Below, piece after piece: positions 1 through 36,504 of a DNA stretch of 36,504 nucleotides (position 1 is the first letter of the stretch; the number at the start of each line of letters is the position of its first letter). Made by a program: the position numbers and the translations under genes. The stretch comes from a virus. The DNA is taken from the IMG/VR virus record IMGVR_UViG_3300031951_000579, positions 1 through 36,504 of that record. The stretch is one strand, 5' to 3'. Below the pieces are notes generated by a model. That model saw only the letters and a program-made list of their open reading frames with translations, made no database searches and had not been told where the DNA came from.

Positions 1-334
1 ACCCCATCGCTTTAGCTGCCCGAGTGACTGCGCCGTACAACTTAGAATTAGCGTTGGGCGTGCCGTCGGTGCAAGTTCGAGTGACTTCTAACGTGCGCCC
101 GTCATCCAACGCGCGCGCTACTGGACGCCCGGCCACAGCTACACCCACAAGCGCGCCGTCAACCATCACGCCAAGGCTAAACTTATGCCCTATTGGCGGC
201 TTGTTATGCCGATGATGTTGCGCCACAAAGCCCTGCGCTTGTTTAAGTGAAAGAGGCACGATCTCTAAAATTTTTGATCTCCCGCATGCTTTAAAGTTTA
301 TGCCGTTGCAAACTTCAAAGCGATGGTATACCAT
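1..334 (-). CDS. XF1762-like phage protein (GNAT-like), partial
   Basis: Leftward gene whose C-terminus lies outside the window. The reverse-strand translation contains HHRHNKPPIGHKFSLGV followed by GVAVAGRPVARALDDG, then EVTRTCTDGTPNANSKLYGA. I recognise this as the conserved core of the XF1762 family, small phage and prophage proteins that resemble acetyltransferases; the substrate is unknown. The start is uncertain. The in-frame ATG at 334 has only a weak GGA upstream and gives an unusual N-terminal extension of about 21 residues. An ATT codon at 271, preceded by GGGAG at the ideal distance, would give MLEIVPLSLKQAQ, which fits the family start better. A GTG lies at 259. The gene is divergent from the replication operon. 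Confidence 0.75.
   Translation of the reverse strand, partial: MVYHRFEVCNGINFKACGRSKILEIVPLSLKQAQGFVAQHHRHNKPPIGHKFSLGVMVDGALVGVAVAGRPVARALDDGRTLEVTRTCTDGTPNANSKLYGAVTRAAKAMG
323..334. repeat. 12-bp perfect palindrome between divergent genes
   Basis: ATGGTATACCAT reads the same on both strands and lies in the gap between the leftward XF1762-like gene and the rightward operon. Each arm contains an ATG that opens a reading frame, one on each strand. It could be an operator, or chance; nothing else in the window repeats it. Confidence 0.3.
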
Positions 335-367
335 GCGGTTTCCGTTAGTCAACTACAGGAGATTGAA

Positions 368-607
368 GTGAGCGCGATGGACCAGAACAAACAAGTGCAG
401 ACGCACGAGCAAACGGTGTACGTGTTGCGCGGGATTACTTACGTGCCGCACTACCGCAATAAAGAAATCTTCGTCGGCCCCGGCTACCCGCGTCACAACA
501 TGACGCTGTACACGGCAGCAGACCTGCTCGCGTTGGGCGCTGTTGAGAGCGTGGACTTCTTGTGGTCACGCGGCGTTGGTGGTCGTGTTAGCGTGGGGCA
601 GCCATGA
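368..607 (+). CDS. small hypothetical protein, first gene of the replication operon
   Basis: A 79-residue protein that I do not recognise. I chose the GTG at 368 because AGGAG (357-361) sits six bases upstream. An ATG at 377 would leave a 15-base gap, and the ATG at 323 has no ribosome binding site. The sequence includes QTVYVLRGITYVPHYRNKEI and ends in a glycine-rich RGVGGRVSVG stretch. No signal peptide or membrane segment is seen. Its stop overlaps the start of the DUF2800 gene (ATGA), so the two are probably translationally coupled. This places it with DNA replication or repair functions, but no specific role can be assigned. Confidence 0.7.
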   Translation: MSAMDQNKQVQTHEQTVYVLRGITYVPHYRNKEIFVGPGYPRHNMTLYTAADLLALGAVESVDFLWSRGVGGRVSVGQP

Positions 608-1677
608 GCCATTCTAAAATCGTAGGTGGGTCGTCCGCCGAGCGCGTCATCAAATGTCCGGCCAGCGTCAAGCTCTCGCAGCAGATGCCCGCGCAAGAAG
701 AAAACGATGACATGCGCGAAGGCACACGCCGGCACGAGCTGCTGCAAGCGGTGTTGGAAGAGAAGATCGACTCGCGCAACATCGACGACGAGAAGGTGCT
801 GGCCGCGCTGAATCTGTTCGACAACGAGGTCGACCCGCACGCCGAGGCGCTCTTCGATCTTGAGAAGCGCGTCCACTATCTGTGGAACCCCGACGTGTTC
901 GGCACTGTCGACATGATTGGCGTGCTCGACAAAGACACTGCATACGTGCTCGACTGGAAGACCGGCGACGGGCACCAGGTGACAGCAGCAGAGAACTATC
1001 AGTTGCTCTTCTACGCCGCTGCGGCGCTGTCGTGCGACCATTGGGCCTTCCGTGACCGGACATTCGTTGAGCTCATCATCGTGCAACCGCCGGTCGTGCG
1101 GCGCTGGGTGACTGACAAGGCGCGTCTGCGTGAGTTCGAGCATGAGCTGCGCATGGCCCTTGCCGCTGCCGAGCGGGACACCGCACCCCACGCAGGCGAG
1201 CACTGCAAGTGGTGCCCGGCCAAGATCATCTGCCCGGCGATGAACGGCGCGCGCGACCGTCTGATCAAGGCGGAGCTCGACGCGCTGCCGATACAGGCGA
1301 TTGCTGCTATCCTGCAAGACGCTGAGCGGGTCGAGGCGGTCATCGACGCCGCGCGTAAGGCGGCGCTCGCGGTGCTTGAGAAAGGCGGCCAGGTGCCAGG
1401 GTATAAACTTGTACCGAAGCGCGCTCAGCGCTCGTGGGCTAAAGAACAAGAGGCCAAGGAGGCGATTGTCGCCCTTGGCGTCGCGGAGTCTGAACTGATG
1501 GACTTAAAGAGTCCCGCGCAGGTTGAGAAGGTGCTGAAGACGCACAAGCTCAAACTGCCCGAGGGTCTGACGGTTTCTGTCAGTTCTGGCGACACCATCG
1601 CACCGGAGAGCGATCCTCGGCCAGCGAAGGTGCTAATCGGGCAGCAGTTGACTGCGGCCCTCTCTAAACTTGTCTAA
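604..1677 (+). CDS. DUF2800 family, PD-(D/E)XK nuclease-like protein with Fe-S cysteines
   Basis: 357 residues. The N-terminal GGSSAERVIKCPASVKLS with EGTRRHELL (His44), the core GTVDMIG (Asp103) and VLDWKTG (Asp117, Lys119), and the QLLFY element (Gln133, Tyr137) match the Cas4/RecB-like PD-(D/E)XK exonuclease layout of DUF2800. Cys18 with Cys201, Cys204 and Cys210 (CKWCPAKIIC) form the four-cysteine set that holds a 4Fe-4S cluster in Cas4/AddB-type nucleases. DUF2800 genes commonly lie beside phage DNA polymerases and ssDNA-binding proteins, as here. The likely role is end processing in replication or recombination. The residues are visible; the activity is inferred from the family. Confidence 0.85.
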   Translation: MSHSKIVGGSSAERVIKCPASVKLSQQMPAQEENDDMREGTRRHELLQAVLEEKIDSRNIDDEKVLAALNLFDNEVDPHAEALFDLEKRVHYLWNPDVFGTVDMIGVLDKDTAYVLDWKTGDGHQVTAAENYQLLFYAAAALSCDHWAFRDRTFVELIIVQPPVVRRWVTDKARLREFEHELRMALAAAERDTAPHAGEHCKWCPAKIICPAMNGARDRLIKAELDALPIQAIAAILQDAERVEAVIDAARKAALAVLEKGGQVPGYKLVPKRAQRSWAKEQEAKEAIVALGVAESELMDLKSPAQVEKVLKTHKLKLPEGLTVSVSSGDTIAPESDPRPAKVLIGQQLTAALSKLV

Positions 1678-1686
1678 GGAAAAGTC

Positions 1687-2328
1687 ATGTCCAATCTCGT
1701 AAAGTTCGCTCAAGCAGGTCTTCCCGCTGTTCAAACGCTCGCCACCAGCCTTCGCACGCTAGAAACCGTAGCGCCCATGTCGTCTGCCATCATCAAGATG
1801 GACAAGACGGGCCATTGGGTCTATGGCGCCGATCAGACCGAAGCTGAAGACGACGCCCGCTGGGCGGTCAACCCCTTCTCGTTTGTCCATGGCTTTATCG
1901 CGTGGGGCGACGGTGAGGTGCTGGCCGAAAAGATGTCGTCTGTGACCCAACCGTTGCCCGAGCTTGACGCCGCGCCCCCAAGCGCGAAGAAGGGCTGGGA
2001 GCAGCAGGTAGGGTTGATGCTGAAGTGCCTGTCTGGTGAAGACGCGGGTCTTGAGTGCCGCTACACCACCACGTCAGTGGGCGGTAAGCGCGCCGTGCAG
2101 ACGCTTGCCGTGGCCATCGCGGCGCAGGTAGAGAAGGATCCAGAGCGCCCCGTGCCGATCGTGACGCTGGGCAAGGATCACTATCAGCATAAGTCGTACG
2201 GTCGCATCTACACGCCGGTCTTTGAGATCGTCGAATGGGTGTCGATGGATGGTGAGGATGTCCAAAAATTGGATACCCCTGCCGCTGAGAACCCTGAAGG
2301 CCCACGCCGTCGCCGGCGCGCGGCCTGA
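1687..2328 (+). CDS. probable ssDNA-binding protein (by position), otherwise hypothetical
   Basis: 213 residues, starting nine bases after the DUF2800 gene, with AAGGAAA just upstream of the ATG. It sits in the DUF2800 / this gene / DNA polymerase order, where many phages carry a DUF2815-type single-stranded DNA-binding protein. The body is a mixed alpha/beta sequence with aromatic patches (GHWVYGAD, NPFSFVHGFIAWGDGE, KSYGRIYTPVFEIVEW). The C-terminus is basic (PRRRRRAA), unlike the acidic tail of bacterial SSB. No family signature is certain, so the role rests mainly on neighbourhood. It is possibly the last gene before the structured gap at 2329-2565. Confidence 0.6.
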   Translation: MSNLVKFAQAGLPAVQTLATSLRTLETVAPMSSAIIKMDKTGHWVYGADQTEAEDDARWAVNPFSFVHGFIAWGDGEVLAEKMSSVTQPLPELDAAPPSAKKGWEQQVGLMLKCLSGEDAGLECRYTTTSVGGKRAVQTLAVAIAAQVEKDPERPVPIVTLGKDHYQHKSYGRIYTPVFEIVEWVSMDGEDVQKLDTPAAENPEGPRRRRRAA

Positions 2329-2565
2329 TAGTGACGCCCAGCCGGCGGTGGCGTGAAACACCGGCAGCTTGTCACGCCCTCGTGCAGTGTCTCCTCGGGC
2401 GGGGGCAAGCTGACAGCCCGGAAAGACGGGCATTTATGCTACAGTTCACATGCGCTTGGCGGCGCGTCAAAGGTAAGCCCTGTTCTGCATTCTGCTCGAT
2501 ACCTTCGAGTCCGCCAACGCCCGCAAGGGTGAGAATGCAGACCAGGGCTTTTTGTTTGGTGAACC
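2329..2565 (+). other. structured intergenic region with small hairpins and a weak promoter candidate
   Basis: No convincing gene here. Reading rightward: a 7-bp inverted repeat CAGCTTG/CAAGCTG (2365-2371 and 2406-2412), then a tight hairpin GCCCG-GAAAGA-CGGGC (2416-2431). A TATGCT (2435-2440) could be a -10 box, with CTGACA (2410-2415) 19 bp upstream as a poor -35. The long hairpin at 2475-2553 follows. The layout would suit a processed or newly started transcript for the HNH and polymerase genes. The promoter call is weak. Confidence 0.35.
2475..2553 (+). terminator. long 19-bp stem hairpin with T-run upstream of the HNH gene
   Basis: Arms at 2475-2493 and 2532-2550 pair over 19 bp with one mismatch (AAGCCCTG/T/TCTGCATTCT against AAGCCCTG/G/TCTGCATTCT). 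They enclose a 38-base loop with its own small hairpin, CTCGA-TACCT-TCGAG. The right arm runs into TTTTT, as in a Rho-independent terminator. The HNH start codon follows 12 bases later. It may terminate or attenuate the upstream transcript, or form a 5' leader that controls the endonuclease. Confidence 0.6.
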
Positions 2566-3066
2566 ATGCAAGAAGTTTGGAAAGCTATCCCTGGCTATGA
2601 AGGGCGATATGAAGTGAGCGATCAAGGGCGCGTTCGGTCGACGCAACTAAACCGCATATTGAAGCCTAATAAGATGATCCATGAGTACGTCTGCGTGCAT
2701 TTATATTCAGGTGGCAAACACACTCGATCGGTAAAGACCATTCATCAGCTTGTCGCGCAATCGTTTCTCGAAAACCCGCACGGATGTCGTGAAGTTAACC
2801 ACAAAAATTTTTTGCGATCCGACAATCGAGCTGAAAATTTAGAGTGGGTAACCCGCAAAGAAAACGTACGTCATGCGCTAGCCGCAGGCCGTCGCGTCAA
2901 GCCAGAAAAACGCATCATGGGCATCAATCTGCACACTAAAGAAATAGTGGCTTTTGAGAGTCAAATTGACGCGGAGATTGCCATGCGAGGAAAACAAACA
3001 GGCGGCATCAGCGGCGCGATGAAGCGCAATCGCCCCGCGTACGGCTATGTGTGGTGGTGCGCATGA
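2566..3066 (+). CDS. NUMOD4-HNH homing endonuclease
   Basis: 166 residues. Residues 1-45 (EVWKAIPGYEGRYEVSDQGR) are a NUMOD4 DNA-binding motif. Residues 58-103 are an HNH_3-type nuclease: His60 in IHQLVAQSF, the VNHK pair Asn78-His79, then DNRAENLEW with Asn87 and Asn91. The C-terminal region, with a repeat-like GINLHTKEIVAFESQIDAEI, resembles a NUMOD1/IENR1 helix-turn-helix. Such free-standing nucleases cut alleles lacking them and spread by repair. The gene lies between the replication genes, follows a long hairpin, and its end overlaps the polymerase start by four bases. Its base use is more A/T-rich than that of its neighbours, consistent with later arrival. Confidence 0.9.
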   Translation: MQEVWKAIPGYEGRYEVSDQGRVRSTQLNRILKPNKMIHEYVCVHLYSGGKHTRSVKTIHQLVAQSFLENPHGCREVNHKNFLRSDNRAENLEWVTRKENVRHALAAGRRVKPEKRIMGINLHTKEIVAFESQIDAEIAMRGKQTGGISGAMKRNRPAYGYVWWCA

Positions 3067-5012
3067 TTCTTTGGCTTGACAGCGAAACGCGCAGCCGCTG
3101 CGATCTTAGGGCGCGAGGGCCATATAACTATGCAAGAGACGCATCAACGGAAATATTGTGTCTGGCGTATGCGTTTGACGATGAAGAAGTAGATATATGG
3201 ATGCCAGGCCAGCCGTTTCCGCAGCGCGTCAGCGATCACTTTGCGAACGGGGGCCAAATACGAGTCCATAACGCCGCCTTTGACCGACTGATTCTCTGGT
3301 ATGTCCTCTGCCCCGACCTTGACCTGCCGGAGCCTGCGCTGGAGCAGTTCTATTGCACCGCAGCACAAGCCCGGTCTAACTGCGCGCCTGGTTCGCTCGA
3401 AGACGTCGGGCGGTTTGCGGGCGCGAGCATGAAGAAAGACCATCGTGGCGCGCAACTGGTCCGTAAGTGCTGTGTGCCGCCGTTTAAACATACCGAGCAG
3501 GACTTGCAGGATTTGTTCGAGTATTGCCGTCAAGACGTCCGCGCCATGCGAGCGGTCAGCAAGGGCATGCGCGACCTGTCAGCCGATGAGCTTGCCGATT
3601 ACCATGTCAACGAACGAATCAACGACCGGGGCGTGCTGGTCGATGTTGATCTGTGTCACGCGGCGATGCGATACAGCGAGGCCGAGCGCGTGGAAATCGA
3701 GGCGCGCGTCGTGGAGTTGACCGAGGGCATGGTCACGTCGGTGCGCTCGCCTAAGATGCGTGCGTGGGTCTTAGATCGACTGGGCCCCGAGGCCCGGAAG
3801 CTCGCTAAGTCATTTAAAGGCGGCGAGCCGAAGGACAGCATCGACAAAACAGTGCGGGCAAACCTGCTTGCGATGGAGAATCCTGATGAAGTACCGAGCG
3901 TCGTCTCCGAAGTTATCCAATGCGCCGACGACTTATGGGCAAGCTCGACTGCGAAGTTTAGCCGCCTCGCATCGTTGGCTGACGCAGAAGATCAGAGAAT
4001 CCGAGGTGCGTTTGTATTTGCTGGAGGCGCGGCGACAGGTCGAGCTAGCTCATATGGCGCACAGGTCCACAACTTCCCTCGGAAAGCCGCCAAAAAGCCC
4101 GCTGATCTTAGACACGCCCTCGTACGAGGCCACAGCGTCGTTCCAGCCTACGGACCGCGAGTCACCGACGTCCTGAAGTCGATGCTGCGCCCGGCGTTGG
4201 TCCCCGCGCCGGGTAAGCAGTTTGTTGTGGCCGACTGGTCGGCTATCGAGGGCCGCGTCAACCCGTGGCTGGCGAATAGCCCAGCAGGCGAGAAAAAGCT
4301 CGACATCTTCCGCGAGCGGCTTGACCCGTACAAGGTCAACGCCGCTGCGACCTACGGCGTGGCGTATGAGGCAGTCACCGACGATCAGCGCCAGGTCGGT
4401 AAGGTGCAGGAGTTAGCGCTCGGGTTCGGCGGGTCGATCGGCGCGTTTAGCGCGATGGGCCGCGTCTACGGCGTGCGCTTTGATGAGCCGCAAGCGCGGC
4501 GGATCGTTGACGCCTGGCGTCGTGCGAACCCGTGGGCGGTGGCGTTCTGGCAGGCGCTTGAGAACGCCTACATGTCCGCGATGCGTCACCGGGGGCATGA
4601 GTTCAGCGCGGGCCGCGTGACCTACGTCTATGACGGACAGCATCTCTGGTACATGCTGCCGAGCGGGCGCGTGCTCTGCTACCCCTACGCTAAGTTTGAA
4701 GGCGAGCATCTGACCTACGCCAAGGCCGCGTGGAAGCCTGCGGCTGACGCGACCGAATGGCCGCGTGCGCGCTTGTGGTCTGGGCTTGCGTGCGAGAACG
4801 TGACGCAGGCGAGCGCCCATGACATCCTACGGGCGGCGCTGCGGCAGGTGCCGGATGTTGTGCTGCATGTCCACGATGAAATCGTTGTCGAGACAGCCGA
4901 CCCGGACGCGGCGAAGGTAGAGCTTGAGCGTATGATGACGACCCCACCAGCGTGGGCCACAGGATTACCGCTGGCCGTCGAGGCCAAGGTGATGAGCGTG
5001 TATGGCAAATGA
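3063..5012 (+). CDS. family A DNA polymerase with 3'-5' exonuclease
   Basis: 650 residues from the ATG at 3063 (an ATG at 3051 would add four residues; MILWLDSET is the natural family start). Exonuclease motifs: Exo I LDSET (Asp6, Glu8), Exo II VHNAAFD (Asn70, Asp74), Exo III YCRQD (Tyr154, Asp158). Polymerase motifs: A VVADWSAIEGR (Asp391), B RQVGKVQELALGFGGS (Lys447), C VHDE (His604, Asp605, Glu606). All catalytic residues are present. There is no 5'-3' exonuclease domain, as in T7-like and other phage enzymes. It copies the phage genome, probably with the neighbouring primase-helicase and perhaps the DnaN-like protein encoded on the other strand. Confidence 0.95.
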   Translation: MILWLDSETRSRCDLRARGPYNYARDASTEILCLAYAFDDEEVDIWMPGQPFPQRVSDHFANGGQIRVHNAAFDRLILWYVLCPDLDLPEPALEQFYCTAAQARSNCAPGSLEDVGRFAGASMKKDHRGAQLVRKCCVPPFKHTEQDLQDLFEYCRQDVRAMRAVSKGMRDLSADELADYHVNERINDRGVLVDVDLCHAAMRYSEAERVEIEARVVELTEGMVTSVRSPKMRAWVLDRLGPEARKLAKSFKGGEPKDSIDKTVRANLLAMENPDEVPSVVSEVIQCADDLWASSTAKFSRLASLADAEDQRIRGAFVFAGGAATGRASSYGAQVHNFPRKAAKKPADLRHALVRGHSVVPAYGPRVTDVLKSMLRPALVPAPGKQFVVADWSAIEGRVNPWLANSPAGEKKLDIFRERLDPYKVNAAATYGVAYEAVTDDQRQVGKVQELALGFGGSIGAFSAMGRVYGVRFDEPQARRIVDAWRRANPWAVAFWQALENAYMSAMRHRGHEFSAGRVTYVYDGQHLWYMLPSGRVLCYPYAKFEGEHLTYAKAAWKPAADATEWPRARLWSGLACENVTQASAHDILRAALRQVPDVVLHVHDEIVVETADPDAAKVELERMMTTPPAWATGLPLAVEAKVMSVYGK

Positions 5013-5015
5013 AAA

Positions 5016-5036
5016 CGCCCGCGGGCAAGGCGGGCG
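5016..5036 (+). other. GC-rich hairpin between polymerase and primase genes
   Basis: CGCCCGC (5016-5022) pairs with GCGGGCG (5030-5036) around a GGGCAAG loop, directly after the polymerase stop. It is flanked by AAAA and CTAAAA, not by a U-run, so it is not a clear terminator. It may block 3' decay or modulate expression of the next gene, whose ribosome binding site GGAGAG begins nine bases later. Confidence 0.5.
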
Positions 5037-5053
5037 CTAAAACCGGAGAGAAC

Positions 5054-7393
5054 ATGAACTTTGTCGATTATATCGTATCCCTTGCGCCCGAGGGCGAGAC
5101 CGTGTTGTTTGTGCGGCAAAAGCCCAAGCGTAACGCGGCGGGCGAGCTGCAATATCACGCCGATGGGGCGCTTAAGGCTACCTGGCCCGCGTTTCTGCCT
5201 GAACGGGCAAATCTGCAGGCCGAGGGCGCGGCTTGGTATGGCAACACGGGTTGTTTTGTCATCGACCGGTTTGTCGATGGCAAGGTCACAGCATCGGCTG
5301 CGGCGTGCGATTACGTGGTCTGCATGGTGCTCGATGACGTCGGGACTGACAAAGCCCCCAAGACCTCGCCCGTGCCGCCTACGTGGGTCATGGAAACCAG
5401 CGCAGGGTGCTATCAATGGGGCTATGCCTTCGACCCTGACAATCAACCGACCAAAGGCGCATATTCGGCGGCCATTCGCGCGATCGCCGCTGCGGGCTAC
5501 TCGGACCCTGGCGCGGTCAATCCGGTCAGAAACTTTCGCTTGCCAGATAGCGTCAACCTGAAACCCGACAAGGGTGGTTTCAAGGCCCGTCTGGTCGAGT
5601 TTCACCCTGAGCGCGTGTACAAGTTACCCGACCTCTGCGCCGCGCTGGGCGTTGAGCCGGGACCGGATGACACTAACGGTCTGCGCCCGGTGCGGTTGAG
5701 CGATGATGGGTCCGACGATGTGTTGGCGTGGTTGAGCGCGCAGGGGCTTGTGCTCGAGCGCCCCAACGGCGAGGGCTGGGCGGGTGTCGTATGCCCTAAT
5801 TCGAGCGAACACTCGGACGGCAACCCTGAAGGCCGTTACCTCGCATCAACGCGCGCCTACTGCTGCTATCACGGTCATTGCGAGGACTGGGACAGCGCGC
5901 GGTTTTTGCAGTGGGTCGCTGATCAGGGCGGGCCGAAACACACGCCGGGGCTGCGTGATGAGCTGCTAGCCGCCCGCATGGCCGAGGCGATGTCAAAGAT
6001 CACGCCGACCGAGGCGTTCCCCGACGCTGCGGCTGCGGTCGTGGCCGAGGTCGAGCGTCGCGAGGCGGGGCGGGTTGAGCGTGACGGTTGGTTTGAGCGG
6101 TTCGCGTACCTTCACGCCGATGACGGTTATTTTGATCTGGTCGAGCGTAAACAATATTCGCGCAGTAATTTCAACGCGATTTATCGGCATATCACCTGCT
6201 GGTCGGTGCATGCCGGGACTAATGGTAAGAAGCGCCGCGTCGAGGCGTCGATCAGTTTTGACGAAAACCGTCAGGCGATGGGCGCGCGGGTTCTGCAGGG
6301 CGTGACCTATGCTGCGGGTGAGTCAGTGCTGGTCGCACGCGCCGGGGACGTCTACGCGAACCTCTGGCGTGACGCGAGGCCAATCGTCGAGGGCGAGGCC
6401 GACGTTCGCCCGTGGCTTGATCTGGTCGAGCGGCTGTTGCCTGAGGCGTCCGAGCGCGAGCACCTGTTTGATTGGATGGCCTACAAGGTCCAAAACCCGC
6501 AACAGAAGATCAACCACGGCGTGCTGCTGGGCGGCGCGCCTGGTATCGGGAAAGATACAACCTTCGAGCCGTTTCTGTACGCGGTCGGCGGGCCGTCGCG
6601 CGAGAATGTCGCGCTCATCAAAAACGAAGAATTGAACTCGCAATGGGGATATTCGTTAATGGCGGAAGTGTTGGTCATTAACGAACTACGCCAGGCTGAT
6701 GCGTCCGATCGGCGCGCGCTCGAGAATCGGCTTAAGCCCTTGCTCGCTGCGCCGCCGGAATTGATACCGGTCAACCGCAAGGGCTTGCACCCGTTTGACG
6801 CTTTGAACCGGTTGAGCGTGGTCGCGTTCAGTAATGAGCGCATGGCGATTACGCTCCCGTCGGACGATCGCCGCTGGTACGTGCTCTGGTCGGACGCGCG
6901 CCCGCTGTCAAAGGCCGAGGGCGCAGCGATTTGGGACTGGTTTAAGGCCGGCGGGCGGGCAGCGGTCGCGGCTTGGTTACGCTCGAGGGACGTGAGCGCA
7001 TTCGCGCCTGGTGGCGCACCCCCGTTCACTGAGGCCAAGGCCATCATGCTATCGGCGGGTCTGTCGCTGGTCGAATCGGCGCTGGTCGAGATGATGCGAG
7101 ACAAGCGCGGGGAATTCGCATTGGGCGCGATTAAAGCCCCTTGGCAGGCTTTGGTTGACCGTCTGCAGCCTCTCATGCCGATCGGGTCGAAAGCAAGCGT
7201 ACACGCGCTCTTTCACGCGCTCCGCGAGGCGGGTTGGATTGATCTAGGCCGGGTCAAGGCGACCCCGAACGGTAGCAAGGTTCATTTGTACGCTTCGCCC
7301 GATACGCTCGAGAGTGTAGGAGGCAATCGCGCGGAGATTAAGCGGATGCTTGATAGCGCGAGCGGGTCTGTCGGCTTGCGAGCGGTCAAATGA
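5054..7393 (+). CDS. primase-helicase: RepB-like primase, zinc motif, D5/DUF5906 ATPase
   Basis: 779 residues from the ATG at 5054, which follows GGAGAG; the reading frame opens earlier at 4952 but inside the polymerase gene. The N-terminal 200 residues resemble AEP/RepB-type primases (VCMVLDDVGTD near residue 92; NPVRNFRLPDSVNLKP). A zinc-finger-like set follows: Cys247, His254, then CCYHGHC at 270-276, as in many phage primases. The C-terminal half is a superfamily 3 type ATPase with GGAPGIGKD (Lys500) and a Walker B-like EVLVINELRQ near residue 538. GKD replaces the usual GKS/T, as in DUF5906-type proteins. It probably primes and unwinds DNA for the upstream polymerase. The last codons overlap the next gene by four bases. 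Confidence 0.85.
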   Translation: MNFVDYIVSLAPEGETVLFVRQKPKRNAAGELQYHADGALKATWPAFLPERANLQAEGAAWYGNTGCFVIDRFVDGKVTASAAACDYVVCMVLDDVGTDKAPKTSPVPPTWVMETSAGCYQWGYAFDPDNQPTKGAYSAAIRAIAAAGYSDPGAVNPVRNFRLPDSVNLKPDKGGFKARLVEFHPERVYKLPDLCAALGVEPGPDDTNGLRPVRLSDDGSDDVLAWLSAQGLVLERPNGEGWAGVVCPNSSEHSDGNPEGRYLASTRAYCCYHGHCEDWDSARFLQWVADQGGPKHTPGLRDELLAARMAEAMSKITPTEAFPDAAAAVVAEVERREAGRVERDGWFERFAYLHADDGYFDLVERKQYSRSNFNAIYRHITCWSVHAGTNGKKRRVEASISFDENRQAMGARVLQGVTYAAGESVLVARAGDVYANLWRDARPIVEGEADVRPWLDLVERLLPEASEREHLFDWMAYKVQNPQQKINHGVLLGGAPGIGKDTTFEPFLYAVGGPSRENVALIKNEELNSQWGYSLMAEVLVINELRQADASDRRALENRLKPLLAAPPELIPVNRKGLHPFDALNRLSVVAFSNERMAITLPSDDRRWYVLWSDARPLSKAEGAAIWDWFKAGGRAAVAAWLRSRDVSAFAPGGAPPFTEAKAIMLSAGLSLVESALVEMMRDKRGEFALGAIKAPWQALVDRLQPLMPIGSKASVHALFHALREAGWIDLGRVKATPNGSKVHLYASPDTLESVGGNRAEIKRMLDSASGSVGLRAVK

Positions 7394-8055
7394 CGCCCCT
7401 AGTGCGCGAATTGTCGCGCATGGTCCCTACGCCCGAGGAGTCGGTTTGGTTCGACCTGGGCGAGATCGAGGGCGAGATTATGTTAGACGTGGCGCCCGAG
7501 CGATTGCTGCATTTACCATTCGACGATATCGCAATCGTTGGCGTGGTCGAGGGAATCCGGTTTGCCGTCCGCGCGATGGCGGGCAATGAGTCGGTCACAA
7601 TCGCCGGGTTTAGGTTCACGCGCGAGGCGCGAGACGATTTCGCGCCGCTAACGATTATGGCGGACCCCGAGACGGGCGGGTTGCGCGTGTATACGCGCGA
7701 CAATCGACGGGTGACGGACCTTGATCGAATCGCCATTGCGATTTTGGATTGCCTGCTAACGCGCTTGGACGGGTCGAAGGCGATCGAGGGGTATCGGGCC
7801 GAGGTTGCGCGGACCTTTACCGCACGGCGCCAAAAGGCGCGCGGGAAGGCGCCCGCTTACACATGGCGGACCGTAGAGATTACCGCACGCGTGCGGGCTG
7901 ATCGCGGGCCGGCGGGCGGGTCGCATGCGAGCCCGCGCGCCCATGAGCGCAGAGGGCATTGGCGGACCCTGCCGGCGGGTCGGGTTTGGGTCCGCCCGTG
8001 CCGGGTCGGCGATCCGGCGAGCGGATCCGTGTTTCACGACTACCGGGTGAAATAA
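7390..8055 (+). CDS. hypothetical phage protein with RGHWR-type C-terminal motif
   Basis: 221 residues, start overlapping the primase stop (ATGA). The N-terminal two-thirds is unrecognised, with an acidic start and LDRIAIAILDCLLTRLDG in the middle. The C-terminus is rich in Arg and His and carries HERRGHWRTLPAGRVWVRPC from residue 185. I have seen this block at the end of many otherwise unrelated phage and plasmid proteins (HERRGH-R-hydrophobic-G-WV), and it is probably a small nucleic-acid- or partner-binding module. It is the last gene of the rightward replication operon. Its stop codon overlaps the terminator of the facing operon. Confidence 0.75.
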   Translation: MTPLVRELSRMVPTPEESVWFDLGEIEGEIMLDVAPERLLHLPFDDIAIVGVVEGIRFAVRAMAGNESVTIAGFRFTREARDDFAPLTIMADPETGGLRVYTRDNRRVTDLDRIAIAILDCLLTRLDGSKAIEGYRAEVARTFTARRQKARGKAPAYTWRTVEITARVRADRGPAGGSHASPRAHERRGHWRTLPAGRVWVRPCRVGDPASGSVFHDYRVK

Positions 8056-8075
8056 AAAAGCCCGCGTAAGCGGGC
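8054..8075 (-). terminator. Rho-independent terminator of the leftward operon
   Basis: Read on the minus strand: GCCCGC-TTAC-GCGGGC followed by TTTTTTA. The stem is 8060-8065 with 8070-8075, and the U-run covers 8054-8059, overlapping the stop codon of the converging gene. On the plus strand there is no T-run, so it acts mainly for the leftward genes. Confidence 0.85.
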
Positions 8076-8097
8076 CGGTAAGGGTTCATGGAGCGGG

Positions 8098-8160
8098 CTA
8101 TAGGCGTAAGACAATAGCAAGGATTGCGGCCGCGAGGGCAACCAGTGCGGCCGCGATCAT
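8098..8160 (-). CDS. 20-residue single-pass membrane peptide
   Basis: MIAAALVALAAAILAIVLRL then TAG. Almost the whole peptide is one hydrophobic helix ending in a positively charged Arg-Leu. Its ATG overlaps the TGA of the upstream gene (ATGA), the coupling used throughout this phage, and it ends about 20 bases before the operon terminator. Function unknown; it could insert in the inner membrane as a holin-like or superinfection-type peptide. Its size makes the call uncertain, but position, overlap and composition favour a real gene. Confidence 0.45.
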   Translation of the reverse strand: MIAAALVALAAAILAIVLRL

Positions 8161-8351
8161 TCTATGTTCCGCGCGATACAGTATTGATCGACTGCATCGG
8201 CCACTGGCGTGCTGGAATGGAAATAGTAAAGCACGGCCGGCCATTCGATCCGGCCGGACAGGCCAGGCGCGCGGGTTAAGAGCGCGTCCGAGAATCGCGC
8301 ACAATAGTCCGCTTGGCGCTCGGCTTTGGTTTGCCCATAGTGTCGTTTCAT
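8157..8351 (-). CDS. small hypothetical protein
   Basis: 64 residues from the ATG at 8351 (MKRHYGQTKAERQADYC). A longer frame begins at a TTG at 8387 but runs into the upstream gene. The protein is soluble in composition, with a basic start and an aromatic patch (EWPAVLYYFHSSTP). The segment TKAERQADYCARF recalls the Q/R-rich helices of other small phage proteins, but I recognise no family. It begins four bases after the stop of the 42-residue membrane protein gene and overlaps the next. Confidence 0.6.
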   Translation of the reverse strand: MKRHYGQTKAERQADYCARFSDALLTRAPGLSGRIEWPAVLYYFHSSTPVADAVDQYCIARNIE

Positions 8352-8355
8352 TGTC

Positions 8356-8484
8356 TTATCGTCCAATGGTAAACAGAGCGGCCACAAGGCCGGGCGCGAG
8401 CGCGAGCGCTCCCCATAGCGGCGGAAGCGCGAGCGCTGCGCCAGTGCCGGCGGCGAGAAGGGTTAGGGCGAGTAGGGCGCGCAT
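8356..8484 (-). CDS. 42-residue membrane protein
   Basis: The reading frame gives MRALLALTLLAAGTGAALAL, then a short PPLWG turn, then a second hydrophobic stretch (ALALAPGLVAALFTIGR) and TAA. That is two short membrane segments or a hairpin, with a basic first turn. The ATG lies one base after the TGA of the upstream gene, so it is likely coupled to it. No family is recognised. The first 20 residues could also be read as a cleavable signal peptide. Confidence 0.5.
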   Translation of the reverse strand: MRALLALTLLAAGTGAALALPPLWGALALAPGLVAALFTIGR

Positions 8485-8485
8485 G

Positions 8486-8920
8486 TCAGGCCCCAAACCA
8501 GCGACGGGCGATTGAGCGGCCCAGCTCACGCCGTGCCATCGTGCGGATAGCGTCGGCAGTAACGCAGCCGCAGCTCTCGCGGAAATAGTGCCACAGCGCG
8601 TTCGAGAGAGTCTGACAGACAGCGGCGCGGAATTCGACCGGGTAATACTGCCCCGTGCAATAGTCGACCTCGACGGTGTTACCCGTCGCGCTGGGCCTGA
8701 AGTCGATTCGATGATGCTTAGCGCGTGCGAGTGTGTCCGCGTCGATACCGTCGCGCCAGCTCACGGCGCGCAAGAGCGCGCGCCCGTCTTGCAGGTGCTG
8801 GTAGGCGCGGCGATAATCGGCGCGATACGCTTGCGGCGCGCCTTGATAATTGGCCGGATCGAAACCGGGGCGAGATTCCAGAAAGGCGTCGAGCGCGTGA
8901 AGGATTTGCGTGCGTGTCAT
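8486..8920 (-). CDS. hypothetical phage protein (YCTGQYYPVEFR / RELGRSIARRWF type)
   Basis: 144 residues from the ATG at 8920, with GGAG eight bases upstream; a TTG at 8935 would give five extra residues. The C-terminal half holds DYCTGQYYPVEFRAAVCQTL, then LSNALWHYFRESC, and it ends ARRELGRSIARRWFGA. I recall this C-terminal pattern from a group of uncharacterised phage proteins of replication regions, but not its function. It is the third gene of the leftward operon, separated from the DnaN-like gene by one of the conserved leader hairpins. Confidence 0.7.
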   Translation of the reverse strand: MTRTQILHALDAFLESRPGFDPANYQGAPQAYRADYRRAYQHLQDGRALLRAVSWRDGIDADTLARAKHHRIDFRPSATGNTVEVDYCTGQYYPVEFRAAVCQTLSNALWHYFRESCGCVTADAIRTMARRELGRSIARRWFGA

Positions 8921-8937
8921 GGTGAGAGTCTCCAAGG

Positions 8938-8962
8938 GTTGATGCGGGCGCTTGCGCGCCCG
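8938..8962 (-). promoter_or_regulatory. leader hairpin copy C (GCAA tetraloop)
   Basis: On the minus strand: CGGGCGC-GCAA-GCGCCCG, a 7-bp stem closed by a C(GCAA)G GNRA tetraloop, running into GCATCAAC (complement of 8938-8945), then the ribosome binding site GGAG of the gene starting at 8920. Same layout as copies A and B. Confidence 0.65.
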
Positions 8963-8971
8963 TGGGATTGA

Positions 8972-9562
8972 TCAGGCGAGCGCCCATGCGGGCAGGGCTG
9001 AGAACTCAGCATCAGAGCGCATAGGCATAAGCACGCCAAGCGCCGCGCCTAGATTGCCAACGATCGCCGCTGCGCTGCCGTTGTAATGTATGTGCGGCTG
9101 TTTAGTGCCAAGCAAATCGGCGATGCGACCAAAATCACCAAGGTACTCGGCCTGATACTGGGCGGGCTCGCCCGATACCGTTTTCGGCAGCACGCGCCGC
9201 CAATCGGGAAATTTACCGTCAATCAGGGGCGTAACGGTTGACGTCGCGCCCGTGATCTTGTTTTCGAGCCCTTTTGCTGTGTCAATCTCGATAGTGATCG
9301 GTAGCATGTGGCGGCCAGCTTTGCAGGGCTTGACCGCCTCGAGCGCCTCGCGCGGGATGATGTACTGACCGGGCGCGAGCGCTTCGATTGCATCAGTGGC
9401 GACGGGATAGGCTAGCAGACGATGACCGTCGGTAGTGGCAAGGACAACGTCGCCGTTCGCGCGGGCGTCGACGCATATGCCCTTTAGGTAGTAGCGAATA
9501 TCTTGTTTCGCGGCGCAGATCAAAAGGGCTTTGACGATGTTGTGGTCGATGGTGATTTTCAT
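8972..9562 (-). CDS. shortened DnaN-like beta sliding clamp protein
   Basis: 196 residues with GAGGAG upstream of the ATG. It aligns by eye to domains 2-3 of bacterial DnaN: QDIRYYLKGI (20-29) matches E. coli QDVRYYLNGM, TTDGHRLL (43-50) matches ATDGHRLA, LIDGKFPDWRRVLPK (113-127) matches LVDGRFPDYRRVLPK, and MPMR (179-182) matches the MPMRL end. Domain 1 is absent. Only about 55 residues lie between the domain 2/3 junction and MPMR, against about 110 in E. coli, and 14 residues follow MPMR. It may be a phage processivity factor or a decoy that competes for host clamp partners. The homology is strong; the role is inferred. Confidence 0.85.
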   Translation of the reverse strand: MKITIDHNIVKALLICAAKQDIRYYLKGICVDARANGDVVLATTDGHRLLAYPVATDAIEALAPGQYIIPREALEAVKPCKAGRHMLPITIEIDTAKGLENKITGATSTVTPLIDGKFPDWRRVLPKTVSGEPAQYQAEYLGDFGRIADLLGTKQPHIHYNGSAAAIVGNLGAALGVLMPMRSDAEFSALPAWALA

Positions 9563-9577
9563 TACATTTGCTCCTCA

Positions 9578-9601
9578 GTTGATGCGCGCCCGTAGGCGCG
9601 C
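9578..9601 (-). promoter_or_regulatory. leader hairpin copy B (UACG tetraloop)
   Basis: On the minus strand: GCGCGCC-TACG-GGCGCGC, a 7-bp stem with a classic C(UACG)G tetraloop, running into GCATCAAC (complement of 9578-9585) and then TGAGGAGC, the ribosome binding site of the DnaN-like gene. It fills most of the 46-base gap after the upstream stop. Confidence 0.7.
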
Positions 9602-9608
9602 GGGTTGA

Positions 9609-9962
9609 TTAAACGGTTAACAGGCGCGCCATGTTGGCGGGATTGACATACACGGTAGCCGTCGCGGGCTTACCGCAAAACGTACCGGTTTCGACAATTA
9701 CAACATCGGGCGGAATTTGCACTTCAGGCGCTTGGCGCGGCCCGCCGAATTGAGGCGGCGCGTATTGCGGCGCGCCTTTGTTGCGGCCCGTCGCCAGCTC
9801 TACCGCTGTATAGGTAGACCGCGAACCGCCGTCCCAATACGTGCCGTGTAGCGTGACACTCTCGCGGGTATAAATAAACGCCTTCGTTTTGCGGTAGGTA
9901 GGATCGGCGGCGCGGATAACGCGGAGAATCTCAGGATGCTGTTTTAAGGTAACGGTTTGCAT
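9609..9962 (-). CDS. hypothetical protein, first gene of the leftward operon
   Basis: 117 residues from the ATG at 9962 (MQTVTLKQHPEILRVIRAAD), preceded by CGAGGAGC nine bases upstream; a longer frame to 10019 has no such site. The first 50 residues look like a compact alpha/beta unit (PTYRKTKAFIYTRESVTLHG), followed by a Pro/Gln-rich linker (QYAPPQFGGPRQAPE) and a beta-rich end (VVIVETGTFCGKPATATVYV). No family is recognised. It is transcribed with the DnaN-like gene, so a role in DNA metabolism is possible. Confidence 0.7.
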   Translation of the reverse strand: MQTVTLKQHPEILRVIRAADPTYRKTKAFIYTRESVTLHGTYWDGGSRSTYTAVELATGRNKGAPQYAPPQFGGPRQAPEVQIPPDVVIVETGTFCGKPATATVYVNPANMARLLTV

Positions 9963-9977
9963 GTTGTGTGCTCCTCG

Positions 9978-9998
9978 GTTGATGCGATCGGCGATCGC
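9978..9998 (-). promoter_or_regulatory. leader hairpin copy A
   Basis: On the minus strand: GCGATC-GCC-GATCGC, a 6-bp stem with a 3-base loop, running into GCATCAAC (complement of 9978-9985) and CGAGGAGC. Stem and loop differ from copies B and C, but the hairpin / GCATCAAC / ribosome-binding-site order is the same. Confidence 0.6.
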
Positions 9999-10020
9999 GT
10001 GAACAACACTTTGCCACATA

Positions 10021-10030
10021 ATTTATAGCA
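10021..10030 (-). promoter_or_regulatory. extended -10 promoter for the leftward operon
   Basis: On the minus strand TGCTATAAAT, i.e. TGN followed by TATAAA, an extended -10 element. No good -35 is seen at 16-18 bp. Transcription would begin near 10014 and give a leader of about 50 bases that contains hairpin copy A. Confidence 0.5.
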
Positions 10031-10048
10031 TTGCAAGCGCTTTTTGCA

Positions 10049-10060
10049 TGACCCATTGAC
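10049..10060 (+). repeat. TGACCCAT repeat, leftmost copy
   Basis: TGACCCAT followed directly by TGAC (partial second unit, 8-bp step), just upstream of the leftward promoter. Member of the repeat family described at 10387-10476. Confidence 0.5.
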
Positions 10061-10159
10061 GCGTGCGACAAGACGCGTTGCAGATAGCCGCGCTGTCAAT
10101 ATGGGAACCCCAACGGGGTATTGGCGTGGGTGCCTTACGCGGAGCGTGTTTCCCTCTGA

Positions 10160-10176
10160 ATGGGTCTTATGGGTCA
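10160..10176 (-). repeat. inverted TGACCCAT doublet
   Basis: ATGGGTCT (10160-10167) and ATGGGTCA (10169-10176) are the repeat read on the minus strand, with the same 9-bp step as the plus-strand doublets. The second is perfect, the first has one change. It lies 34 bp before the SOS box. Confidence 0.6.
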
Positions 10177-10209
10177 TTGTTTTGTTAGATACTGTCAAAA
10201 TAAAAAAAA

Positions 10210-10229
10210 TACTGTATATCCGTACAGTA
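10210..10229. promoter_or_regulatory. LexA/SOS box
   Basis: TACTGTATATCCGTACAGTA matches the E. coli SOS consensus at 17 of 20 positions and keeps the key CTGT-N8-ACAG core exactly. Half sites ACTGT also occur at 10191 and 10232, about 20 bp (two turns) on each side. A possible rightward promoter overlaps it: CTGTCA at 10192-10197, 17 bp, TATATC at 10215-10220. Bound host LexA would block that promoter until DNA damage. No lexA-like gene is present in the window. Confidence 0.65.
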
Positions 10230-10297
10230 GCACTGTATGGCGGCGCTGGCGGGAGCACGCGCAAAACATTGGCGCGACTAAAAGTGGGGTACCCATG

Positions 10298-10314
10298 TGA
10301 CCCAGATGACCCAT
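10298..10314 (+). repeat. TGACCCAT doublet
   Basis: TGACCCAG (10298-10305) and TGACCCAT (10307-10314) in direct orientation with a 9-bp step. Same family as the clusters at 10160 and 10387. Confidence 0.6.
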
Positions 10315-10386
10315 AACCCCCGTTTCACCCAGCCCCGCGCCCCTTTCCCGCCCGTTTCCCAAAACCGTTTATCAATTCAAATGGTC

Positions 10387-10476
10387 ATGACCCATTTGAC
10401 CCATTGACCCGGTTTGCATGCGGTTTGGACGCACGCCTTCGACCCGCTGGGCCATGACCCATGTGACCCATTGACC
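10387..10476 (+). repeat. two near-identical 23-bp TGACCCAT triplets
   Basis: The unit ATGACCCAT-(T/G)-TGACCCAT-TGACC occurs at 10387-10409 and 10454-10476, 67 bp apart, with one difference. Each holds two full octamers (9-bp step) and a third partial one (8-bp step). With the copies at 10049, 10160-10176 and 10298-10314 this makes five clusters in 430 bp. The spacing is like iterons or cooperative operators. Confidence 0.75.
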
Positions 10477-10619
10477 GCACGCCTGGCGGGCTGGCGCGGC
10501 CGGTAGCTGATAGCTTGCGTCGATCGGAGCCGGTCGGCTGATAGCCCCCGGCCAGGGCCGGCGGCTGGCCCGATCAAAAACGGACCCCTCACAAAAACTT
10601 TTTTATTTATCAGTCCACG

Positions 10620-10685
10620 CCACACAATTTGTATCAGTGCAAAAAATTTTTCTTTTATATATAATTGCTGCACCACACAATCTGT
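10620..10685 (+). repeat. 13-bp direct repeat flanking the terS promoter
   Basis: CCACACAATTTGT (10620-10632) and CCACACAATCTGT (10673-10685) differ at one base and lie on either side of the A/T-rich promoter, the second near the expected transcription start. TGCACCAC is also repeated at 10669-10676 and 10686-10693. Possible operator sites. Confidence 0.45.
10637..10665 (+). promoter_or_regulatory. probable promoter for the late/terminase operon
   Basis: A perfect TATAAT lies at 10660-10665 in an A/T-rich tract. The -35 at 17 bp (GTGCAA, 10637-10642) is poor. Transcription would begin near 10672, about 26 bases before the terS ATG. Confidence 0.5.
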
Positions 10686-10697
10686 TGCACCACCTAG

Positions 10698-11138
10698 ATG
10701 ACTTTCCAGTCACTTCCGCTCACGGCGCGCACGCTGGTTGCTACCGAAGCGCGTCTGCAGCGCATCTACGACGCTGCCAAGTTAGGTCTAAAGGGCGACG
10801 CGCTGGCGCTAGCGGCAGGAATGTTGCCCACCGAGTTCCGGCGTCTGTGTCAGATGGACCCAATTGCCGAAATGGCAGAACAGAAAGGGCGCGCTGACGC
10901 TGAGAAAGAGCTAGCGGCTGTTATGATGAGCGCGGCGTTGGCAGGCGATACCAAAGCGGCGCTTGAGGTGCTAAAGCACCGGCACGATTGGGTTGCTAAG
11001 CAGCAAGTGCAAATTGACGTTGCGCAACAGATCAGCGTCATCAGCGCGCTAGAACAGGCAGAGCAGCGCGTCATCGACGTGCAGGCGACCGAGAAACTGG
11101 AGCCATCACTTGCAGCAGCCAATCTACAGCGCATCTGA
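10698..11138 (+). CDS. terS: terminase small subunit
   Basis: 146 residues. It directly precedes and overlaps the large subunit gene. The layout fits small subunits: an N-terminal helix-turn-helix-like region (RIYDAAKLGLKGDALALAAGMLPTEF as two adjoining helices), then EKELAAVMMSAALAGDTKAA and LEVLKHRHDWVAKQ, the alanine-rich oligomerisation segment typical of phage TerS, then a C-terminal tail that would contact TerL. It recognises phage DNA and starts packaging. No strong ribosome binding site is visible before the ATG. The repeat clusters upstream could be its binding sites, which is untested. Confidence 0.8.
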   Translation: MTFQSLPLTARTLVATEARLQRIYDAAKLGLKGDALALAAGMLPTEFRRLCQMDPIAEMAEQKGRADAEKELAAVMMSAALAGDTKAALEVLKHRHDWVAKQQVQIDVAQQISVISALEQAEQRVIDVQATEKLEPSLAAANLQRI

Positions 11139-12636
11139 CGAACAGACTTTGATGGTGCGGCTTTGGCAGCCGCGCATCAAAGACGACCCAGAAGCGTTTG
11201 TGTTGTTCGCGTTTCCGTGGGGCCAGAAGGGCACGCCGCTAGAACACTACACAGGCCCGCGCAAATGGCAGCGCAAGATTTTGCGGCAGATCGCCCAGCA
11301 CATTAAAGACAACGGCGGGCGCGTTGACTACAACGTCTTTCGGCTGGCGGTGGCCTCTGGCCGTGGGATTGGTAAGTCGGCGCTAGTGTCTTGGCTGATA
11401 CTGTGGATGCTGTCCACGCGAATCGGCAGCACCACGATTGTGTCGGCTAACAGCGAGGCGCAGCTCCGGTCGATCACCTGGTCTGAGATTACCAAGTGGC
11501 TGGCTATGATGATTAACAGCCATTGGTTCGAGATCAGCGCAACGCGCGTGACGCCAGCCAAGTGGTTGGCTGAGATTGTCGAGCGCGATCTAAAGAAGGG
11601 CACGCGCTTCTGGTCGGTTGAGGGGCGTCTGTGGTCAGAAGAAAACCCGGACGCTTACGCTGGTCTGCACAACAGCGACGGCGTGCTGCTGATCTTTGAT
11701 GAGGCGTCTGGTATTCCAGATTCGATTTGGGACGTGGCGCAGGGGTTCTTTACGGAAAACACGCCGCATCGCTTCTGGTGCGCGTTTAGCAACCCCCGGC
11801 GCAACCAAGGCTACTTCTTCGAGTGCTTCAACAGTAAGCGCGACTTCTGGGTAACAGAGAACATCGACGCCCGCGACGTAGAGGGCACCGACAAGCAGAT
11901 ATACGAGCAGATCATTGCGGAGTACGGCGAGGACTCGATACAGGCCAAGGTCGAGGTGTTTGGAGAGTTTCCGAGCGCAGGTGACGACCAGTTCATCGGC
12001 CCCAGCCTAGTAGACGCTGCATTTGGCCGCGCTAAACACAAAGACGAGACAGCACCGATTGTCATCGGGATTGACCCAGCCAGGTCAGGAGGTGACTCGA
12101 CAGTCATTGCGGTCAGGCAAGGTCGAGACATCATCGCAATCAAACGGTATCGGGGTGATGACACGATGACGACCGTTGGGCACGTCATCGACGCGATCGA
12201 GGAGTACAAGCCGACGTTGACGGTGATTGACGAAGGTGGGCTGGGGTATGGAATACTTGACCGGCTGGTTGAACAGCGGTATAAGGTGCGTGGGGTAAAC
12301 TTTGGCTGGAAAGCCAAGAACCAGATTATGTGGGGTAACAAGCGCGCGGAGCTGTGGGGTGCAATGCGAGACTGGCTAAAGACGGCTAGTATTGCGCCAG
12401 ACAGGCAGCTCAAAGCGGACCTGACCGGCCCCAAGACCAAGCCAGACTCGAGCGGTACAATCTTCTTGGAGAGCAAGAAAGATATGAAAGCCAGGGGTCT
12501 AGCATCACCCGACGCGGCGGACGCGATCGCCGTCACGTTTGCCTATCCGGTTGCCAGCCGTGAGCCACGCATCGCCAACACCCGCCGCGCCTACTCTGAC
12601 CGCTCATCGGGCGCGACGAGCTGGATGGGGGCTTAA
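11110..12636 (+). CDS. terL: terminase large subunit (ATPase and nuclease)
   Basis: 508 residues, beginning at a TTG with TGGAG eight bases upstream and overlapping terS by 29 bases. Walker A is ASGRGIGKS (Lys89); Walker B is LLIFDEASG (Asp197, Glu198). The RNase H-like nuclease shows IGIDPARSGGDST (Asp322), TVIDEGGLG (Asp374) and SPDAADA (Asp468, Asp471). All motor and nuclease residues are present at normal length. It pumps DNA into the procapsid through the portal and cuts the concatemer. The small genes downstream follow without promoters, so it heads the late operon with terS. Confidence 0.95.
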   Translation: MQQPIYSASDEQTLMVRLWQPRIKDDPEAFVLFAFPWGQKGTPLEHYTGPRKWQRKILRQIAQHIKDNGGRVDYNVFRLAVASGRGIGKSALVSWLILWMLSTRIGSTTIVSANSEAQLRSITWSEITKWLAMMINSHWFEISATRVTPAKWLAEIVERDLKKGTRFWSVEGRLWSEENPDAYAGLHNSDGVLLIFDEASGIPDSIWDVAQGFFTENTPHRFWCAFSNPRRNQGYFFECFNSKRDFWVTENIDARDVEGTDKQIYEQIIAEYGEDSIQAKVEVFGEFPSAGDDQFIGPSLVDAAFGRAKHKDETAPIVIGIDPARSGGDSTVIAVRQGRDIIAIKRYRGDDTMTTVGHVIDAIEEYKPTLTVIDEGGLGYGILDRLVEQRYKVRGVNFGWKAKNQIMWGNKRAELWGAMRDWLKTASIAPDRQLKADLTGPKTKPDSSGTIFLESKKDMKARGLASPDAADAIAVTFAYPVASREPRIANTRRAYSDRSSGATSWMGA

Positions 12637-12637
12637 C

Positions 12638-13051
12638 ATGCCAGGCGGACCAGCAGCGGGCTACGCAATCGGGCATTACGGCATCGGCATGCGCGATCCG
12701 TATAAGTCAGAAGATGACTATTTTAAGAAAAACCCTCATGTAGCGGGTATGGCAGCGGAAGACGACAAGATCGTTATGAACCCGTACAGCCAACTGTCAG
12801 ACAAAGAAAAGCAAGCGGTTATTCTTAATGAAGCGGCGCGCGTTCACATGCGCACTGGAATGGCTAAGCCGCCTCGGTTTGCGTTGACACCAGAGCAAGA
12901 GCGCGCGTTTGCGCAGTACAGTCAGAACCCTGAGGACCGCGCGGCCACTGTAGCAGCGCGTATACTCTCTGGCGACCCGTCAGCGCTAAAACCTACCCCT
13001 GAGCAGATAGAGTATGTAAACTATCTGCGCACGTTTATGGGGGTGCGTTAG
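12638..13051 (+). CDS. hypothetical small virion or morphogenesis protein
   Basis: 137 residues from the ATG at 12638, two bases after the terL stop. The start is Gly-rich (MPGGPAAGYAIGHYGIGMRD); the rest is helical and charged (SQLSDKEKQAVILNEAARVHM, LTPEQERAFAQYSQ). No known domain. Its stop overlaps the GTG of the next gene by one base. Unknown role in the head assembly cluster. Confidence 0.75.
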   Translation: MPGGPAAGYAIGHYGIGMRDPYKSEDDYFKKNPHVAGMAAEDDKIVMNPYSQLSDKEKQAVILNEAARVHMRTGMAKPPRFALTPEQERAFAQYSQNPEDRAATVAARILSGDPSALKPTPEQIEYVNYLRTFMGVR

Positions 13052-13314
13052 TGGCTACTAAGAAGTCAGTCAGCCTGGCAGTGGGGCGCGGCGAGAAGCT
13101 GCCCGTGTCCAAGGGAGCTGGCCTGACAGCCAAAGGCCGAGCCAAGTACAACGCAGCCACCGGCAGCAACCTCAAAGCGCCCGCACCCAACCCGAAGACT
13201 GAAGCTGACAAAGGCCGCAAAGCATCCTTCTGCGCCCGCATGTCAGGCGTTGTCAGGAATGCCAAAGGCGACGCAGAGCGCGCTAAGGCGTCACTTAAAC
13301 GATGGAAATGCTGA
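13051..13314 (+). CDS. DUF6321-like small basic phage protein
   Basis: 87 residues from a GTG that shares one base with the previous stop. The motifs SLAVGRGEKLPVSKGAGLTA, ATGSNLKAPAPNPKT, SFCARMSGV and the end SLKRWKC are those of a widespread small, Lys/Arg-rich protein encoded next to terminase and portal genes (DUF6321, as I recall the name). Three cysteines are few, and no zinc motif is clear. The function is unknown; basic charge suggests contact with DNA or packaging parts. Confidence 0.8.
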   Translation: MATKKSVSLAVGRGEKLPVSKGAGLTAKGRAKYNAATGSNLKAPAPNPKTEADKGRKASFCARMSGVVRNAKGDAERAKASLKRWKC

Positions 13315-13315
13315 C

Positions 13316-13468
13316 ATGGCGACTAAACCCGGTCTTTACAGTAATATTCACGCTAAACGCGAGCGCATCAAAGCCGGGTCTGGCGAAAAAATGCGAAAGC
13401 CGGGCGCACCCGGTGCACCGACCGCAAAAGCCTTCCGCGAGTCGGCTAAAACAGCTAAAAAGAGGTAG
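13316..13468 (+). CDS. 50-residue basic phage protein
   Basis: From the ATG at 13316 (MATKPGLYSNIHAKRERIKA), one base after the previous stop; an upstream ATG at 13250 lies inside that gene. It continues GSGEKMRKPGAPGAPTAKAF and ends KTAKKR. This short, very basic protein is found in the same place in many phages. Unknown function. Confidence 0.75.
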   Translation: MATKPGLYSNIHAKRERIKAGSGEKMRKPGAPGAPTAKAFRESAKTAKKR

Positions 13469-13470
13469 GT

Positions 13471-13617
13471 ATGCCCCTCGTCAAGTCACCCAGCAAAGCC
13501 GCCTTCCGTAAAAACATTTCTACTGAAGTACGCTCAGGGAAGCCCGTGAAACAGGCAGTCGCCATCGCATACGCTACCAAGCGCGCAGCGGCTAAACCAC
13601 CAATGAAAAAGAAGTAA
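13471..13617 (+). CDS. 48-residue basic phage protein
   Basis: Begins MPLVKSPSKAAFRKNISTEV and continues SGKPVKQAVAIAYATKRAA, ending PPMKKK. The AGGTAGGT just upstream may serve as ribosome binding site. Its TAA overlaps the portal ATG (TAATG). Small proteins with the SGKPVKQAVAIAYATKR helix are common in phage head clusters. Function unknown. Its overlaps on both sides support a real gene. Confidence 0.75.
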   Translation: MPLVKSPSKAAFRKNISTEVRSGKPVKQAVAIAYATKRAAAKPPMKKK

Positions 13618-15752
13618 TGGCTTACGATCAAACAGGCATGGCTGGGGCAGCCTACGTCGCGGATGTAGGCGGCGATGAGGGCGAGCACGCTAAAAAGAGC
13701 GACTCGCATCGGCTGTCAGAAATGCGCCAGCGGTTTAGAACCGCTGTAAGCGCATACAGTGATACGCGCGAAGATCAGTTAGACGACCTGCGGTTTATGG
13801 CAGGCTCGCCGGACAATCACTACCAGTGGCCGGCAGATGTGTTGTCAGTGCGCGGGTCGGTGCAAGGGCAGACAATCAACGCGCGACCATGCCTGACGAT
13901 CAACAAGCTGCCGCAACACGTGCGCCAGGTGACCAACGAGCAGCGGCAAAACAGGCCGTCGCCTAACGTCATCCCAGCCGACGACAAGGCGGACGTTGAG
14001 GTCGCTGAGATTTTTGACGGCATGATCCGTCACATTGAGTACATCTCGAATGCTGACGTGGCTTACGACACCGCGTGCGACAACCAGGTGACGTTTGGCG
14101 AGGGCTACATTCGGATTCTTACCGAATATTGCGACGAGACGAGCTTTGATCAGGACATCAAGATCGGGCGCGTGCGGAACAGTTTTTCGGTCTACATGGA
14201 CCCGACGATCCAAGACCCGTGCGGTGCGGATGCAGAGTGGTGTTTTATCACCGAAGACATCCTGAAGACCGAATATGAGCGTTTGTACCCCAACGCTATG
14301 CCAGTCAGCTCGATTATGACGCAAGGCGTGGGCGACCAGTCGCTGTCGCAGTGGCTGGGCGAGATGACGGTGAGGATTGCAGAATATTTCTACTGCGATT
14401 ACACGCCTGCTACGCTGAATCTGTACCCAGACGGCACCACGACGTTCCAAGGCACCCCGCAAGACAAGATGATGCGCGAAATGGGGCTAAGACCTAGCCG
14501 TCAGCGCAAGGTGCAGCGTAAGAAGATCAAGTGGTGCAAGACTAACGGCTACGAGATCATCGAAGAACGCGACTGGGCGGGGTCATACATCCCTGTTATT
14601 CGCGTTATCGGCAACGAATGGAACATTGAAGGCCAGCTTGAGATTTCAGGTTTGGTCAGAAACGCCAAAGATGCCCAGCGGATGTACAACTACTGGGTGA
14701 GCCAAGAGGCGGAAATGCTGGCGCTAGCGCCAAAAGCACCGTTTATCGGCTACGGCGGTCAGTTTGAGGGCTACGAAGAGAAGTGGAAGACCGCGAACAC
14801 GACGAATTACCCGTATTTGGAGGTCAATCCAGACGTAACCGACGGTGCTGGCAACGTTTTGCCGCTTCCGCAGCGCGCACAGCCTCCAATGGCCCAAACA
14901 GGCCTGATTCAGGCCAAAATGGGCGCGTCAGAAGACATTAAAGCGGCTACAGGGCAGTACAACGCAAGCCTTGGGATGACCTCAAATGAGCGCTCTGGGC
15001 GGGCTATTTTGGCTCGCCAGCGTGAGGGCGACGTCGGTACGTACCATTACGTCGATAACTACGCCCGTGCGATTCGGTACGTAGGCCGTCAACTGGTCGA
15101 TCTGATCCCCAAAATCTACGATACGCCTCGGATTGCGCGGATTATTCAGGTTGATGGCAACTCTGACATGGTACGGCTTGACCCCAACCAGCCAGAACCC
15201 GTGCGGAAGATGGTCAACGAAGCTGGTGTCGTGGTGCAGAAGATTTACAACCCTGGCGTTGGTAAGTACGACGTCAAGGTCACGGTTGGCCCGAGCTATT
15301 TGACCAAGCGTCAGGAGTCGATGGACGCGATGAGCCAGATTCTGCAAGGCAACCCGAACCTGTGGGCTGCGGCAGGCGATCTGTTTGTCAAGAACATGGA
15401 TTGGCCGGGGGCGCAGGAGCTGGCTGAGCGGCTGAAGAAGATGATTGACCCCAAACTGCTGCAGGATGAAGACGATCCTGCGCTGCAAGCGGCCAATCAG
15501 CAGATTCAGGCGATGCAAGCGCAGATGGAGCAGATGTATAACATGCTGCAGAACGTCGGCAAGTCGATGGAAGCCCAAAAACTGCGCATCGACGAGTACA
15601 ATGCTGAAACTAAACGAATCCAGGCAGTTTCCAGCGGTATGACGCCTGATCAGGTGCAAGACGTGGTCATGCAGACGCTAAAAGACGTGATGACAGCCGG
15701 TGATATGGTGGTCGCTCAACAGCAGATGGCGATGCAAGGAGTACCGCAGTGA
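13617..15752 (+). CDS. portal protein, P22 type
   Basis: 711 residues, close to the 725 of P22 gp1. The N-terminal pattern SDTREDQLDDLRFMAGSPDN, then NKLPQHVRQVTNEQRQNRPS, and QVTFGEGYIRI, is the conserved part of P22-like portals. Residues 620-680 are Gln/Met-rich and predicted coiled coil (QQIQAMQAQMEQMYNMLQNV), as in the portal barrel. It forms the dodecameric ring at one vertex through which TerL packs DNA. Start overlaps the previous stop; the end overlaps the next gene start. Confidence 0.92.
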   Translation: MAYDQTGMAGAAYVADVGGDEGEHAKKSDSHRLSEMRQRFRTAVSAYSDTREDQLDDLRFMAGSPDNHYQWPADVLSVRGSVQGQTINARPCLTINKLPQHVRQVTNEQRQNRPSPNVIPADDKADVEVAEIFDGMIRHIEYISNADVAYDTACDNQVTFGEGYIRILTEYCDETSFDQDIKIGRVRNSFSVYMDPTIQDPCGADAEWCFITEDILKTEYERLYPNAMPVSSIMTQGVGDQSLSQWLGEMTVRIAEYFYCDYTPATLNLYPDGTTTFQGTPQDKMMREMGLRPSRQRKVQRKKIKWCKTNGYEIIEERDWAGSYIPVIRVIGNEWNIEGQLEISGLVRNAKDAQRMYNYWVSQEAEMLALAPKAPFIGYGGQFEGYEEKWKTANTTNYPYLEVNPDVTDGAGNVLPLPQRAQPPMAQTGLIQAKMGASEDIKAATGQYNASLGMTSNERSGRAILARQREGDVGTYHYVDNYARAIRYVGRQLVDLIPKIYDTPRIARIIQVDGNSDMVRLDPNQPEPVRKMVNEAGVVVQKIYNPGVGKYDVKVTVGPSYLTKRQESMDAMSQILQGNPNLWAAAGDLFVKNMDWPGAQELAERLKKMIDPKLLQDEDDPALQAANQQIQAMQAQMEQMYNMLQNVGKSMEAQKLRIDEYNAETKRIQAVSSGMTPDQVQDVVMQTLKDVMTAGDMVVAQQQMAMQGVPQ

Positions 15753-16111
15753 GCTGCGCAGACTTTATCGGTACGCTTTTTCTAGCCCGCGATGTCACGC
15801 ACAGCGTGCATCTCAACACCAAGTCTTACGCCAAACACGTCGCTTTGAACGAGTTCTACGACAATATCGTTGAGCTTGCAGACAAGTTTGCAGAGGCCTA
15901 CCAAGGCCGTCATGGCCTGATTGGCCCTATCACGCTGATGGGCGCTAAGAAGAACAGCGACGTCATTGAGTTTCTCAAAGATTCACTTGCTGACGTTGAA
16001 GAGATGCGGTACAAGGTCTGCGATAAAGCCGACACACCGCTTCAAAACATCATTGATGAGATCGTGGGGCAGTATCTCTCGACTCTGTACAAGCTCCGCT
16101 TCCTCGCATAA
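15749..16111 (+). CDS. DUF5856-like helical protein
   Basis: 120 residues from a GTG inside the portal stop (GTGA), with AAGGAG eight bases upstream, a strong site that decides the start. ARDVTHSVHLNTKSYAKHVA, LNEFYDNIVELADKFAEAYQ and GRHGLIGPI match DUF5856, a helical phage family that resembles Dps/ferritin-like bundles (His and Glu residues on helices). The function is not known. It sits just after the portal, where a scaffold gene would be expected, but it is too short for a typical scaffold. Confidence 0.7.
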   Translation: MSCADFIGTLFLARDVTHSVHLNTKSYAKHVALNEFYDNIVELADKFAEAYQGRHGLIGPITLMGAKKNSDVIEFLKDSLADVEEMRYKVCDKADTPLQNIIDEIVGQYLSTLYKLRFLA

Positions 16112-16120
16112 GGACGCACA

Positions 16121-16423
16121 ATGGAACTGTTAAATCCTCTAGCTGACGGCGATTTTCCCGCCCGAACCGCGTCCTACACGGGCACGGCGGGCAGCACGAC
16201 GGCCTGGCCGGCAGGCCCGCAAGGCGTAGTGATCTGGTCAACGACCGCTGCCTACGTGACCGTGGGTGAAGGCGTGACTGCAACGACCAGCTCCACGCCA
16301 ATTCCGGCCAACACGCCAATCCCGTTCATCGTGCCGCAAGGCACCGGCGCACCGTGGCGAGTCAGCGCGATCCAGATTGCTTCCGCTGGTACGGTCTACG
16401 CTAAACCGATCAACATCCGATGA
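16121..16423 (+). CDS. small beta-rich virion protein
   Basis: 100 residues, AAGGA before the ATG. Composition is Thr, Ala, Pro and Gly rich (ASYTGTAGSTTAWPAGPQGV, GEGVTATTSSTPIPANTPIP), with no charged helices. The sequence fits a small beta-sandwich decoration, head-fibre or adaptor protein. No family assigned. Its stop overlaps the next start. Confidence 0.6.
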   Translation: MELLNPLADGDFPARTASYTGTAGSTTAWPAGPQGVVIWSTTAAYVTVGEGVTATTSSTPIPANTPIPFIVPQGTGAPWRVSAIQIASAGTVYAKPINIR

Positions 16424-16647
16424 GCTTTGGCATACCCGTCCGCAACGGACTTGGCTTAGGGCTAGGCACTGTCGCTACGCTGGCGACAGACTTTGCTGGA
16501 CCTAATCCTGGCCCGCCGTGGATTGTGTTGACCAGCGATGCAACGCCTTACACTGTCGATGAAGAAGTGCTAAACAGTGCAGGCACCAGTTTCTATGTTG
16601 TCGAGACAGTGCTGACAAGTAACGGCACGTCTTACAACCCGATTTAA
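16420..16647 (+). CDS. small Gly/Thr-rich hypothetical protein
   Basis: 75 residues, ATGA overlap with the previous gene. It begins MSFGIPVRNGLGLGLGTVAT and has two similar halves near the C-terminus (VLTSDATPYTVDEEVLNSAG and TSFYVVETVLTSNGTSY). Probably a virion component; no family recognised. The stop overlaps the ribosome binding site AAGGAG of the tail fibre gene. Confidence 0.55.
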   Translation: MSFGIPVRNGLGLGLGTVATLATDFAGPNPGPPWIVLTSDATPYTVDEEVLNSAGTSFYVVETVLTSNGTSYNPI

Positions 16648-16658
16648 GGAGCCTACCC

Positions 16659-18197
16659 ATGCCCCCAGCATATGAGGTGTTGTTGCTGAATACAGCAATC
16701 CCACAAATCCAAGCCGCACAGTCAGGCGATACCTACGTTGTGCCGCGCGACATTGCGATCAACGCAACGGCGATCATCAGCGCGAACAGTGCGACTGATG
16801 CACTGCGAATCACGCAGACAGGCGCAGGCAATGCAATTCTGGTTGAGGACTCGTCAAACCCTGACAGCACACCGTTTGTGGTAAACGCATCTGGAAATGT
16901 TGGGGTTGGAACGGCTTCTCCGCTAACCAAACTCAATGTTGAAGGTGGAGAGCTTCTCCTTCGCGGTGGTCAACTGACAATCGGCCCGACTGCCGGTGGC
17001 AATGGTGCTGGTGCGATTCGTTCAACATTGAATGGCGTACTCGGCTCTTTGATCTTCCAAACAGAAGATTCAAATGCCGCTTTAGTTGACCGCATGACCC
17101 TCGACTCCTCCGGCAACCTCGGTCTAGGGGTGACGCCGAGTACGTGGGCAAGTAATTTTGTAGCCATGCAGATTGGCCCCGGCGCTACGGTCAATTCTGC
17201 CAGCGATGGTCGCGCGGCAATCACTTCCAACATCTTTATTGCATCTGGCCCGACTGCAAAATACATAGCAAATGGCTTTGGCGCTGCGTATACCCAGCTA
17301 AACGGAGCGCACTTGTGGTTCACTGCGCCCAATAACACCTCCGGCCCAAATATTGATGCGTCCGGTGGTTCAACGACCATGACGCTAGATGCGTCGGGGA
17401 ATCTGGCTATTGGCCGGACATCGGCGACTTACCGACTTGATGTTGAGGGAACTGGTGTAGCCTTCCGACTCAAGACTACTGCCGCGACTACAGGATTCAT
17501 TGTTGACCAAAACAACTCCGACTCTCTTGTATCGCTAATTAACTACGAAAATGCAGCAATTCGTTTCGGCACAAACGCCACCGAACGCGCCCGGATAACG
17601 TCGGGTGGGTATTTCAAGGCGAGTAGCACTGGGGGTTATGAAAGTGGCACTGGCAATTTTCATGAATTTCGCGCATCTGCAAACGACACTCAAACGACTA
17701 CTTTTTCCCATACAGCAGCATCTCCATACGGTATAGTAGTTAGATATACCGGAGCAGCGCCTAACAATACAGATAATTGGTTCTGGTATTGCGATGATAA
17801 TAGTTCCACTCAAAGGGCTTCGCTTAAATCAAATGGCGGTTTGTATAACTATCAAGCGAATGATTCCAACTTGTCTGACCGCCGCGAGAAAACCAATTTT
17901 GCTCCGGCTGGACCGTACCTGTCGAAGATTTGTGCGATTCCTGTGCAGACCTTTAACTATATCGATCAAAACATGGAGGAAGACCCCGGCACAACGCTGG
18001 GTGTAGTGGCACAGGATGTTCAAGCCATAGCGCCTGAGTTGGTGATGGAAAGCAATTGGGGAACTGAAGAAAACCCCAAAATGCGCCTATCAATCTATCA
18101 GACCGACCTGCAATACGCGCTGATGAAGTGCATTCAAGAACAGCAGGCAATGATTGACGAACTCAAGGCCGAAGTGGCCGCACTAAAAGGAGCGTAA
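16659..18197 (+). CDS. tail fibre/spike with C-terminal S74 autoprocessing chaperone
   Basis: 512 residues. Residues 1-390 are a beta-rich, repetitive fibre body with repeated DASGNLAIG / DSSGNLGLG / NASGNVGVG motifs. The C-terminal 107 residues are a peptidase S74 intramolecular chaperone: LSDRREKTN carries the Ser406-Lys411 dyad, followed by the conserved VQTFNYID, GVVAQDVQAIAPELV and a final coiled coil (QAMIDELKAEVAALKGA). By family analogy the chaperone trimerises the fibre and cuts itself off before Ser406. It binds the host surface. AAGGAG (16646-16651) is the ribosome binding site. Base use resembles the neighbours. Confidence 0.9.
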   Translation: MPPAYEVLLLNTAIPQIQAAQSGDTYVVPRDIAINATAIISANSATDALRITQTGAGNAILVEDSSNPDSTPFVVNASGNVGVGTASPLTKLNVEGGELLLRGGQLTIGPTAGGNGAGAIRSTLNGVLGSLIFQTEDSNAALVDRMTLDSSGNLGLGVTPSTWASNFVAMQIGPGATVNSASDGRAAITSNIFIASGPTAKYIANGFGAAYTQLNGAHLWFTAPNNTSGPNIDASGGSTTMTLDASGNLAIGRTSATYRLDVEGTGVAFRLKTTAATTGFIVDQNNSDSLVSLINYENAAIRFGTNATERARITSGGYFKASSTGGYESGTGNFHEFRASANDTQTTTFSHTAASPYGIVVRYTGAAPNNTDNWFWYCDDNSSTQRASLKSNGGLYNYQANDSNLSDRREKTNFAPAGPYLSKICAIPVQTFNYIDQNMEEDPGTTLGVVAQDVQAIAPELVMESNWGTEENPKMRLSIYQTDLQYALMKCIQEQQAMIDELKAEVAALKGA

Positions 18198-18199
18198 AC

Positions 18200-18523
18200 A
18201 TGAACTGGAACATCTCAGCAATGGACGTTCGTGTCCAAGAAGGCGAGTACCAAGACGTTGTGATCGTTGTTCACTGGCAGTGCAGTGACACCCAGACCAT
18301 CGACGGCAAGGAATACTCAGGCCGGGTGTACTCGACCTGTTCGCTGCCAGCGCCGGAGGGTTCTTTCACGCCTTATGACCAGCTAACGCAGCAGCAGGTG
18401 CTTGGCTGGATCTGGGCTAACGGAGTGGATCAAGCGGCAACGGAAGCGGCTGTAGAGGCGCAGATTCAGGCTCAGGCGCACCCCGTAGTAATTTCACCGC
18501 CCCTCCCATGGAACCAAGCATGA
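18200..18523 (+). CDS. DUF7936-like protein, tail-fibre associated
   Basis: 107 residues, GGAG upstream inside the fibre gene end. The pattern MNWNISAMDVRVQEGEYQDV, EYSGRVYSTCSLPAPEGSF and LTQQQVLGWIWANGVD, ending near PPLPW, is that of a common small protein next to phage tail fibres (DUF7936 as I recall). It could be a fibre assembly chaperone or adhesin tip factor. Its stop overlaps the next gene start. Confidence 0.65.
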   Translation: MNWNISAMDVRVQEGEYQDVVIVVHWQCSDTQTIDGKEYSGRVYSTCSLPAPEGSFTPYDQLTQQQVLGWIWANGVDQAATEAAVEAQIQAQAHPVVISPPLPWNQA

Positions 18524-18678
18524 ACGAAGTTACCCTGACGCTGGCGGTAGAAGAAGTCAACGCGATCCTGCAAACCTTGGGGCAACTGCCCACTTCTAGC
18601 GGCGCATGGCCGTTGGTCGTGAAGATCAAGTCCCAAGCAGAAGCGCAGTTGAAGTCTGAAGACGCTGCGGTACAGTAA
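18520..18678 (+). CDS. 52-residue hypothetical phage protein
   Basis: Begins MNEVTLTLAVEEVNAILQTL, continues GQLPTSSGAWPLVVKIKSQA and ends EDAAVQ, with an ATGA overlap to the upstream gene. A short beta strand then helix pattern, as seen in small conserved phage proteins encoded beside tail fibres. Function unknown. Confidence 0.7.
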   Translation: MNEVTLTLAVEEVNAILQTLGQLPTSSGAWPLVVKIKSQAEAQLKSEDAAVQ

Positions 18679-18681
18679 ATT

Positions 18682-19191
18682 GTGCTTGACCCAGTTACCC
18701 TGCTGGCTACGGCTACGGCGGTATTCAACGGCTTAAAGAAAGCTGTTGAGCTTGGCCGAGAGGCAGAAGATGTCTTCGGCCAGTTGGGTAAGTGGGCAAG
18801 TGCAGTCAGCGATCTACAAGAATGGATCAACATAGAGGCTAACAAGAAGCCTCCGTTGTTCAAGAAGTTGGTCTTTACGAAGTCTGCGACGCAAGAAGCG
18901 TTTGATGCTTACGCGGCGCAGGTAAAGATCAAAGAGATGGAGAAGACTCTCTATCACTGGTTTCACTACGGAGAGCTTCAGCATCTGGGTCGCGAAGGGT
19001 ATGTCGAGTTTGTCCAGATGCGGCGACGGATTAAAGAGCAGCGAGAGAAGATGGTGTACGAGCAGATGAGACGCAGGAAAAAGTTCATCAAGAACAGCTC
19101 TGACGCCATCTTCATAGCGGTTGTGATCGGTACAGGCGGGATCATTCTCTTCCACATCATCAAGTTCATGGTGGATCGGTGGCCGGAATGA
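18682..19191 (+). CDS. C-terminally membrane-anchored phage protein
   Basis: 169 residues from a GTG three bases after the previous stop. The first 130 residues are helical and charged, with basic clusters (RRRIKEQREK, MRRRKKFIKN), followed by one membrane segment around residues 140-162 (AIFIAVVIGTGGIILFHIIK). It overlaps the next membrane protein gene. Position just before holin-type genes suggests a lysis or virion-inner-membrane role. A spanin is possible but no lipobox or periplasmic layout is clear. Confidence 0.65.
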   Translation: MLDPVTLLATATAVFNGLKKAVELGREAEDVFGQLGKWASAVSDLQEWINIEANKKPPLFKKLVFTKSATQEAFDAYAAQVKIKEMEKTLYHWFHYGELQHLGREGYVEFVQMRRRIKEQREKMVYEQMRRRKKFIKNSSDAIFIAVVIGTGGIILFHIIKFMVDRWPE

Positions 19192-19592
19192 ACGAGATCA
19201 AAATGCTCAAGGCTCAGGCGCAAGCCGAGCTACAGAGACTAGAGGCGGAATCCTCTGCTAAAGACGTAGCCGGTAAGGCTATCGGCAAGCAGGGGCTGTT
19301 CTATATCACCCTGATTGTAGTGATCGGGGTGGGCGCTTCTATCGTCCTTGAGAACGAGAAGATCGCCGCCGTCATGGGTCTATTGGGTGCAGCTTTAACT
19401 GCCCTGATCTCAATGCTGAACGGTATCGCCGGGGCGAATCCTAAGCAGGAAAAGCCCGAGTTTGAAGTAATTCGGGAGTTGATTTCTAAGCTAGACCGGC
19501 TTGATCGTGCCGAGCAGCCGATGAAGGTTGACGTTACTGAGGGCCGGGTAACGGTCACGAAGGGTGACGATCAGGTAACGGCGACGAAATGA
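19188..19592 (+). CDS. two-segment membrane protein, possible holin
   Basis: 134 residues from the ATG at 19188 (ATGA overlap). The N-terminal 30 residues are helical and charged, membrane segments are near 36-54 (GLFYITLIVVIGVGASIVL) and 60-83, and the soluble tail contains SKLDRLDRAEQPMKVDVTEG. This topology suits a class II holin or antiholin. It lies two genes before the 161-residue holin candidate, so the pair may act as holin and regulator. Confidence 0.6.
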   Translation: MNEIKMLKAQAQAELQRLEAESSAKDVAGKAIGKQGLFYITLIVVIGVGASIVLENEKIAAVMGLLGAALTALISMLNGIAGANPKQEKPEFEVIRELISKLDRLDRAEQPMKVDVTEGRVTVTKGDDQVTATK

Positions 19593-19663
19593 GCTACCTG
19601 CTGACTATCGTCTTTATCCTGATAGCGGCTCTCATGGTTTTTTTAGCGGAGATAAGCCGATAA
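19589..19663 (+). CDS. 24-residue membrane peptide
   Basis: MSYLLTIVFILIAALMVFLA then EISR. One hydrophobic helix, overlapping its neighbours on both sides (ATGA with the previous stop, TAATG with the next start). Too short for most gene finders, but both overlaps are in the style of this operon. Possible accessory lysis peptide. Confidence 0.5.
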   Translation: MSYLLTIVFILIAALMVFLAEISR

Positions 19664-20148
19664 TGCTGCCAATCGTTGCCGGGATCGTGTCTACGCTGAT
19701 CCAAAACAACCTGCCAAAAGTAGCTCAGGCGGTAGTAGACAAAGGGCTGGATTACGTCCAAGAGAAAACCGGCATGGAATTAAAGCCGGACATGACTCAG
19801 GATGACATCAAGGCTCTCCGTGATCGTGCGATGCAGCACGAAGAGTTCATGGTCGAGCAGGCAAACAAGAACACGGCTGACGCAAGAGCGATGCAGGTTG
19901 CCGCGCTGATTAACGGCAACGGAATAAGCCGGTCATTTGTCTATGTGCTGGCTACTTTCTGGTCGTTGGTGGCGGCTAGTTATATTTTTTTGATCACGAT
20001 GGTGAACATCCCCGAGGCTAACGTCAGGTTCGCCGATACTGTATTGGGGTTCATCCTTGCGACGGTAGTGGCGACCATCCTGAACTTCTTCTTTGGGTCA
20101 TCCGCAGGGTCTAAGGCTAAGCAAGAGACGATTGAGAGTAAAAAATGA
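19663..20148 (+). CDS. holin (3TM/gene-transfer-release type)
   Basis: 161 residues. A soluble amphipathic N-terminal part (QNNLPKVAQAVVDKGLDYVQ) is followed by two clear membrane segments at 91-114 and 124-146 and a charged tail (SKAKQETIESKK). This layout and its place directly before the muramidase match the Holin_3TM family (PF11351). It would open the inner membrane for the endolysin, which has no signal peptide of its own. Overlaps the endolysin start (ATGA). Confidence 0.75.
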   Translation: MLPIVAGIVSTLIQNNLPKVAQAVVDKGLDYVQEKTGMELKPDMTQDDIKALRDRAMQHEEFMVEQANKNTADARAMQVAALINGNGISRSFVYVLATFWSLVAASYIFLITMVNIPEANVRFADTVLGFILATVVATILNFFFGSSAGSKAKQETIESKK

Positions 20149-20684
20149 AGTCCACTTGGCATCTAGCGTTTGAGCATCTACTTCAGTCGGAAGGGGGTTT
20201 TACAGATGACCCCCGCGATCCGGGTAACAAGTTACCTGACGGCAGGCCGGGATCTACGAATCTAGGTGTTACTCAAGCGGTCTGGGAGCAGCACATCGGT
20301 CGGCAGGTAACGCACGACGAGATGAAAGCCCTGACCACAGACGATGTGAACCCGCTATACAAGAAACAGTATTGGGACTCTATTCGGGGGGATGATCTTC
20401 CCGCCGGGATCGACTATCTGGTGTTTGATATGGCCGTTAATTCCGGGCCGGGCCGGGCGGCGATGACTCTACAAAAGTGTGTCGGGGCGAAGCCGGACGG
20501 TGCAATCGGGCCAGCTACCCTAGCAGCAGTATCGAATGCCAACCTAGACAAACTCATTGATGACTACACTCAAGCTCGGCTAGAGTTCATGCGTAGCCTA
20601 CCAACGTGGCAAACGTTCGGAAGAGGCTGGGAGCGCCGAGTCAAAGAGGTGGCAGAATTGTCGGATTCGCTAGTGCAGGTATAG
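20145..20684 (+). CDS. endolysin, GH108 muramidase
   Basis: 179 residues. SEGGFTDDPRDPGN with Glu16 is the GH108 catalytic motif, followed by STNLGVTQAVWE and LVFDMAVNSGPGRA, and a C-terminal PG_binding_3-like part (KPDGAIGPATLAAVSN). It cleaves peptidoglycan glycan strands. There is no signal peptide, so export depends on the preceding holin. The start overlaps the holin stop, and the homing endonuclease gene begins two bases after its end. Confidence 0.9.
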   Translation: MKSTWHLAFEHLLQSEGGFTDDPRDPGNKLPDGRPGSTNLGVTQAVWEQHIGRQVTHDEMKALTTDDVNPLYKKQYWDSIRGDDLPAGIDYLVFDMAVNSGPGRAAMTLQKCVGAKPDGAIGPATLAAVSNANLDKLIDDYTQARLEFMRSLPTWQTFGRGWERRVKEVAELSDSLVQV

Positions 20685-20686
20685 GG

Positions 20687-21400
20687 ATGAACTCATTTGT
20701 GTATTGTTGGACTGACCATAGCCAGCAAAAGCTGTACGTCGGTATGCACAAAGGTCATGTAAATGATGGCTACATATGTTCGTCTAAATACATGCTCAAC
20801 GAGTACAAATCTAGGCCACAAGACTTTACCCGCCAGATTCTTGCTATAGGTTCTTACGAAACCTGCCGTATCTTTGAGATCAAAGTCATCAAGGCGATGT
20901 TTGATCAAAAGGTGAATTGCTACAACTTGAACTATGGAGGGGTGGTTCTGCACACCCCGGAAATACGAGCAAAGATTAGCAAGACACACAAAGGCAAGAC
21001 GATCTCAGAGGATCATAAAGCCGCAATCAGACTATGGAACGAGACTCAGCGTCAACTTGCCACGGCAGAAACGCGAGAGAAGATTAGTCAAGCGCGGCGT
21101 GGTGTTCCTCGCGGGGCGTTGTCAGAAGAGTGGAAGGCCAAGATTGGCACATCTCTTGTTGGCAAAAAACGTTCGAAGGAGTTTAAAGAGGCAGTATCAG
21201 CGAGACAGCTTGGAATCAAGCGAGGCGCGTACCCAGAGTCAGGTAAAGAGAAGCAGCGTATTGCACATACAGGAAAAAAACACTCCCCAGAAACGATAGA
21301 GAAGCTACGCGCAATCAAAGCAAACATATCTGAAGAAACAAAGGCTAAACTAAGCGCAGCCAAGAAAGCATACTGGGATCGCAAAAAAGGGGTGGCGTAA
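20687..21400 (+). CDS. GIY-YIG homing endonuclease with NUMOD3 repeats
   Basis: 237 residues from the ATG at 20687; an earlier in-frame ATG (20606) lies in the endolysin gene. The N-terminus has FVYCWTDHSQQKLYVGMHKG, a variant GIY-YIG core (YCW for GIY, YVG for YIG). Next come several Lys-rich NUMOD3 motifs (EIRAKISKTHKGKTISEDHK; GVPRGALSEEWKAKIG; GKKHSPETIEKLRAIKAN) that bind DNA along the target. Such free-standing nucleases move by cutting empty alleles. It lies between lysis and tail genes, and its stop overlaps the next ATG (TAATG). It is more A/T-rich than the endolysin gene. Confidence 0.88.
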   Translation: MNSFVYCWTDHSQQKLYVGMHKGHVNDGYICSSKYMLNEYKSRPQDFTRQILAIGSYETCRIFEIKVIKAMFDQKVNCYNLNYGGVVLHTPEIRAKISKTHKGKTISEDHKAAIRLWNETQRQLATAETREKISQARRGVPRGALSEEWKAKIGTSLVGKKRSKEFKEAVSARQLGIKRGAYPESGKEKQRIAHTGKKHSPETIEKLRAIKANISEETKAKLSAAKKAYWDRKKGVA

Positions 21401-23499
21401 TGCTTAAAAAGTTGCAACTCCGTTCTGGAGTAAATAGAGAAAATACAAGATACCAGAGTGAAAATGGTTGGTACGAGTGCGACAAGATTCGTTTTCGCCA
21501 AGGAACGCCTGAAAAGATTGGTGGCTGGGCACCGTTTCAGAGTCCGGTAACAACTTTTCTGGGTGTTTGCCGGGCGCTTTGGAACTGGGTAACGCTCGGC
21601 GGTCAGAATTTAATTGCCGTTGGGACTAACCTTAAGTACTACATCAGCCAGGGCGGTGCGTACAACGACATTACGCCGATTCGGTCAGCGGTCACGCTAA
21701 CTAATCCGTTTGCTACGACTACTGGTTCTCAAACCGTAACGGTCACCGATGCAAATGGCGGTTATAAAACAGACGATTTTGTAACCTTTTATGGTGGATC
21801 TGCTGTCGGCGGCATCACTATTACTGGTCAGTATCAAATCACTGTCGTATCGGCTACGACTTACACCATCACCGTTAGCGGCAATCCTACAACTGCCACT
21901 GGCGGTGGGACTGTCCGGGCGGTATATCAAATTAATACTGGCCCAGCGTTTGTAGAGCCTCTAAATGGTTGGGGTGCGTCAGGCTGGGGATCAGGAGCTT
22001 GGGGTATTGGACAGACTTCAACCGACCCCATCAGGTTGTGGAGTCAATCTAACTTTGGTGAAGACCTGATCTTTGGCCCCCGAGGTGGCGGTATTTATTA
22101 CTGGGATGCCACGCTGGGTAGTCTCCCCCTGAGCTTTACCGTCACCATTGCGTCACCTGCGGTAGTCACTGTTTCGTCTGCCCTAATTTCAAACGGCACA
22201 CCGATCCGACTTGCTACAACCGGGGCTCTGCCTACAGGGCTTACTGTTGGGACTCAGTATTACGTGGTTAACGCATCGGGTACGACCTTCCAGCTTGCTG
22301 CAACAGCGGGCGGTACTCCTATCAATACGTCAGGCAGTCAAAGCGGGGCTCATACGATTCTGCCCAACGCGCCCCTACTTTCCGCCTGGGGTGGGGCTAC
22401 GGACGTACCTACCAAACAGAATTACTTGTTGGTTTCAGACATCAATCGATTTGTGTTTGCGCTTGGCTGTAGCGAGTACAGCACGAACATATTTGATCCG
22501 ATGTTGATCCGGTGGTCAGACCAAGAAGATCCGTTTAACTGGACACCTGCATCTACTAACCAAGCAGGTTTTCTAAGACTATCCAGAGGCTCTGAGATTA
22601 TTAGTGCCACGCAGTCCCGTCAGGAGGTGTTGGTCTGGACGGATGCGGCGCTTTATTCTTTGCAATACGTTGGTGCCCCTATCGTCTGGGGCGCTCAGTT
22701 GGTCGGCGAAAACATCTCTATTGCCAGTGAAAACGCGGTAGCCTACGCCAACGGCGTGTCGTATTGGATGGGTAAAGACAAGTTCTACAAATACGATGGC
22801 CGAGTCCAACCACTTCGTTGTGATCTGCGTCGCTACATCTTTGAGGATTTAAACCAGTCTCAGTATCCACAGATTTTTTCTGGCACGAACGAAGGTTTCT
22901 ATGAGATATGGTGGTTCTATTGCTCAGCCGGGTCAGAACTGATCGACAAGTACGTCGTCTATAACTACATGGAAGACATTTGGTACTACGGCACCATGGC
23001 GCGTACGGCTTGGTTAGATTCTGGTTTGCGCGAGTACCCGCTGGCTGCGACTTACTCTAATACTCTGGTTAATCAGGAATTTGGCCTTAATGACAACGAA
23101 GCTGGCGTAGATTCAGCCATCAACTCTTACATTACGTCTTCTGAATTTGATTTAGATGACGGCCATAAGTTCATGTTTGTCTGGCGGATGCTGCCTGATA
23201 TTACATTCTCTGGGTCTACGGCAAACAGTCCAAAGGTAACGATGTACCTGCTCCCATTGCAGAACTCTGGATCGGGGTATTCTATTAATCCGGCGGTCAA
23301 TGCTAATCACTCTGAGGGTTATTTTAGTTATGCCGACGTTACCCGTACGGCAGTGGTTCCCGTTGAACAGTTTACCGGTCAGGTTTATACACGAGTCCGC
23401 GCCCGACAGATGGCGATGAAGATCGAATCCAATGATCTAAACACGACATGGCAGCTTGGGTCGCCCCGGATTGACATGCGGCCTGATGGCAAACGATAA
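21400..23499 (+). CDS. large podophage virion protein (LKKLQLRSGVNRE type)
   Basis: 699 residues. The start MLKKLQLRSGVNRENTRYQS with ENGWYECDKIRFRQGTPEKI then RALWNWVTLGG is a pattern I recognise from large structural proteins of short-tailed phages, often annotated as stabilisation or tail proteins. Thr/Ser/Gly-rich beta regions near 95-175 and 235-310 look like inserted beta-sandwich domains; the C-terminal half is aromatic-rich (WSDQEDPFNWTPASTNQ). The exact function is not settled; a head-tail connector or tail tube protein is likely. The next gene starts directly at its stop. Confidence 0.7.
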   Translation: MLKKLQLRSGVNRENTRYQSENGWYECDKIRFRQGTPEKIGGWAPFQSPVTTFLGVCRALWNWVTLGGQNLIAVGTNLKYYISQGGAYNDITPIRSAVTLTNPFATTTGSQTVTVTDANGGYKTDDFVTFYGGSAVGGITITGQYQITVVSATTYTITVSGNPTTATGGGTVRAVYQINTGPAFVEPLNGWGASGWGSGAWGIGQTSTDPIRLWSQSNFGEDLIFGPRGGGIYYWDATLGSLPLSFTVTIASPAVVTVSSALISNGTPIRLATTGALPTGLTVGTQYYVVNASGTTFQLAATAGGTPINTSGSQSGAHTILPNAPLLSAWGGATDVPTKQNYLLVSDINRFVFALGCSEYSTNIFDPMLIRWSDQEDPFNWTPASTNQAGFLRLSRGSEIISATQSRQEVLVWTDAALYSLQYVGAPIVWGAQLVGENISIASENAVAYANGVSYWMGKDKFYKYDGRVQPLRCDLRRYIFEDLNQSQYPQIFSGTNEGFYEIWWFYCSAGSELIDKYVVYNYMEDIWYYGTMARTAWLDSGLREYPLAATYSNTLVNQEFGLNDNEAGVDSAINSYITSSEFDLDDGHKFMFVWRMLPDITFSGSTANSPKVTMYLLPLQNSGSGYSINPAVNANHSEGYFSYADVTRTAVVPVEQFTGQVYTRVRARQMAMKIESNDLNTTWQLGSPRIDMRPDGKR

Positions 23500-24156
23500 A
23501 TGACTTCCCCGATTATTCAGAAGGTTGCACCACCTGCCTTGCCCCAGGCGCGGGAAGGCTATGATCGTCCGTATCAGGATCAGCTAAATAACGTTCATCG
23601 ACTGTTTTATAACCGTCTCACACAGTCATATAACGCGCTGATTAGTCCGCCACTTGGCGATGTACCGCCGGGGGGCTCGAATCTGTATTTCCCGTATGCG
23701 GCCATTCAGCGCACAACAGACCAGACGTTTACAGCCGATACGGCAACACAGATCACGTTTGATACAAATGACTTTTTGTCAGCCTGCACTAACGATGGCA
23801 CCGATGGTATCGCTGTGGAGGTCGGGGGTATCTACAACTACCAGTTCAGCGTGCAGATAAAGAACACGGATACCCAGATTCACACGGCGTGGATTTGGCT
23901 GCGGGTTAACAATATAGACGTAGCTGGCACGGCTAGTAAGTTTGATGTAATTTCCAGCCACGGAGGCATTCCGGGGTACATCATCGCAGCGTGTAATTTC
24001 TACGTGCAGTTGGCTCCCGAGGACACCGTTGAGATGTGGGCTGCGGTTAATAACGTAGCAGTTTCGTTTGAAGCAGAAGCGGCTCAGACAACGCCGTTTC
24101 CGCATCCTTCGATTCCGTCAGTTGTTGCTACTCTTACCTTTGTGAGCGCGGTATGA
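23500..24156 (+). CDS. beta-jellyroll (C1q-like) virion protein
   Basis: 218 residues, ATG directly after the previous TAA. The N-terminal 60 residues include a helix (YQDQLNNVHRLFYNRLTQSY). The rest has a C1q/TNF-like pattern: TADTATQITFDTNDF, VEVGGIYNYQFSVQIKNTD, WIWLRVNNIDVAGTASK, FYVQLAPEDTVEMWAAVNNV. This is a common surface or head-fibre domain in phages. Its stop overlaps the next start. Confidence 0.7.
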   Translation: MTSPIIQKVAPPALPQAREGYDRPYQDQLNNVHRLFYNRLTQSYNALISPPLGDVPPGGSNLYFPYAAIQRTTDQTFTADTATQITFDTNDFLSACTNDGTDGIAVEVGGIYNYQFSVQIKNTDTQIHTAWIWLRVNNIDVAGTASKFDVISSHGGIPGYIIAACNFYVQLAPEDTVEMWAAVNNVAVSFEAEAAQTTPFPHPSIPSVVATLTFVSAV

Positions 24157-24545
24157 AGAGCACACAAGACATCATTAAAGAGTCTGATGAAGTCAAAGAA
24201 ATGGGCATGGACTGGAAGCGTGTGTACGCAGCCGTTGCTCTATCCATTCAAAACAATACGCATCGGGTAATGCGTAGTGGGAATACGCTTTTGTGGATCA
24301 AGCTTTTGCCACAGAAGACCGCTCAGATGTATGTGTTTAACGCCGACACGCAAAAGAACTTTTTGAAGAATATGAAAGAGTTTGCGAAAGCCTTAGACAA
24401 GTCTGGCTTTGAATCTGTGTTTGGCGAAACGCACAACATGCAGCTTATCGAAATGATGAAGCGCTTGGGGTACCCGGTTAAAGTAGAACAAGTTGGCACG
24501 GATGATCAGGGCCGAACCATCTATCGGGGTACTGTAGATGTGTAA
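24153..24545 (+). CDS. hypothetical 130-residue protein
   Basis: ATGA overlap with the jellyroll gene. Alpha/beta pattern with YAAVALSIQNNTHRVMRSGN, NADTQKNFLKNMKEFAKALD and NMQLIEMMKRLGYPVKVEQV. The LIEMMKRLGYPVKVEQ part recalls the end of GNAT acetyltransferases, but no acetyl-CoA loop is seen. It overlaps the large repeat protein gene by eight bases. Function unknown; possibly a small virion or injected protein. Confidence 0.55.
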   Translation: MKSTQDIIKESDEVKEMGMDWKRVYAAVALSIQNNTHRVMRSGNTLLWIKLLPQKTAQMYVFNADTQKNFLKNMKEFAKALDKSGFESVFGETHNMQLIEMMKRLGYPVKVEQVGTDDQGRTIYRGTVDV

Positions 24546-27500
24546 TCCCAGACAAGAGTTAAGCAACGCGTTCAACACTATTACTGGATGGGTAGATAGG
24601 GGTTTAACCGGTATTGGGAAAACATTTGACGCAATTGCAAAAGATCCGCTTCCCACAATTGCCACAGTTGCTTTAACCGCTGTTGGGGTTCCTCCGTATG
24701 TAACAGCGCTAGCTCGTACCGCCATGTCTGGCGGGAACATGGAAAATTATGTAATTAATTTAGCGACGAGTTATATCGCAACAGAAGCGGGTGCGGCAGT
24801 CGGAGATGCCGCTTTCCCAGAACTTGGGAATGTTGCAGGTTATGGTGGAGTAGGGGATGTAGCCTTTCAGCCCACGGCCACGCAGGCAATTCTCAAAACA
24901 GTGATTAGCAACGCATCTGCGCAGGGTGCTGCTGCTGTTTTGCAAGGCAAAGACTTAAATGAAGTTTTTAACTCTGCTCTATCTGGTGCGGTTGGTGGCT
25001 TAATTAATACCACTTTACGTACTGAGCTTGGCGTTGATCCCTCCAAAATTGAAGGCAGATTAATTAGCGATGCTACCAAGGCAGCGGTTAGTAGCATCCT
25101 TAATAATCAAGATCCCGCGCTGGCTATTGGCAATGCTTTAAGCCAATCTGTTTTTGGTACGCTGGCTAACACAGCGGCTTCTGGATTGAAGTCTGTTGTA
25201 AGTGATATTAACAAAGCAGCTACAGAATTTGAAACAACGCAATCGGAAGCCAATACTTTACGCGGCGAAATAGATACTGAAAGTACTCGGCTTTCAGGGA
25301 TCGCTAGCATACTCAATTCAGAATCTGCGACGTTAAACAGTACTCAACAAACTCTTGCCAATTCGTATGATCTATTAAATTTATCGGGCCAAATCTACGA
25401 TTGGAGATCTAACACTGTTCATTACAACCCTGCCGTTAATACAGCATACGCGCAGCGCATGGGGTTGGTTGAAGGTTATAGTGAGGATTTCGGAACATAT
25501 TATGTAAATCCTACTACTAATGAATTCGTGCTTAGCCTTGGGCTTCATGCAAAAGATACGTTAGAAAAACAAGCAAATTATTTAAATACTAATATTCCGC
25601 AATTTGAATCAGACGTAACAAATTTTAATACAAAGCTTGCGACTTTTAATGCTGATAAAATCAAGTTAGATGACAAAGTAGATACTTATGATGGCTATGT
25701 AACTAAGTTATTTGGCGAAGATGGAACCGGGGGGCTTAACAAAACAATTCAAGATCTGTTGGTAGATCGAGATAAGTATTTAGGAGATTTAGACAAAAGC
25801 ATCACCGGTTTGTCAGAGATCGCTGGTGAAGAAATTAGTGATGTTGCAAAAGAGATCGCAACAGAAGCGGTTAATACATTAGACCAAAACTTCCGCACTA
25901 GCGATGAAGTAACGGATGCGTTTGCCAATAACCCGTTATTTGCTGGATATAAACCGGACGCTGCGGATATTGCAAAGTTTGTTGGCGAAGGCGCTGATGC
26001 TGACTTACAAGGATTAATTAATAACTTTGTTGACGAGCGTACGTTAGATGCCGCCGAACTGGCTGATATTGCCCAGAAAGAAGGGCTGACACTCACGCAG
26101 GATGATCTGCTTGCTTTAGTTCAACAAGGCGATGAGAAAGAGCTAACTAAGCAATTTACTGAGCAGTTTGATAAGCAAGCCGTAACGCGTGATGAAGCTA
26201 AAGAGTTCTTTGATGACATTGGCTTTGAACCATCTGATGAACAATTACTACAGTTCATCGGTAAGCGAGATGAGTCTTCTTCGTTTACTGATATAGAAGA
26301 ATTTGTTACTGGGCAGCGTGAGGCTGACGCTCAGAAAGCAGGTTTCCCTGATTACGCCACGCAACAACGGTTTGATAGCGATATTGACGCATATAAGGCT
26401 AGTCAGCCACGCGCTGATGTAGTGCCTATAGGCGCTCCTGAAGTGCCTTTGACTCCGTTAACCCCCGGTTTAGGCGCAGAAGATTTTTTTGGCACCCAAC
26501 CATCAACCGAGCCGTTCCCGTATACACCCGGCGAAGATGCTGAAGAGTTTGAATCGGGCGATGGCACTGTAGTCGATACGCTTACCGGCGGCTTGGGAAA
26601 TGATCTGCTTGGCGGCGAGACGGATGAAGAACGCGCAGCTAGAGAAGCGCGGGAAGCAGAAGAAATTATCTACGGCGGGACTGGTAACGACACCACTGCT
26701 GGTGGCGATGAGACGGTTGAAGGTGGTGCGGGTAATGACACCGTTGCTGCGGTAGAAGATTTAGAGGGTTTCCCTGACGCCGCGACTAAAGAACAGTATC
26801 AAGGTAACTATGGTGCCTATCAAGCTGATCTGGCGCGTGTTGCTCTGGAAGAGCAGGAAGCCGTTCGCAGTGCTGAAGCTGCCGCAGAAGCAGAGCAACT
26901 GGATCGGGCCAAATACGAAGACCTGAAAGACATATTCCCCGACTACGATACATATAAGTTTTATAACGGGGATGTATATGCCTATCGCGCTGATCAGCAA
27001 GCAGAGCGCGAACGATTAGCCGACGAGCTTGGTTTCCCCAATGTAGATATCTATAACCTGTATCAAGGCAACGTTGAACAGTTTAGGCAAGCCCAAGCAA
27101 CCGATGCCGGGTTCCCTGATTATGTTACTTATTTAAGTTACGACGGAGATTCAACGGCTTATCAAGATGATCTTGCATCTGCCGAAGGCTGGCCGGATGC
27201 TGCGACGCGTGATGAGTTTGGTGGCAGCAAAGAGCGTTATGCCAAACACTTAGAAGATGAACGCGCGCTTGAAGAAAGCGGTCGGCAATATGAGATTCAA
27301 CAAAAGCAGTTTAGAGATCAATTAGCTCAAGAGCGCGGCTTCCCGGACGATGAAACGTATCAACAGTTTGGCGGGGATATAGACGCCTATCTGGCAACGT
27401 TGCCACCCTCCTTCCCAGAAGACACGCTGGGTGGCGGACAGGACGACACTTATGGCGAGTGGAATATTGTCGATGGTGGCGTTGAAACAATAGTGGGCGG

Positions 27501-28692
27501 TGATGAAAACGATACCCTTGTCGGCGGCGATGAAACATTAGTTGGCGGGGATGAAAATGACACGTTAATTGGCGGAGATGATAATGATTCTTTGGTTGGC
27601 GGTGATGAAACCTTAGAAGGCGGCAACGGCAACGATACGTTTGATGAAGACACACTAAAAGATATTCTCGAACCTGGGGATAGCGATGATCTTGAAATAC
27701 CGGATGAGTTATTAGATGGCGGTAATGGCAATGACATCCTTGAGCCAATTACATGCCCGGAAGGGTTTGAATATGACGCTGAACTAGGCGTCTGTATGCC
27801 TATTACAGAGGAAGAACCTGATTTAGATGTTGAACAAGACGTTGAAGAAGAGGTTGAAGAAGAGGTAACGCCAACCTGCCCGCCGGGGTTTGTATACGAT
27901 CCAACCACTGACTCGTGTGTGCCCGTAGAAGCAGAGCCGGAAGTAATTGAATGTGAAGAAGGGTATGTGTATGACGCTCAATTAGGCATGTGCGTGCCAG
28001 AAAGTATTGAGCCGCCCGATCCCATAGAGTGCGAAGAGGGATATGTATACGATCCCATTACTCAAACCTGCGTTCCGGAAGTTATAGAACCGCCGGAGCC
28101 TGTTGAATGTGAGGAAGGATACGTATATGACCCAATTTCCAAAACATGCGTACCAGAAATTGTTGAGCCTCCTGAACCAATTGAGTGTGAGGAAGGGTAT
28201 GTGTATGACCCTGTTTCTAAGACATGCGTTCCAGAGGTAATAGAACCGCCTGAGATTATTGAGTGCGAAGAAGGATATGTATACGATCCGGTACAAGGCA
28301 TTTGTGTGCCGGAGGTTATTGAACCTCCGCCTATTGAATGTGAAGAAGGGTACGTATACGATCCTGTACAGGGTATTTGTGTTCCGGAAGTAATCCAGGT
28401 TCCGCCGGTTACGCCTGTAATTCCGCAAGAGCCGCAGCCTCCGCGGCCACCACCCCCGCCACCGCCCCCCCCTCCACCACCGCCCCCCCCTCTTCCTCAG
28501 CGGCAGGATCAGTCCATGGATTTGTTTGGGCTGTTAGGATTGCTGGGAATGATGCAACAATCGCAACAACAGCAGCAGCCACAGGCCCCGATGAAGCAAC
28601 CAGAGCCATTTATCCCGTGGGAACAGCTTACTAGTCCATATCAGGAAACTTCCCTGACCACCGATGATTTAATCAAAATGTTACGAGGTTGA
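24538..28692 (+). CDS. giant repeat-mosaic protein, probable internal virion/ejection protein
   Basis: 1384 residues. The start MCNPRQ and the early Ala/Gly-rich stretch (PLPTIATVALTAVGVPPYV) resemble internal virion proteins of podophages. Residues 230-600 are helical, with long coiled-coil-like and acidic parts. Residues 602-957 hold seven GFPD units. RTX-like acidic GGxGND segments occur near 681-740 and 979-1065. Residues 1073-1281 hold eight Cys-flanked units. A run of 15 prolines (around 1303-1317) and a Gln-rich end follow. No enzyme domain seen. It is likely ejected with, or part of, the tail machine. The gene is A/T-rich compared with the left block. Overlaps the upstream gene by eight bases. 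Confidence 0.65.
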   Translation: MCNPRQELSNAFNTITGWVDRGLTGIGKTFDAIAKDPLPTIATVALTAVGVPPYVTALARTAMSGGNMENYVINLATSYIATEAGAAVGDAAFPELGNVAGYGGVGDVAFQPTATQAILKTVISNASAQGAAAVLQGKDLNEVFNSALSGAVGGLINTTLRTELGVDPSKIEGRLISDATKAAVSSILNNQDPALAIGNALSQSVFGTLANTAASGLKSVVSDINKAATEFETTQSEANTLRGEIDTESTRLSGIASILNSESATLNSTQQTLANSYDLLNLSGQIYDWRSNTVHYNPAVNTAYAQRMGLVEGYSEDFGTYYVNPTTNEFVLSLGLHAKDTLEKQANYLNTNIPQFESDVTNFNTKLATFNADKIKLDDKVDTYDGYVTKLFGEDGTGGLNKTIQDLLVDRDKYLGDLDKSITGLSEIAGEEISDVAKEIATEAVNTLDQNFRTSDEVTDAFANNPLFAGYKPDAADIAKFVGEGADADLQGLINNFVDERTLDAAELADIAQKEGLTLTQDDLLALVQQGDEKELTKQFTEQFDKQAVTRDEAKEFFDDIGFEPSDEQLLQFIGKRDESSSFTDIEEFVTGQREADAQKAGFPDYATQQRFDSDIDAYKASQPRADVVPIGAPEVPLTPLTPGLGAEDFFGTQPSTEPFPYTPGEDAEEFESGDGTVVDTLTGGLGNDLLGGETDEERAAREAREAEEIIYGGTGNDTTAGGDETVEGGAGNDTVAAVEDLEGFPDAATKEQYQGNYGAYQADLARVALEEQEAVRSAEAAAEAEQLDRAKYEDLKDIFPDYDTYKFYNGDVYAYRADQQAERERLADELGFPNVDIYNLYQGNVEQFRQAQATDAGFPDYVTYLSYDGDSTAYQDDLASAEGWPDAATRDEFGGSKERYAKHLEDERALEESGRQYEIQQKQFRDQLAQERGFPDDETYQQFGGDIDAYLATLPPSFPEDTLGGGQDDTYGEWNIVDGGVETIVGGDENDTLVGGDETLVGGDENDTLIGGDDNDSLVGGDETLEGGNGNDTFDEDTLKDILEPGDSDDLEIPDELLDGGNGNDILEPITCPEGFEYDAELGVCMPITEEEPDLDVEQDVEEEVEEEVTPTCPPGFVYDPTTDSCVPVEAEPEVIECEEGYVYDAQLGMCVPESIEPPDPIECEEGYVYDPITQTCVPEVIEPPEPVECEEGYVYDPISKTCVPEIVEPPEPIECEEGYVYDPVSKTCVPEVIEPPEIIECEEGYVYDPVQGICVPEVIEPPPIECEEGYVYDPVQGICVPEVIQVPPVTPVIPQEPQPPRPPPPPPPPPPPPPPPLPQRQDQSMDLFGLLGLLGMMQQSQQQQQPQAPMKQPEPFIPWEQLTSPYQETSLTTDDLIKMLRG
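26341..27408 (+). repeat. seven GFPD-type protein repeats (coding)
   Basis: Within the 1384-residue protein: units of about 20 residues with consensus G-F/W-P-D-x-x-T-Y-x-x-F-x-G-D-x-x-A-Y-x-A. Examples: GFPDYATQQRFDSDIDAYKA, GFPDAATKEQYQGNYGAYQA, IFPDYDTYKFYNGDVYAYRA, GFPDDETYQQFGGDIDAYLA. The first lies about 140 residues before the others; the later ones are separated by charged helical linkers. At DNA level they differ strongly, so the protein pattern is kept by selection. Confidence 0.75.
27754..28392 (+). repeat. eight Cys-x12-Cys protein repeats (coding)
   Basis: Within the same protein: eight units of 24-30 residues with consensus C-E-E-G-Y-V-Y-D-P-x-x-x-x-C-V-P-E-V-I-E-P-P, each with one pair of cysteines 13 apart (16 cysteines in total). 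The first two, CPEGFEYD and CPPGFVYD, are the most divergent; the last two are nearly identical. The paired cysteines suggest disulphide-closed loops in a stalk, so exposure outside the cytoplasm is likely. Confidence 0.8.
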
Positions 28693-28693
28693 C

Positions 28694-29968
28694 ATGGATG
28701 ACGAATACCAAGCGTATATGACTCAAGATTTAAATGCCGTTATGAATCTTGGGAATTTACTGGGCAATTCAGGAGAAGGCGATCCGACTGGCGGATATGG
28801 TGGTATGCCGCCAGATTACACAGTCAACGACCCAATTGGACCTGATCTGCCGATTACTAATCCGCCTCCGGCTGTTGATCCAAACGATCCGATTGGACCT
28901 GATCTGCCACCTGACAATCCTCGTGATGCGGTTGACCCTAATGATCCTTTAGTTGGTGGAACACCTCCTAAAACTGATACTCCGCCTCAAATTCCAACAG
29001 ACTTAAAAAACCTTTTGAGAGGGTTGATTGTTGGCGATGACGGCAAGGCCAATCCCATGGGGTTGTTTGGGATCATGGCTTTGCTATCTATGATGCGTGG
29101 CTCTGGTGCGCCAGCCGCTGTGGGGTATCAAGGTTCAGTACCTAAATACACGGCAGTGCGTGAGAGAGTAAAGATGCCAGAGGATCCTAATCGGCGTCCT
29201 GGCTCAGGCGGTCGTAGGTACTTTTCAGACACTCAATATGTGCCAACGCCATCTTCTCCTACGGATACTAGCGTTCAAACAGCGCGCACTGCGGCTCAAG
29301 AACAGGCTGAAACGTTGAAGCCGGCTGTAACCAAACCCCGCGATAAGATTACTGAAGAGCGCGATAAGCGTAATGAAGAATATTTAAGAAGGCTTGGGCT
29401 TTGGGATGACTTTACTATGGGTCCTCCTGCTGAAAAAAAAGATGTACCGACTGTTAAAAATAGTTCGTTTGCAAATTTTTACAGTAGTCCAGAGTATGCA
29501 AGTTACGTTTCATCTGGTTTGAATCGCGTGGGCACTATGGACATGTATCAAAGTCCATACTTTGGGATGCTCAGCGGCGGCAGTTCTGGCCGCGCTTTGG
29601 ATAATGCTTATAAAAGCTATCTGTCACGGACTGGAGAAACGCCTGTATTTGCTCCTAGTCGGCAAATGTTTGGTCCCGTTCAAGCGGCCCAAGGCGGATT
29701 GATGGGGCTGGCAAAAGGTCGCTATTTAAATGGCTCGACCGATGGCATGGCTGATAAAATCCCGGCTAATATTGAAGGGACTCAGCCGGCCAGACTAAGC
29801 CATGGTGAGTTTGTCATTCCGGCAGATGTTGTGTCCCATCTTGGGAATGGTAATTCTGAGTCCGGAGCGCAGCGTCTGTACGACATGATGGACCGTATTC
29901 GTAAAGCCCGGACTGGTACGACCAAGCAGGGTAAACAGATCAATCCTGACAAATTTATGCCGAGGTAA
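28694..29968 (+). CDS. Pro-rich virion protein with GDGMADKIPA / GEFVIPADVV C-terminal motif
   Basis: 424 residues. The N-terminal 100 residues are acidic and Pro-rich, with three DPNDPIGPDLP-type repeats (28826-28960). Residues 100-140 include a hydrophobic patch (MGLFGIMALLSMM). The C-terminus, GRYLNGSTDGMADKIPANIE, then ARLSHGEFVIPADVVSHLGN and LYDMMDRIRKARTG, is a block I have seen at the end of many phage internal or tail proteins. Function unknown, probably a virion or ejected component. ATG one base after the previous stop. Confidence 0.7.
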   Translation: MDDEYQAYMTQDLNAVMNLGNLLGNSGEGDPTGGYGGMPPDYTVNDPIGPDLPITNPPPAVDPNDPIGPDLPPDNPRDAVDPNDPLVGGTPPKTDTPPQIPTDLKNLLRGLIVGDDGKANPMGLFGIMALLSMMRGSGAPAAVGYQGSVPKYTAVRERVKMPEDPNRRPGSGGRRYFSDTQYVPTPSSPTDTSVQTARTAAQEQAETLKPAVTKPRDKITEERDKRNEEYLRRLGLWDDFTMGPPAEKKDVPTVKNSSFANFYSSPEYASYVSSGLNRVGTMDMYQSPYFGMLSGGSSGRALDNAYKSYLSRTGETPVFAPSRQMFGPVQAAQGGLMGLAKGRYLNGSTDGMADKIPANIEGTQPARLSHGEFVIPADVVSHLGNGNSESGAQRLYDMMDRIRKARTGTTKQGKQINPDKFMPR

Positions 29969-29970
29969 GC

Positions 29971-30837
29971 ATGGCTACGTCAAACGTTCCAACCAATACT
30001 GGACAACAGACCAGTACACAAACCGGTTTGGCCGAATGGGCCGGTCCTGGTATTACCAGTATGCTTGGGAAGGTCGAATCGCAGGCGGCTACTCCATACG
30101 AGGCATATACCGGTCAGTTGACTGCAGGCCCGTCAACATTACAGCAGACGGCGTTTAGCGGGATCGGAGGACTGACGATTCCGACCGATCAGATGAAGGC
30201 GTATACACCTACGTCATTTACCGCGACTGATGCGCAGTCATATATGAATCCGTATTTGATGGCTGCGCTTCAACCTCAGTTTGACGAAGCCACCCGTCAA
30301 TCTCAGATTCAGAATCTAGCTAATCGTGCTGCTGCTACTCGAGCGGGTGGATTTGGCGGGGCACGGGGTGCGCTGATGGAATCTGAAGCGCAGCGTAACT
30401 TACAGTCGCAACTAGCCAAAATTACGGGTGAAGGATATCGCAGCGCGTTTGATAAAGCTCAAGAACAGTTTAATGTTGAGCAACAGCGTCAAATGGCTGC
30501 GACTAAACAGGCTCAAGACTATGGCCTGTCAGCGTTGCAGAAACAAGCTGAATTGGGCGGCGTACAGCGCGGGATTGAGCAAGAAGGTTTAACGGCTGAC
30601 ATTAAACAGTTTGAGCAGGAACGCGACTTCCCGTACAAACAGTTGGAGTGGCAACGTCAGTTCTACAAAGATCTGCCGATTTCCGCGTCAAACTACGGCT
30701 ATTCACAGCCAGACTTTTTGAGCAACTTGTTTGGTACTGGGTCTGGTTTACTTACTTTGCTTAGAGACTTGGGTGTAATTAGTGCTGCACCGACTACCAC
30801 ACCTCCGAGTTCCGGTACTACTCCGCCTGTCAAATAA
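29971..30837 (+). CDS. Gln/Ala-rich helical virion protein
   Basis: 288 residues; GAGG seven bases before the ATG. The N-terminus is Thr/Gly-rich and the middle is helical (PQFDEATRQSQIQNLANRAA, then TRAGGFGGARGALMESEAQR, then EGYRSAFDKAQEQFNVEQQR). The C-terminus has SASNYGYSQPDFLSNLFGTG and a Thr/Pro tail. This matches a class of internal virion proteins next to GDGMADKIPA-type genes. No enzyme motif seen. Confidence 0.65.
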   Translation: MATSNVPTNTGQQTSTQTGLAEWAGPGITSMLGKVESQAATPYEAYTGQLTAGPSTLQQTAFSGIGGLTIPTDQMKAYTPTSFTATDAQSYMNPYLMAALQPQFDEATRQSQIQNLANRAAATRAGGFGGARGALMESEAQRNLQSQLAKITGEGYRSAFDKAQEQFNVEQQRQMAATKQAQDYGLSALQKQAELGGVQRGIEQEGLTADIKQFEQERDFPYKQLEWQRQFYKDLPISASNYGYSQPDFLSNLFGTGSGLLTLLRDLGVISAAPTTTPPSSGTTPPVK

Positions 30838-30846
30838 GGATTGGCC

Positions 30847-32790
30847 ATGCTGAACATGGATCTTTCGCGTGTAATGGATGCGTACCGCGGGCAAGAAGAC
30901 AAGTTACGCAAACGTGTCCAGCTTAGTAACGATCTATTGGAACTGATCGCGTATGAGCAGTTAACGCGAGAGAAGCGCCAACTGATGGCCGCGAAGCAGG
31001 CTCAGGCCATGCCACCTGGGGGCTTGCCTACGATCCGAGATCAGAAGGAAGAGGAAGCGTTTGAGTTAACAAAACAAGAGTTAGCTCAACAGGTTGGCAA
31101 GACGCTTCAGCAACAACAGGCTATGCGTCAGCAAGCCATGAGTCGCGGCGTGGCTGCTGCTCCTGGGGCGCAGAATGTTATGCCGCAACAGGCTATGGCG
31201 GCTGGCGGTATTGTGGCGTTTAACGGCGAAACCGGCTCAGACGTAAGAGTTCAACCGATCCCAGATAGAACGTTACCGACCATGTCTGAAGACTTGCAAG
31301 TAAAAGCTCGTCGGGAAATGGCGGAAATGGATTCAGGGCAACGAGTTGCGTTGTCGCCTGATGTTGAACGATTCTTAGCTAGAGACGTTAGTGGACGCGC
31401 CCAAAGACAGGCTGCGTTTGCTGCTCAAGAACAACAACGTGCAGTAGAGGCTGGTCGTAGTGTGGCTCGACAATATGCCCCTCCTGCGCCGTCGCGCCCT
31501 GTTCCGCAATCAACTGCTGATCTCGATGACCCGTTAAAACAGGTAGCCGCGGGCATCGCTCGACAAGAAGTTAGGGCTACTCCGGCGGCAGATCTTGAAG
31601 CGGCGTTTGCGCCGAGCGGCGCTACAATTCCTCCGCGCACACAGGATGCCGCGCCACCTCCGCCTAGAGACACAGGCGCTGCTGCTGCACCAAATCTGCG
31701 TACCCCTTCTGCCGTAGGAACTGGGATTGAAAGTGCCTTAGCCGGCGCTTTGCCGCCAAGTAACGATGCTTTGATGCGTCAACTTCAAGGTGAGATGCGC
31801 ACCAGTCTTTTGAGAAGCCGTGCGTCTCGAGATCAACCACAAATGGCTGAGCTTGCTAGGCTGCGTGGGGAAGTTGAAAATCTTGGCACTACGTTTCCCA
31901 AGGAATCACCAGAAGCTCGTCGCCAAGCTGAAGCAGAGCAGGCTCGTCTGGAACAGCAGTATGCGCGGATGATGGACCCGGAGAAACAGCGGCTGGATAA
32001 TCTGATTGCGTTCCTGGCTGGTGGTGCTGGCCGGCGGGGGATTGGCAGCGTACTAGGCGGAGCAGCAGAATCTGCTAATCGTGCTCGTGCGGCAAATGAA
32101 GCGTTTGGTCTGCAAGCTTTGAAAGATATGCAGGCTGGTCGTCAGGCTATGCGTGGCCGTGACGTAGAAGAACAACGGGCCGCGTTCCAAGCTCGTCAAA
32201 GAGGTCTGGAACTTGGAGCTAAGGTCGCAGAAGTCGCTGCGCAGATTGAGTCGCAGACTGACATTGCTGATCGGAAAATTGATAGCGAATTGGCAGCAGC
32301 CGCGTTGGGTGCGTTGTCACGCTACGGTTCTGATCTTAACAAGATTAAGGCAGAGGTTCAGACTAAAGCCGCGCAGCTTGGGTATGAAATTAGTCGCGAC
32401 GATCTTAACCGTATTGCTCAGATTGCTGTTGCTCAGATTGGGGCCGATGTTAGGGGACAAGCTGCGGCTGACACTTTGTTAAGTCGTACAGAAGGGGAAC
32501 GAGCAAGGATTGCTGAAAGACTTTCAAGAACCGCTGCGGAAGCTCGCGACAATCCAATGTTAAGTTCGGCTCGTGCCAAAGATCCCGCAAGGCGTAGCGC
32601 CCAAGAAAAACGGATTGTAGAAGAGTATGAAAACGCGCTGGCGAATGATCAACAAATCTTAAACGGATTAGATAGAACAATTGCAGATTTGCGAGCACGT
32701 CAAGGGCAAACCACTCCACCACCTGCTGCCACTGGATCTGCGCGGTCCCAAGGTGTTACAGTAACTAGCGCTACTGCTCCTCCGAGGTAA
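30847..32790 (+). CDS. Gln/Ala-rich internal virion protein
   Basis: 647 residues from the ATG at 30847, which follows AAGGA at seven bases; a TTG two codons earlier is less likely. MLNMDLSRVMDAYRGQEDKL and the following coiled-coil, Gln-rich segments (KTLQQQQAMRQQAMSRG) resemble podophage internal virion proteins. The AAGGIVAFNGETGS segment near 120 is a small conserved block in them. A Pro-rich linker (200-290) and a long coiled coil (340-600) follow. It probably forms part of the ejected core with its neighbours. Confidence 0.68.
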   Translation: MLNMDLSRVMDAYRGQEDKLRKRVQLSNDLLELIAYEQLTREKRQLMAAKQAQAMPPGGLPTIRDQKEEEAFELTKQELAQQVGKTLQQQQAMRQQAMSRGVAAAPGAQNVMPQQAMAAGGIVAFNGETGSDVRVQPIPDRTLPTMSEDLQVKARREMAEMDSGQRVALSPDVERFLARDVSGRAQRQAAFAAQEQQRAVEAGRSVARQYAPPAPSRPVPQSTADLDDPLKQVAAGIARQEVRATPAADLEAAFAPSGATIPPRTQDAAPPPPRDTGAAAAPNLRTPSAVGTGIESALAGALPPSNDALMRQLQGEMRTSLLRSRASRDQPQMAELARLRGEVENLGTTFPKESPEARRQAEAEQARLEQQYARMMDPEKQRLDNLIAFLAGGAGRRGIGSVLGGAAESANRARAANEAFGLQALKDMQAGRQAMRGRDVEEQRAAFQARQRGLELGAKVAEVAAQIESQTDIADRKIDSELAAAALGALSRYGSDLNKIKAEVQTKAAQLGYEISRDDLNRIAQIAVAQIGADVRGQAAADTLLSRTEGERARIAERLSRTAAEARDNPMLSSARAKDPARRSAQEKRIVEEYENALANDQQILNGLDRTIADLRARQGQTTPPPAATGSARSQGVTVTSATAPPR

Positions 32791-32794
32791 TCTT

Positions 32795-35700
32795 ATGCCG
32801 ACCTTCCAGGTACGCGGTCCTGATGGATATACGTATTCAATTGAAGCGCCGGAAGGCACACCACAGTCAGTCTTGCAGCAGGCTATCGCAGAGCAAGGCG
32901 CGTCGGTCAGAGAAAAAGCCAAAGAACGTACCGTTGGCGAAGCCTTCCTGCGCGACCCTGGCGCTGCGCTTACCTCGGGCCTGGGGGCCTTGGTTCAGTT
33001 TCCCGCCCAGCTATATGCGCTAGGAACTGGCGACACTGAGACAGGACTATTCCAACTTGGCGAGCGTATTAAGAAGACTGGCCAGGGGCTTAAATCGCCC
33101 GGTTTGGTAGCCCGTGAATATGAACGCGCCAGGAAGATTGAAGAGGCAGAACGAGCGGGTGGCCAACTGCCTGCGTTTGGCGTGGCATTCGGGGAAACGG
33201 TCAAAGATCCAGCGCTGATTAGTACGTTTTTAGCTGAGCAGATCCCGCAGTTAGTAGTACCGTTTGGTGCTGCAAAACTAGGTACAGCAGCGGGTGCAGC
33301 CAGAGCCGCGATGGCCGGCAGGAGTCTTCAAGAGGGTGCCGAGATTGCTGCCCGTACCGGTACCGCGGCGGCTATTGGTGCTGGCGCTATTCAGCAGGGC
33401 GCTGATGTTGGTGCTCAATCCTTTGAAGAAATGTACAAAGAACTTGTACAACAAGGGATTGATCCTGACGTAGCCAAACAAACCGCGTTGGATCGCGCTC
33501 GAGCAGTGGGCGCGTCAGCGTTGGTGATTTCCACCCTGGCGCAGAGACTACCGGGCGCGCGTACGATTGAACAGACGATGGCCAGAATGCCGGTGGCTAA
33601 GTCTGTACGAGAAGCTGCCGAGACCGGGGCTGGACAACGATTTATGTCCCAGCTCGAATCGACCCGCTTGGGTCGCGGCATTACTGGTTTGCTGGGTGAG
33701 TCGGCTAGTGAGATGGTCGAGGAGGTGGGTGGCAAACTTGCCAGTAACATCGCCATGCAGACCATCAAGCCGGAGCAGTCACTTACTGCCGGGTTGGGTG
33801 CTACCGCGGCCATGGCTGCTATCGGTGGCGGTACTTTGGGTGGTGTATTTGGACTGTTACGAGGGGCTCCTGCGGCTGAGGCACCCCCGGAGGGTGGCAA
33901 CGTTGCCACCCCTGGCGCTCCCCCCGCTGGTCCGGTAGCTCCTCCGTCTGGGGTCGCACCGCCTTCACCGCCTTCTGCTGGCGCGGCTGTGCAAACCATG
34001 GTCAACCAGTTGCCGGAGGATCAGCAGCGCGAGTTGTTCCGACGTTTGCAAGAAAAAGTACAGGGTACGCCGGATCAAGAACCGCAGACGCTGGGCTCTA
34101 CGGAAGAGCCGGCATATCAGCTACTTAAGGCCAAGTTTGCCGCGCCTGCCGCTCCGCCTACAGGAGCGCCACCGGTTACTGCTCCGCCCACGGTCACGCC
34201 CCCGGTTGAAGAAACAAAGAAAGTGCCGGCAGAGAAGCCTACGCTCGAGCAAAGTTTACAGGCCGTGCAAGACGCTCAGCAGCAACGTGATGCTGCAACG
34301 GATGAAATTCGAGCTATTCGTGAAAAGAGTCAAACATTACTTGATGCGAAAGGGCGTATCCCTCCGGAAGGATCGGCTAAACGCGCTGAATGGGACTCTT
34401 TAAACGCGCAAGAACAGAAGTTGTTACAAGATAAGTTTGGTCCCGCTGATCAAAAGTTTCGTACAGAAACAAAAAACTTTACCGCTTTATTTCCAGATGT
34501 TGATTTGAGATCGGAACTGCAGAAACGGCAATATGCATCTGCAGAGATTTTGTCCGCTACGCCTAGCGGAGAGAACACTGAACTGCGCTTGTTTAAGAAC
34601 AAGTCAGGCATGTTTGGCGTTGGCGTCTATGACCAAGACGCTAAACAGTACTTGCCTGAGATGACGCTGTGGCCCAATGAACAACAGGCCCGACAGCAAT
34701 ATGACTCGCAAGTCAGTAAGTTACCGCCGCGTCAACCGTCTTCTGGTGAAACGGTAACTCCGCAACCGCAAGCGCCGGCAGGCGTAACTGAGCCAACGCC
34801 GCCTGTTACAGCTCCAAAAGTTTATCGAGGTCAAGCAGTTGGAGCAGAATTTAAAGGCGCGGCTGATGGCAATTTGGGTGCTGGATTTTACACCACAGAA
34901 TCAGAACAAGCTGCAAAAGAATTTGCTTCTCGTCATAAAGATGGAACAGTACTTCGTGGTGAGCTTTTAGCAACACGAGTTTTGGATCTTGACAACTTAA
35001 ATAAAGAAACAATTAACAAACTTCAATCTGCAATTCCACGTAATGCAGAAGGATTGGCCAAATATGGTTGGCCTGCCGATCTTTTGTCTGACAAAAACAC
35101 ACGAGACAACACAACTCAAGATTTGCAAAAAATTCATAATGATTTAGATCGAGGAACTTTTAATCCAAGATCGTTATCTTATGCAATTGGAGATGTAAAT
35201 GTAGATGTATTGCGCGCAATTTATGATGCTGCAGGATACGATGCAGTATCTAGAACGGGCGGCGCATTAAAGAGTGGCACTCAATACAAAGAATATGTGA
35301 CATTTGCAGAGGGTGCGCAGAAGTTTGAAACACCAACTTCGCCAAAACCAAAGGTTGTTAAACAAGAACCAAAAGTTCCGACTGTTGAAGTTTCCGAAAA
35401 GCCCAAGGTTGAGGTTGGTGCTAACAAGATCTTTACTGAAGAAGCGGCAGAAAAAGCACGTGAGTTGTTACGTCGCAAGTTAGGTGGCGGTACGGTTAGA
35501 TCAGGTATTGATCCTGAGATCGTGCAAGCTGGCATTCAGTTGGCCGGCTATCACATCGAAAAAGGTGCTCGTACGTTTGCCGCATATGCGCGGGCTATGT
35601 TGGCTGACCTTGGAGATATCGTTAAGCCGTATCTCAAGTCCTGGTACATGGGCGTGAAGTTTGATCCCCGTGCTGCGGATCTTGAAGGGTTGGATTCTAG

Positions 35701-36504
35701 TGCCGCCGTCGAAGCTGCAGACGTTGACGCTATCCTGGCAGAGACAGAAGCTCCTGCTGCGCCTGAGCGTATTACTCTTGCTAAGTCATTCTTGAAAACT
35801 TTTCGAGACGGCAAAGGGTTTGCCAACATTAATGAGGCTCGGAGAGCTGCCGGTGATGTGCTCGGACGTAGGATTGAACCCGGCACTCCTGATGCGAAGC
35901 TGGTAGACGAGGCTGTAGAACTTGCTGGCGTGGTGTATGGCCGGGAAGTGGTAGAAAAAGAAGAATATACGGAAGACATTTATAACCGGCTTGTTGACTT
36001 TAATAACAAGCAGATGCCGACTCTTGGAGTTAGAGACAGCGTCAGTATTGCTAATCAAGCATACAGCACACCGTTGCCACTTGCTCACGCGGCAATTCAG
36101 TTATCAGGACTCTACGATAACGTTGACAACACAGTTTTAGAACCTACCGCTGGTCAGGGCGCATTACTTATTTTTACCGATGCAGATAAGGCAACGGTCA
36201 ATGAAATTAATCCTGACCGAGTAGCGGCACTTAAATCCCAAGGGTTCAAGGTTAGCCAGCAAGATGCTGGGTCAATGAAATTTCAGCCCAAGTCTGTAGA
36301 TGTAGTACTGACTAACCCTCCGTATGGAGAAGGCGAACAGACTTATAACATCGATGGATTTGAGACTAAGCAGCGTGATCACGCGATTGCGTTGAACGCG
36401 CTCACGGCTATGAAGGATGATGGCCGTGCTGTCCTGTTGATCGGCGGACCAAATCGTTTGGATGAAGACTCGCGTCGGACTGCTTATCGCGGCAAGTCTA
36501 AGCG
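32795..36504 (+). CDS. polyvalent protein with ART-like and N6-adenine methyltransferase-like domains, partial
   Basis: Open to the window end (at least 1236 residues). It begins MPTFQVRGPDGYTYSIEAPE, a short beta unit common to injected phage proteins. A helical part with hydrophobic glycine-zipper stretches (near 139-200 and 330-345) and Pro-rich linkers follow. Residues 676-840 are ART-like: VYRGQAV (Arg678), GAGFYTTE (695-702), QYKEYVTF (Glu833), as in ART-PolyVal. From about 1060 comes a Rossmann methyltransferase: VLEPTAGQGALL (1114-1125) and LTNPPYGEG (Asn1174). In known polyvalent proteins this MTase often precedes a Strawberry-notch helicase, which would lie outside the window. Probably injected to modify host DNA defence or proteins. 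Confidence 0.75.
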   Translation, partial: MPTFQVRGPDGYTYSIEAPEGTPQSVLQQAIAEQGASVREKAKERTVGEAFLRDPGAALTSGLGALVQFPAQLYALGTGDTETGLFQLGERIKKTGQGLKSPGLVAREYERARKIEEAERAGGQLPAFGVAFGETVKDPALISTFLAEQIPQLVVPFGAAKLGTAAGAARAAMAGRSLQEGAEIAARTGTAAAIGAGAIQQGADVGAQSFEEMYKELVQQGIDPDVAKQTALDRARAVGASALVISTLAQRLPGARTIEQTMARMPVAKSVREAAETGAGQRFMSQLESTRLGRGITGLLGESASEMVEEVGGKLASNIAMQTIKPEQSLTAGLGATAAMAAIGGGTLGGVFGLLRGAPAAEAPPEGGNVATPGAPPAGPVAPPSGVAPPSPPSAGAAVQTMVNQLPEDQQRELFRRLQEKVQGTPDQEPQTLGSTEEPAYQLLKAKFAAPAAPPTGAPPVTAPPTVTPPVEETKKVPAEKPTLEQSLQAVQDAQQQRDAATDEIRAIREKSQTLLDAKGRIPPEGSAKRAEWDSLNAQEQKLLQDKFGPADQKFRTETKNFTALFPDVDLRSELQKRQYASAEILSATPSGENTELRLFKNKSGMFGVGVYDQDAKQYLPEMTLWPNEQQARQQYDSQVSKLPPRQPSSGETVTPQPQAPAGVTEPTPPVTAPKVYRGQAVGAEFKGAADGNLGAGFYTTESEQAAKEFASRHKDGTVLRGELLATRVLDLDNLNKETINKLQSAIPRNAEGLAKYGWPADLLSDKNTRDNTTQDLQKIHNDLDRGTFNPRSLSYAIGDVNVDVLRAIYDAAGYDAVSRTGGALKSGTQYKEYVTFAEGAQKFETPTSPKPKVVKQEPKVPTVEVSEKPKVEVGANKIFTEEAAEKARELLRRKLGGGTVRSGIDPEIVQAGIQLAGYHIEKGARTFAAYARAMLADLGDIVKPYLKSWYMGVKFDPRAADLEGLDSSAAVEAADVDAILAETEAPAAPERITLAKSFLKTFRDGKGFANINEARRAAGDVLGRRIEPGTPDAKLVDEAVELAGVVYGREVVEKEEYTEDIYNRLVDFNNKQMPTLGVRDSVSIANQAYSTPLPLAHAAIQLSGLYDNVDNTVLEPTAGQGALLIFTDADKATVNEINPDRVAALKSQGFKVSQQDAGSMKFQPKSVDVVLTNPPYGEGEQTYNIDGFETKQRDHAIALNALTAMKDDGRAVLLIGGPNRLDEDSRRTAYRGKSK

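What the first reader, a model, noticed from the sequence alone, without database searches (positions are those of the whole stretch)
10049..10476. Five clusters of TGACCCAT repeats with 8-9 bp period
Clusters lie at 10049, 10160-10176 (inverted), 10298-10314, 10387-10409 and 10454-10476. The last two are near-identical 23-bp units. Doublets and triplets with steps of 8-9 bp in both orientations look like iterons of an origin, a multi-site operator, or the binding site of the small terminase subunit, whose gene is the next one on the right. No repeat of this kind was noticed elsewhere in the window.
Basis: seen in the sequence. Interest (0 to 1): 0.65.

Follow-up and report, generated by a model that had tools for sequence, protein, structure and literature searches.

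The report
Phage origin iterons matched to primase-helicase
The repeats look like the start site for copying the genome of a large family of freshwater phages: a row of short "docking words" read by the tail domain of the phage's own primase-helicase, and across hundreds of relatives the word and the reading domain change together.

Summary
All seven exact TGACCCAT copies in the 36.5-kb window lie in 10049-10471, mostly as head-to-tail doublets 9 bp apart, with one inverted doublet. Relatives from IMG/VR allowed a natural experiment. Phages with nearly the same (even identical) small terminase (TerS) carry either a TGACCCAT array or an unrelated TACCCCAC array at the same spot. Only one protein splits by array type: the C-terminal half (SF3 helicase plus winged-helix-like domain) of the phage primase-helicase. 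TerS, TerL, DNA polymerase and clamp do not. Across the wider family the array stays in place (115/136 loci; 85/87 held-out loci), keeps the 9-bp step and encloses an AT-rich element, but its word changes. The two primase columns that track the word best are wing residues 755 and 750. A rule found in one set of loci (D/E at 755 goes with a CCACA-rich array) was written down and then held in unseen loci: 33/34 with D/E755 against 6/53 without. The best reading is a replication origin of the SaPI/SCC "self-loading initiator helicase" kind, in a new phage family whose iterons diversify with the initiator. TerS binding is not supported. Binding and origin activity are inferred, not measured.

The parts
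10049..10064 (+). iteron cluster 1: TGACCCAT + degenerate TGACGCGT (8-bp step)
10160..10176 (-). iteron cluster 2: inverted doublet (AGACCCAT, TGACCCAT, 9-bp step), left of the AT-rich element
10180..10219 (.). AT-rich element (17% GC) between inverted and direct iterons; candidate unwinding element
10290..10314 (+). iteron cluster 3: degenerate TACCCATG then TGACCCAG-A-TGACCCAT
10388..10412 (+). iteron cluster 4: TGACCCAT-T-TGACCCAT-TGACCC
10455..10476 (+). iteron cluster 5: TGACCCAT-G-TGACCCAT-TGACC
10480..10578 (.). GC-rich repetitive spacer; in many relatives it holds tandem GGCTGACG-type repeats
10590..10697 (.). second AT-rich stretch next to TerS, with CCACACAAT direct repeats; probably the TerS/late promoter region (inference)
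5054..7393 (+). primase-helicase (DUF5906/SF3; homologues start at MNF, 5054; residue numbers in this report count from the ATG at 5009)
7064..7363 (+). C-terminal domain of the primase-helicase (residues 686-785), predicted winged helix, proposed iteron reader
7199..7231 (+). predicted recognition helix, residues 731-741
7238..7297 (+). predicted wing, residues 744-763; 750 and 755 track the array word best of 466 columns
9609..10019 (-). unknown protein, left neighbour of the array; found in only three loci of the same clade

Best explanation
The array is the replication origin of this phage. It is a set of short iterons read by the C-terminal winged-helix-like domain of the phage's own primase-helicase. 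Inverted iterons left of an AT-rich element and direct iterons right of it would load and orient two helicase hexamers, which melt the AT-rich DNA; the primase half then primes synthesis by the phage family-A polymerase. Shown by computation: the array, its conserved place, 9-bp step and AT-rich core in relatives, and the covariation of its word with the primase C-terminal half and with wing residues 750/755. Inferred: physical binding, hexamer loading, melting and origin activity.
For: Switch test: 56 TGACCC and 45 TACCCC loci with TerS at least 80% identical to the window's. Between-class identity is 0.67 for the helicase and 0.50 for the CTD (within class 0.87/0.95 and 0.77/0.93), but 0.90 for the primase N half and 0.92 for TerS (up to 1.00). 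AUC for array sharing in that clade: 0.85-0.90 for the primase C half, 0.52-0.59 for all else. Array found in 115/136 family loci. 9-bp head-to-tail step across many words. The AT-richest 60-mer near the array is the AT-richest of the whole locus in 83% of 113 loci; inverted/direct layout around it. Wing columns 755 and 750 rank 1 and 2 of 466. Pre-registered rule held in 87 unseen loci, 33/34 against 6/53. On the primase N-half tree 9 branches change both traits, all in the same direction, against 1.24 expected. Fold: SF3 helicase of the NrS-1/SaPI5 PriRep1 group; CTD resembles winged helices. Precedent: SaPI Rep and SCC Cch2 read short ori repeats with their C-terminal domain (PMC7581432).
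Against: No binding or replication data exist. The array lies about 3 kb downstream of the primase gene, not directly behind it as in SaPI/SCC. One contig (L073/L089) pairs a TACCCC-type primase with a TGACCC array; it matches two parents exactly on either side of the clamp gene, so it is chimeric or a very recent recombinant. Family-wide AUCs are modest (CTD 0.70; 0.75 without TGACCC-TGACCC pairs), and an N-half window (231-242) has a higher mean AMI than the wing. The CTD fold matches are weak (best Z 6.7). GC skew gives no clear origin signal.
Confidence: 0.82

Rival explanations
1. The primase-helicase does bind the array, but mainly for control (copy control like the P4 crr locus, or repression of the divergent promoters), and replication starts elsewhere.
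For: The region is a divergent intergenic gap, and covariation shows which protein reads the site, not what happens next. P4 alpha binds both ori and crr (own knowledge).
Against: The AT-richest segment of the locus lies inside the array in most relatives, and the inverted/direct layout around it is that of an origin. No second array of the same word was found in the window.
Confidence: 0.09
2. It is a multi-site operator read by another phage regulator that travels with the primase C half.
For: Divergent gene pair on either side. Some relatives carry a second, palindromic element (CACTAAC, opposite-orientation pairs) in the same region that may be a true operator.
Against: The genes between primase and array do not split by array class (clamp 13/20, 8486-8935 gene 6/11 nearest-neighbour accuracy) or were found only in a few TGACCC loci (9609-10019 in three, 7390-8055 in four). 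Specificity columns fall in the primase's own recognition helix and wing.
Confidence: 0.05
3. It is the packaging (pac/cos) site bound by TerS.
For: TerS is the next gene. In lambda-like relatives (L087, L160, L175) a similar array lies just upstream of a terminase small subunit gene.
Against: Identical TerS proteins coexist with different arrays; TerS predicts array class in 7/28 cases. In L181 and L178 the same kind of array lies beside a primase gene with no terminase adjacent.
Confidence: 0.03
4. Chance clustering or low-complexity artefact.
For: None beyond short word length.
Against: 0 of 60 simulations exceed 4 copies of any 8-mer in 430 bp against 7 here; conserved in dozens of contigs.
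Confidence: 0.005

Closest known systems
SaPI Rep / ori (staphylococcal pathogenicity islands; SaPI5 PriRep1, PDB 7ola/7om0/7pds) and SCCmec Cch2 / ori
   Same: Self-loading initiator helicase whose C-terminal domain recognises an origin made of short repeats, proposed to bind as two hexamers (PMC7581432). The window's C half matches SaPI5 PriRep1 at Z 17.5.
   Different: Here primase and helicase are fused as in NrS-1-type PrimPols. The origin is about 3 kb from the gene, beside TerS. Copies come as 9-bp-step doublets, and the word varies widely between relatives.
NrS-1 phage primase-polymerase-helicase (PDB 6k9c/6k9e/6lrb)
   Same: Closest solved fold for the C half (Z 25.9; profile E 4e-12), and a phage genome of similar size.
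   Different: Its Tail domain (residues 619-718) was described as a novel fold (PMC7102993). No origin array is reported there in what I read, and the NrS-1 record was not held.
P4 alpha protein and its ori/crr iterons
   Same: Primase-helicase that reads decamer repeats through a C-terminal winged helix (own knowledge).
   Different: Different primase type (Toprim/DnaG-like), word and geometry (own knowledge); not compared directly here.
MW202483.1, uncultured podovirus ctNMl277 (Manatee Spring)
   Same: 47% identical primase-helicase and homologous CTD, with an 11-copy array of another word (GTTTACA) between the primase and terminase genes.
   Different: Different word; the deposited record is annotated only with genes.

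Membership tests
SaPI/SCC-type iteron origin served by a self-loading SF3/D5 initiator helicase | Initiator helicase of the SF3/D5 class encoded by the element | tested here: met
   DUF5906; fold match to NrS-1 CTR, SaPI5 PriRep1 and D5
SaPI/SCC-type iteron origin served by a self-loading SF3/D5 initiator helicase | Multiple short repeats near the gene, flanking or enclosing an AT-rich element | tested here: met
SaPI/SCC-type iteron origin served by a self-loading SF3/D5 initiator helicase | Repeats lie directly downstream of the initiator gene | tested here: not met
   Median primase stop to TerS start is 3071 bp; the array lies just upstream of TerS. So I call it a related variant, not a member of the SaPI family.
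SaPI/SCC-type iteron origin served by a self-loading SF3/D5 initiator helicase | C-terminal domain of the initiator recognises the repeats | tested here: inconclusive
   Strong covariation; binding itself not testable here
SaPI/SCC-type iteron origin served by a self-loading SF3/D5 initiator helicase | Repeats required for autonomous replication | not testable with these tools
   needs a plasmid replication assay
Winged-helix DNA-binding domain (primase CTD) | Helix-strand-helix-helix-strand-wing-strand topology | tested here: met
   AF2 model pLDDT 87.1: H2-12, E22-24, H27-37, H46-56, E59-64, E73-77
Winged-helix DNA-binding domain (primase CTD) | Structural similarity to solved winged helices | tested here: inconclusive
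   Many listed hits are winged-helix proteins, but best Z 6.7 and Foldseek E 0.027
TerS pac/cos recognition site | Site sequence covaries with TerS | tested here: not met
   identical TerS with different arrays; 7/28

The most novel reading that the evidence does not exclude
The family holds a readable specificity code. A few wing and recognition-helix residues (750, 755, probably 731/735/739) of one initiator domain set the iteron word, and phages change origin identity repeatedly by exchanging the primase C half together with the array, possibly to escape origin-stealing satellites or co-infecting relatives.
Probability: 0.4. Interest if true: 0.8.

Novelty: new variant of a known kind. Interest (0 to 1): 0.64.

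Why it matters
How replication initiators change the DNA word they recognise is usually studied with a few pairs. Here one phage family offers dozens of origin words in an otherwise fixed layout, each with its matching initiator, and a rule that already predicts unseen cases. It gives origins to a large group of uncultured freshwater phages and suggests a function for the C-terminal Tail domain of NrS-1-type primase-polymerases. It also makes initiator specificity swaps testable with one small domain and short DNA.

Tried and rejected
TerS as reader: rejected by the switch test. Clamp, polymerase, 8486-8935 gene, TerL and portal as readers: no split by array class. 9609-10019 and 7390-8055 genes: found in only a few loci of one class. 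Raw global AUCs over all pairs with unfiltered words were uninformative (0.62-0.74), because TGACCCA is shared by very distant primases and common GC-rich codon words add noise; restricting to the TerS-upstream region helped. GC skew gave no clear origin signal. The sigma-70 scan found nothing above shuffles. Sequence profile search for the CTD in the PDB gave only chance hits. The CTD profile did not match the primases of L160, L175, L087, L181 or L178, so their use of a TGACCC word may be convergent; they were found through that word. Scattered TGACCCA copies inside genes (L083, L094, L109, L145) are chance. Megablast of the window against named phages gave nothing. The NrS-1 genome record was not held. 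P4 alpha as a structural relative was neither found nor excluded. Two paper searches on P4 crr and SaPI returned nothing directly usable; the 2012 SaPIbov1 origin paper was not held.

Full report
OBSERVATION. TGACCCAT occurs 7 times exactly in the window, all within 10049-10471. No 8-mer exceeded 4 copies in 430 bp in 60 Markov simulations, and the best elsewhere in the window is 4. The copies form doublets or triplets with 9- and 8-bp steps, one doublet inverted, in the 678-bp divergent intergenic gap between a leftward gene (9609-10019) and the TerS gene (10698-11138).

SETTING. The window is a whole IMG/VR virus record of 36,504 bases. Genes found: DUF2800 exonuclease, family-A DNA polymerase, DUF5906 primase-helicase, a sliding-clamp-like protein, terminases and portal. 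The primase C half (model residue 1 = residue 357) was predicted at pLDDT 89.7. Its best solved relatives are the NrS-1 C-terminal region (Z 25.9), SaPI5 PriRep1 (Z 17.5), AsfvPrimPol and poxvirus D5-type helicases. The last 100 residues alone fold as a winged-helix-like domain (pLDDT 87.1); many of the weak matches are winged-helix proteins (best Z 6.7).

NATURAL EXPERIMENT 1: A CLEAN SWITCH. Among IMG/VR contigs with a close TerS, the region upstream of TerS holds either TGACCCAT or TACCCCAC repeats, never both (56 and 45 loci). Between classes the primase N half is 0.90 identical, TerS 0.92 (maximum 1.00), polymerase 0.87 and clamp 0.82, and none separates the classes. The helicase part is 0.67 and the CTD 0.50 identical between classes, against 0.87/0.95 and 0.77/0.93 within them. 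Nearest-neighbour class accuracy is 31/33 (helicase) and 16/18 (CTD) against 7/28 (TerS), 24/48 (TerL), 13/20 (clamp) and 5/10 (polymerase). The two misses per segment trace to one contig held as L073 and L089. It is an exact 3,717-base match to a TACCCC contig (L040) up to 5167, and an exact 564-base match to TGACCC contigs (L138, L039) from 5387 on, so it is chimeric or a very recent recombinant. Pairwise AUC for sharing an array within this clade is 0.88, 0.85 and 0.90 for the three C-half segments and 0.52-0.59 for everything else. The primase changes class near residue 360.

NATURAL EXPERIMENT 2: THE WHOLE FAMILY. Wider scans with primase alignments show a repeated word above shuffles within 900 bp upstream of TerS in 115 of 136 loci, with about 40 different top words, many of them register variants of the same motif. 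The 9-bp head-to-tail step recurs for TGACCCA, TGTCCACA, TACCCCA, GTAGTCA (= TGACTAC), TAGCCTA, GGCACAC and TGCCGAA. In 83% of 113 loci the AT-richest 60-mer of this region is the AT-richest of the whole locus. For TGACCCA, copies left of it are mostly inverted (66 to 36) and copies right of it mostly direct (216 to 36). A named relative outside IMG/VR, MW202483, has 11 copies of GTTTACA between its primase and terminase genes.

WHICH RESIDUES. With TGACCC-TGACCC pairs removed, 7 of the 20 primase columns that best track array sharing fall in the predicted recognition helix and wing (731, 735, 739, 750, 752, 755, 758), where 0.7 are expected. With redundancy reduced to 38 representatives, columns 755 and 750 rank first and second of 466 by adjusted mutual information (0.369 and 0.306), above the best of 30 label permutations (0.286). 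Against this, a window in the N half (231-242) has a higher mean value than the wing, and with TGACCC pairs kept the helix and wing are not the top block. Shared ancestry therefore contributes.

PREDICTION AND HELD-OUT TEST. In the loci first examined, D or E at 755 went with at least 6 CCACA copies upstream of TerS (24/25, against 16/101 without D/E; 9/9 against 3/40 in representatives). This was written down before new data were fetched. In 87 loci not held before, D/E755 had such arrays in 33 of 34 and others in 6 of 53 (Fisher p 9e-17; among 29 loci under 85% identical to any earlier primase 3/3 against 2/26, p 0.003). Arrays were present in 85 of 87, and the 9-bp same-strand step was again the commonest. 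On a tree of the primase N half, 755 D/E changes 15 times and the CCACA state 19 times; 9 branches carry both, all in the same direction, where 1.24 are expected (p 8.5e-8).

MECHANISM. The best-supported reading is a replication origin. Iterons recruit the primase-helicase through its C-terminal winged helix; inverted and direct sets around the AT-rich element would place two hexamers; melting and priming follow, and the phage polymerase and clamp extend. The covariation, layout and conservation are shown. Binding, loading and initiation are inferred by analogy with SaPI Rep and SCC Cch2, whose C-terminal domains read short repeats at their origins (PMC7581432). Autoregulation of the divergent genes through the same sites is compatible and not excluded.

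MEMBERSHIP AND NOVELTY. It works like a SaPI/SCC origin, but one defining feature is not met: the origin is not directly behind the initiator gene (median 3.1 kb to TerS). I therefore call it a new variant of a known kind. New elements are the phage family, the fused NrS-1-type initiator, the fixed layout with a diversifying word, and a specificity rule that predicted unseen cases. In what I read of the NrS-1 structure paper the Tail domain is described as a novel fold (PMC7102993); the present data suggest, for this family, that the equivalent part reads the origin.

LIMITS. Nearly all loci are metagenomic. Word classes were assigned by simple k-mer counts. The CCACA rule was found by inspection before being tested. 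Sampling is biased to high-scoring contigs (80 per scan). Nothing here measures binding.

Noticed in passing
L295, L297, L303, L308, L314, L323, L346 and others, upstream of TerS: A second repeated element, CACTAAC/GTTAGTG, often in opposite-orientation pairs 9 bp apart (palindromes) and often beside a TGTCCACA array; probably an operator of a different protein.
   Followed up: partly
window 10480-10578 and the same place in L017, L024, L039, L042, L073: GC-rich, highly variable tandem repeats (GGCTGACG, CCCGCCCG, CTGCCCGC types) between the array and TerS in many relatives.
   Followed up: no
L087 1881-2110, L175 2144-2395, L160 1848-2045, L181 582-855, L178 6916-7145: TGACCC arrays beside unrelated primases (VapE-like, DUF5906, Zn-ribbon/Toprim/DUF927) whose C-termini do not match this family's CTD; possible convergent use of the same word, found through that word.
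   Followed up: partly
L180 (contig of 37,277 bases, reverse) against the window: A phage with identical TerS (over the part held) and 9609-10019 gene carries 13 TGACCCA copies where the window has 8: copy number changes fast between near relatives.
   Followed up: no
window 8972-9562 (-): Sliding-clamp-like protein (DNA_pol3_beta_2, E 1e-10) whose best PHROG family is labelled RusA-like resolvase; that label may be wrong.
   Followed up: no
L073/L089 5167-5387: Junction of exact matches to two different lineages; chimeric contig or fresh recombinant.
   Followed up: yes
L512, L513, L514: Relatives of the primase sit on contigs binned into Rhodoferax and other (beta)proteobacterial MAGs, a hint at hosts.
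   Followed up: no
window 10620-10632 and 10673-10685: Two CCACACAAT(T/C)TGT direct repeats in the AT-rich stretch just before TerS.
   Followed up: no
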